The translations under genes and the position numbers were made by a program. The notes beneath the pieces were generated by a model. That model was not told where the DNA came from and did not search any database. It worked only from the letters and a program-made list of their open reading frames with translations. 64,000 bases of DNA. It comes from Actinomadura pelletieri DSM 43383. Lineage in GTDB: Bacteria; Actinomycetota; Actinomycetes; Streptosporangiales; Streptosporangiaceae. This document shows positions 1 to 64,000 of this stretch, piece by piece. The stretch lies in NCBI RefSeq assembly GCF_003634705.1, contig NZ_RBWU01000004.1, forward strand, positions 62,001 to 126,000, given 5' to 3'. The first letter of the stretch is position 1, and the number at the start of each line of letters is the position of its first letter.

Positions 1-444
1 ATCGGTCCAGGGGAACGAGCCGTCCGCGCGTCCCGCCGCGAGGATCTCCGCGATGATCGTCTCCTGCTCGGCGGTGACACGTCCCCGCTCCCCGGCGTAG
101 CCACGGGCGCGGACCGTCTCACCGGAGGCGAGCGCGAGAACCCTCTCGCGACGCTCGTCCGCGGTGATCGCCAGCATCCCCGCGATCAGCGCGGTCAGCG
201 CCTCGGCCGGGGACGCGGCGGAGGCGGCGAGCTCCCGCAGCTCGGTCATCACCCGGGTGCTGTCCCGGCGGAACAGCGCCAGCAGCAGCGCGTCCTTGGA
301 CTCGAAGTGCCGGTAGAACGCGCGGGTCGACAGGCCCGCCGCGGCCAGGATGTCGGTGATGGACACCGAGGCGCCGCGCGCCTCCGCGAGGCACCGGTAC
401 GCGGCGTCGATGATGCGCGCCCTCTCGGCGGGCTGACCGGGCAC
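1..444 (-). CDS. TetR-family transcriptional regulator (3' end outside window)
   Basis: This is the N-terminal ~148 residues of a TetR-type repressor, running off the left edge. The helix-turn-helix is clear near residues 10-50 (ITDILAAAGLSTRAFYRHF, then ESKDALLLALF). I chose the GTG at 444 because a GGAGAGG-type ribosome site lies just upstream and the homology begins immediately after it. The ligand-binding domain is incomplete, so the ligand cannot be inferred. It lies downstream, on the same strand, of the formate-dehydrogenase-like subunit genes with a 40-bp gap, so it may be co-transcribed with them. Confidence 0.85.
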   Translation of the reverse strand, partial: MPGQPAERARIIDAAYRCLAEARGASVSITDILAAAGLSTRAFYRHFESKDALLLALFRRDSTRVMTELRELAASAASPAEALTALIAGMLAITADERRERVLALASGETVRARGYAGERGRVTAEQETIIAEILAAGRADGSFPWTD

Positions 445-484
445 GGGCAGGGCCCCTCTCCTGTGCCTCCAGTGAGGGGCCAGC

Positions 485-1510
485 CTACCCAGCGGCGGCC
501 CGGAGCCGCTCCCGTTGTGGAATCACGGTGTACTTGGGGTCCCGCGCCGACTGGACTCCCGCGTGGAAGACGCCGAAGCGGGTGCAGGCCGAGCCCGCCA
601 GCAGCGCCGCCCCGGCGAGCGCCGCCGCGGCGCGGTGGCGCCCGCCGAGCACGGCGCCGGTGGCCCCCGCGACCGACAGGATGTCGGCCGCGCGCAGGAG
701 CTTGCCGGCCCTGCCCGTCGTGTACGTCTCGGCGACCATCCCCATGCGACGCCGCATCACCTTCGCCGACGCCAGTTCCAGGGCCGTGCCGAGAACCGCC
801 GCGGTGCGCATCGGCCCCGTCTCGCCGACCGGGCCCGCGACCAGCGCCATGCCGGACGCGGCGGCCGTGGCCGAACCGGCGAACACGAACGGCAGCTCGC
901 GGTGCGCCTCGTGCCACCCGGGCACGGCCGTGTCGGCGGCCAGCACGGCGGTGTAGGTGGCGACGACCGGCCCCAGCGCCGCGGCCCCGGCGGTGGCGGC
1001 CCGGCCGAGCCGCGGCCCCCATCCGGTCACGTCCAGGACGGCGGCACCGCCCACGGCGGGACCGTAGGCGGCCAGCAGCCAGGAACCCATGCTCATCGGC
1101 GACGTCGGCTTCATGACCCGCAGCATGTTGGCGAACCGTTCGGGCCGTCCGAGGTCGTGGATCAACGCGGCGGTCGACCCGCCGAGGGCGGCGAGCGAGG
1201 AGATCTTCAGTGCCCGTGCGACGCGGGGACGGCCGGTGAACCCCGCGCCCGCGGCCAGCACCGAACCCGCCCCGGCGAGACCGCCGAGGAAGAAGTACCC
1301 GGCGACGTCGAACGACTTCCAGACGGGCGGGTTCAGGATCGGCTTGCCGTAGTAGGACGTGAACTCGGCCTCCGGCACCATCGCCTTCTCGCCCCGGTTC
1401 TTACCCCGCCCCCGGCGGCGGTGCCGCACGCCCTCACCGACCCGGGCCTTCCGCATGTCCTTCCCGCCCGTGCTCTCGCTCGTGTTCCCAGGCGGGTCCG
1501 GGTCGCTCAT
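485..1510 (-). CDS. NrfD/PsrC-type membrane subunit of a formate-dehydrogenase-like oxidoreductase
   Basis: A 341-residue multi-pass membrane protein of the NrfD/polysulfide-reductase membrane-subunit family, which normally anchors an Fe-S subunit and passes electrons to the quinone pool. After a basic N-terminus comes YYGKPILNPPVWK and then a run of hydrophobic helices including GYFFLGGLAGAGSVLAAGA, with a conserved-type stretch IHDLGRPERFANMLRVMKP. The start at 1510 overlaps the stop of the Fe-S gene as ATGA, which implies translational coupling. A longer open frame upstream is not used because it runs through the Fe-S gene in another frame. Known actinobacterial operons place this gene after the catalytic and Fe-S subunits. 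Here the catalytic subunit is missing from the window. Confidence 0.85.
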   Translation of the reverse strand: MSDPDPPGNTSESTGGKDMRKARVGEGVRHRRRGRGKNRGEKAMVPEAEFTSYYGKPILNPPVWKSFDVAGYFFLGGLAGAGSVLAAGAGFTGRPRVARALKISSLAALGGSTAALIHDLGRPERFANMLRVMKPTSPMSMGSWLLAAYGPAVGGAAVLDVTGWGPRLGRAATAGAAALGPVVATYTAVLAADTAVPGWHEAHRELPFVFAGSATAAASGMALVAGPVGETGPMRTAAVLGTALELASAKVMRRRMGMVAETYTTGRAGKLLRAADILSVAGATGAVLGGRHRAAAALAGAALLAGSACTRFGVFHAGVQSARDPKYTVIPQRERLRAAAG

Positions 1511-2346
1511 CGTCCGCCTCCCGCGCGGCCGTGGACGGCGAAGACCGCGGCGAGCCCGCCGAGCAGCGTGGCGGCGGCCATCCCCGCGTGCTTCCACATG
1601 GACGGCAGGTCGCGCGTGGTGACGACGGGATCGGGTGGCAGCCCGTACACCTCCGGCTCGTCCAGCAGGAGGAAGAACGCGCCGTCGCCGCCGACACCGT
1701 CGTCCGGGTCGTGACCGTACAGGCGCGCGTCGTCGACACCGAGTTCGTGCAGCTGGTCGACGCGCATCGCGGCGCGCTCGCGCAGTTCGTCGAGGGGGCC
1801 GTACTGGATGGAGTCGGTGGGGCACGCCTTCGCGCACGCCGGTTCCATCCCGACGCCGATCCGGTCGTAGCACATCGTGCACTTCCACGCGCGCCCGTCG
1901 CCCTTGCGCTGGTCGATGACGCCGTAGGGGCAGGCCGGGATGCAGTACCCGCAGCCGTTACAGATGTCCTCCTGGACGACGACGGTGCCGAACTCCGTCC
2001 GGAACAGCGAACCGGTCGGGCAGACGTCCAGGCAACCGGCGCGTGTGCAGTGCTTGCAGACGTCGGACGCCATCAGCCAGCGCATGTCGCTGTCGGCCCG
2101 GCCCACAGGCTTGTCCTGCTCGATGAACGCGACGTGCCGCCAGGTGTCGGCGCCGAGGCCCTGGGTGTTGTCGTAGGACATGCCGGTGAACTCCAGCCCG
2201 TCCTCGGGCACGGCGTTCCACTCCTTGCACGCCACCTCGCACGCCTTGCACCCGATGCACACCGACGTGTCGGTGAAGAACCCCATCCGCGGCGTCGCGT
2301 CGGGTTCGGCTCCGGCGAGCAGGTTCCGTCCGACCAGACCTCCCAT
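1507..2346 (-). CDS. Four-cluster ferredoxin subunit, formate-dehydrogenase beta type
   Basis: A 279-residue electron-transfer subunit of the DMSO-reductase/formate-dehydrogenase beta family. Four cysteine groups that would bind four [4Fe-4S] clusters are visible in order: CIGCKACEVAC, CKHCTRAGCLDVC, CNGCGYCIPAC and CTMC with a later CAKAC. A hydrophobic segment near the C-terminus (AGMAAATLLGGLAAVFAVHG) could be a membrane anchor like that of E. coli FdnH. The start is supported by a GGAGG seven bases upstream. It is coupled to the NrfD-type gene by a 4-bp overlap. The gene 44 bp upstream on the same strand is an adenylation/acyltransferase fusion rather than the expected molybdenum catalytic subunit, so this Fe-S/NrfD pair is orphaned here. 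The electron donor is therefore not certain to be formate. Confidence 0.88.
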   Translation of the reverse strand: MGGLVGRNLLAGAEPDATPRMGFFTDTSVCIGCKACEVACKEWNAVPEDGLEFTGMSYDNTQGLGADTWRHVAFIEQDKPVGRADSDMRWLMASDVCKHCTRAGCLDVCPTGSLFRTEFGTVVVQEDICNGCGYCIPACPYGVIDQRKGDGRAWKCTMCYDRIGVGMEPACAKACPTDSIQYGPLDELRERAAMRVDQLHELGVDDARLYGHDPDDGVGGDGAFFLLLDEPEVYGLPPDPVVTTRDLPSMWKHAGMAAATLLGGLAAVFAVHGRAGGGR

Positions 2347-2391
2347 GCCACCACCTCCGTCCCACGGTGCGCCTTCCCGCCGACACGCTCC

Positions 2392-4926
2392 CTACACCCG
2401 TTCGAGCCGCCGTCGGTCGCGCGGCGGGTGTCGCCTCGTCGGCGAACCGGATCGCGTCGTCCCGCCGGTTCGCCGTGTCGCATGGCGGACGGCCCTCGTG
2501 GCGACGGCGGTGTAGGCCAGGCCCGCCGCGAGCGAGGCGAGCAGGGCCAGGAGTTCGGAGCGCTCCTCGAGCAGCGGGTAGACCTGCCAGTGAACCAGGT
2601 AGACGTAGAGCGATCCGGCTGCCAGCAGGGCGGTGAGGCGGTTGAGCCAGGCGGTGCTCGGCAAGAGCGGGAGCCAGATCAGCAGGCTCACGCCGACGAT
2701 GAGGACGGTCGTCCTGAGCTGTTCGTCCGGGCCGAAGTATCCGGGGATCGTGGCCAGGCCGATCGCGGTCACCAGGAGGCGTCGGCCCATGCCGGTCGCC
2801 TTCGCCGCGGCCCAGCCGAGGGGGAACATCCACAGTGCGGTGATCGCGTCCGGCAGGTTCGTGAGGCCGGCGAAGTCGTAGCGGACGACCAGCGTGGCCA
2901 GCAGAACGCCGAGGGCGAAGGTGAAGGGCGAGCGTCGTTCCAGCCTGTCCACGGCCGGGACGCCGAGCCACGCGGCCATGGCGAGCAGAACGTAGACGAT
3001 CACCTCGATGAACCAGTAGTTGCTGTTGTGCCCGGTCGCGCTCTTCAGCAGCAGCGCGTCGACCAGGTGGTAGTCGGCGGTGAGGAGCGCCGCGAGGACG
3101 ATCCAGACGACGCTCGGCACGGCGATCCGGGCCAGTGTGCCCAGGACGTGCCGGCGGCGCTCGGCCCGTCCCGCGGAGGTGAGGTGGAAGCGGGCGAAGT
3201 TGTGGCCCGCCACCGCCAGCAGGACGTGTGCCCCGCCCTGGATCCAGAACAGGCCGATGTGGGAGCCGACGATGAGGACGATCGCGGTGGCGCGCAGCGC
3301 GATGCCCGTCTCCAGAGTCCGCAGCCTGGTGCCGCGGGCCGTGCGTCGCAGGTCGCGGATGCGCCGTGTGGGCCAGTCCGGGGGAAGGTGGCCGAGGGCC
3401 TCCTCCAGTTTCAGCGACATCTCCACATAGGACAGCGAGTCGCCCCCGAGGCCCACGAAGGTGTCGTTCTCGGTGACGCCGGGATGGTCCAGGATCTCGG
3501 CGTACAGATGGCACAGGTCCGTGGTGGGCACCGGTTCGGCGCGGGCCAGCCGGAGCACGGCACCGTGGTCGGGCTTTCCGGTGGGGAGTCGGGGCAGGGC
3601 GGGCAGGACGTGCACGCTGACCGCCCTGGCGGGCAGGCCGCATTCGGCCGCGACCAGTCGCCGGACGCTCCGGGCGGCGGTGTCGCCGGTGACGGCCACG
3701 ACCAGTCCCGTGTCGTCGCCGGCGCAGCACGCGGTCAGGCCGTGTCCGGCGAGCGTCTCCTCGACGCGCTGGAGGTCGATCCTCAGGCCATAGGGCTTGG
3801 CGAACCTGCTGCGGCGTCCGACGATCTGGTACAGCCCGCCCGGGAGGCGCCGCGCGACGTCGCCGGTGCGCAGTTCGTCGACGGTGCGGCCCAGGGCCAG
3901 GTCGGTGGGGTGCTCGGCGTATCCGAGCATGACGTTCGGTCCCGTGTACACGAGTTCGCCGGTGTCGGGTCCGGGGACGTCCGGCAGCGGCTCCAGCCGG
4001 AAGGAGCCGCCCGGGATCGGGACGCCGATCGCCTCCGGATGACGGGACGCCAGGTCGGGCGGCAGGTAGGCCATGCGGGCGGTCGCCTCGGTCTGGCCGT
4101 ACATGACGACCAGGTTCCAGCCGTGCCGCCGCCCGAGCGCCGCGTAGCGTTCCACCTGAGCGGGTGGAAGCCGTCCGCCGGCCTGGGTGACACAGCGCAG
4201 GTCCGGCAGCCGCATGTCGGCGAAGCCCACCCGGTCCAGCAGTTCGAAGGTGTAGGGGATGCCCGCGAGCGTCGTGCCACGGGCGTCGCGGAACAGCGTC
4301 CAGAAGCGGTCGTCGCTCACCGAGAGGTCGGTGAGGACGAGGCCCGCCCCCCGATGGAGGTGGCTGTTGATGACCGACAAACCGTAGCAGTAGTAGATCG
4401 GCAGCGTCGTGGCGGCGCGGTCGTCGCCACGGATGCCCAGCGAGACGGCGATGGACGCGGCGTTCGCCTGCAGGTTCTCGTGCGACAGCCGGACGAGCTT
4501 CGGTGAGCCCGTGGAGCCGGACGTGCTGAGCAGCAGCGCGAGGTCGGGGTGCGGCGTGTGCGCGGTGCCCGTGCGTCGCTCGTCGAGCGTCCCGTCCGGG
4601 TGGGCCACGACGTCCGGGTCGTAGGTGTCGGTCAGTGACCGCAGGAAGTCGGGCCGGTCGTGCGGTGCGAGCAGGACGGGATGCCCGAACGCCAGCGCCG
4701 CCAGATAGACGACGAGGGTGTCGACGGTGTTGGCGCCGCCGAGCAGGACGAGTCGCCGTCCGGTGCCGAGCCGCCGTCCGGTGGCCGCCACCCGGTCGGC
4801 GAGTTCACGGTAGGAGAGTGCGCCCTCGGCGGTGATGACCGCCGTGCGGTCGCCGTGCGCGGCGAGGTCGCGGGCGAAGGGGACGACCGCGGGCACCTTG
4901 GGGTGGGGGTTGCTCACGCTGGGCAT
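2392..4926 (-). CDS. Adenylate-forming enzyme - carrier domain - membrane acyltransferase fusion
   Basis: An 844-residue three-part protein. Residues ~1-460 are an AMP-binding (adenylation) domain with STSGSTGSPK at 134-143, YGQTEATARM at ~276-285, a GDVARR motif and the C-terminal lysine motif LPTGKPD (Lys451). Residues ~468-525 are a phosphopantetheine carrier domain with GGDSLSY (Ser497 as attachment site). Residues ~535-820 form about ten membrane helices resembling the acyltransferase-3 family (GSHIGLFW near helix one, later YFIEV-like and YLVHWQ stretches). By family logic it would activate a carboxylic acid, load it on the carrier and transfer it to an acceptor at the membrane. Substrate and product are unknown. 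The start at ATG 4926 lies one base from an iron box, so iron starvation probably induces it, divergently from an Fe(III) transporter. A GTG at 4917 is an alternative start. Confidence 0.82.
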   Translation of the reverse strand: MPSVSNPHPKVPAVVPFARDLAAHGDRTAVITAEGALSYRELADRVAATGRRLGTGRRLVLLGGANTVDTLVVYLAALAFGHPVLLAPHDRPDFLRSLTDTYDPDVVAHPDGTLDERRTGTAHTPHPDLALLLSTSGSTGSPKLVRLSHENLQANAASIAVSLGIRGDDRAATTLPIYYCYGLSVINSHLHRGAGLVLTDLSVSDDRFWTLFRDARGTTLAGIPYTFELLDRVGFADMRLPDLRCVTQAGGRLPPAQVERYAALGRRHGWNLVVMYGQTEATARMAYLPPDLASRHPEAIGVPIPGGSFRLEPLPDVPGPDTGELVYTGPNVMLGYAEHPTDLALGRTVDELRTGDVARRLPGGLYQIVGRRSRFAKPYGLRIDLQRVEETLAGHGLTACCAGDDTGLVVAVTGDTAARSVRRLVAAECGLPARAVSVHVLPALPRLPTGKPDHGAVLRLARAEPVPTTDLCHLYAEILDHPGVTENDTFVGLGGDSLSYVEMSLKLEEALGHLPPDWPTRRIRDLRRTARGTRLRTLETGIALRATAIVLIVGSHIGLFWIQGGAHVLLAVAGHNFARFHLTSAGRAERRRHVLGTLARIAVPSVVWIVLAALLTADYHLVDALLLKSATGHNSNYWFIEVIVYVLLAMAAWLGVPAVDRLERRSPFTFALGVLLATLVVRYDFAGLTNLPDAITALWMFPLGWAAAKATGMGRRLLVTAIGLATIPGYFGPDEQLRTTVLIVGVSLLIWLPLLPSTAWLNRLTALLAAGSLYVYLVHWQVYPLLEERSELLALLASLAAGLAYTAVATRAVRHATRRTGGTTRSGSPTRRHPPRDRRRLERV

Positions 4927-4927
4927 C

Positions 4928-4946
4928 TTAGGTAAGGCTAATCTAA
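4928..4946. promoter_or_regulatory. Iron box (IdeR/DmdR-type operator) between divergent iron genes
   Basis: The 19-bp TTAGGTAAGGCTAATCTAA closely fits the palindromic consensus TTAGGTTAGGCTAACCTAA bound by iron-loaded IdeR/DmdR/DtxR repressors in actinobacteria. It lies between the adenylation/acyltransferase gene (one base from its ATG at 4926) and the Fe(III) ABC transporter operon (38 bp before its ATG at 4985), so one site can control both. AT-rich hexamers inside it (TAGATT on the minus strand, TAATCT on the plus strand) could serve as -10 elements. Confidence 0.85.
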
Positions 4947-4984
4947 ACGACAATTCCCTCTTCGATCCCCCCTTCGAGGAAAGC

Positions 4985-6001
4985 ATGCGAAACCCCCTGC
5001 GTCGTTACTCATCCGTTTTGATCTTGACGGCCCTCGTTCTCTCACTCGGGACCGCATGCGGCCTCGGGAGCGACGCCGGTCTGGTCATCTACTCCGGCCG
5101 CAACGAGGGGCTGGTGAAGCCGCTGCTGGAGAAGCTGGAGAAGACCCTCGGCACCGACGTCGAGGTGCGGTACGGCTCCAGCGCCGAACTGGCCGCGCAG
5201 ATCCTGGAGGAGGGGGACAAGTCCAAGGCCGACCTCTTCCTCTCCCAGGACGCCGGTGCGCTCGGAGCCCTGGCGAAGGAGGGGCGCCTGGAGAGACTGC
5301 CCGAGCCGTCCCTCAACAAGGTGCCCGCGAAGTTCCGCGGGAGCGCCGGTGACTGGGTCGGTCTCTCCGGACGCGTCCGCGTGCTGGCCTACAACCCCAA
5401 CCAGGTTTCCAAGGCGCCCGACACCGTGCGCGACCTCGTCAGGCCGGAGTGGAGGGGCAAGGTCGGTTACGCGCCGACCAACGCCTCCTTCCAGGCATTC
5501 GTCACCGGCATGCGCGTCCTGGACGGCGACGAGGCCACGCGCGCCTGGCTCAAGGGCATGAAGGCCAACGGAGTCAAGGCGTACGACAACAACATCGCCG
5601 TGCTGGACGCCGTGAACTCCGGGCAGGTCTCGATCGGACTGATCAACCACTACTACTGGTACGAGAAGGTCGCCGAGAAGGGCGAGGGAGGCGTCACCGC
5701 CAAGCTGCACTACCTTCCGGGCGGCGACCCCGGCGCGCTGATCAACGTCGCGGGTGTCGGAATGCTCAAGGGCAGCGAGCACCGGGCGACCGCTCTCAAG
5801 GCCGTCGACTATCTGCTGGCGAAGGAAGCGCAGACCTACTTCAGCGACGAGACCAAGGAGTACCCGCTGGCCAACGGTGTCGCCGGCACCGTCCCCGGCC
5901 TGCCTCCGCTGGACTCGCTGAAGGCCCCCGAGATCGACCTCGGGAAGCTCGACTCGCTCCAGCAGACCCTGACGATGCTGCGAGAAGCGGGAATGGTCTG
6001 A
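4985..6001 (+). CDS. Iron(III) ABC transporter substrate-binding lipoprotein
   Basis: A 338-residue periplasmic-binding-type protein of the FbpA/FutA Fe(III) family. The N-terminus is a lipoprotein signal (basic RNPLRRY, a hydrophobic stretch, then LGTAC with the lipidation cysteine). The mature part begins LVIYSGRNEGLVKPLLEKLE, typical of the family, and has the LINHYYWYEK segment with paired tyrosines like the Fe-coordinating tyrosines of FbpA homologues. The start ATG is preceded by GAGGA at good spacing. It is the first gene of a three-gene operon behind an iron box. Fe(III) as substrate is well supported by family and regulation, though a chelated form or another metal cannot be excluded. 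Confidence 0.88.
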   Translation: MRNPLRRYSSVLILTALVLSLGTACGLGSDAGLVIYSGRNEGLVKPLLEKLEKTLGTDVEVRYGSSAELAAQILEEGDKSKADLFLSQDAGALGALAKEGRLERLPEPSLNKVPAKFRGSAGDWVGLSGRVRVLAYNPNQVSKAPDTVRDLVRPEWRGKVGYAPTNASFQAFVTGMRVLDGDEATRAWLKGMKANGVKAYDNNIAVLDAVNSGQVSIGLINHYYWYEKVAEKGEGGVTAKLHYLPGGDPGALINVAGVGMLKGSEHRATALKAVDYLLAKEAQTYFSDETKEYPLANGVAGTVPGLPPLDSLKAPEIDLGKLDSLQQTLTMLREAGMV

Positions 6002-6007
6002 GAACCG

Positions 6008-7519
6008 ATGGCGGCGGCCCGCATCCCGAGGAGTCTGCTCGCTCCGGCCTGCCTGGCCGGAGCCTTCGCCCTGCTGCCGCTCGGCTACCTCGCCGTGCGG
6101 GCGCTGGAGCGGGGACCCGACTTCGCCTGGAGCGTCGTCACCACCGGCGGCACCGCGCATCTCCTGGGCCGCAGCCTGGCCCTGGCCTGCGCGGTGGTGG
6201 CGGCCTGCCTCGTGCTGGGCGTCTCACTGGCCTGGCTCACCGTGCGCACGTCCCTGCCCGGCGCCCGCGCCTGGTCGGTGATCGCCACCCTGCCACTGGC
6301 CGTGCCCAGCTACGTGGCCGCCTTCGCGTGGCTGTCGGCCGTGCCGGACCTGTCCGGCTTCACCGGATCGGCACTGGCGCTGACCCTCGTCAGCTACCCC
6401 TACGTCTACCTGCCGGTGGCCGCCGCGCTCCGGGGCATCGACCGCGCGCAGGAGGAGACGTCCCGCTCGCTCGGGTCGGGGTCGGCGCGCACCTTCCTCC
6501 GCGTCGTCCTTCCGCAACTCCGCCCGGCCGCGGCCGGCGGCGGGCTCCTGGTCGCGCTGTACGTCCTGTCCGACTTCGGCGCGGTGTCGCTGATGCGGTA
6601 CGACACGTTCACGCGCGGCATCTACACGTCCTACCAGGCCAGCTTCGACCGCACCCCGGCCGCCGCGCTGAGCGTCGTGCTGGTGGTGATGACCATCGCC
6701 CTCGTCGCCCTGGAGACCCGGACCCGCGGGCGGCGCGGGCACGCCAGGACCGGCGCCGGGACCGCGCGTCCCGCCGTCCCGGCGCCGCTCGGACGGCTCA
6801 CGGTCCCCGCCCTGGCCTGGTGCGGAACGGTCGCCGCGGCCGCCGTCGCGTTCCCGCTGGCCACGCTCGCCTACTGGCTGGCCACCGGGAACCGCTCCAC
6901 CTGGGACACGCCCGGACTCCTGGGCGCCGCGGGCACCACCCTCGGCGTGGCGGCGGCCGGCGCCGCGCTCACCACCGTCCTCGCCCTTCCCGTCGGCGTG
7001 CTCGCGGCCCGCCATCGGGGACGGACCGCCGAGCTGGTCGAACAGGCCGCCTACGCCGGACACGCCCTACCGGGCATCACCGTCGCACTGGCCATGGTCT
7101 TCTTCGCGGTCCGGTACGCCGCCCCGATCTACCAGGAACTGCCGCTGCTGGTCTGCGCCTACGCGGTGCTCTTCCTGCCGGTCGCCGTCGCCGCCACGCG
7201 CGCCGCCGTCCTGCAGGCGCCGCCCGTCCTGGAGGACGTCGCCCGCTCTCTCGGGCGGGGGCCCCTGCGCGTCCTGGGCAGCGTGACCGTGCCGCTGGCC
7301 GCCCCCGGCGTCGCCGCCGGCGCGGCGCTGACCTTCGTGATCTGCATGAAGGAACTGCCGGCCACCCTGCTGCTGCGTCCGACCGGCATGGACACCCTCG
7401 CCACCAGACTGTGGACGGAGACCGGCGTCGGGTCCTACGCCGACGCCGCTCCCTACGCCGCCGCGCTGATCCTGCTCGCCGCCGTACCCTCCTACCTCCT
7501 CGGAAGGCAGCGTCCATGA
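6008..7519 (+). CDS. Iron(III) ABC transporter permease (fused double-domain type)
   Basis: A 503-residue permease carrying two binding-protein-dependent transport domains in one chain, as in FbpB. About twelve hydrophobic helices are visible. The two EAA-type cytoplasmic loops appear as EETSRSLGSGSARTFLRVVLPQ in the first half and LEDVARSLGRGPLRVLGSV in the second. It starts six bases after the substrate-binding gene and its stop overlaps the ATPase start as ATGA, so the three proteins are probably made together. It would form the channel of the Fe(III) importer. Confidence 0.9.
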   Translation: MAAARIPRSLLAPACLAGAFALLPLGYLAVRALERGPDFAWSVVTTGGTAHLLGRSLALACAVVAACLVLGVSLAWLTVRTSLPGARAWSVIATLPLAVPSYVAAFAWLSAVPDLSGFTGSALALTLVSYPYVYLPVAAALRGIDRAQEETSRSLGSGSARTFLRVVLPQLRPAAAGGGLLVALYVLSDFGAVSLMRYDTFTRGIYTSYQASFDRTPAAALSVVLVVMTIALVALETRTRGRRGHARTGAGTARPAVPAPLGRLTVPALAWCGTVAAAAVAFPLATLAYWLATGNRSTWDTPGLLGAAGTTLGVAAAGAALTTVLALPVGVLAARHRGRTAELVEQAAYAGHALPGITVALAMVFFAVRYAAPIYQELPLLVCAYAVLFLPVAVAATRAAVLQAPPVLEDVARSLGRGPLRVLGSVTVPLAAPGVAAGAALTFVICMKELPATLLLRPTGMDTLATRLWTETGVGSYADAAPYAAALILLAAVPSYLLGRQRP

Positions 7520-8616
7520 CCGACCTGCGCATCAAGGGCCTGACCAAGGCGTACGGCGCGGACGCCACCGTCCTGAACGGGCTCGACCTCGACGTTCCGA
7601 GCGGTTCGCTGGCCGCCGTGCTCGGCCCCTCGGGCTGCGGGAAGACCACCCTGCTCCGCGTCATCGCCGGCTTCCTGCGCGCCGACGCGGGCACCGTCAC
7701 CGTGGGCGGACGGACCCTGACCGGCCCCGGAACGCACGTCCCCCCGGAACGCCGCCGCATCGGCATCGTGCCCCAGGAGGGCGCGCTGTTCCCCCACCTG
7801 AGCGTCGCCCGCAACGTCGCCTACGGTGTCGCCGACCGCTCGGCACGCCGCCGTCGCGCCGAGGAGATGCTCGAACTGGTGGGCCTGGCCGGATACGGCG
7901 ACCGGACGCCGCACGAACTGTCCGGCGGTCAGCAGCAGCGCGTCGCCCTGGCCCGCGCCCTGGCCCCCGAGCCCACGCTGGTCCTGCTCGACGAGCCGTT
8001 CAACGCGCTGGACAGCGCGCTGCGCGCCGGAGTACGAGCCGACGTCCGCGCCGCTCTGCGCGCGACCGGCGCCACGGCCGTTCTCGTCACCCACGACCAG
8101 CAGGAGGCCCTGTCCGTCGCCGATCTCGTCGCGGTCATCCACGAAGGGCGAGTCGCGCAGTGCGGCACCCCGCAGGACGTGTACGGCAGCCCCGCCGGCC
8201 CCTGGGTCGCCGGATTCGTCGGCGACGCCGTCCTCCTTCCGGGAACCGCCGCGAACGGCACCGCCACGACCGTGCTCGGCACGGTCGAACTGCGTGCCCC
8301 CGCCGACGTCCCCGGCGACGGCACCGTGATCCTGCGTCCCGAGCAGCTACGGCTCACCGAATCCACCGGAACGGGCGACGGAGGCGCTCCCGGCGGGACG
8401 GTGACCGAGGTGCGCTACTACGGGCACGACGCCATGGTCACCCTCGCCGTGGAGGGGCTCGAACGCCCGGTCGACGTCCGGGTCGTCGGAGACCTGCGCC
8501 TCCGTCCCGGCGACCGGGCCGGCGTCCGCCTCACCGGGCGGGCCGCCTTCCACCCGGCGCCGCCCGAAGAACACCAGGTGGACGGGCTGCTCACCGGGCG
8601 AGGTGGCGGGAGATGA
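7516..8616 (+). CDS. Iron(III) ABC transporter ATP-binding protein
   Basis: A 366-residue ABC ATPase of the FbpC/PotA/CysA type. Walker A is GPSGCGKTT, the signature is LSGGQQQRVALARAL, Walker B is LVLLDEPFNALD and the switch histidine lies in THDQQEAL. A C-terminal TOBE-like extension follows (~235-366). It is coupled to the permease by a 4-bp overlap and closes the iron-box operon. Its last 26 bp overlap the 3' end of the convergent acyl-CoA dehydrogenase gene, leaving no room for a separate intergenic terminator. Confidence 0.92.
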   Translation: MTDLRIKGLTKAYGADATVLNGLDLDVPSGSLAAVLGPSGCGKTTLLRVIAGFLRADAGTVTVGGRTLTGPGTHVPPERRRIGIVPQEGALFPHLSVARNVAYGVADRSARRRRAEEMLELVGLAGYGDRTPHELSGGQQQRVALARALAPEPTLVLLDEPFNALDSALRAGVRADVRAALRATGATAVLVTHDQQEALSVADLVAVIHEGRVAQCGTPQDVYGSPAGPWVAGFVGDAVLLPGTAANGTATTVLGTVELRAPADVPGDGTVILRPEQLRLTESTGTGDGGAPGGTVTEVRYYGHDAMVTLAVEGLERPVDVRVVGDLRLRPGDRAGVRLTGRAAFHPAPPEEHQVDGLLTGRGGGR

Positions 8617-9733
8617 CCAGGCGTTGGATCTGGTTGGTGCCCTCGAAGATCTGCATCACCTTCGCCTCGCGCATGAACCGTTCGACGGGGAAGTCGCGCG
8701 TGTACCCGGCGCCGCCGAGGACCTGGACGGCGTCGGTGGTCACCCTCATCGCGTTGTCGGTCGCGAGCAGCTTGGCGATGGCCGACTCGGCGCCGTAGGG
8801 GCGGCCCGCGTCCTTCAGCCGCGCCGCCGACAGGTACGTCGCGCGGGCCGACGTGACCGCGACGGCCATGTCGGCGAGGACGAACGCGAGCCCCTGATGT
8901 TCGATGACGGCCTTGCCGAACGCCTCGCGTTCCCTGGCGTACGCGACGGCCGTGTCCAGCGCGGTCTGGGCGAGGCCGGTGGCGACGGCGGCGATGCCGA
9001 GACGGCCCGCGTCGAGACCGGCCAGCGCGATCGACAGGCCCTGCCCCTCCTCGCCGACGCGGTGGTCGGCCGGGATCCGCGCGTCCACGAACCGGACGGT
9101 CGCGGTCACCGAGCCCATCAGGCCCATCTTGTCCTCGGGCCGGTCGAACTCCAGGCCCGGCGTGTCGGCGGGGACGTGGAAGCAGGAGATGCCGCGCCCG
9201 CCGTCGTCGGAGGTGCGGGCCATCACGGTGTAGAAGTCGGCGTGGCCGCCGTGGGTGGTCCACGCCTTGGCGCCGTTCAGGACGTAGGAGTCGCCGTCCC
9301 GGACGGCCCGCGTGCGCATCGCCGCCGCGTCGGAGCCCGCGTGCGCCTCCGACAGGCAGTACGCGCCGAGCCGCTCGCCCGACAGCAGGTCCGGGAGCCA
9401 GCGGGCGCGCTGCTCGTCCGTCCCGTAGGTGAACAGCGGGAAGCAGGACAGCGCGTGCACGCTGACGCCCACGCCGACGCTGGCCCAGGCCGCGCCGATC
9501 TCCTCCAGGGCCTGGAGGTAGATCTCGTACGGCTGGTCGCCGCCGCCGAACTCCTCCGGGTACGGCAGCGTCAGCAGCCCCGCCCGGCCCAGCGTGGTGA
9601 ACACCTCGCGCGGGAACGTGCCGGTGCGCTCGGCGTCCGCCGCGCGCGGCGCCAGCTCCTTCGCCGCGATCTCACGGGTGAGGGCGATGAGGTCCGCGGC
9701 CTCGGGGGTGGGCAGGTTCCGGGTGGCGGGCAT
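8591..9733 (-). CDS. Acyl-CoA dehydrogenase
   Basis: A 380-residue flavoprotein of the short/medium-chain acyl-CoA dehydrogenase family, which oxidises acyl-CoA to trans-2-enoyl-CoA and passes electrons to ETF. Family motifs are clear: AYCLSEAHAGSDAA for flavin and substrate contacts, GAKAWTTHG, REAFGKAVIEHQGLAFVLADM, and IFEGTNQIQRLVISR near the C-terminus with the glutamate that serves as catalytic base in most members. The ATG at 9733 is preferred over an upstream start eight codons earlier because AAAGGAG lies five bases before it. A divergent TetR gene with an operator palindrome between them suggests induction by an acyl-CoA or fatty-acid-like ligand. Confidence 0.92.
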   Translation of the reverse strand: MPATRNLPTPEAADLIALTREIAAKELAPRAADAERTGTFPREVFTTLGRAGLLTLPYPEEFGGGDQPYEIYLQALEEIGAAWASVGVGVSVHALSCFPLFTYGTDEQRARWLPDLLSGERLGAYCLSEAHAGSDAAAMRTRAVRDGDSYVLNGAKAWTTHGGHADFYTVMARTSDDGGRGISCFHVPADTPGLEFDRPEDKMGLMGSVTATVRFVDARIPADHRVGEEGQGLSIALAGLDAGRLGIAAVATGLAQTALDTAVAYAREREAFGKAVIEHQGLAFVLADMAVAVTSARATYLSAARLKDAGRPYGAESAIAKLLATDNAMRVTTDAVQVLGGAGYTRDFPVERFMREAKVMQIFEGTNQIQRLVISRHLAR

Positions 9734-9758
9734 GGCGGCTCCTTTCGCGGACTCCAAA

Positions 9759-9794
9759 GTACCAAGAACGGTACCGGCGAACCGGTTTTGGTAC
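9759..9794. promoter_or_regulatory. Probable TetR operator between acyl-CoA dehydrogenase and regulator
   Basis: An inverted repeat with 13-bp arms, GTACCAAGAACGG and CCGGTTTTGGTAC, matches at 11 of 13 positions around a 10-bp centre. It sits in the 71-bp gap between the divergent acyl-CoA dehydrogenase and TetR genes, where autoregulatory TetR operators normally lie. The TetR gene has no visible ribosome site and may be leaderless. Confidence 0.65.
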
Positions 9795-9804
9795 CGTCAC
9801 GGTC

Positions 9805-10425
9805 ATGACCTCCGTGGACGAGCGCCTCCGGACGCGCGCCACCCGGGCCTCGCGGCGGCGCGAGGCGCTGGTCGACCGGCTCATGGACGTGTTCCTCGAC
9901 CGGGGCTTCGCCGAGCTGAGCGTCGCGGAACTGGCGGCCGCCCTGCGCTGCTCCAAGAGCACCCTGTACCGCGTCGCGGCCAGCAGGGAGCAGATCGTCG
10001 TGACCGTCGTCCGCGCGTTCTTCCGCCGGGCGACCGAGCGCGTGGAGGCCGCGCTGGAGGCGAGCGCGGACGCCGACCCGCGGGAACGCGTCGGCGCCTA
10101 CCTGAACGCGATCTCCGGTGAGCTCGCCGCCGCGTCGCCCGCGTTCTTCGCCGACCTGGACGCGTTCGCGCCCGCCCGTGAGGTGTACCGGCGCAACACG
10201 CGGCTCGCCGTCGAGCGCGTGCAGGGCCTCGTCCGGGAGGCGTCGGACGGGGTCGACCCCGTGTTCGTCGGCGCCGTCGCCGGGCAGGTCATGGAGTCGA
10301 TCCACCGGGGCGAGATCAGGGCGCGGACGGGCCTGGACGACTCCGCCGCCTACGCCGCGCTCGCGGCCCTGATCGTCGCCGGCATGTCCGCCGGGCCCGC
10401 GCCGCCCGCCGCGCCGTCAGCGTGA
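9805..10425 (+). CDS. TetR-family transcriptional regulator
   Basis: A 206-residue regulator with an N-terminal helix-turn-helix (LSVAELAAALRCSKSTLYRVAASREQIVVTVV, residues ~38-70) and an all-helical C-terminal ligand-binding domain. It is divergent from the acyl-CoA dehydrogenase gene across a 71-bp gap holding a strong palindrome, so it most likely represses that gene and itself. The ligand is not known, and an acyl-CoA is an inference from the neighbour. Its last 9 bp overlap the convergent conservon GTPase gene. Confidence 0.88.
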   Translation: MTSVDERLRTRATRASRRREALVDRLMDVFLDRGFAELSVAELAAALRCSKSTLYRVAASREQIVVTVVRAFFRRATERVEAALEASADADPRERVGAYLNAISGELAAASPAFFADLDAFAPAREVYRRNTRLAVERVQGLVREASDGVDPVFVGAVAGQVMESIHRGEIRARTGLDDSAAYAALAALIVAGMSAGPAPPAAPSA

Positions 10426-11175
10426 CGACCGCAGCGCGTGCTCGACCAGCGCGACGAGGATGCCCTTCGCCGACTCCCGCTGCCGGACGTCGCACAGCAG
10501 GATCGGGACGTCCGGGTCGACGTCGAGCGCCTCACGGATCTGCTCGGCGTGGTAGCGGCGGGCGCCGTCGAACACGTTGGCGGCGACGACGAACGGGATC
10601 CGCCGCTGCTCGAAGAAGTCGATGGACGCGAAGCTCGCGGTGAGCCGCCGCGTGTCGACCAGGACGATCGCGCCGACCGCGCCGTAGGAGATCTGGTCCC
10701 ACATGAACCAGAACCGTTCCTGACCGGGTGTCCCGAACAGGTACAGCCGGACACCGCCGGAGAACGTCAGCCGCCCGAAGTCCATGGCGACGGTCGTGGT
10801 GGTCTTGCGTTCCACTCCACCGAGGTCGTCGACGCCGACGGACACGTCGGTGAGGGCCTCCTCCGTGCGCAGCGGGCGGATCTCGCTCACCGAGCCGACG
10901 AGCGTGGTCTTGCCGACCCCGAAGCCACCGGCCACCAGGATCTTCAACGTGTGCAGCGGGACGTCGGCGTCCGGCGCGTACGGTGCCGGGGACGGCGCCC
11001 TTGCCGGGGACAGCGACGATGGCATCGACGGGGACGTCGACGGGGACGTCGACGGGGACATGGACGTCGGGACGTCGTGTCCGGGAGCGGGAGCAGGAGC
11101 ACGTGGGGGAGCGGGAGCGGGTTCCCAGGCGCCGGGGGCCTTCCCCGAAGCGGGATTAAAGGCGGCGGAGTTCAT
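10417..11175 (-). CDS. cvnD: Conservon small GTPase (CvnD, MglA-like)
   Basis: A 252-residue GTP-binding protein of the actinobacterial conservon type. The G1 loop is GGFGVGKTT, the switch/G3 region is LYLFGTPGQERFWFMW, and the usual ~190-residue core follows a ~65-residue Pro/Ser/Ala-rich N-terminal extension not needed for the GTPase fold. That extension contains a tandem TSPS run encoded by a 12-bp DNA repeat. The gene overlaps the DUF742 gene by 20 bp, the usual cvnC-cvnD arrangement. In Streptomyces, conservon proteins form a membrane-associated, GPCR-like signalling complex; the signal for this copy is unknown. Confidence 0.9.
   Translation of the reverse strand: MNSAAFNPASGKAPGAWEPAPAPPRAPAPAPGHDVPTSMSPSTSPSTSPSMPSSLSPARAPSPAPYAPDADVPLHTLKILVAGGFGVGKTTLVGSVSEIRPLRTEEALTDVSVGVDDLGGVERKTTTTVAMDFGRLTFSGGVRLYLFGTPGQERFWFMWDQISYGAVGAIVLVDTRRLTASFASIDFFEQRRIPFVVAANVFDGARRYHAEQIREALDVDPDVPILLCDVRQRESAKGILVALVEHALRSSR
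11027..11062. repeat. 12-bp tandem repeat inside cvnD
   Basis: GACGGGGACGTC occurs twice in direct succession, followed by a third copy with two changes (GACGGGGACATG). The repeat is in frame on the minus strand and adds TSPS units to the N-terminal tail of the GTPase. Copy number is likely to vary between strains by slippage without breaking the frame. Confidence 0.9.
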
Positions 11176-11530
11176 CGAGCACCCTCATCAGGATTCGGGG
11201 GTCGGGGCGGTCGGACTGCTCGGCCGGTGCCGTCTCCTCGATCAGCCCGTACTGGTACAGGTCCTCCAGGAGGATCTGCACGACCCGGAACGGCAGGTCG
11301 ATCTCCGAGGCGAGGTCGGCGGGCGTGGACGGCCGCCGGCACAGTTCCAGCAGCCGCCGCTGCTCGCGGGACAGCCACACCTTCTCGCCGGGGGTCCGGC
11401 CGGTCGCGACGAGGATGGTCACCAGGTCGATGACGACTCCCCGGGGACGGGTCCGTCCCCGGGTCACCGCGTACGGCCGGACGACCGGGCCGGCGTCCTG
11501 CCCGATCCAGCGTTCTCGCGGAGTGTCCAC
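11156..11530 (-). CDS. cvnC: Conservon DUF742 protein (CvnC)
   Basis: A 124-residue DUF742 protein. It has the typical VRPYAVTRGRTRPRG N-terminal stretch and a winged-helix-like C-terminal half (LLELCRRPSTPADLASEIDLPFRVVQILLEDLYQYGLI). It begins with GTG seven bases after the roadblock gene and its 3' end overlaps cvnD by 20 bp. In characterised conservons this subunit binds the sensor kinase-like CvnA and the GTPase. Confidence 0.92.
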   Translation of the reverse strand: MDTPRERWIGQDAGPVVRPYAVTRGRTRPRGVVIDLVTILVATGRTPGEKVWLSREQRRLLELCRRPSTPADLASEIDLPFRVVQILLEDLYQYGLIEETAPAEQSDRPDPRILMRVLDELRRL

Positions 11531-11537
11531 GGCGGGA

Positions 11538-11978
11538 TCAGCCCGAGGCGCCCGAGCGCAGTGACGGATCCTGCTGGGCCGCGCCGCGCGGCGACGCCGA
11601 CAGCTGTCTGCGCACCCGCTTGATCAGCATGGTGGTCTCGTAGGCCACCAGCCCGGCGTTGCCGCCCGCGTCGCTGAGCACGGCCAGACAGCTTCCGTTG
11701 CCCGCCGGCATGACGAAGAACAGCAGGCCGTCCAGCTCGACGACCGTCTGCCGCACATGTTTGGCCTGGAAATGCTCGCGGGCGCCGTTGGCGAGGCTGT
11801 GGAACCCCGACGACAGCGCCGCGAGGAACTCGGCGTCCTTGCGCGTGACACCGCCCGAGGCGCCCATGACCAGGCCGTCCCGGGACAGCAGGACGGCCTG
11901 CTGGACCTCACCGACCCGCTGCACCAGATCCTCCAGGAGCCAATCGAACTCGCCCGAGGCGTGACCGTACTGGGTCAT
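11538..11978 (-). CDS. cvnB: Conservon roadblock/LC7 protein (CvnB)
   Basis: A 146-residue roadblock/LC7 domain protein, the class that acts as a GTPase-activating or scaffolding partner of MglA-like GTPases. The recognisable core is FDWLLEDLVQRVGEVQQAVLLSRDGLVMG followed by LSSGFHSLANGA. I chose ATG 11978 because it forms an ATGA overlap with the stop of cvnA and has a G-rich site upstream. The frame is open for four more codons (an in-frame ATG at 11990). It is the second gene of the cvnA-B-C-D order. Confidence 0.93.
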   Translation of the reverse strand: MTQYGHASGEFDWLLEDLVQRVGEVQQAVLLSRDGLVMGASGGVTRKDAEFLAALSSGFHSLANGAREHFQAKHVRQTVVELDGLLFFVMPAGNGSCLAVLSDAGGNAGLVAYETTMLIKRVRRQLSASPRGAAQQDPSLRSGASG

Positions 11979-14581
11979 CGTTCCCCCCATTCATCCCATT
12001 CATCGCGTGGACCGGGATCGTCCTGATCATCGTCGACGTCCCTGCCACGCTGCCATCCCGACTGTAGGGAGGACATCAGGTCGCGGCTGAGTTCCGGGCT
12101 CGGCTCCTCGAAGTCGTCGTCGGGCCCGTCCGTCATGCCGTTCGGCGCGGCGGCGGCCGGTGCCGCGCGCTCGGGTGAGTTGCCCCTGCGCAACTGTGGG
12201 GCGAGGTTGCGCTGTCGTACCCGCTTGGGGAGTCTGCCGGTGACCTCGCTGGACTCCACGCCGGTCTCCTCCGGCTCCGCTGCGGGCGGTGGTGGATCGT
12301 GATGGACCGGACCGGGTGGTCCGTCCTGCTGGAACGCGGGTGCGGGCTGTTCGAACACCGGGACGGCGGCCGGTGGCGGCCCGGCGGGCGGCTCGCTCCA
12401 CTGCCCGTCCTGGGGCTGGTCCCACCGCGTGTTCTGGGGGTCGTCCCACTGCCCGTTCTGCGGCTCGGCGTGAGGTTCGGCGTACGGCTCGGCGTACGGC
12501 TCGTCCTGCGGTTCCGCCTCGGTCTGCCCGACGACCGCGCGGGGGAGCGCCGGACGGGACGGGCGGCCGAGGCGCTGCCGGGTGTCACCGGAGGCCGCGT
12601 TGCCGGAGATCAGGGCGGTCGCCATCGTCCGGGCCGTTCCGGGGGCGGAGCCGACGCGTGCCAGGTCGTCGTCGAGCGTCACCAGCGCGTGCGGGACGAG
12701 CACGACCGCGGTCGTCCCGCCGTACGCGGACGGCTGGAGCGACACCTTGACACCGTGCCGGGCGGCCAGCCGCGCGACGACGAACAGGCCGAGGCGTTCG
12801 GTGTCGACCAGGTCGAATTCGCCCGCGCCGGCGAGCCGCAGGTTGAGCTGGTCCAGCTCGTCGGGGTGCAGGCCGATGCCGCGGTCGACGACCTCGATCG
12901 CGAGGCCGTTGGCGACGGTCTCCACCTTGACCGTCACCTCGGTGGTGGGCGGGGAGAACACGGTCGCGTTCTCGATCAGCTCGGCGAGCAGGTGGATGAT
13001 GTCGGCGACGACGTCCCCGGTCACGGCGACGGAGGAGGCGCCGGTGAGCTCCACCCGCGTGTAGTCCTCGATCTCCGCGACCGCGGCGCGGACGACGTCC
13101 TCGGCGGCGACCGGATGGTCCCAGGCCCGGACGGTCGGCGACCCGGCGAGGATGACCAGGCCCTCGGCGTGGCGCCGCATCCGGGTCGTGAGGTGGTCGA
13201 GCCGGAACAGGTCGTCGAGCTCCTCCGGCCCGGCGGCGCGCCGTTCCATCTGGTCCAGCAGCCTGAGCTGCCGGTGCAGCAGCGACTGGCTTCGCCACGA
13301 CAGGTTGATGAAGACGCGGTTGATGCTCGCGCGCAGCTCGGACTCGGCGACGGCGGTGGCGACCGCGGTCCGCTGGACGGCGCCGAACGCCTCACCGACC
13401 AGGGCGACCTCCGTCGTCCGGCCGGTCGAGGGCATCGGCGCCTCGGCCTCCACGTCCACCACCTCGCCGCGGCGCAGCCTCGCCACGACCCGCGGCAGCC
13501 GCTCGTGCGCCAGCCGCTGCGCCGAGTTCTGGAGTTCGCGCAGCTCGTCGCTGAGCCGGCGGGCGAACAGCAGCGACAGCACCACCGAGGCCACCAGGCC
13601 CAGCAGGCCGACCACGCCGATCAGGAAGAAACCGAGCATGACGCGGCGTCCGGCCGGTCGGACGTCGTCGTCGTTCACCACGGCCTCCGCCTTCGCGGCG
13701 GCGCCCAGCCACACCGGGGAGAGGGCCTCGATGGAGGCCCGCCACTCCCCGGGGTCGGGGACGAGACCGTTGTTCACGACGTTGTTCTCCAGCGTCGTAT
13801 ATGAGGTGAACTCCGACGAGTTCGCCAGATCGTACATGATCCGCTCGATCTCGCCATCGGCCTCGGCGCGACCGAGTTCGAAGAACTGGGCGCGGCTCTC
13901 CGCCCAGGCGGCGAAGGCCGCCCGGTCGCTCGGGCTCATCGGCCCGGCCCTCATGGTGGACAGCAAGGCGTCCTCGCGGAGCATGAACTCCCGGGCCCAG
14001 TAGTTGTGCAACAGCGCGGCGGTGTGCTGGTAGACCGTGACGTCGTCGACGCTCACCAGCGTGGTCAGCAGCCGGATCGTGATGTCGGCGACCTTGCTGT
14101 ACCCGTCGATGGCCCCGAACGCCGTGGTGCCGCCGATGCCGACCCGTTCCCGAAGGGTCACGAGTTCGTTGTAGGCGTCGCTGAGCTTGCGCACGCGGGA
14201 CGTCATGGTGTCGTCCATGGCGTCCCTGGTGTCCCCCGACAGGGCCCGCTTGCGGAACGCGGTCACGGCGGCGTCGGTCTTGGCCACCTGCTCGCCGAAG
14301 CGCTGCCTGTCCGCGACCCTGAACCGGTGCAGCAGCCGGACGGCCGTCGCGCGCTCCTCCTGGAGCGCCTCGGTCACGGTCGTGGCCGGCACGGCGACGT
14401 TGTTGTAGACGGTGGAGAAGTCGAAGCGTTGGAGCGCGTTGGACACGCTCACGGTGGCCGGGATGGCCCACAACACGAACAGCGCCGACAGCGGCACCGC
14501 CAGAAGCAGCGCGATCCTGCGCCAGATCGGTCGTGTACGCGGCCGCCCGTGCGTCCCGCCGGGGTTCTCCGACTTCGACAC
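11975..14581 (-). CDS. cvnA: Conservon sensor histidine-kinase-like protein (CvnA)
   Basis: An 868-residue membrane protein. TM1 is near residues 20-45, followed by a ~250-residue extracytoplasmic helical region resembling the nitrate/nitrite-sensing (NIT) domain, TM2 (VMLGFFLIGVVGLLGLVASV), a HAMP-like linker and a GHKL ATPase domain with N-box HLLAELIENATVFSPP and G1 box EVVDRGIGLHPDEL. The C-terminal ~220 residues are low-complexity, rich in Pro, Gln, Trp and Glu, including EPYAEPYAEPHAEP repeats. I see no clear phospho-acceptor H-box, so like other CvnA proteins it may sense and scaffold rather than phosphorylate. GTG 14581 has a GGGAG site before it. It heads the conservon operon. Confidence 0.9.
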   Translation of the reverse strand: MSKSENPGGTHGRPRTRPIWRRIALLLAVPLSALFVLWAIPATVSVSNALQRFDFSTVYNNVAVPATTVTEALQEERATAVRLLHRFRVADRQRFGEQVAKTDAAVTAFRKRALSGDTRDAMDDTMTSRVRKLSDAYNELVTLRERVGIGGTTAFGAIDGYSKVADITIRLLTTLVSVDDVTVYQHTAALLHNYWAREFMLREDALLSTMRAGPMSPSDRAAFAAWAESRAQFFELGRAEADGEIERIMYDLANSSEFTSYTTLENNVVNNGLVPDPGEWRASIEALSPVWLGAAAKAEAVVNDDDVRPAGRRVMLGFFLIGVVGLLGLVASVVLSLLFARRLSDELRELQNSAQRLAHERLPRVVARLRRGEVVDVEAEAPMPSTGRTTEVALVGEAFGAVQRTAVATAVAESELRASINRVFINLSWRSQSLLHRQLRLLDQMERRAAGPEELDDLFRLDHLTTRMRRHAEGLVILAGSPTVRAWDHPVAAEDVVRAAVAEIEDYTRVELTGASSVAVTGDVVADIIHLLAELIENATVFSPPTTEVTVKVETVANGLAIEVVDRGIGLHPDELDQLNLRLAGAGEFDLVDTERLGLFVVARLAARHGVKVSLQPSAYGGTTAVVLVPHALVTLDDDLARVGSAPGTARTMATALISGNAASGDTRQRLGRPSRPALPRAVVGQTEAEPQDEPYAEPYAEPHAEPQNGQWDDPQNTRWDQPQDGQWSEPPAGPPPAAVPVFEQPAPAFQQDGPPGPVHHDPPPPAAEPEETGVESSEVTGRLPKRVRQRNLAPQLRRGNSPERAAPAAAAPNGMTDGPDDDFEEPSPELSRDLMSSLQSGWQRGRDVDDDQDDPGPRDEWDEWGER

Positions 14582-14827
14582 TGGTCACTCCCTGCGTTGT
14601 TCCGCCTCACCGAAGCCCACGGAGCCTATAGACGCCGACGTGCGTAAAGCCAGAGCAAAAACCGCATTTGGACAACATCTGTGCTTTTCGGAATGCGGAC
14701 GGCGACGTGCCGCTTACCGTCCGATTCCGGATGAGGCCGATGTTGGCCGAGTTGTGACTTGTTGTGCGAAATGTCGGCATGGCAGGCTTCGGTCTGCTCC
14801 ATCCCTCATCCAATCGGAGACCGAGCC

Positions 14828-16339
14828 ATGCGCAGAGCCGCGCTTGCCACGCTCCTCGGGCTGTCGCTCGCCGCCACATCCCTGGCGGCGGCGCCGGCCC
14901 AGGCGGCGCCGACGCAGTCGAAGTTGGCCCAGCTCGTCACGCTCAAGAACGCCCGCCATCACCAATTGAACCTGCAGAAGATCGCGGACGCCAACGGCGG
15001 GAACAGGGCCGCCGGACTTCCCGGCCACGTGATCACCGTCAAGTACATCGCCGACCAGCTGAAACGGGCCGGATATACCCCCACGGTCCAGAAGTTCGGC
15101 TTCGACTTCTGGCAGGAGCTGAGCGAACCGACCTTCGCCCGGACCGAGCCCGACGCCAAGACGTTCGAGCCCGGTACCGACTACCGGACCATGCAGTACT
15201 CCGGGACCGGTGACGTCACCGCGGTCGCGTCGCCCGTCGACCCCGGCGCGACCGGCCTCGGCAGCGGATGCGAGGCCGACGACTTCGCCGGCTTCCCCAA
15301 GGGCCACATCGCGCTGATCCAGCGCGGTGGCTGCCTGTTCGCCCTCAAGACCGACAACGCGATCGCCGCGGGCGCCGCCGCGGTCGTCATCTATCAGCTC
15401 CCCGACCAGCCCGGGCCCGTCGCCGGCACCCTCGGCAAGCCGTACGGTGTTCCGGTGATCGGCCCGACCAACGCCCTTGGACGCGCCCTCGTCGAGCAGG
15501 CGCAGAACGGCGGCGTGACGCTGCGGGTGAAGACCGACACCCTGTCCGAGAAGCGCGAGGCGGCCAACGTCATCGCCGACACCGACCGTGGCAAGGCCGA
15601 CAACATCGTCGTGGTCGGCGCCCACAACGACAGCGTCGCCGAAGGCCCCGGCATCAACGACAACGCGTCGGGTACCGCGGCGGTGCTGGAGCTGGCCAAG
15701 CAGATCCGCAAGCTCAACGACAAGCAGCTCCGCAACAAGGTGCGGTTCGCGTTCTGGGGCGCCGAGGAGGAAGGCCTGCTCGGCTCGCAGTACTACGTCG
15801 ACAGCCTCTCCCAGGCCGAACGCGACAAGATCGCGTTGAACCTCAACTTCGACATGATCGGCTCGCCGAACTTCGTGCGGTTCGTCTACGACGGTGACAA
15901 CAGCACGGGCGCGAGCAACATCCCGCCGCCCGCCGGGTCCGGCGCGATCGAGAAGGCGTTCACCGACTACTTCGCGCAGCGGAAGCTGGCCACCGACGAG
16001 TCGGCGTTCGACGGACGGTCGGACTACAACGCCTTCATCAGCGTCGGCATCCCCGCCGGTGGCCTGGCCACCGGAGCCGAGGGCATCAAGACGGCCGAGC
16101 AGGCCAAGGTGTACGGCGGTACGGCCGGTCAGGCGTACGACCCGTGCTACCACTCCGTCTGCGACCGCTACGACAACGTGCACCTCCAGGGCTACGACGA
16201 GATGCTCGACGGCGCCGCCGCGATCACCCAGTTCTTCGCCCACAGCACCCTGACGGTCAACGGCAACGAGCTGACCCGCAGGCAGGCGCCTGCCCGGCTC
16301 GCCCCGCCGAGCATGATCGGGTCCTACGCGACCCGGTGA
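14828..16339 (+). CDS. Secreted M28 family metallo-aminopeptidase
   Basis: A 503-residue secreted zinc peptidase. A Sec signal peptide (MRRAALATLLGLSLAATSLAAAPAQA) is followed by an M28 catalytic domain with an inserted PA domain (~120-230). Zinc and catalytic residues of the family are visible: GAHNDSV, DNASG, GAEEEGLLGS, NFDMIG and the late histidine in CYHSVCD. It probably removes N-terminal residues from peptides outside the cell. The ATG is preceded by GGAG. A 246-bp divergent intergenic region separates it from the conservon, and a strong hairpin terminator follows. Confidence 0.92.
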   Translation: MRRAALATLLGLSLAATSLAAAPAQAAPTQSKLAQLVTLKNARHHQLNLQKIADANGGNRAAGLPGHVITVKYIADQLKRAGYTPTVQKFGFDFWQELSEPTFARTEPDAKTFEPGTDYRTMQYSGTGDVTAVASPVDPGATGLGSGCEADDFAGFPKGHIALIQRGGCLFALKTDNAIAAGAAAVVIYQLPDQPGPVAGTLGKPYGVPVIGPTNALGRALVEQAQNGGVTLRVKTDTLSEKREAANVIADTDRGKADNIVVVGAHNDSVAEGPGINDNASGTAAVLELAKQIRKLNDKQLRNKVRFAFWGAEEEGLLGSQYYVDSLSQAERDKIALNLNFDMIGSPNFVRFVYDGDNSTGASNIPPPAGSGAIEKAFTDYFAQRKLATDESAFDGRSDYNAFISVGIPAGGLATGAEGIKTAEQAKVYGGTAGQAYDPCYHSVCDRYDNVHLQGYDEMLDGAAAITQFFAHSTLTVNGNELTRRQAPARLAPPSMIGSYATR

Positions 16340-16367
16340 CCCCGGCCTGATCCTTGTTCCGATCCGT

Positions 16368-16403
16368 CTGAGGGACGCGCCCGCTTCAGGGCGCGTCCCT
16401 CAG
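16368..16403. terminator. Hairpin terminator between convergent genes
   Basis: A perfect 15-bp inverted repeat (CTGAGGGACGCGCCC and GGGCGCGTCCCTCAG) with a 6-base loop lies between the convergent peptidase and oxidoreductase genes. There is no T-run, as is common in high-GC actinobacteria, so it may act in both directions. Confidence 0.85.
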
Positions 16404-16422
16404 CGCGTTCAGCGGGGCGGGG

Positions 16423-17271
16423 TCAGCGGGGAGAGGCCAACGTGGTCGCCTCGGCGATCGCGCGCAGGGCGGGACGAGGGTCGCCGCCGGGTTCGGTCAG
16501 CACCTGGACGGCCACATGGTCGGCGCCCGCGTCCAGATGGGCGGTCAGCCGCGCCGCCACCGCCGCCGGCTCGCCGTGCGCGACCAGCGCGTCCACGAGC
16601 GCGTCGCTGCCCTCGCCCGCCACGTCCTCGTCGGTGAAGCCGAGCCTCCTGAGGTTGGCGACGTAGTTGCCCAAGCCGAGGTAGTAGGTGATCCCCTCCC
16701 GGCCCAACACGCGGGCGCGGCCGGGATCGCCGTCGACCACGACCTTCTGCTCCGGGGCGAGGAGGGGGCCGGAGCCCAGCGTCTCCCTCGCCTGGCGGGT
16801 GTGCTCGGGCGTCGTCAGGTACGGGTGGGCGCCCGCCGCCCGTTCCGCCGACAGCCGCAGCACCTTCGGCCCCAGCGCGGCCAGCACCCGCCTCTCGGCG
16901 GGCACGTTCGCGGCGTCCAGGTCGTCGAGGTAGCGGACGAGCGTCTCGTACGGGCTGCGGTACTCCCGCGTCGCCTCCGGATGGCCGATCCCGACGCCGA
17001 GCAGGAACCGCCCGCCGTACGCGTCGGCGAGCCGGTGGTAGGACGCCGCGACCTCGTCGGCCGGCGTGGCCCACACGTTCACGATGCCGGTCGCCACCAC
17101 GATGCGGTCGGTCGCCGCGAGGAGCCGCTCCACCACGTCCAGGTCGCCGCCGGGCGAGGCGCCGACCCAGATGGTGCCGTAGCCGAGGTCCTCGACGTCC
17201 TTGGCCAGCCCGGGGTCGAGGTCACCCTGGGTACGCCAGATTCCGATCCTGCCCAAATCGATCTCAGTCAT
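16423..17271 (-). CDS. LLM-class F420-dependent oxidoreductase
   Basis: A 282-residue luciferase-like monooxygenase-fold protein of the actinobacterial F420-linked class. The N-terminus (LGRIGIWRTQGDLDPGLAKDVEDLGYGTIWVG) and the barrel segments ATGIVNVWATPADEVAASYHRL and GGRFLLGVGIGHPE are characteristic. The substrate is unknown; these enzymes use reduced F420 or FMN. It is monocistronic, ending at the strong terminator shared with the peptidase and starting divergently from polA with ~60 bp between them. Confidence 0.85.
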   Translation of the reverse strand: MTEIDLGRIGIWRTQGDLDPGLAKDVEDLGYGTIWVGASPGGDLDVVERLLAATDRIVVATGIVNVWATPADEVAASYHRLADAYGGRFLLGVGIGHPEATREYRSPYETLVRYLDDLDAANVPAERRVLAALGPKVLRLSAERAAGAHPYLTTPEHTRQARETLGSGPLLAPEQKVVVDGDPGRARVLGREGITYYLGLGNYVANLRRLGFTDEDVAGEGSDALVDALVAHGEPAAVAARLTAHLDAGADHVAVQVLTEPGGDPRPALRAIAEATTLASPR

Positions 17272-17333
17272 GATCGTCGCAACACCTTCACCCGCTACTT
17301 CATGCCCGAGGTTCCAGGTGTCAGGATGTGGCC

Positions 17334-19979
17334 ATGACGGACCGGCCCCGGCTGCTGCTCCTGGACGGCCACTCGCTGGCCTACCGGGCGTTCTACGCGC
17401 TGCCCGTCGAGAACTTCAGCACGACGACCGGCCAGCCCACGAATGCGGTGTACGGGTTCGCCAACATGCTCGCCAACGCGTTGCGCGACGAGCGTCCGAC
17501 GCACGCGGCCGTCGCGTTCGACGTGTCGCGGCGGACGTTCCGGACGGAGGCGTTCCCCGAGTACAAGGCGGGCCGGGCCAAGTCGCCGCCGGAGTTCGGC
17601 GGCCAGGTGGAGATCCTGGACCGGCTCCTCGCCGCCATGCGCCTGCCGGCTTTGCGGGTCCCCGGATACGAGGCCGACGACGTCATCGCGTCCGTCACCG
17701 CCAGGGCCGAGGCCGCGGGCCTTCCGGTGCTGATCGTCACCGGTGACCGGGACGCGCTCCAGCTCGTCGGTGACGACGTCACCGTCCTGTACTTCTACCG
17801 GACGGCGTCCGAGATGATCCGCTACACACCCGCCGCGGTCGAGGAGCGGTACGGGCTGACGCCCGCGCAGTACCCGGACTACGCGGCGCTGCGCGGCGAC
17901 CCGTCCGACAACCTGCCGAGCATCCCCGGCATCGGGGAGAAGACCGCCGCCCGCTGGATCCGCGAGTTCGGCTCCCTCGACGCGCTGGTGGACCGCGCGG
18001 ACGAGGTGAAGGGCAAGGCGGGCGAGAAGCTGCGGGCCGCGCTGGACACGGTCCGGCTGAACCGGCGGCTCACCGAACTCGTCCGCGACCTCGACCTGCC
18101 GGTCGGGCTCGACGACCTGCGGCGGCGGCCCTACGACCTGGCCGCGTTCACGTCCCTGCTGGACGAGTTGGAATTCCGCAACGCCAGCCTCCGGCAGCGG
18201 CTCTTCGCCGCCGACCCCGGCGGAGGCCACGCCCCGGGCGGCGCGGCCGGAACCACCGAACCCGAGCCGATCACGGGACGCGAGCTGGAGCCCGGCGAGC
18301 TGCCGGACTGGCTCTCGACCCGGGCGACCGGGCCGACCGGCCTCGCCGCCGACCACACGTGGACGCGCGGCGCGGGCGACGTCACCCGGATCGCGCTGGC
18401 CACCGGGGACGGGTTCGCCGCCGCGTTCGAACCGTCCCGCCTCACCGAGGCCGACGAACGCGCCTTCACCGGCTGGCTCGCCGACCCGGACCGTCCGAAG
18501 GCGGTGCACGACCTGAAGGCGCTGCTGTGCGTGTTCGGTGAGCGCGGCTGGCCGCTGGACGGCGTCTCCAGCGACATCGCGCTGGCCGCCTACCTGCTGC
18601 TACCGGGCCTCGCCGCCTACGGCGTCGCCGACCTCGCCGGGCGGCATCTCGGCCGCCGCCCGTCCGGCGACGGCGCGGCGGGGCTGATGGCGAACGCCCG
18701 CGCCGTCCTCGACCTCGCGGACACGTTCGCCGGCGAACTCGCCGCCACCGGCATGGACGAGGTGCTGCGCGACGTGGAGCTGCCGCTGTCGAGGCTGCTG
18801 GCCCGCGCCGAACGCGCGGGCGTCCACGTGGACGCCGGTCTGCTCGACGAGCTGGAGCGGCACTTCGCCGACGCGATGGAACGCGCCGCCGACGAGGCCG
18901 CCGAGATCGCCGGGCGGCGCTTCAACCCGGGGTCGACGAAGCAGCTCCAGGAGGTCCTGTTCGGCGAGCTGGGACTGCCGAAGACCAAGAAGATCAAGTC
19001 CGGCCACTCCACCGACCTGGACGCGCTGACCTGGCTCGCCACCCAGACCGACAACGGCCTGCCGCAGGTGCTGCTCCGCCACCGCGACCAGGCGCGGCTG
19101 CGCACCACGGTCGCCGGGCTGATCAGGGAGATCGGCGCGGACGGCCGGATCCACACCACGTTCCAGCAGACCGTCGCCGCCACCGGACGCCTCAGCTCGA
19201 TCGAGCCGAACCTGCAGGTCATCCCGATCCGGACGGAGGACGGCCGCCGCATCCGCCGCGCGTTCCGGCCCGGCGACGGCTACGAAGCGCTGATGACGGC
19301 CGACTACGGGCAGCTCGAACTGCGCGTCATGGCGCACCTGTCGCGGGATCCGACGCTGCTGGCCGCGTTCGAGTCCGGTGAGGACCTGCACACCACGATG
19401 GCGGCACGGGTGTTCGGCGTCGCCCCGGGCGCCGTCACCCCGGACATGCGCCGCCGGATCAAGGCGATGTCGTACGGGCTGGCCTACGGGTTGTCGGCGT
19501 TCGGGCTGGCCAGGCAGCTCGGCGTGCCGATGGCGGAGGCGCGGCCGCTGATGGACGCCTACTTCGAGCGGCTCGGCGGCGTCCGCGACTACCTCGACCA
19601 TGTCGTCGCCGAGGCCCGCGTCACCGGCCACACCCGCACGATCCTCGGCCGCCGCCGCTACCTGCCGCACCTGACCAGCGACGACCGGCGGCGCCGCGAG
19701 ACCGCCGAACGGATGGCGCTGAACGCCCCGGTGCAGGGCTCCGCCGCCGACATCGTCAAGATCGCGATGCTGCGGGTGGACGAGGCGCTGACCGCCGCCG
19801 GGCTCCGCAGCCGGCTGCTCCTGCAGGTCCACGACGAGCTCGTGCTGGAGATCGCGCCGGGGGAGCGGGCCGCCGTGGCGGAGATCGTCAAGGACCGGAT
19901 GACGACCGCGTATCCGTTGTCGGTCGGTCTGGACGTGGCCCTCGGCACCGGCGCAGACTGGGACGCCGCCGCCCACTGA
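17334..19979 (+). CDS. polA: DNA polymerase I
   Basis: An 881-residue family A polymerase. The N-terminal ~290 residues form the 5'-nuclease (FEN) domain (LLLLDGHSLAYRAFYAL; GDPSDNLPSIPGIGEKTAARW). A central domain of ~200 residues follows, then the polymerase domain with motif A DYGQLELR, motif B RRRIKAMSYGLAYG and motif C QVHDEL. The central domain does not show an obvious DEDD exonuclease set, as in other actinobacterial Pol I enzymes, so proofreading is probably absent. I prefer ATG 17334, with CAGGA upstream; a GTG two codons earlier is also possible. Confidence 0.95.
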   Translation: MTDRPRLLLLDGHSLAYRAFYALPVENFSTTTGQPTNAVYGFANMLANALRDERPTHAAVAFDVSRRTFRTEAFPEYKAGRAKSPPEFGGQVEILDRLLAAMRLPALRVPGYEADDVIASVTARAEAAGLPVLIVTGDRDALQLVGDDVTVLYFYRTASEMIRYTPAAVEERYGLTPAQYPDYAALRGDPSDNLPSIPGIGEKTAARWIREFGSLDALVDRADEVKGKAGEKLRAALDTVRLNRRLTELVRDLDLPVGLDDLRRRPYDLAAFTSLLDELEFRNASLRQRLFAADPGGGHAPGGAAGTTEPEPITGRELEPGELPDWLSTRATGPTGLAADHTWTRGAGDVTRIALATGDGFAAAFEPSRLTEADERAFTGWLADPDRPKAVHDLKALLCVFGERGWPLDGVSSDIALAAYLLLPGLAAYGVADLAGRHLGRRPSGDGAAGLMANARAVLDLADTFAGELAATGMDEVLRDVELPLSRLLARAERAGVHVDAGLLDELERHFADAMERAADEAAEIAGRRFNPGSTKQLQEVLFGELGLPKTKKIKSGHSTDLDALTWLATQTDNGLPQVLLRHRDQARLRTTVAGLIREIGADGRIHTTFQQTVAATGRLSSIEPNLQVIPIRTEDGRRIRRAFRPGDGYEALMTADYGQLELRVMAHLSRDPTLLAAFESGEDLHTTMAARVFGVAPGAVTPDMRRRIKAMSYGLAYGLSAFGLARQLGVPMAEARPLMDAYFERLGGVRDYLDHVVAEARVTGHTRTILGRRRYLPHLTSDDRRRRETAERMALNAPVQGSAADIVKIAMLRVDEALTAAGLRSRLLLQVHDELVLEIAPGERAAVAEIVKDRMTTAYPLSVGLDVALGTGADWDAAAH

Positions 19980-20027
19980 CGATCACGCCCGCCCGCACCG
20001 GGGTAGGGCCATCCCGGGAGGGAACCG

Positions 20028-20528
20028 ATGGATATCGAGATGGTCGTGGAGATCCCGAGGGGATCGCGGAACAAGTACGAGATGGACCACCGGCTCGGCC
20101 GTATCCGGCTCGACCGGATGCTGTTCACCTCGACGCAGTACCCGGCCGACTACGGTTACATCCCGAACACGCTCGCCGAGGACGGGGAGCCGTTGGACGC
20201 GATGGTGCTGCTGGAGGAGCCGACGTTCCCCGGCTGCGAGGTCGTCGTCCGCAGCCTCGGCGTGTTCTGGATGCACGACGAGGGCGGTCCCGACGCGAAG
20301 ATCCTCGCCGTGCCGGCCAAGGACGTCCGCTACGCCGAGTACCGCGACCTGTCGGACGTGCCCGAACACGTCCGCGACGAGATCGGCCACTTCTTCGACA
20401 TCTACAAGAGCCTGGAGCCGGGCAAGGGCGGTGACGTGCGCGGCTGGCAGGACAAGGAGGTCGCGGACCGCACGATCGTCGAGGCCCTCGAACGCGCCCG
20501 CACCACGCCCGCCGCCACGACCGAGTGA
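20028..20528 (+). CDS. ppa: Inorganic pyrophosphatase (family I)
   Basis: A 166-residue soluble inorganic pyrophosphatase that hydrolyses PPi and pulls biosynthetic reactions forward. Family I motifs are present: EIPRGSRNKYE, DRML...YPADYGYIPNTL, the metal-binding DGEPLDAMV, and KDVRY. The ATG is preceded by GGGAGGGAACC. It follows polA by 48 bp and may be co-transcribed with it. The stop overlaps the GTG that opens the broken monooxygenase gene downstream. Confidence 0.96.
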   Translation: MDIEMVVEIPRGSRNKYEMDHRLGRIRLDRMLFTSTQYPADYGYIPNTLAEDGEPLDAMVLLEEPTFPGCEVVVRSLGVFWMHDEGGPDAKILAVPAKDVRYAEYRDLSDVPEHVRDEIGHFFDIYKSLEPGKGGDVRGWQDKEVADRTIVEALERARTTPAATTE

Positions 20529-21079
20529 GCGCGCGGAGCGACGTCGACCCGGTCGTGATCGTCGGGGCGGGGCCGGTCGGTCTGGTCACGGCGCCGCTAC
20601 CGGCCCGGCAGGGCGTACCGCCCGGACCCACCCGGACGCCGGCACGACCATCGACTCGGGCGGGCTCGCCGAACCCTTCTGGACTCGCCGCTGACGACTC
20701 CGTCCGGTCCGACGGACGGCTTTGCGCGCGAGGCGGGCGCCGTCCGTCCGCCGGTGCCGGGGGTGATCTGCCCGGACGGCCCGTGCGTCGTCTCCGGCGC
20801 GTCCACCCGGCTGCGTCGCCTGTTCGGCACCACCTTCGTGATCCTGACCCCGGCGCGGCACGCGGGGGAGCTTCCGACCGACGTTCCGTACCGGGTCCAC
20901 GCTCTGGGCGGCATCGACACGAAGGCGTCGCGCGGCAGGCCCTGGACGCCGGGCCGGACACCGTCCATGTCGTCCGCCCGGACGGCCACCTCGCCGCCGT
21001 CCTCCCCTCCTACGATCCGGAGGCGGTGACCGCCGCTCTCGACCGGGCGTGCGGACGGCGGAAGATGGTGATGGAATGA
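20525..21079 (+). pseudogene. Decayed FAD-dependent aromatic monooxygenase
   Basis: Pieces of one flavin monooxygenase are readable in three frames. From 20525 comes DPVVIVGAGPVGLVTA, the Rossmann nucleotide-binding start. Around 20645-20690 a second frame gives TTIDSGGLAEPFW and then a stop. From 20691 a third frame gives GVICPDGPCVVSGASTRLRRLF and GTTFVILTPAR, typical of the C-terminal thioredoxin-like domain of phenol/3-hydroxyphenylpropionate hydroxylases. From ~20935 the first frame resumes with DTVHVVRPDGHLAAVLPSY and DPEAVTAALDRA. Most of the substrate domain (~350 residues) is missing. This indicates one large internal deletion plus several frameshifts. Its 3' end overlaps the convergent glycosyltransferase gene. 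Confidence 0.82.
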
Positions 21080-22581
21080 CCGACCTCGTCGATCGGCTCG
21101 CTCGTGTCGATCAGCGGGGTCAGCCTCGGGTCCGACCTGGCGATCCAGCTGTCGGACACCACCAGCAGCCCGCGCACCCGGCCGGGCGGTACGGCGAACG
21201 GGTCGGCGGCGCGGATGCCGTAGTGGGACGGGACGCCGCTGCCCTTATAAGCGAGCCAGACCCGCTCGCCCGGATACCGGGCGCGGAGACGGTCGGCGAG
21301 ACGGCCGAGATCCTGGCCCCAGTCGACGTTGGAGTCGTGCAGATGCCGGTGGGTCTTCGCCGGGCCGCCGAACGCCTCGTTGGAGTACGGCAGGTAGAAC
21401 GGGTACGCGCGTAGGGAGCTGACGGCGACGAACAGTAGGAGCACGCCCGCGACGACCGGGGCCCACCGCATTCGGAGTCGCGTCGCCCCGGCCGCCGCGA
21501 CCGCCAGCAGCATCGGAAGGAGGACGACGTACCGGACGCCGAGGTCACGGACGCCGGTCATGGCGACGACCGGCGGCACGACCGCGGGCACGAGGACGTA
21601 GGGCGCCGCGGGACGCAACCGGGGCACGACCCACAGCGCGACGATGCCGACCGTCCACAGCGCGAGCGCCCCGAGCGGGGTCTTCACCAGCAGCGCGGCC
21701 GGGAGGTAGTACCAGAGCGAGCCCTGGTAGACCCGTCCGAACAGGAAGCCGGTCCAGGGTCTGTCCTCGAAGCCGAACTGGATGCGCATCCCGTCGCGGA
21801 ACGGCTCCGGGAAAGGCAGCAGGCCGGTGACGAGACCGCGCGTCCCGCCGATGGCAGAAACGTGGGCGGGGGTCGTCCAGTGGAGCCGCGGGTCCACGGC
21901 CAGATACGTCGCCCAGACCACGGCGACGGTCACCGCCGCGACCGCCGCGATATCCGCCCAGGCCCGCCGCCGCGACGCCGACCGGGCCGAAACCGCCGCC
22001 AGGACCAGCAGCACCGGGACGGCCGGGAGCGCGCTCATCTTCGTCGCGACGGCCGCGCCGAGCGCCGCGCCCGCGAGCGGCACGCAGAACCATGGATGTG
22101 ACCGCGCCCGCCACACCAGCCACACCGAGGTCAGCAGGAACCCCGCCATCGGGACGTCCAGCGTGGCCAGCGACCCGTGCGCGACGACGTCGGGGGAGAA
22201 GGCGTACAGGGCGAGCGCGGCGAGCCCGCCGACTCGGCGGCCCGTGAGGTCGCGGGCGAAGGCGAAGACGACCAGCCCGAACAGCAGTGTCAGCACGATC
22301 ACCGGCAGCCGCGCCGCGAGCAGAACCCGCTGGACGTCGTTGCCCGACTCGTACAGCAGGTGCCGTCCGACCTCCTGCTCGGTGCCGGTGAACGCGGCGT
22401 TCAGGTGCGTCCCGGCGAGCACGGGCCCGGCGCCGATGAGGAGCTTGCCGAGCGGCGGGTGTTCGGCGTTGTAGCGAAGATCGTGTTCCTTCAGGTAGAC
22501 CACGCCGGTCGCGATGTACACCGGCTCGTCGATCGTGGGGGTCTGCCGCACGGCCGTGGACGTCATCGCGACGGCCATCAC
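21010..22581 (-). CDS. Membrane glycosyltransferase, GT39/PMT-like (lipid-carrier dependent)
   Basis: A ~523-residue multi-pass protein of the ArnT/PMT-like C-type glycosyltransferase class. The first extracytoplasmic loop carries TIDEPVYIATG with the DE catalytic-type pair, followed by NAEHPPLGKLL, both hallmarks of the family. Later comes a run of helices and a soluble-looking stretch SNVDWGQDLGRLADRL. The start is uncertain: the homology begins with a membrane helix just after the upstream gene's stop at 22611, where only CTG is available in frame. I give the GTG at 22581 as the nearest ordinary start, with an adjacent ATG at 22578. It probably forms an operon with the sulfatase-like gene. 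Confidence 0.75.
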   Translation of the reverse strand: MMAVAMTSTAVRQTPTIDEPVYIATGVVYLKEHDLRYNAEHPPLGKLLIGAGPVLAGTHLNAAFTGTEQEVGRHLLYESGNDVQRVLLAARLPVIVLTLLFGLVVFAFARDLTGRRVGGLAALALYAFSPDVVAHGSLATLDVPMAGFLLTSVWLVWRARSHPWFCVPLAGAALGAAVATKMSALPAVPVLLVLAAVSARSASRRRAWADIAAVAAVTVAVVWATYLAVDPRLHWTTPAHVSAIGGTRGLVTGLLPFPEPFRDGMRIQFGFEDRPWTGFLFGRVYQGSLWYYLPAALLVKTPLGALALWTVGIVALWVVPRLRPAAPYVLVPAVVPPVVAMTGVRDLGVRYVVLLPMLLAVAAAGATRLRMRWAPVVAGVLLLFVAVSSLRAYPFYLPYSNEAFGGPAKTHRHLHDSNVDWGQDLGRLADRLRARYPGERVWLAYKGSGVPSHYGIRAADPFAVPPGRVRGLLVVSDSWIARSDPRLTPLIDTSEPIDEVGHSITIFRRPHARSRAAVTASGS

Positions 22582-22610
22582 CGCCAGCAGCGCCGCGACG
22601 GCGAGGGCGG

Positions 22611-24287
22611 TCAGCCACCGAACGCGGCGAGGAACCGGTCGCGGAAGGCGCTCATCGGCCAGACGGGGGAGTCCTTCGCCGGGCGCAGCCCGTCCTGCCA
22701 GCCCCATCCGGAGATCCTTTCCAGGACGGCGGTGTCCTTGGCGACGATCGTGATCGGCACGTCGCGGCCCGCGTCCGGGCCGGTGATGAGCGGCGCCGGC
22801 TCGTGGTCGCCGAGGAAGACGAGCACGAGATCGTCGTCGCCGTAGGTCTCCACGTACGAGACGAGCGTGTTCAGCGTGTACTCGACCGACTTCCGGTACT
22901 CGGTGCGGATCCGGCCGCCGGACGGCCACGGCGCGTCGTAGCCCTTGCCCATGCCGGCGAAGACCGAACCGTCCCCGACCTGTTCCCACGGGACGAGCCG
23001 CGGGATGGACGCCCACGGCGCGTGACTCGACACCAGCGCCGTCTCCGCCATCACCGGCGCCCGGTCCGTCCGGGCCAGCTCGGTGCGCCGCAGGACCGAC
23101 AGCGTGTACTGGTCGGGCATGGTGGCGAAGCTGAAGCGCGACCCCCGGTACCCGAGGTTGCGGTTGTCGTAGACCTTGTCGTAGCCGAAGAACGACCCCT
23201 CCGGCCAGGCCCGGGTGATGGCGGGCATGAGCGCGACCGTCCGGGAACCCGCGCGGTGGAACGCCCGGTTGAGCGTGAACCGGTCACTGTTGACGAGGGT
23301 GCGGTACCGCTGCGGATTGTCGACCCACAGCCCCGACAGCAGCGTGGCGTGCGCGAGCCAGCTCCCGCCGCCCGCCGTCGGGGACGTGAGCCAGCCGCTG
23401 CGCGCGGAGTACCCGGCGTCGCGCAGGCGCCGCGTCCCGGCGTCCAGGACCGCTCCGACCTGCGGCGCGTACTGCGGGCTTTCGACGGCGGTGCGTCCGT
23501 AGCTCTCCACGAACGCCAGCACGACGTCCTTGCCGCGCAGGCCCGTCAGCATCTTCCCGGGCGGGGTGTCGCGGAAGGCGTCCACGGCGGCGGCCTGCGC
23601 GAACTCCTCCCGGTCGTGCAGGCTCGCCCGCACCTGCCGGACGTGGTCGTAGGCGAGGACGGCGTCGGTCCGCGACGCCACCGGGACCCCGTCGACGAAC
23701 CGGACCCCGAAAGCGGCGCACACCACCCAGACCACGCCGAGGACGGCGGCCGTCCGGGCGGTCCCGCCGCGGTGGCGGACCGCGACCCGGCCGAGCCGCA
23801 GCGTCGACAGCGCCATCAGCACGACCACGGCGACGACCAGCGCGACCACCAGGAGCACGGCACCGACGGCCCCGGCCCGTCCCGCCGACCCGCCGACGAA
23901 CTCCACGGCGGGACGCAGCAGCGGCCAGTCGAGCACCAGGTCGAACGGCCGGACCAGGACGGCGTCGAACCCGAGGTCCAGGACCTTCAGCACGGTCAGC
24001 AGCCCGAGGAGCGCGCCCGCCGGCACGGCCACGTACCGCCTCGCCCGCTCCGGCGCCGCGAGGATCAGCGCGACGCCCACGATGCCCTCGACCGGGACGC
24101 GCACGAACGCGGCCGGGGTCAGCCGCGCGTACTCGTCCGGCATGACGAGCGCGACCAGCACGAACAGGAACGCCGAGACGGTGACGGCCCGCGCCGCGAC
24201 CCGGCGCCACGTCCCGCCTCCGCTCCGAGGCTCGCCCCCCGTGTCGGGTTCGGTCTCGTTCCTGGTGTCGCTTTCGGTGGTCAGCAC
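22611..24287 (-). CDS. Membrane sulfatase/LTA-synthase-like protein
   Basis: A 558-residue protein with about five N-terminal membrane helices (~25-190) and an extracytoplasmic alkaline-phosphatase-superfamily domain. It has KDVVLAFVESYGRTAVE (metal-binding start with Glu and the Ser/Thr region), LSGLWVDNP, the SSHAPW motif and VFLGDHEPAPLI, the late metal-binding GDHE segment. Relatives transfer or release phosphoglycerol, phosphoethanolamine or sulfate groups on envelope polymers. The GTG at 24287 is chosen because GGGGGAGGAC precedes it; the frame stays open 25 codons further without a better site. The glycosyltransferase gene follows, which suggests joint envelope-polymer decoration. Confidence 0.78.
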   Translation of the reverse strand: MLTTESDTRNETEPDTGGEPRSGGGTWRRVAARAVTVSAFLFVLVALVMPDEYARLTPAAFVRVPVEGIVGVALILAAPERARRYVAVPAGALLGLLTVLKVLDLGFDAVLVRPFDLVLDWPLLRPAVEFVGGSAGRAGAVGAVLLVVALVVAVVVLMALSTLRLGRVAVRHRGGTARTAAVLGVVWVVCAAFGVRFVDGVPVASRTDAVLAYDHVRQVRASLHDREEFAQAAAVDAFRDTPPGKMLTGLRGKDVVLAFVESYGRTAVESPQYAPQVGAVLDAGTRRLRDAGYSARSGWLTSPTAGGGSWLAHATLLSGLWVDNPQRYRTLVNSDRFTLNRAFHRAGSRTVALMPAITRAWPEGSFFGYDKVYDNRNLGYRGSRFSFATMPDQYTLSVLRRTELARTDRAPVMAETALVSSHAPWASIPRLVPWEQVGDGSVFAGMGKGYDAPWPSGGRIRTEYRKSVEYTLNTLVSYVETYGDDDLVLVFLGDHEPAPLITGPDAGRDVPITIVAKDTAVLERISGWGWQDGLRPAKDSPVWPMSAFRDRFLAAFGG

Positions 24288-24330
24288 GTCCTCCCCCGCC
24301 CCGCCGCTCCCGTGACAACCACAGCACGGG

Positions 24331-24347
24331 CCCGCGAGGCTCGCGGG
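24331..24347. terminator. Possible hairpin terminator after hmuV
   Basis: CCCGCG and CGCGGG pair around AGGCT, in the 95-bp gap between hmuV and the sulfatase-like gene on the same strand. It is short and lacks a T-run. The adjoining GGTTCAAA looks like a tRNA T-loop but no tRNA can be built around it. Confidence 0.4.
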
Positions 24348-24382
24348 TTCAAACGCTTCCACGTTTCACCCGGCGGCGGCCA

Positions 24383-25183
24383 TCACCCCGGGGCGGCGCG
24401 GCGCGGCAGGATCAGCGGGCGGCCGGTGCGCGGATGCGGGAAGACCTCGATCTCGTGCCGGTACACCGTGCTGAGCAACTCGGCGGTGAGGACTTCGCCG
24501 GGCGGGCCGCACGCGACGAGACGGCCCTCGGCGAGCACCGCGACCCGGTCGGCGTGCGCGGCGGCGAGCCCGAGGTCGTGTACGACGGTGACCACGGCGG
24601 CTCCGGCGGCGGCGCGTTCCCCGACCACGTGGAACACCATCTCCTGGTGGTGCAGGTCGAGGGCGGCGGTGGGCTCGTCCAGCAGGAGCGTGCCGGTCCG
24701 CTGGGCCAGGACGCGGGCCAGGGCGACCCTGGCCTGCTCGCCGCCCGACAGCCGCGGGTGGGGACGGTCCGCGAACTCGGAGACGTCGGTCTCGCGCATC
24801 GCCTCGGCGACGGCGGCATCGTCGTCGTCCTCCAGCGGCGTGCCCGCCCAGGGAGCCCGTCCCATCCGGACGACCTGCGCGACGGTGAACGGGAACGACA
24901 CGGTCTGCCGCTGGAGCAGGATCGCGCGCCGCATCGCCAGCTCGGTGTGGCCCCACGTGGCGAGCGGGGCGCCGTCGACCGCGATGTCGCCGGTGAAGGC
25001 GACGTCCCCGCCGACCGCCGCCAGCAGCGTCGACTTCCCCGCGCCGTTCGGGCCGACCAGCGCCAGCACTTCACCGGTCCGGACCGTCAGGTCGACGCCG
25101 TCGAGGACCGTCCGGGCGCCGCGCTCCACGTGCAGGCCCCGGATCTCGACCGCCGCCGAGCCCGGCGGGACGGGACGCGGCAT
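24383..25183 (-). CDS. hmuV: Heme/iron-complex ABC transporter ATP-binding protein
   Basis: A 266-residue ABC ATPase of the HmuV/FecE/BtuD type. Walker A is GPNGAGKST, the signature is LSGGEQARVALARVLA, Walker B is TLLLDEPTAALD and the switch histidine is in VVHDLGLA. It ends RHEIEVFPHPRTGRPLI, typical of HmuV. Two starts are possible. ATG 25213 overlaps the permease stop as ATGA, while ATG 25183 has CGGAGG six bases before it; the protein homology favours 25183. The second start and its ribosome site lie in a perfect hairpin. It would power uptake through HmuU. Confidence 0.85.
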   Translation of the reverse strand: MPRPVPPGSAAVEIRGLHVERGARTVLDGVDLTVRTGEVLALVGPNGAGKSTLLAAVGGDVAFTGDIAVDGAPLATWGHTELAMRRAILLQRQTVSFPFTVAQVVRMGRAPWAGTPLEDDDDAAVAEAMRETDVSEFADRPHPRLSGGEQARVALARVLAQRTGTLLLDEPTAALDLHHQEMVFHVVGERAAAGAAVVTVVHDLGLAAAHADRVAVLAEGRLVACGPPGEVLTAELLSTVYRHEIEVFPHPRTGRPLILPRRAAPG

Positions 25184-25214
25184 GATCGGCCTCCGGACGC
25201 GCAGGCCGATCATG
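25181..25214. promoter_or_regulatory. Perfect inverted repeat covering the hmuV start region
   Basis: CATGATCGGCCT and AGGCCGATCATG form 12-bp perfect arms around a 10-base loop. On the minus-strand transcript one arm covers the hmuU stop and the first hmuV ATG, while the other covers part of the GGAGG ribosome site and the second hmuV ATG. Folded RNA would hide hmuV initiation unless ribosomes finishing hmuU melt it. Confidence 0.75.
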
Positions 25215-26241
25215 CCCAGCCTCCCGAGCCGCTCCGGGCGCGGCGCAGCAACCAGAAGAAGAACGGCCCGCCGATCAGCGCGGTCAGCACCCCCAGCGGT
25301 AGCTCCTGGTAGGCGATCGCGGTCCGGGCGACCAGGTCGGCCGCGACCAGCACGACCGCGCCACCGAGCGCGCTCGCCGGGATGAGCGTCCGGTGCCCCG
25401 GGCCCACCACCATCCGGATCAGGTGTGGCACGACGAGCCCGACGAACGCGATGACCCCGGCGAACGCGACCGCCGACGACGTCAGCAGCGCGATCACGAC
25501 GATGGCGGTGAAACGCAGCCGCTCCACGTCCACGCCCAGGTGACGGGCGGTGCGCTCGCCGAGCGACAGCAGGTCCAGCCGCCGCGCGCAGCCGAACGCG
25601 ACCGCGCAGCCCGCCGCGGCCAGCGGCGTCACGGTCGCGACCGCGCCCCAGTTCGCGCCCGCGAGGCTGCCGAGGTTCCAGGCCGTGATGGCGCGCAGCG
25701 CGTCGTTCCCCGCCGCGAACATCAGCAGCCCGAGCAGCGCGCTCGCCACCGCGTTCACCGCGATGCCGGTCAGCAGCAGCGTGACCACCTCGGTCCGTCC
25801 CGCGAACCGCGACACCGTGTACACCAGCAGGGTGGTGCCGAGGCCACAGCCGAACGCGGCGGCGACGATCGTCCAGTCGCCGAGCACGGTCAGGCCGAAC
25901 ACGATCACGGTGGCGGCGCCGACCGCCGCGCCCCAGGACACGCCGATGACGGCGGGCTCGGCGAGCGGGTTGCCGAAGACGCCCTGCATGACGGTGCCGG
26001 AGCAGCCGAGCGCCGCGCCGGTCACGACGGCCAGCGCGACGCGCGGGAACCGCACCACCCACAGCGCGTTGTCGCCCTGCGCGGCGGTGGGACGCGGCCC
26101 GAAGTCCAGGCCGACGCGGTGCAGGATCGACCCGATCACCTGGTCGGGCGGGACGTTCACCTGCCCGACGCTCGCCGCGACGAGGCACAGCAGCACCAGC
26201 GTGACACCGAGGGCTCCGAGCAGGACGGCTCCGCGGGTCAT
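25210..26241 (-). CDS. hmuU: Heme/iron-complex ABC transporter permease
   Basis: A 343-residue FecCD/BtuC-family permease with about ten helices. Family signatures include PRVALAVVTGAALGCSGTVMQGVFGNPLAEPAVIGVSWGAA and GVIAFVGLVVPHLIRMVVGPGHRTLIPASALGGA, the region that contacts the ATPase. It overlaps the stop of hmuT (ATGA) and its own stop overlaps the first possible start of hmuV. A dimer would form the import channel for heme, hemin or another iron complex. Confidence 0.9.
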   Translation of the reverse strand: MTRGAVLLGALGVTLVLLCLVAASVGQVNVPPDQVIGSILHRVGLDFGPRPTAAQGDNALWVVRFPRVALAVVTGAALGCSGTVMQGVFGNPLAEPAVIGVSWGAAVGAATVIVFGLTVLGDWTIVAAAFGCGLGTTLLVYTVSRFAGRTEVVTLLLTGIAVNAVASALLGLLMFAAGNDALRAITAWNLGSLAGANWGAVATVTPLAAAGCAVAFGCARRLDLLSLGERTARHLGVDVERLRFTAIVVIALLTSSAVAFAGVIAFVGLVVPHLIRMVVGPGHRTLIPASALGGAVVLVAADLVARTAIAYQELPLGVLTALIGGPFFFWLLRRARSGSGGWA

Positions 26242-27260
26242 CCGCACGTCCGGTACACGGCGGCGGCGAGCGCGGAGATCGTCTCCCCGGTGCGCGGGCC
26301 GAACGACAGCAGCGTGCCGTCGTCCACGTCGATGATCCGCCGGTTCCGCCCGGCGGGGGTCTGCGCGATGCCCGGCAACCTGACCAGCCCGGACACGCCG
26401 CCGACGGACTTCAGCCCGGCGGTCATCACCAGCAGCACGTCGGGCGCCGCGTTGATCAGCCCCTCGCTCGTGATCGGCCGGAACCCGGACAGACCGATGG
26501 CGGTGCCCGCGTCGGTCGCGCCGATCGCCTCGATCATCGCGTCGGATCCGGCGCCGTCGCCGCCGACCAGGTAGACGCCGACGGTGCCGCGAACGTAGAG
26601 GAACGCGACCGTGGGCCGGTCGCGGGGCGCGGACTTCGCGGCGGCCTTGATCTGGTCGTCGACCCGGTCGGCGAGCGCCCGGCCCGCGCCCGGCACGCCG
26701 AGCGCCTCCGCCACGGCGCGGATGTGCGGGCCGATCGCGCCCAGCGTCTGCCGGTCGTCCACGAGCACGACGGGCACGCCGGACCTGCGGAGCTGTTCCA
26801 GCGCCTCCGGCGGCCCGATGCTCCCGTCGGCGATCACGACGGACGGGTTCAGCTTGAGCACGCCCTCGGCGGACAGGTCGTGCCCCTGCCCGGTGACGAG
26901 CGGGAGACGCCGCGCCGCCGGGAACGTGGTGGAGACGTCGCGTCCGACGAGCCGGTCGCCGAGGCCGAGCCCGTGGACGATCTCCGCCAGCGAGCCGTAC
27001 AGGTTGACGGCGAGGATCCGCCGCGCGTCGCGGACGGTCACCTCCCTGCCGTCGGCGGACCGGACGGTGACCGGCAGCCTCGGAGCCTCCGGTGACGCGA
27101 CGGGCTCCGGGTCGCCCTGCGGCGCGGCGACGGTGCCCGCCCCGCAGCGGGCGGCGGTGTCGGTGCCGGCGGACGGCCGGCCCGCCGTCCCCGCGGCGCA
27201 TCCGCCGAGCAGCAGCGCACCGACCAGCGCGAGCGCCGCCGCCCTCGCCGGTCGGGTCAC
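26238..27260 (-). CDS. hmuT: Heme/iron-complex substrate-binding lipoprotein
   Basis: A 340-residue BtuF/FecB-type binding protein. The signal ends in LLLGGC with the lipidation cysteine. Conserved stretches of the HmuT group include RILAVNLYGSLAEIVHGLGLGDRLVGRDVSTTFP, NPSVVIADGSIGPPEALEQLR and GVPVVLVDD. The GTG at 27260 overlaps the stop of the upstream gene (GTGA). Heme is the likely ligand by operon type and iron-box control, but a ferric siderophore remains possible because I cannot identify heme-ligand residues with confidence. Confidence 0.85.
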   Translation of the reverse strand: MTRPARAAALALVGALLLGGCAAGTAGRPSAGTDTAARCGAGTVAAPQGDPEPVASPEAPRLPVTVRSADGREVTVRDARRILAVNLYGSLAEIVHGLGLGDRLVGRDVSTTFPAARRLPLVTGQGHDLSAEGVLKLNPSVVIADGSIGPPEALEQLRRSGVPVVLVDDRQTLGAIGPHIRAVAEALGVPGAGRALADRVDDQIKAAAKSAPRDRPTVAFLYVRGTVGVYLVGGDGAGSDAMIEAIGATDAGTAIGLSGFRPITSEGLINAAPDVLLVMTAGLKSVGGVSGLVRLPGIAQTPAGRNRRIIDVDDGTLLSFGPRTGETISALAAAVYRTCG

Positions 27261-27931
27261 GCGGCCGCCCCGGCGGGAGCCCGGCGTCGACGCAGCACGA
27301 GGACCGCGCCGCCGACCACGACCAGCACGCCGACGCCCGCCACCGCCCACACCCACACGGGAACTCCGCCGTCCTCGCCGAACTTCACCGGCACCAGGAC
27401 GTCCTGCGAACGGTCGCCCCTGCGCGTGTGGTCGGTCCGGGCCGCCACGACGCACCGCACCTCGGCGCAGTCGACGGACTTGTCCAGCGCCGCCCCCACG
27501 CGGATCGTCACGTCGAAGGTGCCGCCCGGCCCGTAGGGGACCGTCAGCCCCTTCCCGTACGGCGGCGGGTTCGACGAGATCCACTGCGAGGCCCCGGCCT
27601 TCCCGGACGTGTCGGCGCCGCCGCCGCACGGCCCGGGCGGCTTCCCGGCCCCGTTGTCCTTGCAGAGCCCGATGTAGATGCCCTTGCTCGTGTCGAACCC
27701 GGAGCCGGTGACCCGGACGGTGGCGCCCTTCTCGGGCAGGCCGTCCACCTTGGACACGGTCATCGTCTGCCCCGCCGGGCCGGTGGCCTTGCCGGGGTCG
27801 GCGTATGCGGCGGGGGCGAACGCGCCGCCACCGGCGAGGCAGGCGGCGACCGTCAGGGCGAGCGCCGCGGCCGGACGCGCGGCCGTGTGCTTCACGTGGG
27901 AGTGCTTCACATAAGGGCGTGTCACGGGCAT
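27257..27931 (-). CDS. Secreted, membrane-anchored neocarzinostatin-like Ig-fold protein
   Basis: A 224-residue protein heading the heme-type operon. It has a signal peptide (AALALTVAACLAGGGAFAPAAYA) and a beta-rich domain of ~130 residues. That domain carries TVRVTGSGFDTSKGIYIGLC, later SQWISSNPP, GPGGTFDVTIRV and paired cysteines in DCAEVRCVV, resembling the neocarzinostatin apoprotein fold. A C-terminal membrane helix (VPVWVWAVAGVGVLVVVGGA) precedes a basic tail. Actinobacterial heme operons often begin with a surface-anchored heme-binding protein (HtaA in corynebacteria). This protein occupies that place but looks like a different fold. Heme binding is an inference. Confidence 0.7.
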   Translation of the reverse strand: MPVTRPYVKHSHVKHTAARPAAALALTVAACLAGGGAFAPAAYADPGKATGPAGQTMTVSKVDGLPEKGATVRVTGSGFDTSKGIYIGLCKDNGAGKPPGPCGGGADTSGKAGASQWISSNPPPYGKGLTVPYGPGGTFDVTIRVGAALDKSVDCAEVRCVVAARTDHTRRGDRSQDVLVPVKFGEDGGVPVWVWAVAGVGVLVVVGGAVLVLRRRRAPAGAAA

Positions 27932-28001
27932 CGGGCGTCAGCCCCCTCGGGAGGAGATCCGCGGCCCACCAGGGCCTTTTTGATCGAGAGTGGCCCTTAC
28001 C

Positions 28002-28020
28002 TTAGCTAAGCCTTGCCTAA
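28002..28020. promoter_or_regulatory. Iron box (IdeR/DmdR-type) upstream of the heme-type operon
   Basis: TTAGCTAAGCCTTGCCTAA; its complement TTAGGCAAGGCTTAGCTAA fits the actinobacterial iron-box consensus at most positions. It lies about 70 bp upstream of the start of the operon at 27931 and 139 bp before the divergent reductase gene at 28159. The operon is therefore probably repressed by iron-loaded DtxR-family repressor. Confidence 0.8.
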
Positions 28021-28158
28021 GTTCAAGGGGGGAGTCTCTGTTGACCGGGGCGCGGCGACTCCGAAAAGATCCTCGAAGGGACGCCGCGGACGCGAACACG
28101 GCTCCGCCCCCGCTTCGACGGCGCCGACCGGGTAACCCGGGATGTGAGGGGAGCGAAA

Positions 28159-28767
28159 ATGAGCAAGGTCACCTGTGACATCACGGTGTCCGTGGACGGC
28201 TACGTCGCGGGCCCGGACCAGCGCCTGGACACGCCGCTCGGCGAGGGCGGCGAACGGCTGCACCGATGGATGTTCGAGGAGGGCGAGGCCGAGGTCAACG
28301 CCGAGGTCGTCAAGGGCATCGTCGACGCGGGGGCGTTCGTCATGGGCCGCAACATGTTCGCCTCCGGGCGGGGCGAATGGGACCTGTCCTGGCGGGGATG
28401 GTGGGGCGACGAGCCGCCGTACCACGCGCCGGTGTTCGTCCTCACCCACTACCCGCGCGAGCCGGTGCCGATGGAGGGCGGCACCACGTTCCACTTCGTC
28501 ACCGACGGGATCGAGGCGGCCCTCTCCCGCGCGCGTGACGCTGCCGGTGACAGGAACGTCGCCGTCGCCGGCGGCGCTCAGACGGTGAACCAGTACCTGG
28601 CGGCGGGGTTGATCGACGAACTCCGCCTGCACATCGCGCCGATCGTCCTCGGCGCGGGCGAACGGCTGTTCACCGACGTCGGTGACCTCGCGCTCGAACC
28701 GACCGCGGTGTCGCACACCGCACTCGTCACACACGTCACCTACCGCGTCGGCCCGCACCGCGACTGA
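28159..28767 (+). CDS. RibD C-terminal/dihydrofolate-reductase-fold protein
   Basis: A 202-residue protein of the RibD_C (DHFR-like) family common in actinobacteria. Recognisable stretches are ITVSVDGYVAGPDQ at the start, GAFVMGRNMFASG, and VAGGAQTVNQYLAAGLIDELRLHIAPIVLGAGERLF near the end. Family members are NADPH-dependent reductases, mostly uncharacterised. The ATG has GAGGGGAG five bases upstream. It is divergent from the heme-type operon, and a hairpin terminator follows. Confidence 0.85.
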   Translation: MSKVTCDITVSVDGYVAGPDQRLDTPLGEGGERLHRWMFEEGEAEVNAEVVKGIVDAGAFVMGRNMFASGRGEWDLSWRGWWGDEPPYHAPVFVLTHYPREPVPMEGGTTFHFVTDGIEAALSRARDAAGDRNVAVAGGAQTVNQYLAAGLIDELRLHIAPIVLGAGERLFTDVGDLALEPTAVSHTALVTHVTYRVGPHRD

Positions 28768-28811
28768 CCCCCGCCGGGAACCGGACTTCGGCGCCCGCGC
28801 GGACGGCGAAC

Positions 28812-28843
28812 GGCCGCGGTGGGCGCCCGTGTCCACCGCGGCC
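28812..28843. terminator. Bidirectional hairpin terminator
   Basis: GGCCGCGGTGG and CCACCGCGGCC form a perfect 11-bp stem with a 10-base loop, placed between the convergent RibD-like and alpha/beta-hydrolase genes. Confidence 0.75.
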
Positions 28844-28861
28844 ATCCGTGTCAGCCCGTCG

Positions 28862-29719
28862 TCACCGTGCCCCGGAGGCGTTGGCGACGAAGTCGATGAC
28901 GAGCCGGTTGAACTCGTCGGCGTGCTCGATCATCGCCCAGTGCCCGCAGCGGTTGAGGACCACCAGGCGGCTGTCGGGAATGGCCGAGAGCAGGAAGAGC
29001 GAGTTCTCGAACGGCACGACCCGGTCGTCCCGGCCGTGGATGAGAAGGGTCGGCACCTCGATGCCGGGCAGCTTCTCCAGATCCGCCCAGATGGGGAGCG
29101 GCGCGCCCTTGGGCAGCCCTTCCACATAGTTGCGCAGGTGTTCGGGGCGGGCGAGTGCCGCCTCCGACCGGGCCTGGCACAGCTCCGGGGTGGCGAACCT
29201 CGCCTTGTCGAAGCACATGATCTCGACGAGTTCGCGCATGTTCTCCGGGCTCGGATCCCGGTACGCCTGGATGAGGGCCTTCAGACCCTCGGACGGGCCG
29301 TCGCCGGGAGCGAACAGCGCGGGCCTGCGTCCCACCGGCGGGCCCATGGTGATCAGGTGCGTGATCCTGTCCGGATGCTCGATGGCGAGCCGGATCGAGG
29401 TCTGCCCGCCCATCGAGTTGCCGACGAACGCGGCCTTCTCGATGCCGAGGGCGTCCAGGAACTGGATCGCCGCGTCGACGTGGTCGAGACGGTCGACCGT
29501 GACCGCGTCCGAGTCGCCCCAGCCGGGCATGTCCACCGCGTAGACGTGGAAGCGCTCGGCGAGGGCCTCGATGTTGGCGGAGAAGTTGCTCCACCCGGTG
29601 GCACCGGGACCGCTGCCGTGCAGCAGGACGACCGGATGCCCCTCGCCCGCCTCGTAGTAGCGGAGCGTCCATTCCTTGGTCTGGACGGTCCGCGCCGCCC
29701 CGGACCGCGTGAGCGCCAT
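28862..29719 (-). CDS. Meta-cleavage-product alpha/beta hydrolase
   Basis: A 285-residue alpha/beta hydrolase of the MhpC/BphD/HsaD type, which cleaves the C-C bond of a ring-fission product into a dienoate and a carboxylic acid. The oxyanion region is HGSGPGATGWSNF, the nucleophile lies in GNSMGG (Ser102), the acid in HGRDDRVVP and the histidine in NRCGHWAMIEHADEF. Its start shares one base with the dioxygenase stop (TGATG), so the two are coupled. The usual next enzymes (hydratase, aldolase, acetaldehyde dehydrogenase) are not adjacent. Confidence 0.88.
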   Translation of the reverse strand: MALTRSGAARTVQTKEWTLRYYEAGEGHPVVLLHGSGPGATGWSNFSANIEALAERFHVYAVDMPGWGDSDAVTVDRLDHVDAAIQFLDALGIEKAAFVGNSMGGQTSIRLAIEHPDRITHLITMGPPVGRRPALFAPGDGPSEGLKALIQAYRDPSPENMRELVEIMCFDKARFATPELCQARSEAALARPEHLRNYVEGLPKGAPLPIWADLEKLPGIEVPTLLIHGRDDRVVPFENSLFLLSAIPDSRLVVLNRCGHWAMIEHADEFNRLVIDFVANASGAR

Positions 29720-30645
29720 CAGCGGCCGTCCTCTCCGGACGCGGCGGCGAGCAGGCCCGCGACCACCTCGGGCGGCTGGTGGCCCCAACTGTGCAGCCGG
29801 TCCAGCGTCCCGATCTGCCAGGTCTCCTCGTCGACGAGCAGGCCGCCCCAGCCGTACTCGACGCTGAAGCCGGACGGCGTCCGCACGTAGAAGCTGAACA
29901 TGTGGTCGTTGGGGTGCATGCCCAGCGTCATCTCGAACGGCTGCCCGGCCCGCATACAGCGGTCGTAGGCCGTGCCGACGTCGCGGATGTCGGTGACCTC
30001 CACCATGAAGTGGTGGGTCCGCTTCGGGTGCGGCATGTCCCCGAACGCGACGGAGTGGTGCCGGGGGTTGCAGCGCAGGAAGATCAGGTCGGCGACGACG
30101 CCCGGCTCGACCTCCTCGACGATGGTGTCGGAGATCCGGAAGCCGAGCAGCCCCTGGTAGAACTCCAGGTAGGTCTCGCGGGCGACGCCCTGGGCGAGCA
30201 GCACCTGGTGGCCCGCGCCCCCGGAGCCGGTGACGAACTCGCCGAGCAGGACGTCGGAGTGGAACGGTTCGTCGGCGTCGGCGAAGCCGGTGACCAGCTC
30301 GAGACGGTTGCCCATCGGGTCGGTGGTCACCACGATCCGGTCGACCTTGCGGGACGCGGCGAGCGCGGCGTCGCCCTCGGTGACCTCGACCCCGGCGGCC
30401 GTCAGCCGCTCGACGATCTCGTCGAGGGCCGCGTCGCCCGCCACCTCGTAGCCGCTGGCGGCCAGATCGTCGGCCGGACCCCGGCGGACCAGCCAGCGGT
30501 AGGCCTTCTCGTCGGTCCGCAGGGCGAGGGAGTCGGCGGTCTTGTCCGCGAGCTGCATGCCGAGCAGGTCGACGCCGAAGTGCTCCCAGTCGCCGAGGTC
30601 GCTCGCCTCGTACACGACGTACGCGAGTTCCTTGACTCCGGTCAT
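29719..30645 (-). CDS. Extradiol ring-cleavage dioxygenase (BphC-like, type I)
   Basis: A 308-residue two-domain vicinal-oxygen-chelate dioxygenase that opens a catechol next to its hydroxyls. The metal ligands fall where the BphC family has them: His146 (GHQVLL), the HH pair at 211-212 (THHFMVEV) and Glu263 (FSVEYGW). The first VOC domain (~1-120) is structural. It lies between the FAD hydroxylase and the C-C hydrolase, giving the order hydroxylate, cleave, hydrolyse. The length and ligand spacing fit bicyclic or alkyl-catechol enzymes; the actual substrate is unknown. Confidence 0.9.
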   Translation of the reverse strand: MTGVKELAYVVYEASDLGDWEHFGVDLLGMQLADKTADSLALRTDEKAYRWLVRRGPADDLAASGYEVAGDAALDEIVERLTAAGVEVTEGDAALAASRKVDRIVVTTDPMGNRLELVTGFADADEPFHSDVLLGEFVTGSGGAGHQVLLAQGVARETYLEFYQGLLGFRISDTIVEEVEPGVVADLIFLRCNPRHHSVAFGDMPHPKRTHHFMVEVTDIRDVGTAYDRCMRAGQPFEMTLGMHPNDHMFSFYVRTPSGFSVEYGWGGLLVDEETWQIGTLDRLHSWGHQPPEVVAGLLAAASGEDGR

Positions 30646-30708
30646 ATGGTCGTGCTCCTTGCTTTCTCGAACAGGCTTTCTCGATCGGGCGGATGCGTAC
30701 GCGACCGG

Positions 30709-32283
30709 TCAGGCGGACGCGGGCAGGTCTGCCGCGGGAAGTTCGGGGGTGGCGAGGCCGGAGACGTCGGCGGCCGCCACGAACCGGTCCGGGCGCACCG
30801 CGACGGCGCGGACGCCGTACCGGGCCAGCCACGGCAGCAGGACCTCTTCGAGGTCGACGAGTTCGTCCGGGCCCTGCGTGTACGCCGTCTTCGGGCGGAT
30901 CGCGACGTAGCGGGCCGCGAGCGCGTCCCACCGGGCCCGCTCCTCCGGCGTGAGCAGCTCGGCCGGGTCGACGTCAGCGCCGAGCAGGACGAAGCCGTCG
31001 CCGAGCAGGTCGTCGAGGCGCGCCATCCGTCCGGTCGTGTCGCCCGCGATGGGCTGGGGGACCATGCGACCGACGATGCCGGCGTCCCCGACCGGGCCGC
31101 GGATCCACCCCGTCTCCAGCACGGGCGGCGCGATCAGCGGCGGCTCGAACGGGGTGACGGTGTTCGCCGGCACCCGGTTCATCTCCTCGATCTCCTCCGG
31201 CGTCGCCTCCTGCTTGATGACGCGCCCGAGCTGGACGGCCAGACCCGTGAAGAACGCGGCGCTCGGACGCCGCTCGGTCTCGTAGGTGTCCAGCCAGCCC
31301 TCGTCGAGTTCGCCCTTGAGGACGCGGGCCAGCTTCCAGCCGAGGTTGTGGACGTCCCGCATCCCGGTCTGCATCCCCGCTCCGGCCCATGGCGGCATGA
31401 GGTGGGCGGCGTCGCCCGCGAGGAAGATCCGTCCGGCCCGCCAGGTCTCGGCCATCCGGCTGTGGTGGCGGTAGAAGGCCCACTGGTGGATCGAGACGTC
31501 CTCGGTGGTGACGCCCATCGCCTTGAGCAGCGGCCACACGTCGGCCTCGGTCGCGAAGTCCGCCTCGGACTCGTGCGGTTTGAGCGGCATCTCCCAGCGG
31601 TGGTTGCCGGCGGAGAGCGCGATGTCGACGACCGGGCGCTGCCGGTCGGACCAGAACGTGAGGAAGTCGCGGTCGGGCCACCAGCGCTTGACGCGACAGT
31701 CGATGACGATCCACAGCACGTCGAGGGTGTCGCCGAGCAGCGGAACGCCGATCATGCCGCGGGTGGCGCTGGCGCCGCCGTCCGCGCCGATCACGTAGCG
31801 GGCGCGCAGGGTGCTCGCCGTGCCCGTCGCGGTGTCCGTCGCCGTCACCGTGACCCCGTCGGCGTCCTGCGCGAGACCGGTCACCTCGGCGCCGTAGCGG
31901 ACGTCGACGAGATCGCCGTACTCCTCGGCGCAGGCGCGCAGTTCGGCCTCCAGGAGCGGCTGGTAGATGTTGTAGAAGCGGGGCCTGGCGCCCAGCGTCG
32001 ACGGCGGATGCTCGACCCGCATGATCTCCGTTCCGTCGTAGGTCAACCAGCGCAGCGCCCGCTGCGGCTCGATCACCTTGGTGATCCGCTCGTCGATGCC
32101 GAGATCCTGGAAGATCCGCATCGTCCAGTCGTTGACGGTGACGGCGCGGGCGCGGGGATAGATGTCCGCGTCCCGCTCGATCGCGACGACGGAGACGCCG
32201 TGCCTGGCCAGGGTGAGCGCGGCGGTCACGCCGGTGGGGCCGTAGCCGACGATCGCGACGTCGGCGTCGAAGTGCTGGGTCAT
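30709..32283 (-). CDS. MhpA-like FAD-dependent aromatic hydroxylase
   Basis: A 524-residue flavoprotein monooxygenase of the 3-(3-hydroxyphenyl)propionate hydroxylase/PheA type. The Rossmann motif is DVAIVGYGPTGVTAALTLARHGVSVVAIERD (GxGxxG), a DG motif is seen as VIGADGGAS, and the FAD-ribityl motif is GRIFLAGDAAHLMPPWAGAGMQTGMRD. It would use NAD(P)H and O2 to add an ortho hydroxyl and make a catechol for the dioxygenase downstream. It is divergent from a TetR gene over an operator palindrome. Confidence 0.9.
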   Translation of the reverse strand: MTQHFDADVAIVGYGPTGVTAALTLARHGVSVVAIERDADIYPRARAVTVNDWTMRIFQDLGIDERITKVIEPQRALRWLTYDGTEIMRVEHPPSTLGARPRFYNIYQPLLEAELRACAEEYGDLVDVRYGAEVTGLAQDADGVTVTATDTATGTASTLRARYVIGADGGASATRGMIGVPLLGDTLDVLWIVIDCRVKRWWPDRDFLTFWSDRQRPVVDIALSAGNHRWEMPLKPHESEADFATEADVWPLLKAMGVTTEDVSIHQWAFYRHHSRMAETWRAGRIFLAGDAAHLMPPWAGAGMQTGMRDVHNLGWKLARVLKGELDEGWLDTYETERRPSAAFFTGLAVQLGRVIKQEATPEEIEEMNRVPANTVTPFEPPLIAPPVLETGWIRGPVGDAGIVGRMVPQPIAGDTTGRMARLDDLLGDGFVLLGADVDPAELLTPEERARWDALAARYVAIRPKTAYTQGPDELVDLEEVLLPWLARYGVRAVAVRPDRFVAAADVSGLATPELPAADLPASA

Positions 32284-32313
32284 ACGGTCTCCGGACGGCT
32301 CTGAGCAAGTATT

Positions 32314-32331
32314 GTACCGATCGTTCGGTAC
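32314..32331. promoter_or_regulatory. Probable TetR operator upstream of the meta-cleavage operon
   Basis: GTACCGA and TCGGTAC are perfect 7-bp arms around TCGT. The site lies 31 bp before the hydroxylase start and 94 bp before the TetR start, in an AT-richer stretch, which fits a shared divergent operator. Confidence 0.7.
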
Positions 32332-32424
32332 GAACGTGTTCAGCCTCACATGCCGTCCGGCTGCCGTCCATCCAGTTCCGCTGTGCAGAACGGCAGGTGG
32401 CGGGCCGGGGAACGGGGGACATCT

Positions 32425-33096
32425 ATGCTTCAACGCGTGGCGGACGAGACGGGCGGCAACCGGCGCGGCCGCAGATCCCGGGAGGAGATCCTGGACGCCG
32501 CGTCCCGCGTCATGGCCGAGCGCGGATACGCCGCCACCTCGCTGTCGGTGCTGAGCCGGGAGACCGGCCTGCCGAAGAGCGCCGTGTACCACCACTTCCA
32601 CTCCAAGGCCGGCCTGCTCTCGGCGGTCATGGCGCGCGGCGCCTACGAGTTCTTCGCGGCGATGCGGGAGGCGCAGGCGGGCGGCCCGGTGGGGGACACG
32701 CCGCGCGAGCGGTTGACGTGGTTCCTGCAGCGCACCGGCGAGGTGTTCATGGCGCGCCCGGAGTTCCTGCGCCTGCACCTGATCCTGCTGATGAGCGCCG
32801 AGGCCACCGAGGCCGAGGTGGACGCCATCATCGAGCGGGTGCGACGCGACGGCCGGGCGCACATGAACAAGATGATCGCCGCGTCCTTCGCCCCGGAGGG
32901 CCCGGAGATCGCCCAGGCCGTCGCGGACGAACTCGACTACTTCGGCATCGCCGGGTTCGACGGCGCGTTCGTCGCGCTGCAGGCCGAGCCCGAACGCGGT
33001 CTCACCGACAAGATGGCGCTGCTCGCCGAGGCCGTGGCCGCGCTCGGGGAGGCCCGGGTGGCCGTCCTGCGCGCCCGCGACACTGCGTCGCGCTGA
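32425..33096 (+). CDS. TetR-family transcriptional regulator
   Basis: A 223-residue TetR-type regulator. The DNA-binding domain is SREEILDAASRVMAERGYAATSLSVLSRETGLPKSAVYHHFHSKAGLLSAV. ATG 32425 is favoured by GGGGGA five bases upstream, although the frame is open further back. It is divergent from the hydroxylase-dioxygenase-hydrolase operon across a palindrome, so it probably represses that operon until an aromatic ligand is present. The ligand is not deducible. Confidence 0.87.
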   Translation: MLQRVADETGGNRRGRRSREEILDAASRVMAERGYAATSLSVLSRETGLPKSAVYHHFHSKAGLLSAVMARGAYEFFAAMREAQAGGPVGDTPRERLTWFLQRTGEVFMARPEFLRLHLILLMSAEATEAEVDAIIERVRRDGRAHMNKMIAASFAPEGPEIAQAVADELDYFGIAGFDGAFVALQAEPERGLTDKMALLAEAVAALGEARVAVLRARDTASR

Positions 33097-33121
33097 CCCC
33101 CGGACCCGGTCGGCGCGCGCT

Positions 33122-33898
33122 TCAGGTTCCTTCCCGGAGGTCCTGCTCCACGGCGCGTGCCGTGGCGTTGAGCGCGGCGACCAGGGACTGGAGGCGGTGC
33201 GGGTCGTAGCGCATGCTCGGCATCGACACCGACACCCCGGCCAGTGCGGTGCCGTCCCGGTCGCGCACCGGCACGCCGACCGCGATGAGGCCGCGTTCGG
33301 ACCGTTCCCGGTTGACGGCGAACCCGTTGCGGCGCAGGCGTTTCAGCTCCGTGCGCAGCCGGGCGAGATCAGGCCGGTCGGCCGGACGGTCGCGGTAGCG
33401 CTCGGGGGCGTAGAGCTCGTCCACTTCCGCGTCGGACAGGTCGGCGAGCAGCAGCAGCCCCGCCGTCGTCCGGTGGGCCGGGAACACCATGCCCTCCCGG
33501 GAGCCGACCCGCAGGGCCTGCCCGCATTCGACGCTGGCGACGAACCGGACAGTGTCCCCGGTGCGCACGATCAGGTTCGTGGTCTCGTCCAGGAGATCGA
33601 CGACCCGGTGCAGATGGGGCAGGGCCGCCGCGCGCAGCCGGGACACCAGAGACTGCGAGTGCGAGGCGAGTTCGAGCACCGGCCCGGCGCGGTAGACGCG
33701 GTCCTCGTCCTGGACGGCGAAATCGCGGTAGACGAGCATCGCGAGCACCCGGTGGGCGGTCGACCTGGCGACGCCGAGCCGCTCGGCGATCTGCGAGACG
33801 GTCGCGCCGCCCTCCAACTGGAGGATGGTCGCGGTCCGCAGCGCGTGATCCACGCTCGCGATGGGGTAGGGCGGTGGTGTCTTGAGCGGTTTGTCCAT
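33122..33898 (-). CDS. IclR-family transcriptional regulator
   Basis: A 258-residue IclR-type regulator. The N-terminal winged helix (ALRTATILQLEGGATVSQIAERLGVARSTAHRVLAMLVYRDF) is followed by a GAF-like ligand domain ending in GLIAVGVPVRDRDGTALAGVSVSMPSMRY. It is divergent from the gentisate operon and an exact palindrome lies between them, so control of 3-hydroxybenzoate/gentisate breakdown is the likely role, with gentisate or 3-hydroxybenzoate as a probable ligand. Confidence 0.9.
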   Translation of the reverse strand: MDKPLKTPPPYPIASVDHALRTATILQLEGGATVSQIAERLGVARSTAHRVLAMLVYRDFAVQDEDRVYRAGPVLELASHSQSLVSRLRAAALPHLHRVVDLLDETTNLIVRTGDTVRFVASVECGQALRVGSREGMVFPAHRTTAGLLLLADLSDAEVDELYAPERYRDRPADRPDLARLRTELKRLRRNGFAVNRERSERGLIAVGVPVRDRDGTALAGVSVSMPSMRYDPHRLQSLVAALNATARAVEQDLREGT

Positions 33899-33910
33899 GG
33901 CGTTCCCCAG

Positions 33911-33929
33911 GATTCTGGTGTCCAGAATC
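33911..33929. promoter_or_regulatory. IclR operator candidate
   Basis: GATTCTGG-TGT-CCAGAATC is a perfect 19-bp palindrome centred in the 69-bp gap between the IclR gene and gentisate dioxygenase. IclR-family operators are commonly short palindromes of this kind. Confidence 0.75.
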
Positions 33930-33967
33930 TACCAGGTCTTCCAGCGGAAACGGGAGAGGCTGGAGGC

Positions 33968-35152
33968 ATGACGCAGCCCGCCACCGGCACCGATACCGCC
34001 CCGGCTTCGCCCGTGCGGCTCCGGGCCGTCCCCGGGGAGGGACGGCCCGAGGTCACCCCGGCGCTCGAAGAGCTGTACCGGGGGTTCGAGCACGAGTCGC
34101 TCGTGCCGCTCTGGACCGAGATCGGCGACCTCATGCCGTCCCATCCGCGCCCGCGCGCCGTGCCGCACCTGTGGCGGTGGGGGCCGCTGCGGGACCTGGC
34201 GGCCCGCGCCGGTGACCTGGTCCCCGTCGGCCGTGGCGGCGAACGCCGCGCCATCGCGCTCGCCAACCCGTCCCTCGGCGGGCGGCCGTTCGCCACCCCG
34301 ACGTTGTGGGCGGCCATCCAGTACCTGATGCCCGGCGAGGACGCCCCGGAGCACCGGCACACCCAGCACGCCTTCCGCTTCGTCGTCGAGGGCGAGGGCG
34401 TGTGGACGGTCGTCGAACGCGACCCGGTGGCCATGCGGCGCGGCGACTTCCTCCCGCAGGCGGGCTGGAACCGGCACGCCCACCACAACGCCACCGCCGA
34501 ACCGATGGCCTGGATCGACGGCCTGGACATCCCGTTCCAGTACGCCACCGACGCGCAGTTCTTCGAGTTCGGCCGGGACGAGATCGGCGACGAGGAACGG
34601 GTCACCCCGGACCGTTCGCGCGCCGAGCGCCTGTGGGGCCACCCCGGCCTGCGCCCGGTGTCCGCCGGTGCCACCGGCCCCGGCTCGCCGCTGCTCGCCT
34701 ACCGCTGGGAGCACACCGACCGCGCTCTGACCGACCAGCTCGCCCTGGAGGCGGAGGGATACGGCGGCACGGTCGAGCCCGGCCATGCCGCCGTCCGGTT
34801 CACCGACCCCGCGACCGGCGGCGACGTGCTGCCGACGATCCGGGCCGAGATGCACCGGATCGCGCGCGGCACCGAGACCGCGCCAGTGCGGGAGACGGGC
34901 TCGTCCGTCTACCAGGTCTTCGACGGCTCCGGCCGCGTCACCGTCGGCGGGACCACCTGGTCGGTCTCGCGCGGCGACCTGTTCGTCGTCCCGTCCTGGC
35001 AGCCGCTCTCGATCCGCTCCGAGGCGGGCGCCGACGACTCCGACTCGGGCGCCCTGGACCTGTTCAGGTTCAGCGACTCGCCCATCTTCGAAGCACTGCG
35101 GCTCGACCGCGCCCACATTGACCGGACCCCCATGGAAGGAACCACCCGATGA
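33968..35152 (+). CDS. Gentisate 1,2-dioxygenase
   Basis: A 394-residue bicupin Fe(II) dioxygenase that opens gentisate to maleylpyruvate. The first cupin (~110-200) carries the metal site EHRHTQHAF (His129 and His131) and a later histidine cluster NRHAHHN (170-173). The second cupin is in the last third (SVYQVFDGSGRVTVGG, SRGDLFVVPSWQPLSI). It is the first gene of a four-gene operon and overlaps the hydrolase gene by four bases (ATGA). The start follows a GGAGG placed very close to the ATG. Confidence 0.93.
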   Translation: MTQPATGTDTAPASPVRLRAVPGEGRPEVTPALEELYRGFEHESLVPLWTEIGDLMPSHPRPRAVPHLWRWGPLRDLAARAGDLVPVGRGGERRAIALANPSLGGRPFATPTLWAAIQYLMPGEDAPEHRHTQHAFRFVVEGEGVWTVVERDPVAMRRGDFLPQAGWNRHAHHNATAEPMAWIDGLDIPFQYATDAQFFEFGRDEIGDEERVTPDRSRAERLWGHPGLRPVSAGATGPGSPLLAYRWEHTDRALTDQLALEAEGYGGTVEPGHAAVRFTDPATGGDVLPTIRAEMHRIARGTETAPVRETGSSVYQVFDGSGRVTVGGTTWSVSRGDLFVVPSWQPLSIRSEAGADDSDSGALDLFRFSDSPIFEALRLDRAHIDRTPMEGTTR

Positions 35153-35997
35153 AGCTCGCCACCCTCCGCGTCGACGGCGCCACCAGGGCCGTCCGGCACG
35201 ACGGGGAGGTCCTCGTCGACCTCGGCGCCCCCGACCTGGGAGCCCTGCTCGGCCAGGACGGGTGGGCCGACCGCGCGGCGTCCGCCACCTCGACCGCAGC
35301 GACCACCTACCCCGTCGAGGGGGCCGACTTCGCCCCGGTGGTCCCGCGCCCGTCGAAGATCGTGTGCGTCGGGCTCAACTACCGGAACCACATCCAGGAG
35401 ATGGGCCGGGACCTGCCCGAGTACCCCACGCTGTTCGCCAAGTTCGCCGACACGCTGATCGGTGCGGGCGACGACATCGTGCGCCCGGCGGAGACCGACC
35501 GCTTCGACTGGGAGGTCGAACTCGCCGTCGTCATCGGCGCGCCCGCCCGCCGGGCGCGCGGCGAGGACGCGGAGCGGGCCATCGCGGGCTTCACCGTGCT
35601 CAACGACATCACCTGCCGGGACTGGCAGTTCCGCACCCGCGAATGGCTCCAGGGCAAGATGTGGGACTCCAGCACCCCCGTCGGCCCGTACCTCGTCACG
35701 CCCGACGAACTGCCGGGCGGGGTCCGTCCGGAGTTGGACGTGCGGCTGCTCGTGGACGGCGAGGTCATGCAGTCCGACTCCACCGGCGACCTGGTCTTCG
35801 ACCCGGTCGACCTGGTCGAGTACGTCTCCACGGTCGTCCGGCTGAACCCGGGTGACATCATCGCCACCGGCACCCCCGGTGGTGTCGGCCACGCCCGCAG
35901 ACCCGAGCGCTACCTGCTCGGCGGCGAGACGGTCGTCACCGAGATCCAGGGCATCGGCCGGCTGACGAACCGGGTCGTCAAGGAGGCGGCGTCCTGA
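35149..35997 (+). CDS. Fumarylpyruvate hydrolase (FAH family)
   Basis: A 282-residue fumarylacetoacetase-fold hydrolase. The core signature is KIVCVGLNYRNHIQEMG, then FDWEVELAVVIG with acidic metal ligands, DITCRDWQFRTREWLQGKMWDSSTPVGPYL, and NPGDIIATGTPGGVGHARRP. In this operon it should split fumarylpyruvate into fumarate and pyruvate, the last step of the gentisate route. It overlaps both neighbours (ATGA and TGATG). Confidence 0.92.
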   Translation: MKLATLRVDGATRAVRHDGEVLVDLGAPDLGALLGQDGWADRAASATSTAATTYPVEGADFAPVVPRPSKIVCVGLNYRNHIQEMGRDLPEYPTLFAKFADTLIGAGDDIVRPAETDRFDWEVELAVVIGAPARRARGEDAERAIAGFTVLNDITCRDWQFRTREWLQGKMWDSSTPVGPYLVTPDELPGGVRPELDVRLLVDGEVMQSDSTGDLVFDPVDLVEYVSTVVRLNPGDIIATGTPGGVGHARRPERYLLGGETVVTEIQGIGRLTNRVVKEAAS

Positions 35998-36713
35998 TGG
36001 GCCGGACCTTCGACGACACCCGCCGCTGGGTCCGGCTCGGCACCCATCTGATGCTCGGGACCGTCGAGGGCCTCGACGACGACGGGTTCGCCGCGCCGAG
36101 CGCCCTGCCCGGCTGGAGCCGGGCGCACGTGGCGGCGCACGTCGCCGCCAACGCCGAGGCCCTGTCCAACCTGGTGCACTGGGCCGCGACCGGCGAACCC
36201 ACCCCGATGTACGCCTCGTCCGAGCAGCGCGCCGCCGACATCGAACGCGGCCGCGCACTGCCCGCCGACGAGCTGACCGCGTGGCTGCGCCGCGCGTCGG
36301 ACGCGCTGGAGGCGGGCATGACCGCACTCGACGACGAACAGTGGAACGCGCGGGTCGTCACCGCGCAGGGACGTACCGTCCCCGCCACCGAGATCCCCTG
36401 GCTGCGCAGCCGCGAGGTGTGCGTGCACGCCGTCGACCTGGCGAACGGCGCGTCGTTCGCCGACCTGCCTCCCGATTTCCTGACCGCCCTGTGCGACGAC
36501 GCCGTCGCCAAGCGCGCCACCGCCACCGCCACCGCACCCGGCCCCGCCCTGACCCTGCGGGCACCGGCCGCCGTCTGGGAACTGCCGGGCGACGGCGAAC
36601 CCGCCGAGGTCACGGGCGACCTGCACGACATCGCGGCCTACCTGACCGGACGGCCCGCCGCCCCGCTCAGCGTGGACGGCGCGCCCGCCCCGGCGCTCGG
36701 CGCCTGGCTGTGA
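35997..36713 (+). CDS. Maleylpyruvate isomerase, mycothiol-dependent type
   Basis: A 238-residue DinB/MDMPI-fold protein. The N-terminal LPGWSRAHVAAHVAANAEALSNLV and the REVCVHAVDLANG segment supply the His, Glu and His that bind the metal in characterised actinobacterial enzymes. It would isomerise maleylpyruvate to fumarylpyruvate with mycothiol as cofactor, replacing the glutathione-dependent isomerase of proteobacteria. It lies between the hydrolase and the hydroxylase, matching the pathway. Confidence 0.9.
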   Translation: MGRTFDDTRRWVRLGTHLMLGTVEGLDDDGFAAPSALPGWSRAHVAAHVAANAEALSNLVHWAATGEPTPMYASSEQRAADIERGRALPADELTAWLRRASDALEAGMTALDDEQWNARVVTAQGRTVPATEIPWLRSREVCVHAVDLANGASFADLPPDFLTALCDDAVAKRATATATAPGPALTLRAPAAVWELPGDGEPAEVTGDLHDIAAYLTGRPAAPLSVDGAPAPALGAWL

Positions 36714-36735
36714 CCCGTGACCGGAGGAGGAGAAC

Positions 36736-38025
36736 ATGAAGCCTGAACCCGGCTCCGCCGGACGGCCCGACGTCCTCGTGGTCGGCGGCGGCATCGGCGG
36801 TCTCAGCTGCGCCTACGCCCTGGCCCGCCGGGGGTTGCGCGTCCGCGTCCTCGAACGGGCCAGGGAGTTCGGCGAGGTCGGCGCCGGGCTGCAGATCGCG
36901 CCCAACTGCACCCGCATCCTCGCCGAGTACGGGCTGCTGGACGAGGCCAGGACCCTCGGCGTCGTCCCGCGCGACATGGTGATGCGCGACGCGCTCGACG
37001 GACGGGTCCTGACCCGGCTGGACCTGCGCGACCTCGAACGCCGCTACGGCCACCCGTACATGGTCATCCACCGCACCGACCTGCAGGGCATCTTCCTGCG
37101 CGCCTGCGCACGGGCCGGTGTCGAGCTGCTCACCGACCGGACCGTCGTCGGCTACGAGAACGTCGAGGGCGGCGCCCGGGTCGTCCTCGACGACGGACGG
37201 GTCGAGGACGCGCCGCTGGTCGTCGCCGCGGACGGGCTGCACTCGGTGGCCCGCCGTCAGTTGGTGGGCGACGACGTGGTCAGCTCCAACTACGTCGCCT
37301 ACCGCGCGGCCGTCCCGATCGAGCGGGTCCGGGGCAACCATGTCGCGGAACGGGACGTCACCGTCTACGTCGGCCCCCACTGCCACTTCGTCCAGTACGC
37401 CCTGCGCGGCGGCGAGATGTTCAACCAGGTCGCCGTGTTCGAGTCGCCCGGGGCCCTGGCGGGCGAGACCGACTGGGGCACCCCCGAGGAACTCGACGCC
37501 GCCTTCGCGGGCACCTGCGACACGGTACGCCGGGGCATTCCGCTGATGTGGCGCGACCGCCGGTGGCAGATGCTCGACCGCGACCCGATCGACACCTGGG
37601 TGCACGGACGCGTCGTCCTGCTCGGCGACGCCGCGCATCCGCCGCTCCAGTACATGGCACAGGGCGCGATCATGGCGATCGAGGACGGTTGGGTGCTCGC
37701 CGCCCACCTCGCCCGGCAGGTCGGAACCGCCACGCCGGACTGGGACGCGGCACTGGCGGCGTACGAGACGGTCCGGGTGGAGCACTGCCGCCGGGTGCAG
37801 ACCACGGCCCGTGCCTGGGGCGAGCTGTGGCACCTCGACGGAACGCCCCGGCTCCAGCGCAACGCGCTCCTGCGGGAACGGGACGTCCACGACTATTCCT
37901 TCATCGACTGGGTGTACGGCCCGACCGCACTGACACCGGACGAGCTGCCGCCCATGTTCGCGCCGATCCCGCTGTCGTCGGCGGTCGTCGAGGACGCGGA
38001 GGCCGGGCTGCGATCACGCGTGTGA
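36736..38025 (+). CDS. 3-Hydroxybenzoate 6-monooxygenase
   Basis: A 429-residue FAD monooxygenase of the salicylate/3-hydroxybenzoate hydroxylase class. Motifs are VVGGGIGGLSCAYALARRGLRVRVLER, VGAGLQIAPNCTRIL, the DG motif VVAADGLHSVARRQLVG, and VVLLGDAAHPPLQYMAQGAIMAIED, the last with the QYMAQGA stretch characteristic of this subgroup. It would use NADH and O2 to convert 3-hydroxybenzoate to gentisate. The ATG has GGAGGAG upstream. It closes the operon, and a strong hairpin terminator follows. Confidence 0.9.
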   Translation: MKPEPGSAGRPDVLVVGGGIGGLSCAYALARRGLRVRVLERAREFGEVGAGLQIAPNCTRILAEYGLLDEARTLGVVPRDMVMRDALDGRVLTRLDLRDLERRYGHPYMVIHRTDLQGIFLRACARAGVELLTDRTVVGYENVEGGARVVLDDGRVEDAPLVVAADGLHSVARRQLVGDDVVSSNYVAYRAAVPIERVRGNHVAERDVTVYVGPHCHFVQYALRGGEMFNQVAVFESPGALAGETDWGTPEELDAAFAGTCDTVRRGIPLMWRDRRWQMLDRDPIDTWVHGRVVLLGDAAHPPLQYMAQGAIMAIEDGWVLAAHLARQVGTATPDWDAALAAYETVRVEHCRRVQTTARAWGELWHLDGTPRLQRNALLRERDVHDYSFIDWVYGPTALTPDELPPMFAPIPLSSAVVEDAEAGLRSRV

Positions 38026-38028
38026 GCC

Positions 38029-38069
38029 GGCGGCCGCCTCCCCTCGGAAGGCGAGGGGAGGCGGCCGCC
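38029..38069. terminator. Strong bidirectional terminator
   Basis: GGCGGCCGCCTCCCCTC and GAGGGGAGGCGGCCGCC make a perfect 17-bp stem with a 7-base loop between the convergent hydroxylase and protease genes. There is no T-run. Confidence 0.9.
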
Positions 38070-38079
38070 GCGCCGGGCG

Positions 38080-38928
38080 TCAGCCCGAGCCTGTGATCAC
38101 GCTGTTGATCCAGGTCGCGTGGACCGTCAGATCGGTGTAGACGCCCTTGCCCGTACGGCAGTCAGGAAGCTGCGGAGGCTCACTGGGGTCCTGCTCCAGA
38201 ACCTCGACCCGGCTGAACGCTCCGATGAGGCGCCAGCCGCGGAAGGTGCGGCGCAGCATCGGGCCGCCGGAGTCCCCGAAGCAGGGACCGGTCGCCGTGT
38301 CGGGGTTGCCGGTGCAGACCTCGGAGTTCGCGTCGATGGGCGCCTTGATGTTCACGCAGGCCGCGGGTCGGCGGACGGCCGAGTCGAGCTGTTGCAGCAC
38401 CTCGGGCCTGCCCTCGTCGCCGCAGAACACGCCGGGCTGCGTGCACCCCCAGCCGAGCAGCCGGACCGGTGCGCCGACGGGCTGCCGGACGTCCAGGCGG
38501 ACCGGCGCGTTCGGCACCGGCTGGTCGAGCCGGACGAGCGCCAGGTCGAAGCGCGCCGGGCTGCCCTCGGGATGCGGGACGAACCGTTCGGCCCGGCGGG
38601 CGCTCCCGCCGCCGTCGAGGCGCAGGCTTCCGACGCGGAGCTGGACGTCCTCGGGCGACTTGCCCGACACGCAGTGCTGGGCGGTGACGACCCAGTCGGC
38701 GGCGAGCAGGCTGCCCCCGCAGAAATGCCCGTCCTGGGCCGTCTGCAGGGACACCATGAACGAGTACGGCGCGGTCGCGTCGCTCCCGCCGATGATCATG
38801 GGGCGGACGGTGCCGCCGGGACCGGGCGGGCCGGGGTCGGCGGGCGCGGCCGAGGCGGCCGGTGCGGATAAACCGAGACAGAACAGCGCCGCGAGCGCCG
38901 CGATCAGAGCTGAACGAAGGTTGCGCAA
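38080..38928 (-). CDS. Secreted trypsin-like serine protease (S1)
   Basis: A 282-residue secreted S1 protease. The signal peptide ends near PAASAAPA, a short propeptide precedes the expected activation site RPMIIGGSDATAPYSFMVSL, and the catalytic triad is His in TAQHC, Asp in RFDLALV and Ser in GDSGGP. Paired cysteines fit the usual disulfides. The start appears to be TTG 38928, with AGAAGGGA eight bases upstream. The gene stands alone between two unrelated operons. Confidence 0.88.
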   Translation of the reverse strand: MRNLRSALIAALAALFCLGLSAPAASAAPADPGPPGPGGTVRPMIIGGSDATAPYSFMVSLQTAQDGHFCGGSLLAADWVVTAQHCVSGKSPEDVQLRVGSLRLDGGGSARRAERFVPHPEGSPARFDLALVRLDQPVPNAPVRLDVRQPVGAPVRLLGWGCTQPGVFCGDEGRPEVLQQLDSAVRRPAACVNIKAPIDANSEVCTGNPDTATGPCFGDSGGPMLRRTFRGWRLIGAFSRVEVLEQDPSEPPQLPDCRTGKGVYTDLTVHATWINSVITGSG

Positions 38929-38955
38929 GGCACGAATCCCTTCTTGAAGATCATT

Positions 38956-38969
38956 ACGATTTAGATCGT
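38956..38969. promoter_or_regulatory. AT-rich palindrome in the protease promoter region
   Basis: ACGAT-TTAG-ATCGT forms 5-bp arms in an AT-rich patch 28 bp before the protease start. It may overlap the promoter; the binding factor is unknown. Confidence 0.35.
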
Positions 38970-39008
38970 GCCACGCCCCCCTGACACGGCCCCGCCGCCG
39001 CGGTCCCG

Positions 39009-40352
39009 CTACGAAAGGGCCTCCAGGCCCGCGGCCACCGCCAGGAGGCGCCGCTCGTCGTAGTGGCGCCCGATGAGCTGGACCCCGGCGGGACGCCCCC
39101 GCGACGCCGTGCCGGGCGGGACGGACACCGCCGGGTGGCCGGTGTGGTTGGCGAGGGACGTCAGCCTCACCATGGCGGCCACGGCGTCCTCGGAACGTCC
39201 GTCCAGCTCCACCTCCGTGCGGCCCAGCTCGGGCGGGTCGACGGCCAGGGTCGGCAGGGCGATGACGTCCACGCCGGTCAGGGCCTCGTCCACCTTGGCG
39301 CGCAGGACGGGACGGCCGCGCTGGGCCCGCAGGTACTCCTCGGTCGTGACGGCCGCGCCCGCCGCGATGCCGTCCCTCATCGGGGCGTCGTAGCGGTCCT
39401 CGGCCGCGCCGAAACGCCGCAGATGGTAGGCGGCCATCTCGGCGGACAGCACCGGCCAGTGAACCGCCTTGACCTCGTCCTGGTCGGGCAGCTCGACCGG
39501 GACGATCTCGGCGCCCCGCGCGCGGGCGGCGTCGAGGGCGTCGCGCAGGTCCTGGAGGACGTGCGGTTCGGCGATGCTCAGGTACTCGTCCGGGGGGACG
39601 CCGATGCGCGTCCCGGCGAGCCCCGCGCCCGCCGCCGGGTCGCCCGGGCCGCCCGTGTCACCGGCGCCGCTGAGCAGGACGTCCAGCATCAGGGCGACGT
39701 CGGCCACCGTGCGGCCGATCGGACCGGCGTGGTCGAGCGACCAGGCCAGCGGGATGATCCCGTCGGTGGGGAGGAGACCGTAGGTGGGTTTGAGGCCGAC
39801 GACCGCGCAGCACGCCGCCGGGATCCGGACGCTGCCGCCGGTGTCGGTGCCGATCGCCGCGAAGCACATCCCGGCGTGCACGGCCACCGCCGAGCCGCCG
39901 CTGGAACCGCCCGCCGTCCGGTTCGGGTCGAACGGGTTGCGGGCCGGGCCGAGCGTGGTGAGCGCGAACTCGTCCATCGTGGTCGTGCCGACGATCACGG
40001 CACCGGCCTGCCGGAGCGCGCCGACCAGGGTCGCGTCACGGTAGGCGTACCGGCCCTCCAGGACGCGGGAGCCCGCGTCCTGCGGCATGCCCGCCATCGC
40101 CACCATGCTCTTGACGGCGACGGGCACCCCGTCGAGCGGGCCGAGCGGCGCCCCGGCCGCCAGCCGCCGCGCCGCCCGCTGCGCCTCCTCCCTCGCCTCG
40201 GCGGCGCGCGGGTGCGCGAACGCGCGGAGTTCGTCGCCGGCGATCCGGGCCAGCGCGTCCTCGACGGCGTCGACCGGGGTGAGCTCCCCGGCGTCGTAAA
40301 GGTCGCGGAGTTCGCCGATCGTGCGCGGAGCCCGCGACGCGGTGGTGGACAT
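39009..40352 (-). CDS. Amidase (amidase-signature family)
   Basis: A 447-residue amidase-signature hydrolase. The catalytic Ser-cisSer-Lys set is in the expected places: Lys in GVPVAVKSMV, the first Ser in TAGGSSGGSAVAVHAG and the second in GTDTGGSVRIPAA. The ATG at 40352 has GGAGG five bases upstream; a longer open frame running back over the amidohydrolase gene is a shadow. It is the last gene of a LacI-flanked three-gene operon, suggesting stepwise breakdown of an amide. The substrate is unknown. Confidence 0.9.
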   Translation of the reverse strand: MSTTASRAPRTIGELRDLYDAGELTPVDAVEDALARIAGDELRAFAHPRAAEAREEAQRAARRLAAGAPLGPLDGVPVAVKSMVAMAGMPQDAGSRVLEGRYAYRDATLVGALRQAGAVIVGTTTMDEFALTTLGPARNPFDPNRTAGGSSGGSAVAVHAGMCFAAIGTDTGGSVRIPAACCAVVGLKPTYGLLPTDGIIPLAWSLDHAGPIGRTVADVALMLDVLLSGAGDTGGPGDPAAGAGLAGTRIGVPPDEYLSIAEPHVLQDLRDALDAARARGAEIVPVELPDQDEVKAVHWPVLSAEMAAYHLRRFGAAEDRYDAPMRDGIAAGAAVTTEEYLRAQRGRPVLRAKVDEALTGVDVIALPTLAVDPPELGRTEVELDGRSEDAVAAMVRLTSLANHTGHPAVSVPPGTASRGRPAGVQLIGRHYDERRLLAVAAGLEALS

Positions 40353-40375
40353 GGGGACCTCCTGGGGGTGTCGGT

Positions 40376-42022
40376 TCATCCGGCGTGCCAGACCTGCTCG
40401 GCGCCGACCCATGTGGACAGCACCGGGAGTTCCGCCAGCGCGTCCGGCTCGACGGTCAGCGGGTCGTCGCCGAGGACGGTGAAGTCGGCGAGGCGGCCCA
40501 CGGTGATCCGGCCCTTGTCGTCCTGTTCGCCGGAGGCCGCCGCGGACCCCGCGGTGTACACCTCCAGCGCCTCGTACGGGGTGAGCCGCTGGTCGTCGCC
40601 GAGCACGGTGCCGTCCTGCGCGCGCCGCGTCGTCAGGGACCGCAGTGCGTACAGCGGCTCCAGCGGGCCGCACGGGTAGTCCGAGGAGCCCGCGACCGTG
40701 ATCCCGGCGTCGCGGAAGGCGCGGTGCGGGCTGATCCGCGCGGCGCGGTCCGGTCCGTAGTGATGGACGAGGTTGCGACCGTGGTAGGAGATGAACGCGC
40801 CGAACGGCACCGGGATCACGCCGAGCGCGCGGATGCGCTCCACCAGCCCGGGATCGACCACCGAGCAGTGCTCGATGCGGTGGGTCTGGCCGGGACGCGG
40901 GGGAGTGGCGGCGACCGCGGCCTCCATCGCGTCCAGCACCTTGGAGATGGCCAGGTCGCCGTTGGCGTGCACGGCGAGCCGGCTGCCCGCCGCGTGCACC
41001 CGGTGGACGACCTCCGCGATCTCCTCGTCCGGCATGACCTGGATCCCGGCGGTGCGTTCGCCGAGCGCGCCCCGGTACGGGGTCCGGCACAGGCACGTGC
41101 CGCCGGAGACCGCGCCGTCGGTCATCATCTTCACGCCGGTGAACCGCAGCCTCGTGTCGCCGAACCCGGTGCGCATCCCGAGGGCCCGCGCCGGGTCGAA
41201 GAACTCGTACCACAGCAGCATCCCGACCCGCGCGGTCAGCGCCCCGGCGGCCCGCGCGGCCTGGTAGAGCGCCCAGTCCGCGGGGTGCACCATGGCGTCG
41301 CACACCGAGGTGATCCCGGCGGCGTTCATCCGGGCGAGCATCCGCCGCAGCGACTCCACCCGCGCCTCCATCGTCGGCTGCGGGACGAGCGGCGCCCGCG
41401 AACCGTGCCCGAGATAGCCCTCCATCCAGGCCCGCTCGTACAGCACGCCCGTCAGCCGGCCACCGCCGTCGCGGACCAGTTCGCCGCCCACCGGGTCGGG
41501 GGTGTCCTCGCCGTACCCGGCGGCGGCCAGCGCCCGGGAGTTGGCGACGGCGCCGTGGTAGGAGTAGTGGATGATCAGCACCGGGTGCCGGTCGGAGACC
41601 CGGTCCAGCAGGTCCCGGTCGACGCGCCCGCCGTCCTCGGTACGGGAGACGTCGAAGTTGTGCCCGACCACCCACGCGCCCTCGGGCGTGCCGGCCGCCC
41701 GTTCGGCGAGCGCCCGCCGCACCTGTTCCGCGCTGCCGGTGACGGTCGGCGCCAGATCCACGTACAGACCGCCGTCGGCGAGCACGGAGGGATGGGCGTG
41801 CGCGTCGTCGAACCCGGGCAGCAGCACCCCGGACCCGAGATCGACGTCCTCGGCGCCGGGGAACCGGTCGCGCAGGTCGCGCCGGGCGCCGACCGCCACG
41901 ACACGCTCTCCGAGCGTGGCGACGGCCTCGGGCTCGTCGCCGTTCATGGTGATGATCCGGCGGGCCGAGAAGATCCTGGCCCGGGACCGGTCGGCGGCGG
42001 GGACGGTGGCGTGCGGGCTCAT
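40376..42022 (-). CDS. Amidohydrolase, YtcJ-like
   Basis: A 548-residue metal-dependent amidohydrolase. The first metal pair is DDAHAHPS. A later lysine/aspartate region is KMMTDGAVSGGTCL, with histidines in AVHANGD and IEHCSVVD and an aspartate in SSDYP, matching the YtcJ/imidazolonepropionase-like group. The small terminal beta domain is present at both ends (IFSARRIITMNGDEPE; GRLADFTVLGDDPLTV). It overlaps the membrane protein gene by ATGA and precedes the amidase by 23 bp. It probably acts on the same nitrogen compound. Confidence 0.88.
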   Translation of the reverse strand: MSPHATVPAADRSRARIFSARRIITMNGDEPEAVATLGERVVAVGARRDLRDRFPGAEDVDLGSGVLLPGFDDAHAHPSVLADGGLYVDLAPTVTGSAEQVRRALAERAAGTPEGAWVVGHNFDVSRTEDGGRVDRDLLDRVSDRHPVLIIHYSYHGAVANSRALAAAGYGEDTPDPVGGELVRDGGGRLTGVLYERAWMEGYLGHGSRAPLVPQPTMEARVESLRRMLARMNAAGITSVCDAMVHPADWALYQAARAAGALTARVGMLLWYEFFDPARALGMRTGFGDTRLRFTGVKMMTDGAVSGGTCLCRTPYRGALGERTAGIQVMPDEEIAEVVHRVHAAGSRLAVHANGDLAISKVLDAMEAAVAATPPRPGQTHRIEHCSVVDPGLVERIRALGVIPVPFGAFISYHGRNLVHHYGPDRAARISPHRAFRDAGITVAGSSDYPCGPLEPLYALRSLTTRRAQDGTVLGDDQRLTPYEALEVYTAGSAAASGEQDDKGRITVGRLADFTVLGDDPLTVEPDALAELPVLSTWVGAEQVWHAG

Positions 42023-43245
42023 ATGAGCCCCGCCGAGTCGAGCAGCTTGAGCACGGGCACTCCGATCGAGGTGATGACGGTCATCGACATGACGCTGCCG
42101 ACGAACGGATGGAAGTCGGCGGGCAGCCGCGCGGCGATGGCGCGGGCCAGCGGCGGACCGGCGGCGGCGCCGGTGACGGAGGCCAGCAGGATCACCGGCC
42201 AGCCGCCGCCCATGACGATCACCGCCGCCGGGGCGAACGACACCACGGGCACGAACGTCGGGTACCAGCCGTGCCGCCGCCACTGCCCGGCGTACAGCCA
42301 CACGCCAAGGACGGCGGTGAGGATCTGCGCGGTGAGCAGGTCGGGGAACACGCCGCTGCCATAGGCCGGACCCATCGTGTCGACCGCCCAGGCCAGCACC
42401 GCCCCGCCGACGAGCCCGAGGGACGCCCACTCGTTGCCGTAGAACTGCGCCTCCGTGAAGTCCGCCAGCGCCCGACGCGGCAGCCACCAACCCGAAGCGT
42501 CGGCGTCGTGATCCGGGTGACGGTCGGGGACGGGATCGGGCTCGGCCGTGACGGGGTCGGTCTCGGCGTCCGGGGTCTGCGGAGCGGGCGGCGGGACGGA
42601 CATCCAGGGCAACCCCCGGCAGATCAGGAACGCGAGGAGCGCGCCGACCCACATGCCGGTGACGTTCCCGACGACCGCCGGGAGTTCGAGCGGCCCGCAG
42701 ACGTACTCGACGACCAGAATCGACACCGGCGTCGTGAGAACGGCGCCGAGCCCGGCGGCGGTGAGCGCGACCCGCCACCCGGCCCCGTACACGAGGACGA
42801 CCGCGGGCGCCACCGACACGAACGGCACGAACGTCGGCTGCCAGGTGTCGGGCGCGAGCGTCCAGCCCCACAGCAGGTTCGACAGCAGCAGGCCGGCGCC
42901 GGAGGCGGCCAGCAACCACGGCCACAGCCCGGTGCCGTAGGCGATGTCGAAGCCCCGGGCGCGCAGCCGCCGCCGCGATGCGTGGTGCGCGCCGGCGGCG
43001 AAAACCAGGAGCCCGACGCCGCCGAGGGAGGTCTTGTAGAACTGGGCCTCGTTGGTGTCGCCCAGGATCCACACGATCCATTCGTGGACGCCGCGGCCCG
43101 CCGGGCTCGCCGCCTCCGGCGCGGTTCCGGGCAGGTCGTCCGCCACGGCCCTCATCGCCAGATTGAGCAGAACCGCGCCGCCGCAGACGAGCAGCAACTG
43201 GGTCGTCAGCCGTGACCGGGGCGGTGCGACGATCTCGGTCGCCAT
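42019..43245 (-). CDS. Unrecognised membrane protein with two repeated halves
   Basis: A 408-residue multi-pass protein that I cannot place in a named family. It consists of two related halves. EAQFY occurs at 66-70 and 265-269, PTFVP at 137-141 and 329-333, and an APA(V/A)V segment followed by GxGW at ~146-157 and ~338-349. About five helices lie in each half, joined by a hydrophilic linker rich in Pro, Asp and Glu (~215-255). Such duplication is typical of small transporters and channels. It is the first gene of the operon with amidohydrolase and amidase and faces a LacI gene, so uptake of the same substrate is a reasonable inference. GAGGAGG precedes the ATG. Confidence 0.75.
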   Translation of the reverse strand: MATEIVAPPRSRLTTQLLLVCGGAVLLNLAMRAVADDLPGTAPEAASPAGRGVHEWIVWILGDTNEAQFYKTSLGGVGLLVFAAGAHHASRRRLRARGFDIAYGTGLWPWLLAASGAGLLLSNLLWGWTLAPDTWQPTFVPFVSVAPAVVLVYGAGWRVALTAAGLGAVLTTPVSILVVEYVCGPLELPAVVGNVTGMWVGALLAFLICRGLPWMSVPPPAPQTPDAETDPVTAEPDPVPDRHPDHDADASGWWLPRRALADFTEAQFYGNEWASLGLVGGAVLAWAVDTMGPAYGSGVFPDLLTAQILTAVLGVWLYAGQWRRHGWYPTFVPVVSFAPAAVIVMGGGWPVILLASVTGAAAGPPLARAIAARLPADFHPFVGSVMSMTVITSIGVPVLKLLDSAGLI

Positions 43246-43283
43246 GGCTGTGACCTCCTCGGACGGCGCCGCGCCACTCTGCG

Positions 43284-43308
43284 CAAACGTTTGGCTATAA
43301 CGTTTGCT
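43284..43308. promoter_or_regulatory. Paired LacI-type operator half-sites
   Basis: CAAACGTTTG is a perfect 10-bp palindrome, and a second AACGTTTGC (43300-43308) lies 14 bases further on. The CG-centred AACGTT core is typical of LacI-family operators. The sites lie between the LacI gene and the divergent amidase operon. TATAAC between the sites could be part of a promoter. Confidence 0.75.
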
Positions 43309-43371
43309 CAATTCCAGACTGCTACCCTGGGCGCTGTCAAGAGCCGGTGCACGAAAAGCGGATGTCAGCGG

Positions 43372-44406
43372 GTGGTCTTGCAAGGGGCGAGTGGACGGGC
43401 GACGCTGAAGACGATCGCCGAGCTCACCGGGCTGCACGTGTCCACGGTCTCCCGGGTGCTGAACGGCACCACGACCGGCGCGCGGGCCGCGTCGGCGGCC
43501 ACCGCCGAACGGATCAGACAGGTCGCCCGCGAGGTCGGCTATGTGCCCGACATCCAGGCGGCCGGGCTGCGCCGGCAGAGTTCCCGGCTGCTCGGCGTCA
43601 TGATGGCCAGGCTCACCGACCAGGTGCTCGCCTCCATATATGAAGGCGTCGAACGCGCCGCGACCCGCCACGGCTTCCACACCATGGTGAGCAACACCTG
43701 GGACGATCCGGCCACCCGGCAGGCCCATATCGCGATGCTGCTGTCCCGTCGCGTCGACGCGATGATCTTCGGTGACGCGCATGTGGACGGGACGTTCCTC
43801 GCCGAGTTCGCCACGCACGGCGTCCCGTTCGTGCTGGTCAACCGGCGGGCCGCCGACCATCCCTCGGTCACCTGCGACGATGTCGAGGGCGGCCGCCTGG
43901 CCGCCGAGCACCTCTACGCGCAGGGCCATCGCGACGTGGGCGTGGTGGCCGGGCTGCCCTACGCGGCCAACGGCATCGACCGCACGACCGGCTTCACCCG
44001 CTATTTCGCCGAACGGGGCCGTCCCGTGCCCGGCGACCGCGTCGTGCACGCCAGCTTCGACGCGGCGGGCGGCGCGCTGGCCGCCGAACGGCTGCTGGAC
44101 CTCGACCCCCGTCCCTCGGCGATCTTCGCGGTGAGCGACTTCGCCGCCATCGGCGTGCTCGGCGTGCTCCGCGAGCGCGGGCTGCGCGCCGGACGGGACG
44201 TCGCCGTGGTCGGCTTCAACGACGTGCCGATCGCCGCGCAGCTCACGATTCCGCTCAGCAGCGTCCGCAACCCGATGCACGAGGTCGGCGCGCGGGGCGT
44301 CGACCTTCTCGTCCGACTGATGCGCGGCGAACCGGTCCAACACATCACACTGACTCCCGAACTTCGCGTCCGCGAATCGAGCGCGCGTCCACACACCGGC
44401 GCCTGA
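43372..44406 (+). CDS. LacI-family transcriptional regulator
   Basis: A 344-residue LacI-type regulator with helix-turn-helix ATLKTIAELTGLHVSTVSRVLNGTTTGARAASAATAERIRQVA and hinge DIQAAGLRRQSSRLLGVMM, followed by a periplasmic-binding-type ligand domain (AIFAVSDFAAIGVLGVLRERGLRAG). The frame is open upstream into the operators, so the start must lie further in. GTG 43372 is the first usable one and TTG 43378 is possible. It is divergent from the membrane protein-amidohydrolase-amidase operon, which it probably controls. Confidence 0.88.
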   Translation: MVLQGASGRATLKTIAELTGLHVSTVSRVLNGTTTGARAASAATAERIRQVAREVGYVPDIQAAGLRRQSSRLLGVMMARLTDQVLASIYEGVERAATRHGFHTMVSNTWDDPATRQAHIAMLLSRRVDAMIFGDAHVDGTFLAEFATHGVPFVLVNRRAADHPSVTCDDVEGGRLAAEHLYAQGHRDVGVVAGLPYAANGIDRTTGFTRYFAERGRPVPGDRVVHASFDAAGGALAAERLLDLDPRPSAIFAVSDFAAIGVLGVLRERGLRAGRDVAVVGFNDVPIAAQLTIPLSSVRNPMHEVGARGVDLLVRLMRGEPVQHITLTPELRVRESSARPHTGA

Positions 44407-44455
44407 GCTCTTTCGTGGCCGTGACCGGCCATGTTTTACCTCACGTAGTCACGCC

Positions 44456-44482
44456 TTGACGACGCGGAGACGCCTGTATCAT
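44456..44482 (+). promoter_or_regulatory. Likely vegetative promoter of the sulfate operon
   Basis: TTGACG and TATCAT are separated by 15 bp, about 40 bp upstream of the first gene. The spacing is slightly short for a sigma-70-type promoter but both hexamers are good in this GC-rich context. Confidence 0.5.
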
Positions 44483-44522
44483 CCTTTCTTGACCGAACAT
44501 GTATAGAAAGTGGGGTAACGGC

Positions 44523-45527
44523 ATGCCTGGACGCACGATCGGGTGGCTGCTGGGGATGGCCGCGATCGTCGCGGGGGCGGCGGCCTGCGGCGGGTCGGCC
44601 GACGCCGGGGGCGGGAAGGTCCGGCTCTCGCTGGTGGCCTACTCCACGCCCCAGGCCGCGTACGAGGAGATCATCAAGGAGTACCGCAAGACGCCGGAGG
44701 GCAAGAAGGTCACCTTCACCAAGTCGTTCGCCGCGTCCGGCGAGCAGAGCCGGGCCGTGGCGTCCGGCCTGAAGGCCGACATCGTCGCGCTGTCCCTGGA
44801 ACCGGACATGACGCGCCTCGTCGACGGCGGCTTCGTCGCCCCCGACTGGAACACCGGGCCGGAGAAGGGGATGGTCACCGACTCCGTGGTGGTCCTGGCC
44901 ACCCGCAAGGGCAACCCGAAGAACGTCAGGACGTGGGACGACCTCACCAGGCCCGGTGTCGAGGTCATCACCCCCAACCCCTTCACCTCGGGTGGGGCGC
45001 GGTGGAACGTGATGGCCGCCTACGGAGCCAAGGCGAACAAGGGCGCCGACAAGGCGACGGGCACCGCGTACCTGCACACCCTGTTCAAGAACGTTCCGGT
45101 CCAGGACTCCAGCGCACGCAAGTCGCTGCAGACCTTCTCGGGCGGCAAGGGCGACGTGCTCCTCGCCTACGAGAACGAGGCGATCTTCGCGCAGCAGAGC
45201 AAGCAGCCCCTCGACTACACGGTGCCCGACGCCACGCTCCTGATCGAGAACCCGGTGGCGGTGACGAAGAACAGCGCCAACCCGGAGGAGGCCCGCGCCT
45301 TCCTCAAGTTCCTGTACACCAAGAAGGCGCAGGAGATCTTCGTCAAGAACGGCTACCGGCCCGTGACCGACGGCGTTCCCGGCGCCGAGAAGTTCCCGCG
45401 GCCGTCCGGCCTGTTCACCATCGCCGACCTGGGCGGATGGAAGAAGGTCACCAGCGAGTTCTTCAACCCCAAGAGCGGCATCATGGCCGAGGTCGAGAAG
45501 AGCATCGGCGTCTCGGTGGAGGGTTAG
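44523..45527 (+). CDS. Sulfate ABC transporter substrate-binding lipoprotein
   Basis: A 334-residue binding protein of the sulfate/thiosulfate (Sbp/CysP) family. The signal ends VAGAAAC with the lipidation cysteine. Family segments include LSLVAYSTPQAAYEEIIKEY, TFTKSFAASGEQSRAVASGLKADIVALSLEPDM and TPNPFTSGGARWNVMAAYG, which line the oxyanion pocket in homologues. ATG 44523 is favoured because it starts just before the signal peptide; ATG 44499 adds eight residues. It is the first gene of a sulfate import operon. Confidence 0.9.
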   Translation: MPGRTIGWLLGMAAIVAGAAACGGSADAGGGKVRLSLVAYSTPQAAYEEIIKEYRKTPEGKKVTFTKSFAASGEQSRAVASGLKADIVALSLEPDMTRLVDGGFVAPDWNTGPEKGMVTDSVVVLATRKGNPKNVRTWDDLTRPGVEVITPNPFTSGGARWNVMAAYGAKANKGADKATGTAYLHTLFKNVPVQDSSARKSLQTFSGGKGDVLLAYENEAIFAQQSKQPLDYTVPDATLLIENPVAVTKNSANPEEARAFLKFLYTKKAQEIFVKNGYRPVTDGVPGAEKFPRPSGLFTIADLGGWKKVTSEFFNPKSGIMAEVEKSIGVSVEG

Positions 45528-45533
45528 GACTCC

Positions 45534-46514
45534 GTGGCGACGAGCGAGACGACCCCGGACGTGTCGGTCGAGGGCGTGTCCCAGGACGCGCCCTCGACCG
45601 GGACGGCGCCGGATGAGACGGCGCGGGACGAGACGACGCATGACGAGACGACGCATGACGTGCCCCGGGACGTGACGAGGCGGGGCAGGTCGGCCGGGCG
45701 GTCCCGCAGGTTCACGGGCACCGGGCGGTGGCCGGTCGGCGGCGGGACCGCGATCGGTCTCGGCACCGTGACGATCTTCCTGAGCGCGGTGGTCCTGATT
45801 CCGCTGGGCGCCGTGATCTGGAAAAGCGCCGAACTGGGCCCCGGCGGGTTCTGGGACGCGATCACCACCCCGGACGCCTGGGCCGCGCTGAAGCTCACCG
45901 TCATCGCCTCCCTGTTCGTGGCGCTGGTGAACCTGGTCATGGGCACGCTGATCGCCTGGGTGCTCGTGCGCGACTCCTTCCCCGGGAAGGGCGTGATCGA
46001 CCTGCTGATCGACCTCCCGTTCGCGTTGCCCACCATCGTGGCGGGTCTCGTCCTGCTGACGCTGTACGGGACCGACAGCCCGGTCGGCATCACGCTGGCC
46101 TACACGCGGATCGGCGTGGTGGTGGCGCTGCTGTTCGTGACGCTGCCGTTCGTGGTCCGCACCGTCCAGCCGGTCCTGCTGGAGTTGGACAAGGAGATGG
46201 AGCAGGCCGCGGCGTCGCTGGGCGCGGGAAACTGGACGATCTTCCGGCGGATCATCCTGCCGAACCTGGTCCCGGCCATGCTGGCCGGCACCGCCCTGGC
46301 CTTCACCCGCGCCGTCGCGGAGTTCGGCTCGACGGTGCTGATCTCCGGGAACGTTCCGTTCAAGACCCAGGTCGCCGCCGTCCACCTCTTCGGCCAGATC
46401 GAGAGCGACAACACCGCCGCCGCCGCCGCGATCTCGACGACGCTGCTCACGCTGTCGCTGCTGGTCCTGCTGGCGATCGACCTGCTGCGCCGATGGGGGG
46501 CCCGCCGTGGTTAA
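45534..46514 (+). CDS. cysT: Sulfate ABC transporter permease CysT
   Basis: A 326-residue CysT/CysU-type permease. After a ~70-residue hydrophilic N-terminal extension rich in Asp, Glu and Thr come six helices and the EAA-type loop LDKEMEQAAASLGAGNWTIFRRIILPNLVPAMLAG, then TRAVAEFGSTVLISGN, diagnostic for CysT. The extension carries a duplicated DETTH unit encoded by a 15-bp tandem repeat and is longer than usual for the family. The GTG start lies six bases after the previous stop; the 3' end overlaps cysW by 8 bp. Confidence 0.92.
   Translation: MATSETTPDVSVEGVSQDAPSTGTAPDETARDETTHDETTHDVPRDVTRRGRSAGRSRRFTGTGRWPVGGGTAIGLGTVTIFLSAVVLIPLGAVIWKSAELGPGGFWDAITTPDAWAALKLTVIASLFVALVNLVMGTLIAWVLVRDSFPGKGVIDLLIDLPFALPTIVAGLVLLTLYGTDSPVGITLAYTRIGVVVALLFVTLPFVVRTVQPVLLELDKEMEQAAASLGAGNWTIFRRIILPNLVPAMLAGTALAFTRAVAEFGSTVLISGNVPFKTQVAAVHLFGQIESDNTAAAAAISTTLLTLSLLVLLAIDLLRRWGARRG
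45627..45656. repeat. 15-bp tandem duplication in cysT
   Basis: GACGAGACGACGCAT occurs twice head to tail, in frame, giving DETTH twice in the hydrophilic N-terminal tail of the permease. The tail is outside the transport fold, so variation should be tolerated. Confidence 0.92.
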
Positions 46515-47295
46515 GCACGTGCTCCGCGTGATCGTCCTGCTCTATCTGCTGTTCCTGCTGATCCTGCCGGTGGCGCTGATCGGCTGGCGGACGTTCGGTG
46601 ACGGGCCCGGCCCGTTCATCGACGCGCTCACGACGCATTCGGCGCTGCACGCCTTCCAGGTGACCCTCGTGGTCGCGGGCTGGGCCGTGGTCCTCAACAC
46701 CGTGTTCGGTGTGGTGGCCGCGCTGCTGCTCGCCCGGCACGAGTTCCCGGGCAAACGCCTGCTCAACGCGCTGATCGACCTGCCGCTCGCGGTGTCCCCG
46801 GTCGTGGTGGGCCTGGCGCTGATCCTCGTGTACGGCACGTTCAGCCCGGTCGGCGGCTGGTTCGAGGGCCGCGGCGTCCAGATCATCTTCTCCACGCCGG
46901 GCATGGTGCTGGCGACGGTGTTCGTGTGTCTGCCCCTGGTGGTGCGCTCGATCGTCCCGGTCCTGGAGGAGCTCGGAGACGAGCAGGAGCAGGCCGCGCG
47001 GACGCTGGGGGCGGGCGGCTGGCAGACCTTCCGTCGCGTCACCCTGCCCAGCATCCGGGCGGCGCTCGGCTACGGCATCGTGCTGTCCCTCGCCCGCGCG
47101 CTGGGAGAGTACGGCGCGGTCGCCGTCGTCTCCGGCCGGACGGTCGACGAGACCCAGACCCTGACCCTGTTCGTCGAGGAGCGATTCGAGAACTTCGACG
47201 TACATGCGTCCTACTCCGCCGCGCTCGCGCTGGCGGTCCTCGCGGTCGCCGGGCTGTTGGCGACCAAACTTCTGCGACCCAGGGACGGCTCCTGA
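46507..47295 (+). CDS. cysW: Sulfate ABC transporter permease CysW
   Basis: A 262-residue CysW-type permease with six helices. The EAA-type loop is [35 protein letters not shown], followed by [38 protein letters not shown], typical of CysW. It begins with GTG inside the end of cysT and its stop overlaps the cysA start (TGATG). It pairs with CysT to form the sulfate channel. Confidence 0.93.
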
Positions 47296-48269
47296 TGGCG
47301 ATCGAGATTCGTGGTGTGAACAAGTCCTTCGGCGACGCCGCCGTGCTGCGCGACGTGTCGGTGGACGTGACCTCCGGCTCCCTGACCGCGCTGCTCGGTC
47401 CGAGCGGCGGCGGCAAGTCGACGTTGCTGCGCGTGATCGCGGGCCTGGAACGTCCCGACTCGGGCCAGGTGGTGATCTCCGGGCGGGACGCGACCCAGCT
47501 GCCGCCGCAGCGCCGCGACGTCGGGTTCGTCTTCCAGCACTACGCCGCGTTCAAGCACATGACGGTCTTCGAGAACGTCGCGTTCGGGCTGCGGATCCGC
47601 AAGCGTCCCAAGGACGAGATCAAGAAGCGCGTCGGAGAGCTGCTGGACCTGGTCCACCTCGACCAGTTCGCCGAGCGGTACCCGGCGCAGCTTTCGGGCG
47701 GGCAGCGGCAGCGCATGGCCCTGGCGCGGGCGCTGGCCGTGGACCCCGAGGTGCTGCTGCTGGACGAGCCGTTCGGCGCGCTCGACGCCCAGGTCCGCAA
47801 GGAGCTGCGGGCCTGGCTGCGCCGCCTGCACGACGAGGTGCACGTGACGACCGTCTTCGTCACCCACGACCAGGAGGAGGCGATCGAGGTCGCCGACACG
47901 ATCGTGTTGCTGGCCGACGGGGTCGTCCAGCAGCAGGGGGCGCCCGCCGAGATCTACGACAACCCGGCGAGCCCGTTCGTGATGCGCTTCCTCGGGCCCG
48001 TCACCGAGATCGACCGTCGGCTGATCCGGCCGCACGACGTGGAGATCCGGACCGAGCCGGGGGAGGGCACGAGCCCGGCCGTCATCACGCGGGTGGTGCG
48101 CCTCGGGTTCGAGGTCAGGGTCGAGTTCACGGTGCGGGCCTCGGGCGGGGAACACGCCGCCTGGGCCCAGCTGACCAGGGAGACCGTCGAGCGGATCGCG
48201 ATCGAGGAGGGCGCCGAGGTGCACGTTCGCCCCCGCCCGACGATCAAGCATAGTATTCAGATTGCTTAA
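47295..48269 (+). CDS. cysA: Sulfate ABC transporter ATP-binding protein CysA
   Basis: A 324-residue ABC ATPase. Walker A is GPSGGGKST, the signature is [16 protein letters not shown], Walker B is [11 protein letters not shown] and the switch region is [19 protein letters not shown]-type regulatory domain follows with LIRPHDVEI. It completes the sulfate/thiosulfate importer. The 27 bp before the cysteine dioxygenase gene contain no terminator, so the sulfur genes may continue as one transcript. Confidence 0.94.
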
Positions 48270-48296
48270 GTAGGAAATAGCTGCCATGCTCGTCCC

Positions 48297-48749
48297 ATGA
48301 CAATCAGCACGACCACATCACGGGGTTCTGGACTGGCCGCTACCGCCGCCGAGCTGGCGGAACGCTCCGCCGAATGGCTGCCGCGGGTGCGGCTGGATCC
48401 ACAGGGGCGCTGGTACGAGCGCCTGCACCGGTACGACGATCAGGAGATCTGGCTGATCAGCTGGCTGCCCGGCCAGACGACGGGATTGCATGATCACGGC
48501 GGTTCGCGCGGTGCCTTCGCGGTCGCTCTCGGTAGTCTCCAGGAGCGGGATCTGAGCGGAGTGCGCGAGATCACGCCGGGGCGGGCCCGCGCGTTCGGGC
48601 CCGAGTACGTGCACGAGGTCCGCAACGGGTCGTTCGCGCCCGCGGTCAGCGTGCACGTGTACTCGCCGCCCCTGGCGACCATGAACCGTTACGACCTGGT
48701 CGGCGACCGGCTGGTGCGCCTGGCCACCGAGGAGGCCGCGCAGTGGTGA
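48297..48749 (+). CDS. Cysteine dioxygenase family protein
   Basis: A 150-residue single-cupin thiol dioxygenase that would oxidise L-cysteine (or a related thiol) to the sulfinate. The iron ligands are His65 and His67 (GLHDHGGSRGAF) and His106 (YVHEVRNGS). It lies directly downstream of cysA and its 3' end overlaps the rhodanese gene. The pairing with rhodanese is frequent in actinobacteria and points to turnover of organic sulfur rather than only sulfate uptake. Confidence 0.88.
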   Translation: MTISTTTSRGSGLAATAAELAERSAEWLPRVRLDPQGRWYERLHRYDDQEIWLISWLPGQTTGLHDHGGSRGAFAVALGSLQERDLSGVREITPGRARAFGPEYVHEVRNGSFAPAVSVHVYSPPLATMNRYDLVGDRLVRLATEEAAQW

Positions 48750-49171
48750 GCAGCCCACGGACCATCGACGACGTCCTGACCGACGCGCGGTCGCGCCTGC
48801 GGCGCCTGACCCCCGAGGCGGCGCACGCCCGGTGGGAGGCGGGCGACCTGCTGGTCGACATCCGGCCCGCCGCCCAGCGTGCGGACGAGGGCGAGGTGCC
48901 CGGCGCGCTCGTGATCGAACGCAACGTCCTGGAGTGGCGTCTGGACCCGGCCTCCGACGCCCGCATTCCCCAGGCGACCGGGCATGACGTGCGCGTGATC
49001 GTCCTGTGCTCGGAGGGCTACACCTCCAGCCTGGCCGCCGCGTCGCTGCAGGACCTCGGCCTGAGCCACGCGACCGACGTGGCCGGAGGCTTCCGCGCCT
49101 GGCGCGCCGCGGGCCTGCCCGTCACCGGTGGTGACCGCACGGCGCCCGGTCGGGCAGAATCGGCTGTGTGA
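48743..49171 (+). CDS. Rhodanese-like sulfurtransferase
   Basis: A 142-residue single rhodanese domain. The active loop is [13 protein letters not shown] with the persulfide-forming Cys89; [25 protein letters not shown] is the typical N-terminal half. It overlaps the cysteine dioxygenase gene by 7 bp and the YCII gene by 4 bp (GTGA). It probably handles sulfane sulfur or thiosulfate generated in sulfur metabolism. Confidence 0.9.
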
Positions 49172-49503
49172 GATATGCGCTGTTGATCTGCGACGACGAG
49201 TCCGTCGCACCGAGCAACGAGGAGATCGCGGCCGACCCGGTGCACCAGGCGTGGTGCGCCGACCTGGCACGGCGCGGCATCAGGGAGACCGGTGTCAGGT
49301 TGCGCCCCGTGGTGGACGCGACATCGGTCCGGGTACGCGACGGCGAGACGCTGATCTCCGACGGGCCGTACGCCGAGACCAAGGACTTCGTCGGCGGAGT
49401 CGTGATCATCGACTGCGCCGACCTGGACGAGGCGATCCAGATCGCCGCCGGCCACCCCTACGCCCGCTGGGGCGGCGTCGAGATCCGTCCCCTCTGGGAA
49501 TGA
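49168..49503 (+). CDS. YCII/DGPF-domain protein
   Basis: A 111-residue YCII-related protein with the signature [36 protein letters not shown]. Such proteins are almost always encoded next to ECF sigma factors of the ECF42 type, as here: its stop overlaps the sigma gene (ATGA). The biochemical role is not established. The GTG start overlaps the rhodanese stop, which links the pair to the sulfur operon. Confidence 0.9.
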
Positions 49504-50717
49504 CCGCCCCGGAAGAGCGTGTACGGACGGCGGTCGACGCCGCCTACCGGGACGAATGGGGTCAGGTGGTCGCCACGCTGATCGCGTTCACCGGCGACTG
49601 GGACCTGGCCGAGGACTGCGCCCAGGACGCGTTCGCCGCCGCGCTGGCCACCTGGACGCGGGACGGGATTCCCCGCCGCCCCGGCGCGTGGCTCACCACG
49701 ACCGCCCGCAACCGTGCCATCGACCGGTTGCGCCGCGACGCCACGGGGACGGACAAACTCCGTGGGCTCGCCACCCTGACTCCGCCGGAAGAGCCGGCGC
49801 CGGAGCCGATCCCGGACGAACGACTCCGGCTGATCTTCACCTGCTGCCATCCGGCGCTGCCGTTCCCGGCCCGGGTCGCGCTCACCCTGCGCACGCTCGC
49901 CGGGCTGAGCACCGCCGAGATCGCCCGAGCCTTCCTGACCGCCGAGCCCGCCATGGCGCAGCGCCTGGTCCGCGCGAAACGCAAGATCCGGGAGGCCGGC
50001 ATCCCGTACCGGGTCCCGCCCGCCGAGCACCTGCCGGAACGGCTCGCCGCCGTCCTCGCCGTCCTCTACCTGATCTTCAACGAGGGCTATGACGAGGACG
50101 ACCGGCACCCGGCGCTCACGGCGGAGGCGATCGGCCTCGCCCGGGTCCTGGTGACGTTGATGCCGGGGGAGCCCGAGCCGCGCGGACTGCTCGCGCTGAT
50201 GCTGCTGCACGAGGCCCGCCGCGCGACACGCACCCGCGGCGGCGTCCTGGTCACCCTGGAGAACCAGGACCGGTCCCGATGGGACCGGGAGCTGATCGCC
50301 GAGGGCGTGGCGGCGCTCGACCGTGCGCTGGCCCTCGGCCGTCCCGGCCCGTACCAGGTGCAGGCCGCCATCGCGGCCTGCCACGCCACCGCGCCCGACG
50401 CGGCGAGCACGGACTGGCCGCAGATCGCCGTCCTGTACACCGAGCTGGCACGGCTGGCGCCGTCCCCGGTGGTGGAGCTCAACCGCGCCGTCGCGGTCGC
50501 GATGGCCGACGGCGTCCCGGCGGGCCTCGCCCTCGTCGACGAGCTCACGGCGTCGGGCCGGCTCGCCGGCTACCATCTGCTGCCCGCGACCCGGGCCGAC
50601 CTGCTCCGCCGGGACGGCCGCGCCGCCGAGGCCAGGGCGTCCTACGAGGAGGCGCTGAACCTCGCGCCCACCGAGCCCGAACGCCGCTACCTGACCGCCC
50701 GCCTCCGCGACCTCTGA
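49500..50717 (+). CDS. ECF42-type RNA polymerase sigma factor
   Basis: A 405-residue ECF sigma factor with a long C-terminal extension. Region 2 is [22 protein letters not shown] and [20 protein letters not shown]; region 4 is [37 protein letters not shown]. Residues ~200-405 form a helical, TPR-like domain characteristic of the group ([35 protein letters not shown]). There is no anti-sigma gene beside it; the extension and the YCII protein are thought to regulate such factors. Confidence 0.92.
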
Positions 50718-50730
50718 CCCTCGCGGCCGG

Positions 50731-51690
50731 TCACCCCCCGTAGGAGTTCCGCAGGAACTCGTTGAGCTCCTTGCCGGACTTGTCACGCACCTGCTGGACG
50801 AGCCGCTCGTACGCCTCGTCGAGCGCGGAGACGATGTCGGTACGTCCGGACAACTCCGCCGCCCGGAGCGACGACGTGATCTGGTCGACATTGGTGGCGC
50901 CGACCGGGCAGAACGCCACCCCGGGCTGGCTGAGCGCCCAGTGGATCGCCAGCGCCTCGATGGACTGACCGCAGTCCGCCGCGATGGGCCGCAGGTCGTT
51001 GACCACCCACTCCCGGAGGACGGCGCGGGGCTCGTCCGCGAAGATCGGCAGCCCGCCGCGGATGTCGCCGTCCCGCAGCGACCATCCGTCGAGCGTCCTG
51101 CCGGTCAGCAGGCCCCACTCGATGACGTTGTAGGGGACGAGCCCGATCCCGTTCCGCGCGCAGTACTCGCGAACGTCACGGTCACCGGACTGGTCGATGA
51201 GGCTGAGACGGTTCTGCACATGGCTGACGGCGCCGTCGTGGTTGTATTCCTCCAATTGCGGCAACGTCACGTTGCAGACGCCGATCTCCCGGACCTTGCC
51301 CTGGTCACGGAGGTCGAGCATCGCCTGGATGGTCTCGGCGAACGAGGCGTCGGTCGCCTTCGTCGTGGACGTCAGATAAAGGTCGATGTAGTCCAGCCCA
51401 AGGTGACGCAGGGAGTCCTCGCACTGGGCCGTCACCGCGGCCCGACTTCCCTCGCGCCTGGACTCCCGGTCCTTGACGCAGAGCGTGCCCAGCGCGAAGC
51501 GGTCACGGTCGACCGACCGCAGGATCGAGCCGACCAGAGAGTCGACGCCCTCGTAATAAGGCGCCGTCTGGATGTAGCGTCCACCGCCGTCGAGAAATGC
51601 GTGGACGATCCTTTCCGCCTCCTCGGCCGAAACGCGGCTGAACACGTTGCTGAATGGGAAGGTCCCCAGGCCGATACCTTCAGCGATCAT
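50731..51690 (-). CDS. Aldo/keto reductase
   Basis: A 319-residue aldo/keto reductase with a TIM-barrel layout. The usual catalytic Asp and Tyr region appears as GGGRYIQTAPYYEGVDSLVGSIL; LGLDYIDLYLTS and VREIGVCNVTLPQLEE follow, and the NADPH-binding end is VGATNVDQITSSLRA. The canonical Asp of D-T-A-xx-Y seems replaced (IQTAPYY), so activity should be tested. It converges with the sigma gene with a 13-bp gap. A 500-bp non-coding stretch upstream separates it from the accessory island. Confidence 0.82.
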   Translation of the reverse strand: MIAEGIGLGTFPFSNVFSRVSAEEAERIVHAFLDGGGRYIQTAPYYEGVDSLVGSILRSVDRDRFALGTLCVKDRESRREGSRAAVTAQCEDSLRHLGLDYIDLYLTSTTKATDASFAETIQAMLDLRDQGKVREIGVCNVTLPQLEEYNHDGAVSHVQNRLSLIDQSGDRDVREYCARNGIGLVPYNVIEWGLLTGRTLDGWSLRDGDIRGGLPIFADEPRAVLREWVVNDLRPIAADCGQSIEALAIHWALSQPGVAFCPVGATNVDQITSSLRAAELSGRTDIVSALDEAYERLVQQVRDKSGKELNEFLRNSYGG

Positions 51691-52199
51691 GTGGCTCTCC
51701 CCGCAGTCGCGAACTCGTTGACCGTGCCGGAATCCGTTCCGGAATCTCCTCGCTCCGACCGTACTCGGCGGCCCCGCAGGCCATCCGGGTGCGTCATGTT
51801 TCGCGGAGACAGGGATAGTTTGCCAGCTGCTCCCCGGTCGCGGAAGGGATCGATGGATGTGGCGGCCGCGAGGTAAGGAAGGGGACGGAATGGCGGGCCC
51901 GAGGGCGGTGGGCCGGCGCTCGATCCCGTCCGCCGTGGGCCTCCCGCCGGGCCGGCGCGGCGCGGGTTCCGATGACGCGGCATGCCGGGCATCGTCGACC
52001 TGGTTGGGTGCGATGTCCGGATTCGTGGCGGCGATCGTCGCCCCGGACGGAACCCGGCCGCATCGAGGGCCGGTGATTCGAGGGAAACGTGGTTTAGATG
52101 GTGATGCGGACGAGAATGGTCGTATCATGACCGGGCCGGTGCCGGGTTCGACCGCGACGGAACGGGGCGGCCGTGACCACATCCGAGGGAGTGTCCAGC
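51691..52199. other. Non-coding stretch at the left edge of the island
   Basis: I see no convincing gene in these ~500 bp. The open frames here lack family-like sequence and appear to be chance. Possible signals are two direct CCGGAATC copies (51727-51734 and 51739-51746) upstream of the aldo/keto reductase, and a TATCAT hexamer at 52123-52128 in an AT-richer patch that could be the -10 of the island operon, without a clear -35. It separates ordinary genes from the accessory operon. Confidence 0.5.
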
Positions 52200-52610
52200 A
52201 TGCCCGAGGGCGAGCACTTCCGCCCCGAGGTCCGGGTGATGAAACCCGGCCTCGGCGGAGAGGTGGAGTTGGGCCGGACGATCGTGCTCACGTACCAGGC
52301 CGCGTTCTCCGAGGCCGAACTGGACGCGGGAGATCTCTTCGAACGGTCGGACGAGTTTCCCCGGATGCTCGCTTTCACGGTCGGTGCGCGCCAGCTCAAT
52401 TCCGTCCTGGAAACGGCTCTTCTAGGCGCTTCGATCGGCGATTCACTGCGAATCCGGCTGCCCGGTGACGCGATGCGTGACTCATTCGTCCGGGAAAAGC
52501 TTCCCGACGGTGCGGACGTCTGGCTCGATGTGAACATCTCGACCAAATCCTGGAACGTCACCGCGGACGAGTCCCATACGATGTTCGCTCCTCTTGAGGA
52601 TCCCCTGTAA
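52200..52610 (+). CDS. Small FKBP-like protein, first gene of the island operon
   Basis: A 136-residue protein with an FKBP-like core: FTVGARQLNSVLETALLGASIGDSLRIRLP follows the pattern of the FKBP isomerase fold (G..vi.g.e.al.Gm.vGe...i.iP), although the aromatic residues of the isomerase pocket are not obvious. ATG 52200 has GAGGGAG eight bases upstream; GTG 52173 would add nine residues. It is somewhat lower in GC than its neighbours. It starts the co-directional run, 43 bp before the methyltransferase. The role is unknown; a peptidyl-prolyl isomerase or a binding domain are options. Confidence 0.6.
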   Translation: MPEGEHFRPEVRVMKPGLGGEVELGRTIVLTYQAAFSEAELDAGDLFERSDEFPRMLAFTVGARQLNSVLETALLGASIGDSLRIRLPGDAMRDSFVREKLPDGADVWLDVNISTKSWNVTADESHTMFAPLEDPL

Positions 52611-52653
52611 AGAAATACGGCTGCCCTGCGAAACGCGTGACGGTGAGGTGCAC

Positions 52654-53622
52654 ATGGTCGTACACACTGCGGGATTCCTGGAGGACAGCCGCCGCTACCT
52701 GTTCGACGACGGGCAGTTGCGCGGAGTCTACGAACGGCTCGGCGCGGGAGAGACCCGCCGGGGGCTCGACGTCGGCTGCGGCACGGGACACTTCACCAGG
52801 ATCGTCGCCGCCCTGTGCCCGGAGGGCCGGTGGTACGGCGTCGACCTCGACGGGCCCGTCCTCGCCCATGCGGCGAGGTCGGTGGACGCCCCTCTCCGGC
52901 CCGCCCCTCTCCGGCCCGCCTATCTCCGGGCCGACGGAGGGCGGCTGCCCTTTCGCGACGGGACGTTCGACACGACGAGCTGCCACTTCCTGCTGTCGCG
53001 GATCAGCGCGCGCAAGGTCTCCGAGGTCCTCCGGGAGATGGCGCGGGTGACGGATCCGGGCGGCCGACTGATCTTCGTGGAACCCTGCCTCGGGCTCACG
53101 TCCGTGCACTTCGCCGGCGACGGCGAGGCGAGCCGGGCCCTCGAACGCGTCCGCCGTGCGAAGGCGGCCGTCGAACGCGGCGTCAACGACATCGACGAGA
53201 ACCTCCCGCTCCGGCTGCCCGGGCTCCTGAACGGTCTCGGCTACGACGTGGCGCACTGTGAGTTGCTGGCCGGAACCTGGTGGAGCGTCCTCCCCGATCA
53301 GCGGACACGCGAGGACCCGGAGTTCGAGCCCTGGCTGACCCGCCGCCACGAAGCGTTCGACAGGCCCAACGCGAGCACGACCCTCGGCCGGTTCGGGCGC
53401 CACGAGGGAGGCGCGGCGCCGCTCCGGCACGGGCCGGACCGGGCACCCGTCGCGGTGCGGAACGCCTACCGGCACGCGGGCGTGGAGGACGGAACGTTCG
53501 ACGCGGTCCAGACGGCCCGCGGCCGCGTGGCGGCGGCGGAACTCGCGGCGGGCGGGCGGCCCGCCGAACTGAGCCTGGAAGTGCTGCCCGTGCTGTGCGT
53601 CGCCGCCCGGCGGGCGTCGTGA
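52654..53622 (+). CDS. Class I SAM-dependent methyltransferase
   Basis: A 322-residue methyltransferase. Motif I is LDVGCGTGHFTRIV (38-51), the acidic motif is YGVDLDG and a later motif is LPFRDGTFDTTSCHFLLSRI; LREMARVTDPGGRLIFVEP is the typical post-motif strand. Between motif I and the LPF segment there is an in-frame 15-bp tandem repeat adding PLRPA units. The C-terminal ~110 residues are not family-typical. The substrate is unknown. ATG 52654 is preceded by GTGAGG. It overlaps the deacetylase gene (GTGA), so the two are coupled. Confidence 0.82.
   Translation: MVVHTAGFLEDSRRYLFDDGQLRGVYERLGAGETRRGLDVGCGTGHFTRIVAALCPEGRWYGVDLDGPVLAHAARSVDAPLRPAPLRPAYLRADGGRLPFRDGTFDTTSCHFLLSRISARKVSEVLREMARVTDPGGRLIFVEPCLGLTSVHFAGDGEASRALERVRRAKAAVERGVNDIDENLPLRLPGLLNGLGYDVAHCELLAGTWWSVLPDQRTREDPEFEPWLTRRHEAFDRPNASTTLGRFGRHEGGAAPLRHGPDRAPVAVRNAYRHAGVEDGTFDAVQTARGRVAAAELAAGGRPAELSLEVLPVLCVAARRAS
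52891..52920. repeat. 15-bp tandem repeat in the island methyltransferase
   Basis: CCTCTCCGGCCCGCC occurs twice head to tail, followed by a partial third copy (TATCTCCGG). It adds the PLRPA-PLRPA-YLR stretch to the protein. Confidence 0.92.
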
Positions 53623-54524
53623 GCGAGGTCGTCGTCCTGGTCGGGTTCGACTGCGACTGCCCGCGCGTCCAGTACGGCGTCTCCGGCGGCCAGGAGCACC
53701 TCCACCACACCGTGCTCGGCGTCATGGAGCGGCTCACCGGCCTTCTGCTGCGGGCGGGGGCGGGTCACACGTACTTCCTCAACGGGGGTTTCCTCGAACT
53801 CGCCCGGCACCTCGGCAGCGAGGCGCGGCTGGCGGCGGTGCTCGACGCGGACCCGGTGGAGGTGGGCGACCACGGCTACTCCCACCGGCCGTACATCCCG
53901 GTCGCCGGGCGTTCGGAGTACCGTCCGCTGGACGAGCCCGAGATCGAACTGGAGCTCCAACTGACCCGCCGGCTTCTGGAACGGGTGTGCTCGCGTCCGG
54001 TGGTCGGGGTGCGCACCCCCCTCGGGCACCCCGGCGGGCTGCGCGACCACGAAGCGATCACGGAGATCCTGAAACGGCAGGGCGTCCGTTACGTCTCGTC
54101 CGACCTGCGCGATCCCGACTCGCGGCCGCACGCGGCGCTGATTGACGACTCCGGCGCCGCCCGGCAGCCCTACCGTTACCGCAACGGCCTCCTGGAGATG
54201 CCGTCCCACGGCCACCACGACTCCCACTTCGAACGCGTCGCCCGCGCCGCCCCCGACCGCGCCGACGTCCACCGCCAGGCGTACGAGCACTACCGGCGGC
54301 TGATCGAGGACGCGGCGGCGCTCGCGGCCCGGCGCGCCGAGCCGGTCTACGTCGGCCTCGTGCTGCACCCGTCGAGCATCGCCTGGTACGACCCCGACTG
54401 CCGGGTACTCGACCGGCTCGTCGGGCCCGGCGGAGTCGACGGTCCGGTCCCCGTGACCTTCACGTCCTACCGGGCGGGCGCGGAGCATTCCGCGCGTCGC
54501 CGAACGACCCCCACCCGCCCGTGA
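53619..54524 (+). CDS. NodB-type polysaccharide deacetylase-like protein
   Basis: A 301-residue protein with the NodB-homology pattern. The aspartates GFDCDC (Asp11, Asp13) form motif 1, GDHGYSHRPY supplies the metal-binding His85 and His89 of motif 2, and GVRTPLGHPGG fits motif 3. Such enzymes remove N-acetyl or related acyl groups from sugars or nucleoside-like molecules. There is no signal peptide, so it should act in the cytoplasm, unlike cell-wall deacetylases. It begins with GTG overlapping the methyltransferase stop and its end overlaps the protease gene. Confidence 0.82.
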   Translation: MSEVVVLVGFDCDCPRVQYGVSGGQEHLHHTVLGVMERLTGLLLRAGAGHTYFLNGGFLELARHLGSEARLAAVLDADPVEVGDHGYSHRPYIPVAGRSEYRPLDEPEIELELQLTRRLLERVCSRPVVGVRTPLGHPGGLRDHEAITEILKRQGVRYVSSDLRDPDSRPHAALIDDSGAARQPYRYRNGLLEMPSHGHHDSHFERVARAAPDRADVHRQAYEHYRRLIEDAAALAARRAEPVYVGLVLHPSSIAWYDPDCRVLDRLVGPGGVDGPVPVTFTSYRAGAEHSARRRTTPTRP

Positions 54525-55537
54525 CCCGAGGAGGAGCATTGCCGCCGACCGACGAACAGTTCGGCCGCGCCGTGCGCGTCATCGCGAGACTTCCGATGCT
54601 CGCGACCGAGCGTGACCGGCAGGCGATCGTCATCGCGACCGGCTTCCGGTCGCTGCTCCCGGTCATCGACATCTCCGGGTCGCCGATCAGCGCGAGCACG
54701 ATGCTGCTCGACGCGCTCCGGCGGCGGGGTCGCCTCCCGGACGGGCGGACCGCGTTCGCGGCGTTCCTCACCGCCCTCGCCGAGATGATGGAGGGGGCGG
54801 TCGCCGACGAGCTGGTGGCGATCGTCGAGGACGTGGGCGAGCCCACGCCGATCACGGTTCCCGGTGCCGACCTGCCGCCGCAGCCGCCGGAAGAGAAGAT
54901 CATCGGCACGAACACGCTACGGCCGGTCGAGTTCCTCCGGCTCGGCGCGCGGGCGGCCGAGTCGGTGGCCCGCCTCAGCGTGCGAGTCGGCGGTCGCGTC
55001 CGTTACGGCACCTGTTTCCTGCTCGACGGCGGTGTCATCGTCACGAACAACCATGTGCTGGCGGACGCGGAGGCGTGCCGTCACGCACGCGCGGAGTTCA
55101 ACCTGCTGGAGGAGACGGAGGTGAACGGCGACGGCGTCTGGTCCTACCGGCTGGACCCCGACCGGTACTTCGTCACCGACACGCGGTTCGATCTCAGCGT
55201 GGTGGCCATCGTGGACGCGGCGAACCGTGAGATCGCGACACGACTGTCGACGCGACCGCTCACCGTGGGGGACCGGGTCAACATCGTCCAGCATCCCCAG
55301 GGCGGCTTCAAACAGGTGTCCCTGCAGAACAACCAGGTGACCTATGTCGACGCCGTGCGCGTGCAGTACCGGACGACGACCATGCCCGGGTCGTCCGGTT
55401 CCCCCGTCTTCGACGACGACTGGAACGTTGCGGCGGTGCATTGCCGCGGCGGCCACCTCCAGCGGGGAAGTCGGCAAGAGGTGGTCTTCACCAACGAGGG
55501 GACGCTGTCGTCCGCTCTGGCGAAACTGCTGCCCTAG
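54521..55537 (+). CDS. Cytoplasmic trypsin-like protease with N-terminal helical (EAD-like) domain
   Basis: A 338-residue protein without a signal peptide. Residues ~10-105 are helical (FGRAVRVIARLPMLATERDRQ, later TAFAAFLTALAEMMEGAVADEL) and resemble the effector-associated domains that pair effectors with NTPase sensors in bacterial conflict systems. After a proline-rich linker comes a trypsin-like peptidase with His178 (TNNHVL), Asp224 (RFDLSVV) and Ser292 (PGSSGSPVFD). A protease kept in the cytoplasm must be held inactive, so it is the likely effector of the neighbouring NACHT protein. GTG 54521 overlaps the previous stop; TTG 54539 with GAGGAGG upstream is an alternative start. Confidence 0.8.
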   Translation: MTRGGALPPTDEQFGRAVRVIARLPMLATERDRQAIVIATGFRSLLPVIDISGSPISASTMLLDALRRRGRLPDGRTAFAAFLTALAEMMEGAVADELVAIVEDVGEPTPITVPGADLPPQPPEEKIIGTNTLRPVEFLRLGARAAESVARLSVRVGGRVRYGTCFLLDGGVIVTNNHVLADAEACRHARAEFNLLEETEVNGDGVWSYRLDPDRYFVTDTRFDLSVVAIVDAANREIATRLSTRPLTVGDRVNIVQHPQGGFKQVSLQNNQVTYVDAVRVQYRTTTMPGSSGSPVFDDDWNVAAVHCRGGHLQRGSRQEVVFTNEGTLSSALAKLLP

Positions 55538-55553
55538 CGGTGGAGGGTGACCG

Positions 55554-56498
55554 TTGGCCCGTGTACTGGTCAGTCCGGTGGACACGTCGTCGGGGCTCAA
55601 CGTCGTGCGCGGTCTCCGTGCCGCCCACGACGTCCACGTGACGGGCCTGTCCCGGACCGGGCGCCACGCGGCCCGCGCCTTCTGCGACCGGTTGGTCGTC
55701 GTTCCCGACGGGCGGGAGCGCATGGCCCACATCCGGGACGAGTGCCGGGCCGGTCGCGTCGACGTCGTGCACCCCGGGCACTCGACGGACCTGCTCGCGT
55801 TGTCCGAACTGGCCCGCCGGGAACACGGCGTCCGGACGCGGACGCTGCTGCCACCGCCCGAGGTCGTGGAGCTGTGCGGCGACAAGCTCCGGTTGGGCGA
55901 GGCGCTGACCGGCCACGGGATCGGCGCCGTCGCGACGCGTCCACTCGACGCCGCCGAGGTCGACGGCACCGGCATCCCGGTCCCGGCCTTCGTCAAGCCG
56001 CGGTACGGGACGGGCTCGGTGGGCGCCGCGGTCGTGTGGGACCGTGCCGATCTGCCGGTCCTGGCCCGTGGCGGCGCCGCGATGGTCGTCCAGCCGCTGC
56101 TGCGCGGCACTGAGGTCACCGTGGACTACCTCGCCGGTCATGACGGAGACCTGGTCGCGTTCATGCCGCGGGCGCGGCTGCGCGTCGCGGCGGGCAAGAC
56201 GGTCGTCGGCCGGACCCTTCCGGCGCGCGACTTCCGTGACCTGGTCACCGCCGTGATCACGGCGCTCGGGCTGCGCGGGGCCGGGAACATCCAGGCCTTC
56301 ACGTCCCCCGAGGGGCCCGTCGTCACCGATGTCAATCCGCGGTTCGCCGCCGGCGGGCTGATGCTGTCGGCCGCGGCCGGGGTGAACCTGCCGCTGCTGG
56401 CCACCCGCCTGGTCATGAGCGCGTCCGTCACCGTGCCGGACCCGCGGGCCGGGGTGGAGATGTACCGGTACGAGACCGAAGTGTTCCACTACCCGTGA
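55554..56498 (+). CDS. ATP-grasp ligase-like protein
   Basis: A 314-residue ATP-grasp enzyme of the carbamoyl-phosphate-synthase-like group. The N-terminal pre-ATP-grasp domain starts ARVLVSPVDTSSGLNVVRGLR. ATP-binding segments are PAFVKPRYGTGSVGAAVVW and VQPLLRGTEVTVDYLAG; the metal-binding end is VTDVNPRFAAGG. These enzymes activate a carboxylate with ATP and join it to an amine or thiol. The substrate is unknown. The start is TTG with GGAGG seven bases upstream. It lies 16 bp after the protease gene and 12 bp before the NACHT gene. Confidence 0.85.
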   Translation: MARVLVSPVDTSSGLNVVRGLRAAHDVHVTGLSRTGRHAARAFCDRLVVVPDGRERMAHIRDECRAGRVDVVHPGHSTDLLALSELARREHGVRTRTLLPPPEVVELCGDKLRLGEALTGHGIGAVATRPLDAAEVDGTGIPVPAFVKPRYGTGSVGAAVVWDRADLPVLARGGAAMVVQPLLRGTEVTVDYLAGHDGDLVAFMPRARLRVAAGKTVVGRTLPARDFRDLVTAVITALGLRGAGNIQAFTSPEGPVVTDVNPRFAAGGLMLSAAAGVNLPLLATRLVMSASVTVPDPRAGVEMYRYETEVFHYP

Positions 56499-56510
56499 GG
56501 AGGGCGATCC

Positions 56511-59447
56511 GTGGTCCTCGAGGACGATCTGCGGGAGCGGATCCTCAACGTTCCGCACATCTCGCGCACCACCACGCGCGAGGCGCTGCTGCTGCGCCTT
56601 CCGCGCCGGCTCGCCGAGCGGGTGCCGCTGGCGGAGACCGCGCGTGTCTTCGCCGAGAAGCTGGCGCAGGCGGTCGTCGAGGCCGACCGCTGGCGCCACG
56701 GCGAGAACGTCCGCGCGCTCGAGGCCGCGTGCCATGACCTGAGCGGAGCACCGGAGGAGACGTCGGCCCGGCCCTCCTCCCTCTCCGCCCCGATGTCGCG
56801 ATACCTGTCGACGCTCGCCGACGAACTGCACCACGTGGAGCTGTCGCACATCCTCGCGCAGGGGCTGGTCGAGGTGCAGCTCGCCACCGTCTACTGCCGA
56901 CTGAGCTGCGACGCGGCGATCAGCGTCCGCGTCCGGGACGGCGACATAGCGGAATGGCGGATCCGGAAGAGGACCGCGTCGGGGAGCACCGAGGAATGGG
57001 CCGCGCCGACCCTGCGGGAACCGGCACTGTCCCGGCTCCTGGACCGGATCCGGGACGAGATCTTCCACCGGCGGTTCCAGCGTCCCACGGAGCGGTTGCC
57101 GGTGGTGGCGCGTCCGCTGTCCGCCGACGGGGTCCTGCACCACTACTATCCCCTGTCGCCGTTGGAGGCGGCCTCCCTCGTCGACCATCTGATCATCGTG
57201 GGCGAGGCGGGCAGCGGGAAGAGCACGGTCACCAGGTACCTGGCCTACACCCTCGCCCAGCGGGCTCTCGGCCGGCCGGTCGCGACACGGGAACTGCTGT
57301 CCGTCGACCGGACGCTCGTGCCGATCTACATCCGGATCGCCGACTTCACGCACTGGGCCGTCAAGCAGAACATCACCCGCGACATCGGCACCGACCACCT
57401 GCTCGACTACGTCGCGGAACAGTTCGCCGGGGACGACGCGATCCGCGACGCGTTGGAGGGCGCGCTGAACGCCGGTGAGGCGTGGCTCATCTTCGACGGG
57501 CTGGACGAGTCCCGCGGCTCGGCCGCCCTGAACGCGAACCTGGAGGAGCGCTACCGCCGGATGACCCGGCTGGTGAACCTGGTGGCGGCGCGGGGTTCGC
57601 GCGTGCTGCTGACCTCCCGTCCCTTCGCCACCGGCGAGTACGGCCAACCCCTGTTCGCCGCGGGCTTCGTCTCGGTCGACCTGTGCGGCATGGCGGACCA
57701 CGAGATCGAGTTCTACTGCCGCCGCACCCTGTCCGCCATCGGCTGCCGTCCCGCCGACGTGGACCGGCACTGGACGCAGCTACGCCGGTGGATCGACCGC
57801 GTGGACGCCGACTTCAAACGGCGGGCCCTGTTCGTCACGCTCCTGTGCCTGGTCGAGTACCGCCACGGGGTCGCCAACCTCACCGCAAGCCGCGTCGACC
57901 TGTTGAGACAGGCGTACGAACTCATGGTCTGGCGCTGGCCCGACAACAAACGCTCGGTCGGCGGCACCGGGAAGGAGCTGCCGTACTCGGTGAACGACGC
58001 CCGGCTGAACTCCGCGCTGGAGGTGGTGGCCTTCGAGACGCTCGCCCACGAACCGTCGTGGGACACCGGCTCCGACACCGAGGACGACATCGACAAGGGC
58101 CGGTTCTACCGGGAGCTGGACGTCTTCCGCGAGCAGATGTTCGAGGTCCTGGAGTTCCTCATCGAGGACTCCGGGCTCCTCCGGGTCGTCGGCCCCAAGT
58201 CGCTGCGGTTCAGCTTCCGGATCATCCAGGAGTTCCTCGCCGCCACACATGTGGCGGACACCGGCCGCTTCACCGAGCTGCTGGGCCTCGCCGCCGAACA
58301 GACCGGCCCGTGGGCCGAGACGCTCTCGCTTCTGGCCGAGATGTTGAGTTCCGACGACGACCGTTCCTGGGTGAACAAGCTGATCGACGCCGCCGTGACC
58401 ACGGTGCGGGAGAAACCCGACCACGCCGACAGTGCCGCCTGGGTCCTCGGCCGGTTGTTGCGCGACGAGAAGAGCGCGCGCATGTCGGCGGAGTACGCCG
58501 GCACGGTCCGGGAGATGCTGACCGGGGTGCTGGTCTCCCCGGCGCTCAACGCCGACCAGCGCGACGACGTCGGACGGGCGCTGTCCATCGTCGGTGACCG
58601 GCGGCCCGGGGTCGGTGTGCGGGCGGGCGTGCCGGATTTGGAATGGGTCGACGTGCCCGGCGGGCGCGTCCGGCTGGGCCTTGAGGAGGAGGCGTTCGCC
58701 GAGGCGCTGCGGCTCGGTGGCAGCCGCGAGTTCCTCGCTCCGGAGACACCCTCCTACGAGATCTCGCTGGACGGTTTCCGTATCTCCAAGCACCCCGTCA
58801 CGGCGGCCCAGTACGCGGCCTTCTGGGCGGACGAGGGCGGCGCGTCCGACGAACGCTGGTGGGAGGCGGGAGGGTGGCCGATCTCGTCCGGGCCGCCCGT
58901 CGTGCCACCGGCCGAACGCAACCATCCGGCGACCGAGGTCTCCTGGTACGAGGCGATGGCGTTCGCCAGATGGCTCTCGGACCGGCTGGGGCTTCAGGTC
59001 TCCCTGCCGACGGAGGCGCAGTGGGAGTACGCGGCGCGCTGGGGCGGGCCGGCCGCGAACGTGCCGCCGGGCGACGCCCTGTGGTGCAACGGCCACGCGA
59101 CCGGGCTGGGCAGGCCGAACGCGGTGGGGATCTTCGGGGAGAACGGGCTGGGCGCCGCCGACATGATCGGCAACGTGTGGGAGTGGTGCACGTCGGCGTA
59201 CACCGACGACTCCGGCCGCGTGTTCGGGTACCCGTACGACCCGGACGACGGCCGGGAGTCCCTCTCGCTTTCGGACACGTGCTACCGGGTCGTCCGCGGT
59301 GGTTCCTACACCAACGTCGACTTCATGCTCCGCCCGACCGTGCGCGGCCACGACCGGCCGGACTTCCGTGCCCGACGGCAGGGATTCCGGCTGGTGTGCT
59401 CCCTCGCGGCCGAGACGACGGGTTCAGTCGATGGAACGCCGACCTGA
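56511..59447 (+). CDS. NACHT-type NTPase fused to an FGE/sulfatase-modifying-factor fold
   Basis: A 978-residue protein. Residues ~1-75 are a helical domain like the one on the neighbouring protease (ILNVPHISRTTTREALLLRL). Residues ~200-520 are a NACHT-type NTPase with Walker A GEAGSGKS (231-238), Walker B WLIFDGLDES (~324-333) and a sensor-like LLTSRPFA; a helical region follows to ~700. Residues ~705-965 are a formylglycine-generating-enzyme fold: LEWVDVPGGRVRLG, SLDGFRISKHPVTAAQYAAFW, LPTEAQWEYAARWGG, GNVWEWCTSAY and RGGSY. The two catalytic cysteines expected after RGGSY are absent (TNVDFMLRPTVRGHD follows), so this end is probably a binding or sensing module. GTG 56511 has GAGGAGG upstream. 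The 3' end overlaps the convergent epimerase gene by 24 bp. Confidence 0.85.
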   Translation: MVLEDDLRERILNVPHISRTTTREALLLRLPRRLAERVPLAETARVFAEKLAQAVVEADRWRHGENVRALEAACHDLSGAPEETSARPSSLSAPMSRYLSTLADELHHVELSHILAQGLVEVQLATVYCRLSCDAAISVRVRDGDIAEWRIRKRTASGSTEEWAAPTLREPALSRLLDRIRDEIFHRRFQRPTERLPVVARPLSADGVLHHYYPLSPLEAASLVDHLIIVGEAGSGKSTVTRYLAYTLAQRALGRPVATRELLSVDRTLVPIYIRIADFTHWAVKQNITRDIGTDHLLDYVAEQFAGDDAIRDALEGALNAGEAWLIFDGLDESRGSAALNANLEERYRRMTRLVNLVAARGSRVLLTSRPFATGEYGQPLFAAGFVSVDLCGMADHEIEFYCRRTLSAIGCRPADVDRHWTQLRRWIDRVDADFKRRALFVTLLCLVEYRHGVANLTASRVDLLRQAYELMVWRWPDNKRSVGGTGKELPYSVNDARLNSALEVVAFETLAHEPSWDTGSDTEDDIDKGRFYRELDVFREQMFEVLEFLIEDSGLLRVVGPKSLRFSFRIIQEFLAATHVADTGRFTELLGLAAEQTGPWAETLSLLAEMLSSDDDRSWVNKLIDAAVTTVREKPDHADSAAWVLGRLLRDEKSARMSAEYAGTVREMLTGVLVSPALNADQRDDVGRALSIVGDRRPGVGVRAGVPDLEWVDVPGGRVRLGLEEEAFAEALRLGGSREFLAPETPSYEISLDGFRISKHPVTAAQYAAFWADEGGASDERWWEAGGWPISSGPPVVPPAERNHPATEVSWYEAMAFARWLSDRLGLQVSLPTEAQWEYAARWGGPAANVPPGDALWCNGHATGLGRPNAVGIFGENGLGAADMIGNVWEWCTSAYTDDSGRVFGYPYDPDDGRESLSLSDTCYRVVRGGSYTNVDFMLRPTVRGHDRPDFRARRQGFRLVCSLAAETTGSVDGTPT

Positions 59448-60545
59448 CGCCGGTTCGGCGTTCGGCGGGCGCGTCTCGCGCAACACGTCCAACGCGCGGT
59501 CGAGGATCTCGTGCCACCCGGTCGCGCGGTAGGGAAGGTCGAACGGCCCGGCGCGCCGGACCCGGGCGATGGCGGCGGCGATCCCGGCGGAGTCGGTGCC
59601 GGCCACGACGGCGATGCCCCGGTCGATGAGGTCGCCGTTCCCGGAGAAGGCGCGGACCAGGACCGAACGCCTCCCGAGTATCGCGGCCTCCCGCGGCATC
59701 GTCCCGGAGTCGGTGACGAGGAACGGGGCCGCGGCGACGAGCCGCCAGGTCTCCCGTGGCGTGCGGCCGTCGCGCGGTTCGACGTGCCCGGGAACCGGTC
59801 CCATGGTCTCCAGCAGCCGCCTGAGCTGCGGCGTCAACAGAAGCACCGCGCGTTGCCGCTGCTCGGCCAGGGCCTCGAAGACGGCGGTGACGACCTCCGG
59901 CCGCAGCGTCCAGCTCTTGTGCAGCGTCAGCACCGCGGGCGCGTCGCGGACGCCGGGAGTGGGGACGCCGGCGGCCGGGCCCGCCATGGCCACCTGGCGT
60001 CGGACGAACCCGAGGTGCGGATCGTCGAAGACCAGCACCGGCGCGCCGGGCCGGGCCACGTGCAGGCCGGCGGCGGCGGACTCGCTCCAGCAGACCAGGA
60101 CGTCCGCGTGCTTTACCACGGCCCGCCGGATCTCCGACTCCCGATGGCCCGGCGTCCGGGAGCCGAGACCGGCCTCGGCGTAGACCAACGGCAGTCCCGC
60201 CCGGACGGCGGCCCGCGCGCCGAGGAGCGTGCTGCGCGTGTCGCCCATGACCAGGACCGCGCGGGGGCCGCCCGAGGCGGCCGACCGGGTGACCACCGCG
60301 TCGTGGACCTCCTCGACGGTGGGGTCCCCGCCGGAGCCTCCGGAACGGGGTACGACATCGACGTCGACGCCCAGATCGGTGCGGGGCAGGGCGGCGAGTT
60401 CGGGATCATAATGCTGCCCTGTGTCGAGCAGAACGAGCCGGTCGACCCGCGACGCGTTACCCCGCAGGTCCTCCTGCATGGCCGCGCACTTGATGATCTG
60501 TGGGCGCGTACCGACCACCGCCACGATGGTCCACTTCTCGTCCAT
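59424..60545 (-). CDS. Divergent UDP-GlcNAc 2-epimerase-like protein
   Basis: A 373-residue protein of the non-hydrolysing UDP-GlcNAc 2-epimerase (WecB) fold. Matching parts are VVGTRPQIIKCAAM, LLDTGQHYD, VMGDTRSTLLGARAAVRAG, VYAEAGLGSRTPGHRESEIRR and LVTDSGTMPREAAILGRRSVLVR. Key positions differ from true epimerases: GTRPE reads GTRPQ, the T.HRREN stretch reads LTLHKSWTL, and DSGG reads DSGT. It may act on another substrate or only bind. ATG 60545 is the likely start, ten codons inside the open frame. It runs opposite to the operon and is divergent from the following gene over only ~32 bp. Confidence 0.75.
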   Translation of the reverse strand: MDEKWTIVAVVGTRPQIIKCAAMQEDLRGNASRVDRLVLLDTGQHYDPELAALPRTDLGVDVDVVPRSGGSGGDPTVEEVHDAVVTRSAASGGPRAVLVMGDTRSTLLGARAAVRAGLPLVYAEAGLGSRTPGHRESEIRRAVVKHADVLVCWSESAAAGLHVARPGAPVLVFDDPHLGFVRRQVAMAGPAAGVPTPGVRDAPAVLTLHKSWTLRPEVVTAVFEALAEQRQRAVLLLTPQLRRLLETMGPVPGHVEPRDGRTPRETWRLVAAAPFLVTDSGTMPREAAILGRRSVLVRAFSGNGDLIDRGIAVVAGTDSAGIAAAIARVRRAGPFDLPYRATGWHEILDRALDVLRETRPPNAEPASGRRSID

Positions 60546-60577
60546 CGGCGCCGCCCTTGTCGGATGGAGGATCACGG

Positions 60578-61294
60578 GTGATGACGGAGACGTCTGACAG
60601 TATCGAGCTGGCGAGCAGATTCACCCCCGGCGAGTATCAGGAGCTGCTGGAGAGCTGCCGTCGCGCCCGCTACGCGTTCGTCCTCTCCGGCGCCCTTTCC
60701 GGGCGGTCGACTGCCGGGCGGTCGACGCCACCCGACCGCAGGCGGCTGGTCTGGCTGCGTCACGACGTCGAACTGTCCGCGGACGCGGCGGTCGAGATGG
60801 CCCGCGTGGAGCACTCCCTCGGCATCTCCGCGTCCTACCTGCTCTGCCCGCAGAGTCCCTTCATCCCGCCGCCCGCCCTGCGCGGTCTGGCGGCGCGGCT
60901 CGTGGAGCTCGGTCACGAGGTGGGCCTGCACCTGGTTCACGACGCGGAACACGGGCGCGAGGGGCTCCGCGACCTGGCCGACCAGTGGGCCGGGAGGCTG
61001 GGGCTCGCCGCGGGCCGCCCGGTCTCCCTGCACGCCCCCCGGATGAGGGACGCGGCGGAGGTGGCGCGACGCTGCCCGACGCCCCACCTCTACACCTGTT
61101 ACGTCTCCGGCGGATGGCGGTACCTGTCGGATTCCACCGGCCACTGGCGCTGGGGCCATCCGCTGGAGCATCTCGTCCCCGGCGGCTCCCCGCTGTACGT
61201 GCTGACCCATCCGTTCTGGTGGTTCGGACGTCCGATCCGGCACCCCCGACCGGTGGCCCTGGACTTCCTGCCGCAGTACAACGAGGAGCCGTGA
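60578..61294 (+). CDS. Polysaccharide-deacetylase-like protein (RHDVE type)
   Basis: A 238-residue protein of the NodB-fold group found in surface-glycan clusters. It has LVWLRHDVELSADAAVEMARVEHSLGISASYLL with the metal-binding Asp, then ELGHEVGLHLVHDAE with histidines, VSLHAPR and LYVLTHPFWWFG. A 13-bp direct repeat inside gives the SGRSTAGRST insertion. GTG 60578 has GGAGG seven bases upstream; ATG 60581 follows it. It is divergent from the epimerase-like gene and ends 35 bp before the truncated phenylacetate operon, with no terminator visible. Confidence 0.75.
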   Translation: MMTETSDSIELASRFTPGEYQELLESCRRARYAFVLSGALSGRSTAGRSTPPDRRRLVWLRHDVELSADAAVEMARVEHSLGISASYLLCPQSPFIPPPALRGLAARLVELGHEVGLHLVHDAEHGREGLRDLADQWAGRLGLAAGRPVSLHAPRMRDAAEVARRCPTPHLYTCYVSGGWRYLSDSTGHWRWGHPLEHLVPGGSPLYVLTHPFWWFGRPIRHPRPVALDFLPQYNEEP

Positions 61295-61311
61295 ACGAAC
61301 CGGCGGACCCG

Positions 61312-61335
61312 TCAGGCGTCGCGGGTCTTCACCAT
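61312..61335 (-). pseudogene. paaD: paaD remnant (first seven codons only)
   Basis: Downstream of paaC, ATG GTG AAG ACC CGC GAC GCC is followed at once by TGA. The ATG overlaps the paaC stop in the way a coupled paaD start would, but the frame ends after seven residues (MVKTRDA) and no Fe-S assembly-type PaaD sequence follows. Neither PaaD nor PaaE is present in the window. This marks the point where the operon was cut and joined to the island. Confidence 0.6.
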
Positions 61336-62207
61336 GTCGCCCCCGGGTGGGCGCGGGCCACGCTCTGCGACTCGGCCAGCAGGTCGGTCAGCGCGGCCAG
61401 GTGCGTCCCGTCCCGGCCGGTCGGCCGCGGCGGCGGTGGGACGTCGGCGGGACGCCGCAGCGTCGCCGTCGTCAACACCTCGTCCAGGACCGCGTCGAAC
61501 TCCGCGCGGACGGTGGACGGGTCGACGCCGACACCCGCCGCGGCCAGGTCGCGTTCGACGTCGTGCGCGGTGAACAGCTCACCGGTGTACGGCCACAGCG
61601 CGTCCAGGGCCCGCTGCGCGCGGTCATGGGACAGGTCGGTGCCGTCGCCGAGCCGGATCGTCCACAGCGCGGCGTGGTCGCGGTGGTAGGCGACCTCCTT
61701 GACGCCCTTCGCGGCGATCGCGGCCAGCACCGGGTCACGGGACGCGGTGAGACGGTCCAGCAGCGCCAGCCGCCATGTCGCGAACATCAGCGACCGGACC
61801 GTCGCGTGCGCGAAGTCGCCGTTCGGCAGCTCGGCCAGCGTGACGTTGCGGAACCCGGGCGCGTCGCGGAAGTAGGCGAGCGCGTCCTCGTCGCGGCCCG
61901 CGCCCTCGGCGGCGCCGCCGCGCGACAGCAGCAGCCGCGCCTGCCCCAGCAGGTCCAGCGCGATGTTGGCGAGCGCGACCTCCTCCTCCAGTTCGGGCGC
62001 GTGCGTGCACCACTCCTGCAACCGGTGCGACATGACCAGCGCGTCGTCGCCGAGCATCAGGCAGTAGGCGAACAGGGCGCGCCGGTCGATCCCGTCCGGA
62101 ACGGACGTGTCGATCCCGGCGAGCGGGTCGTGGAACCCGGTGCCGAACGCCCAGCGTGTCTCGTCGTTGTCCTCGGTGATCGCCCCGAGCGCGTTGTCGA
62201 ATGCCAT
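61329..62207 (-). CDS. paaC: Phenylacetyl-CoA 1,2-epoxidase structural subunit PaaC
   Basis: A 292-residue ferritin-like subunit that pairs with PaaA in the phenylacetyl-CoA epoxidase. Typical parts are FAYCLMLGDDALVMSHRLQEWCTHAPELEEEVALANIALDLLGQAR, ELPNGDFAHATVRSLMFATWRLALL and VKEVAYHRDHAALWTIRLGDGT. PaaC keeps the helical fold but is not the di-iron catalytic subunit. It lies seven bases after paaB. The gene is complete, but paaD downstream is truncated. Confidence 0.95.
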   Translation of the reverse strand: MAFDNALGAITEDNDETRWAFGTGFHDPLAGIDTSVPDGIDRRALFAYCLMLGDDALVMSHRLQEWCTHAPELEEEVALANIALDLLGQARLLLSRGGAAEGAGRDEDALAYFRDAPGFRNVTLAELPNGDFAHATVRSLMFATWRLALLDRLTASRDPVLAAIAAKGVKEVAYHRDHAALWTIRLGDGTDLSHDRAQRALDALWPYTGELFTAHDVERDLAAAGVGVDPSTVRAEFDAVLDEVLTTATLRRPADVPPPPRPTGRDGTHLAALTDLLAESQSVARAHPGATW

Positions 62208-62214
62208 GGCGGCC

Positions 62215-62473
62215 TCACATGTGCGGGACGTTCTCGGGGATGTCGTAGAACGTCGGGTGCCGGTAGACCTTGTCGCCGCTGGGGGCGAAGAAGGGGTCCT
62301 TCTCGTCCGGGCTGGACGCGGTGATGTCCTTCGCCTTCACGACCCAGATGCTCACGCCCTCGTTCCGCCTCGTGTAGAGGTCGCGGGCGTTGTGGAGGGC
62401 CATCGTGGCGTCGGCGGCGCGCAGCGACCCGACGTGCACGTGGTTCAGGCCGCGCTTGCCCCGGACGAACACC

Positions 62474-62499
<26 letters not shown>
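62215..62499 (-). CDS. paaB: Phenylacetyl-CoA 1,2-epoxidase subunit PaaB
   Basis: A 94-residue PaaB protein with the family stretches [47 protein letters not shown] and [16 protein letters not shown]. PaaB bridges PaaAC heterodimers in the complex. ATG 62499 follows GAGGAGAC and a GTG one codon earlier is possible. It overlaps paaA by 26 bp. Confidence 0.96.
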
Positions 62500-63439
<940 letters not shown>

Positions 63440-63440
63440 G

Positions 63441-64000
63441 TCACTCCTCGGGGCGCTTGGCGACCAGCGTGAGAACGTCGTACTTCGCGACCGAGGCGCC
63501 CTCCTGGTTGGTGACGTCGGTGTCCCAGCGGACCTCGCCGTAGTCGGCCCCCTCGCGGGGGGTGATCTGCTTGGCGGTGAGGGTGACGGTCAGTTCGTCG
63601 CCGGGCTTGACCGGGGCGAGGAACCGCAGGTTCTCCAGCCCGTAGTTGGCCAGGACGGGGCCTGGCGCGGGGTCGACGAACAGCCCGGCCGCGAACGACA
63701 CGATCAGGTAGCCGTGCGCGACACGGCCACCGAAGAACGGGTTGGCGCGGGCGGCGTCCTCGTCCATGTGCGCGTAGAAGGTGTCGCCGGTGAACTCGGC
63801 GAAGTGCTCGATGTCGTCGAGGGTGACGACGCGCGGCCCGCCGACGACCGTGTCGCCCACCGCGAGCTCTTCGAGATGTCTGCGGAACGGATGCGGCGTG
63901 CTCTGGGCGCGCGGCGCCCTGGGCGTCCAGCGACCGGTGATCGCGGTGAGCATCGCGGGTCCGGCCTGGACGGCGGTGCGCTGCATGTGGTGGACGATGC
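63441..64000 (-). CDS. paaZ: PaaZ, oxepin-CoA hydrolase/aldehyde dehydrogenase (3' part only)
   Basis: This is the C-terminal end of the bifunctional PaaZ, continuing past the right edge. The first readable residues, [22 protein letters not shown], are the usual end of the aldehyde-dehydrogenase domain. A MaoC-type hydratase domain follows with the catalytic Asp/His pair in [10 protein letters not shown] and the motif [12 protein letters not shown]. An internal ATG at 63986 is not the real start. It is the first gene of the paaZ-A-B-C order. Confidence 0.9.

Follow-up and report, generated by a model that had tools for sequence, protein, structure and literature searches.

Two species of Actinomadura, the window strain A. 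pelletieri DSM 43383 and A. spongiicola, carry a paaZABC operon that has lost its paaD and paaE genes, and the comparison of their genomes suggests, with a probability that we put at about 0.75, that the epoxidase core PaaABC1 encoded there is served in trans by PaaD2 and PaaE2 from a second, diverged paa cluster, a natural hybrid epoxidase to which complementary losses in the two clusters would have led. As cluster 2 of the window strain supplies paaA2B2C2D2E2, the PaaABC1 enzyme is probably not orphaned there. By the window we mean the whole 64-kb stretch of DNA that was analysed (G000:C4:62001-126000), where G000 denotes the window genome (7.53 Mb in 15 contigs); G057 denotes A. spongiicola LHW52907 (NZ_QVNQ01000005.1), and other numbers of this kind are further genomes of the genus Actinomadura.

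The initial annotation, made from the window, described paaZABC as intact, paaD as ending after seven codons and paaE as absent. The first two statements stand: paaZ1 runs past the end of the window and is whole in the genome (TIGR02278 PaaZ, 1002 bits against a cut-off of 562.8 in an NCBIfam profile search), and PaaA, PaaB and PaaC are all present at the locus (PF05138 twice and PF06243 above cut-off, with TIGR02158 for PaaC1; Table 1). The start of paaD1 at 61335 overlaps the stop codon of paaC1 (ATGGTGA) and its frame closes at 61312, while likeness to the intact paaD of three relatives (G042, G046 and G048) is gone after about codon 5, near 61321. No paaE was found at the paaZABC1 locus, and paaD and paaE do not stand in the same operon as paaABC1. 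The absence of paaE is true of the locus and not of the genome, which encodes one close PaaD and one close PaaE, namely PaaD2 and PaaE2.

Table 1. Features of the truncated paa locus, in positions of the window
Feature	Position	Strand	Basis or remark
paaZ1, 3' part	63441..64000	-	Continues beyond window end; full gene C4:125441-127477, 678 aa
paaA1, phenylacetyl-CoA epoxidase catalytic subunit	62474..63439	-	PF05138, 326.7 bits
paaB1, bridging subunit	62215..62502	-	PF06243, 145.6 bits
paaC1, structural subunit, last intact gene	61329..62207	-	TIGR02158, 265.4 bits (cut-off 133.35)
paaD1 stub, MVKTRDA*	61312..61335	-	Sequence and alignment with G057, G042, G048 and G046
Rearrangement junction between paaD1 stub and convergent lineage-specific gene	61295..61320	.	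Common to A. spongiicola G057
Convergent lineage-specific gene, 237 aa	60581..61294	+	Without Pfam family

The convergent gene gave no match in a Pfam search of 60590-61294 and is present in 2 of 65 Actinomadura genomes, G000 and G057. Its 3' end lies about 26 bp from the break in paaD1, and its restriction to these two genomes marks the junction as the edge of a rearrangement. At lower coordinates of the window stand the genes of a trypsin-like peptidase with effector-associated domain EAD8 (54521-55537), an ATP-grasp protein (55554-56498) and a NACHT/FGE-sulfatase fusion (56511-59447), a row which resembles a STAND-type signalling or defence set, and then a UDP-GlcNAc 2-epimerase family gene (59424-60575) whose protein identity between G000 and G057, 84%, is below that of the measured neighbours.

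Such a break is rare. When the coordinates of PaaC and PaaD matches in the 65 Actinomadura genomes were compared, paaD was found to adjoin 60 of the 62 paaC genes (58 genomes have paaC); the two remaining are the window locus and its ortholog in G057, which has an equivalent stub (MVKTHDD*), the same junction and the same convergent neighbour. A second collection gave a similar picture, with paaD behind paaC in 79 of 80 loci among the matches listed (536 confirmed), A. spongiicola being the exception, and paaE at most 3.5 kb behind paaC in 77 of 80 loci among the matches listed, two of the three misses being stretches which end within 350 bp of paaC; this collection shares genomes with the genus set, so the counts overlap, and it may omit the window's own genome. 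The uninterrupted operon proposed for related strains does exist, with paaD, and paaE where the sequence allows, directly behind paaC. In the available passages of Martin and McInerney (2009), the genes paaA to paaD are likewise reported in one operon in 25 of 25 cases (PMC2653477), and no description of a split of this kind was found among open-licence PMC papers. Since stub and junction are common to G000 and G057, the break predates the separation of the two; on this evidence the intact paa operon is the ancestral state, and the break is lineage-specific and older than the two-species split. An assembly error is unlikely: the paaD1 junction appears in two assemblies about 5% apart in DNA here, and no N occurs in the two stretches analysed.

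The genes which could make good the loss lie in the same contig. A second paaA/paaC pair of G000, at C4:196.7-198.8 kb and about 75 kb from cluster 1, is followed behind paaC2 by paaD2 and paaE2 (C4:198818-200402; PaaD2 190.9 bits against a cut-off of 108.15 and PaaE2 463.8 bits against 420.8, NCBIfam) and then by paaJ-, paaG- and paaH-like frames, these three named by eye. PaaA2, PaaB2, PaaC1, PaaC2, PaaD2 and PaaE2, together with a PaaK at C4:183269, score above NCBIfam cut-offs, PaaA1 and PaaB1 above those of Pfam, and the window genome has in total two paaA/paaC pairs, one close PaaD and one close PaaE. Just behind cluster 2 there is an NB-ARC/TPR-like gene (G000:C4:203761-206277), then a radical-SAM-like gene on the opposite strand, both named by eye. 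A recent duplication of paaABC does not account for the two pairs, because the paaABC1 and paaABC2 regions share about 75% DNA identity, PaaC1 and PaaC2 share 60% protein identity, and types 1 and 2 form distinct clades in both the PaaA and the PaaC tree; judged by these distances, the two regions are paralogs or xenologs of long standing. Identity of PaaD2 and PaaE2 to their type-1 counterparts in relatives is about 61-67%. A complete cluster 2, with paaZ2 and paaK, is found in G006, where 15.6 kb match the DNA of G000 at 91.8% and 6.6 kb at 89.7%, and G000 is without the paaZ2 of G006 (the gap falls between C4:196486 and 196585). Synonymous divergence would fit a transfer of cluster 2 between the G006 and G000 lines as well as descent, the values being alike (0.16-0.32 for cluster 2 versus 0.28-0.36 for cluster 1 and 0.20 for rpoB).

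A. spongiicola has lost the reciprocal part. Its genome matches G000 C4:62-179 kb in pieces 92.7-95.8% identical and in a single order, and contains one paaC, of type 1. Its only full-length paaD lies away from paaC, at C25:510.5-511.0 kb, with the one close copy of paaE behind it. Here a scar, known from one assembly (MTGQDVAERELAARPGAW*), joins the first 14 codons of paaA2 in frame to the last codons of paaC2, after which paaD2E2 follow intact; the scar retains the upstream region of paaA2 and the overlap into paaD2. Missing in G057 are also about 17.6 kb upstream of cluster 2, including paaK, and most of paaH at the cluster 2 site. No close PaaK was found in A. spongiicola, where a 39% partial match remains that is also present in G000. 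In G000 the stretch C4:179-196 kb is a catabolic block, largely common to G006, with pdhA-like, paaK, hydantoinase-like and ABC transporter genes, mostly named by eye. Of paaZ2 a remnant of 68 bp is left in G057, which matches the G006 gene at 84% across a one-base gap, and this remnant, taken with the complete G006 block, gives the direction of loss: by parsimony, G057 would have lost paaABC2, and both species paaZ2. Trees built from 37 PaaA, 37 PaaC, 35 PaaD and 34 PaaE sequences group the PaaA and PaaC of G057 with type 1, and its PaaD and PaaE with the type 2 of G000 and G006; type-1 ABC and type-2 DE lie about 54 kb apart in this species. The initial annotation could see neither the second cluster, with its intact D and E, nor the reciprocal loss in A. 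spongiicola. We would tentatively extend the argument to an obligate hybrid monooxygenase in A. spongiicola, created by complementary deletions, with the scar kept for the expression of paaD2E2 and phenylacetyl-CoA made by a route other than paaK, though this particular scenario has somewhat less than an even chance of being right.

The history of cluster 1 can be traced in part from its former site. Upstream of paaZ1 in 18 of 18 type-1 relatives compared, a comparison which left out the type-1 stretches of G018, G037 and G061, stands a TetR gene matching a copy on contig C6 of G000; in G027, G058 and G006, without paaZ there, it precedes paaA1 instead, and for 14 of these 18 relatives similarity extends into pdhABC-like genes (pdh named by eye). 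TetR and pdhABC-like genes are found at C6:217-221 kb in G000, where the TetR has 94% protein identity to that of G042, and at C26:106 kb in G057, and at this old site the likeness ends a little beyond the start of TetR, at the place where paaZ lies in most relatives. The next-best TetR among the matches listed reaches at most 64 bits in G000 and 57 bits in G057, the cluster-2 TetR of G006 scoring 204 bits, and no second TetR like this G006 gene was found in G000 or G057 among the same matches. The gene fits no NCBIfam family above cut-off; its position and the type of operator suggest a PaaR-like regulator, GACCGATCGGTC upstream of paaA2 in both species being close to the Burkholderia PaaR operator given in the passages available of PMC9493321. 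No remnants of paaD1E1 were detected by blastn in 40 kb around the old site in each genome. The search suggested by the initial annotation for a matching half elsewhere also came back empty, with no type-1 paaD or paaE in G000 or G057 (assemblies about 97% complete). With neither gene found in the two assemblies and the TetR gene on another contig, paaZABC1 has probably been relocated.

The foreign other flank and the regulator elsewhere mean that the block either moved, or was lost at the old site and regained at the present one. The second course, in which a truncated horizontal acquisition of paaZABC only replaced a lost native cluster 1, we consider unlikely. It would explain why PaaC1 is closest to G042, G046 and G048 (82-86%; joined with them at 0.969 in the PaaC tree), though an rpoB tree of 30 genomes, in which G000 and G057 are united with support 1.0, is drawn with both outside the G042/G006 group, why the PaaA tree puts them with G027 instead (0.864), and why TetR and the pdhABC-like genes were kept at the old site. 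However, the TetR left behind is closest to the same three genomes as PaaC1 (about 90-91% in DNA), so the two pieces may share one history. The synonymous divergences are compatible with either course. Several genomes (e.g. G007, G008, G017, G024, G047, G050 and G051) matched the full RpoB query twice, with 92-95% identity to G000 RpoB in the weaker match; G000 and G057 have one match.

In the initial annotation the junction was read as that of an insertion or rearrangement, of which the rearrangement edge is upheld and an insertion splitting the operon, with its other half nearby, is not. That the operon was severed by a mobile island entering paaD, the rest of paaD and paaE lying nearby or being lost, would agree with an abutting gene confined to so few genomes and ending so close to the break, but is highly improbable given that the matching half is found in neither species, and that the other flank is foreign too and the regulator sits at another site. 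The 64-kb window contains no tRNA. G000 does carry a 12-bp direct repeat, ACCCGTCAGGCG, at both borders of paaZABC (window 61307-61318 and C4:127650-127661); on reading, it does not recur at the equivalent positions of G057, where the sequence differs, and for this reason it was set aside.

With its relocation probable, the question is whether the shortened operon still works. Between G000 and G057, dN/dS is 0.017/0.101 for paaZ1, 0.009/0.112 for paaA1 and 0.027/0.110 for paaC1, and paaB1 shows zero amino-acid changes, which gives ratios of about 0.17 for paaZ1, 0.08 for A1, 0 for B1 and 0.25 for C1, next to 0.19 for D2 and 0.25 for E2; a separate estimate gave similar values. When changes in A1, B1 and C1 were polarised with G042, 11 ambiguous ones being dropped, the G000 branch had 16 synonymous and 5 non-synonymous changes and the G057 branch 25 and 16. 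Against the 75% non-synonymous changes expected from site counts, a neutral expectation that ignores codon and mutation bias, P is about 1e-6 on each branch, and against 60% it is 8e-4 (G000) and 5e-3 (G057). Non-synonymous counts below expectation indicate that PaaABC1 stayed constrained after losing D and E, and by this measure it is under purifying selection in both species. Of co-adaptation of the type-1 cores to type-2 partners the residues give no sign: none of 5 lineage-specific PaaABC1 changes goes toward type-2 residues (22 of 189 in controls) and 1 of 10 in D2/E2 goes toward type 1 (7 of 78 in controls; G026 left out of both).

These results bear on two other explanations. Simple decay, with cluster 1 a dying relic, the A. 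spongiicola route lost piecewise and no hybrid enzyme at work, would be in keeping with the absence from A. spongiicola of a close paaK, of most of paaH at the cluster 2 site, of paaZ2 and of paaABC2, and with paaD1E1 being found in neither species. It is nevertheless quite unlikely, as the frames of paaZ1, A1, B1, C1, D2 and E2 remain open in G000 and G057 alike at dN/dS from 0 to 0.25, the branch counts fall below neutral expectation, and the G057 deletion spared the upstream region and the translational overlap of paaD2. Alternatively, cluster 1 may have been recruited to a reaction without need of PaaD and PaaE, or may use a general ferredoxin reductase; other reductases, 27-35% identical over parts, do occur in both genomes, and A. 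spongiicola has no close PaaK. We regard this as very unlikely, since paaZ1 and (by eye) a PaaR-type operator still stand beside paaABC1, and PaaA1 has only 2 lineage-specific changes at conserved positions.

We therefore return to sharing between the clusters, which may be pictured as follows. The common ancestor of the two species would have had two diverged paa clusters. In both species cluster 1 now lies apart from its TetR regulator and lacks paaD and paaE, as can be read directly from the sequences; these also show cluster 2 lacking paaZ2 in the window strain and, in A. spongiicola, paaA2B2C2, all but a scrap of paaZ2 and about 17.6 kb upstream. PaaE2 as reductase and PaaD2 as maturation factor would then act in trans on PaaABC1, giving one PaaDE pair for two PaaABC cores in the window strain and a PaaABC1/PaaDE2 hybrid as the sole epoxidase of A. 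spongiicola, and each loss may have been tolerated because the other cluster covered it. According to passages of two papers, PaaE carries NADPH electrons to the di-iron centre of PaaA, is required and is the most weakly bound subunit, and PaaD is needed in vivo and dispensable in vitro (PMC4498308, PMC9493321); PaaE, for its weak binding, and PaaD, as a maturation factor, may well be the parts most easily shared in trans. A 2026 survey, in the part available, states that some strains, in some conditions, can do without PaaD and PaaE (PMC13186573), which might hold for PaaABC1 too, and the pathway of A. spongiicola, without a close PaaK and most of paaH, may be decaying or fed otherwise.

The species pair resembles a natural part-swap in which PaaD2 and PaaE2 seem to replace type-1 PaaD and PaaE. 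If this is true, the partner specificity of PaaE and the role of PaaD in vivo become directly testable, and the pair shows how complementary losses can reduce paralogous clusters of one genome to a single mosaic pathway. In the passages available of PMC2653477, paaABCDE is kept together as one heteromeric complex, with paaA to paaD reported as always in one operon. Like that operon, G000 encodes all five subunit families; unlike it, paaABC1 has neither D nor E beside it, and the ABC and DE genes of A. spongiicola are of different cluster types, some 54 kb from each other. The same source describes Bordetella pertussis Tohama I as having paaE displaced, where the likeness is a reductase gene lost from a paa cluster; that strain is said to lack paaE, whereas in the present case D and E are encoded by a second cluster and the sister species shows the reciprocal loss. 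A precedent for sharing is offered by the ring-hydroxylating oxygenases of sphingomonads, in which, according to the abstract and passages of PMC4048848, one electron-transfer set serves several terminal oxygenases encoded elsewhere; those enzymes are Rieske-type and expression-tested, whereas the Paa epoxidase is a di-iron enzyme, for which such sharing is what we infer here from its genes.
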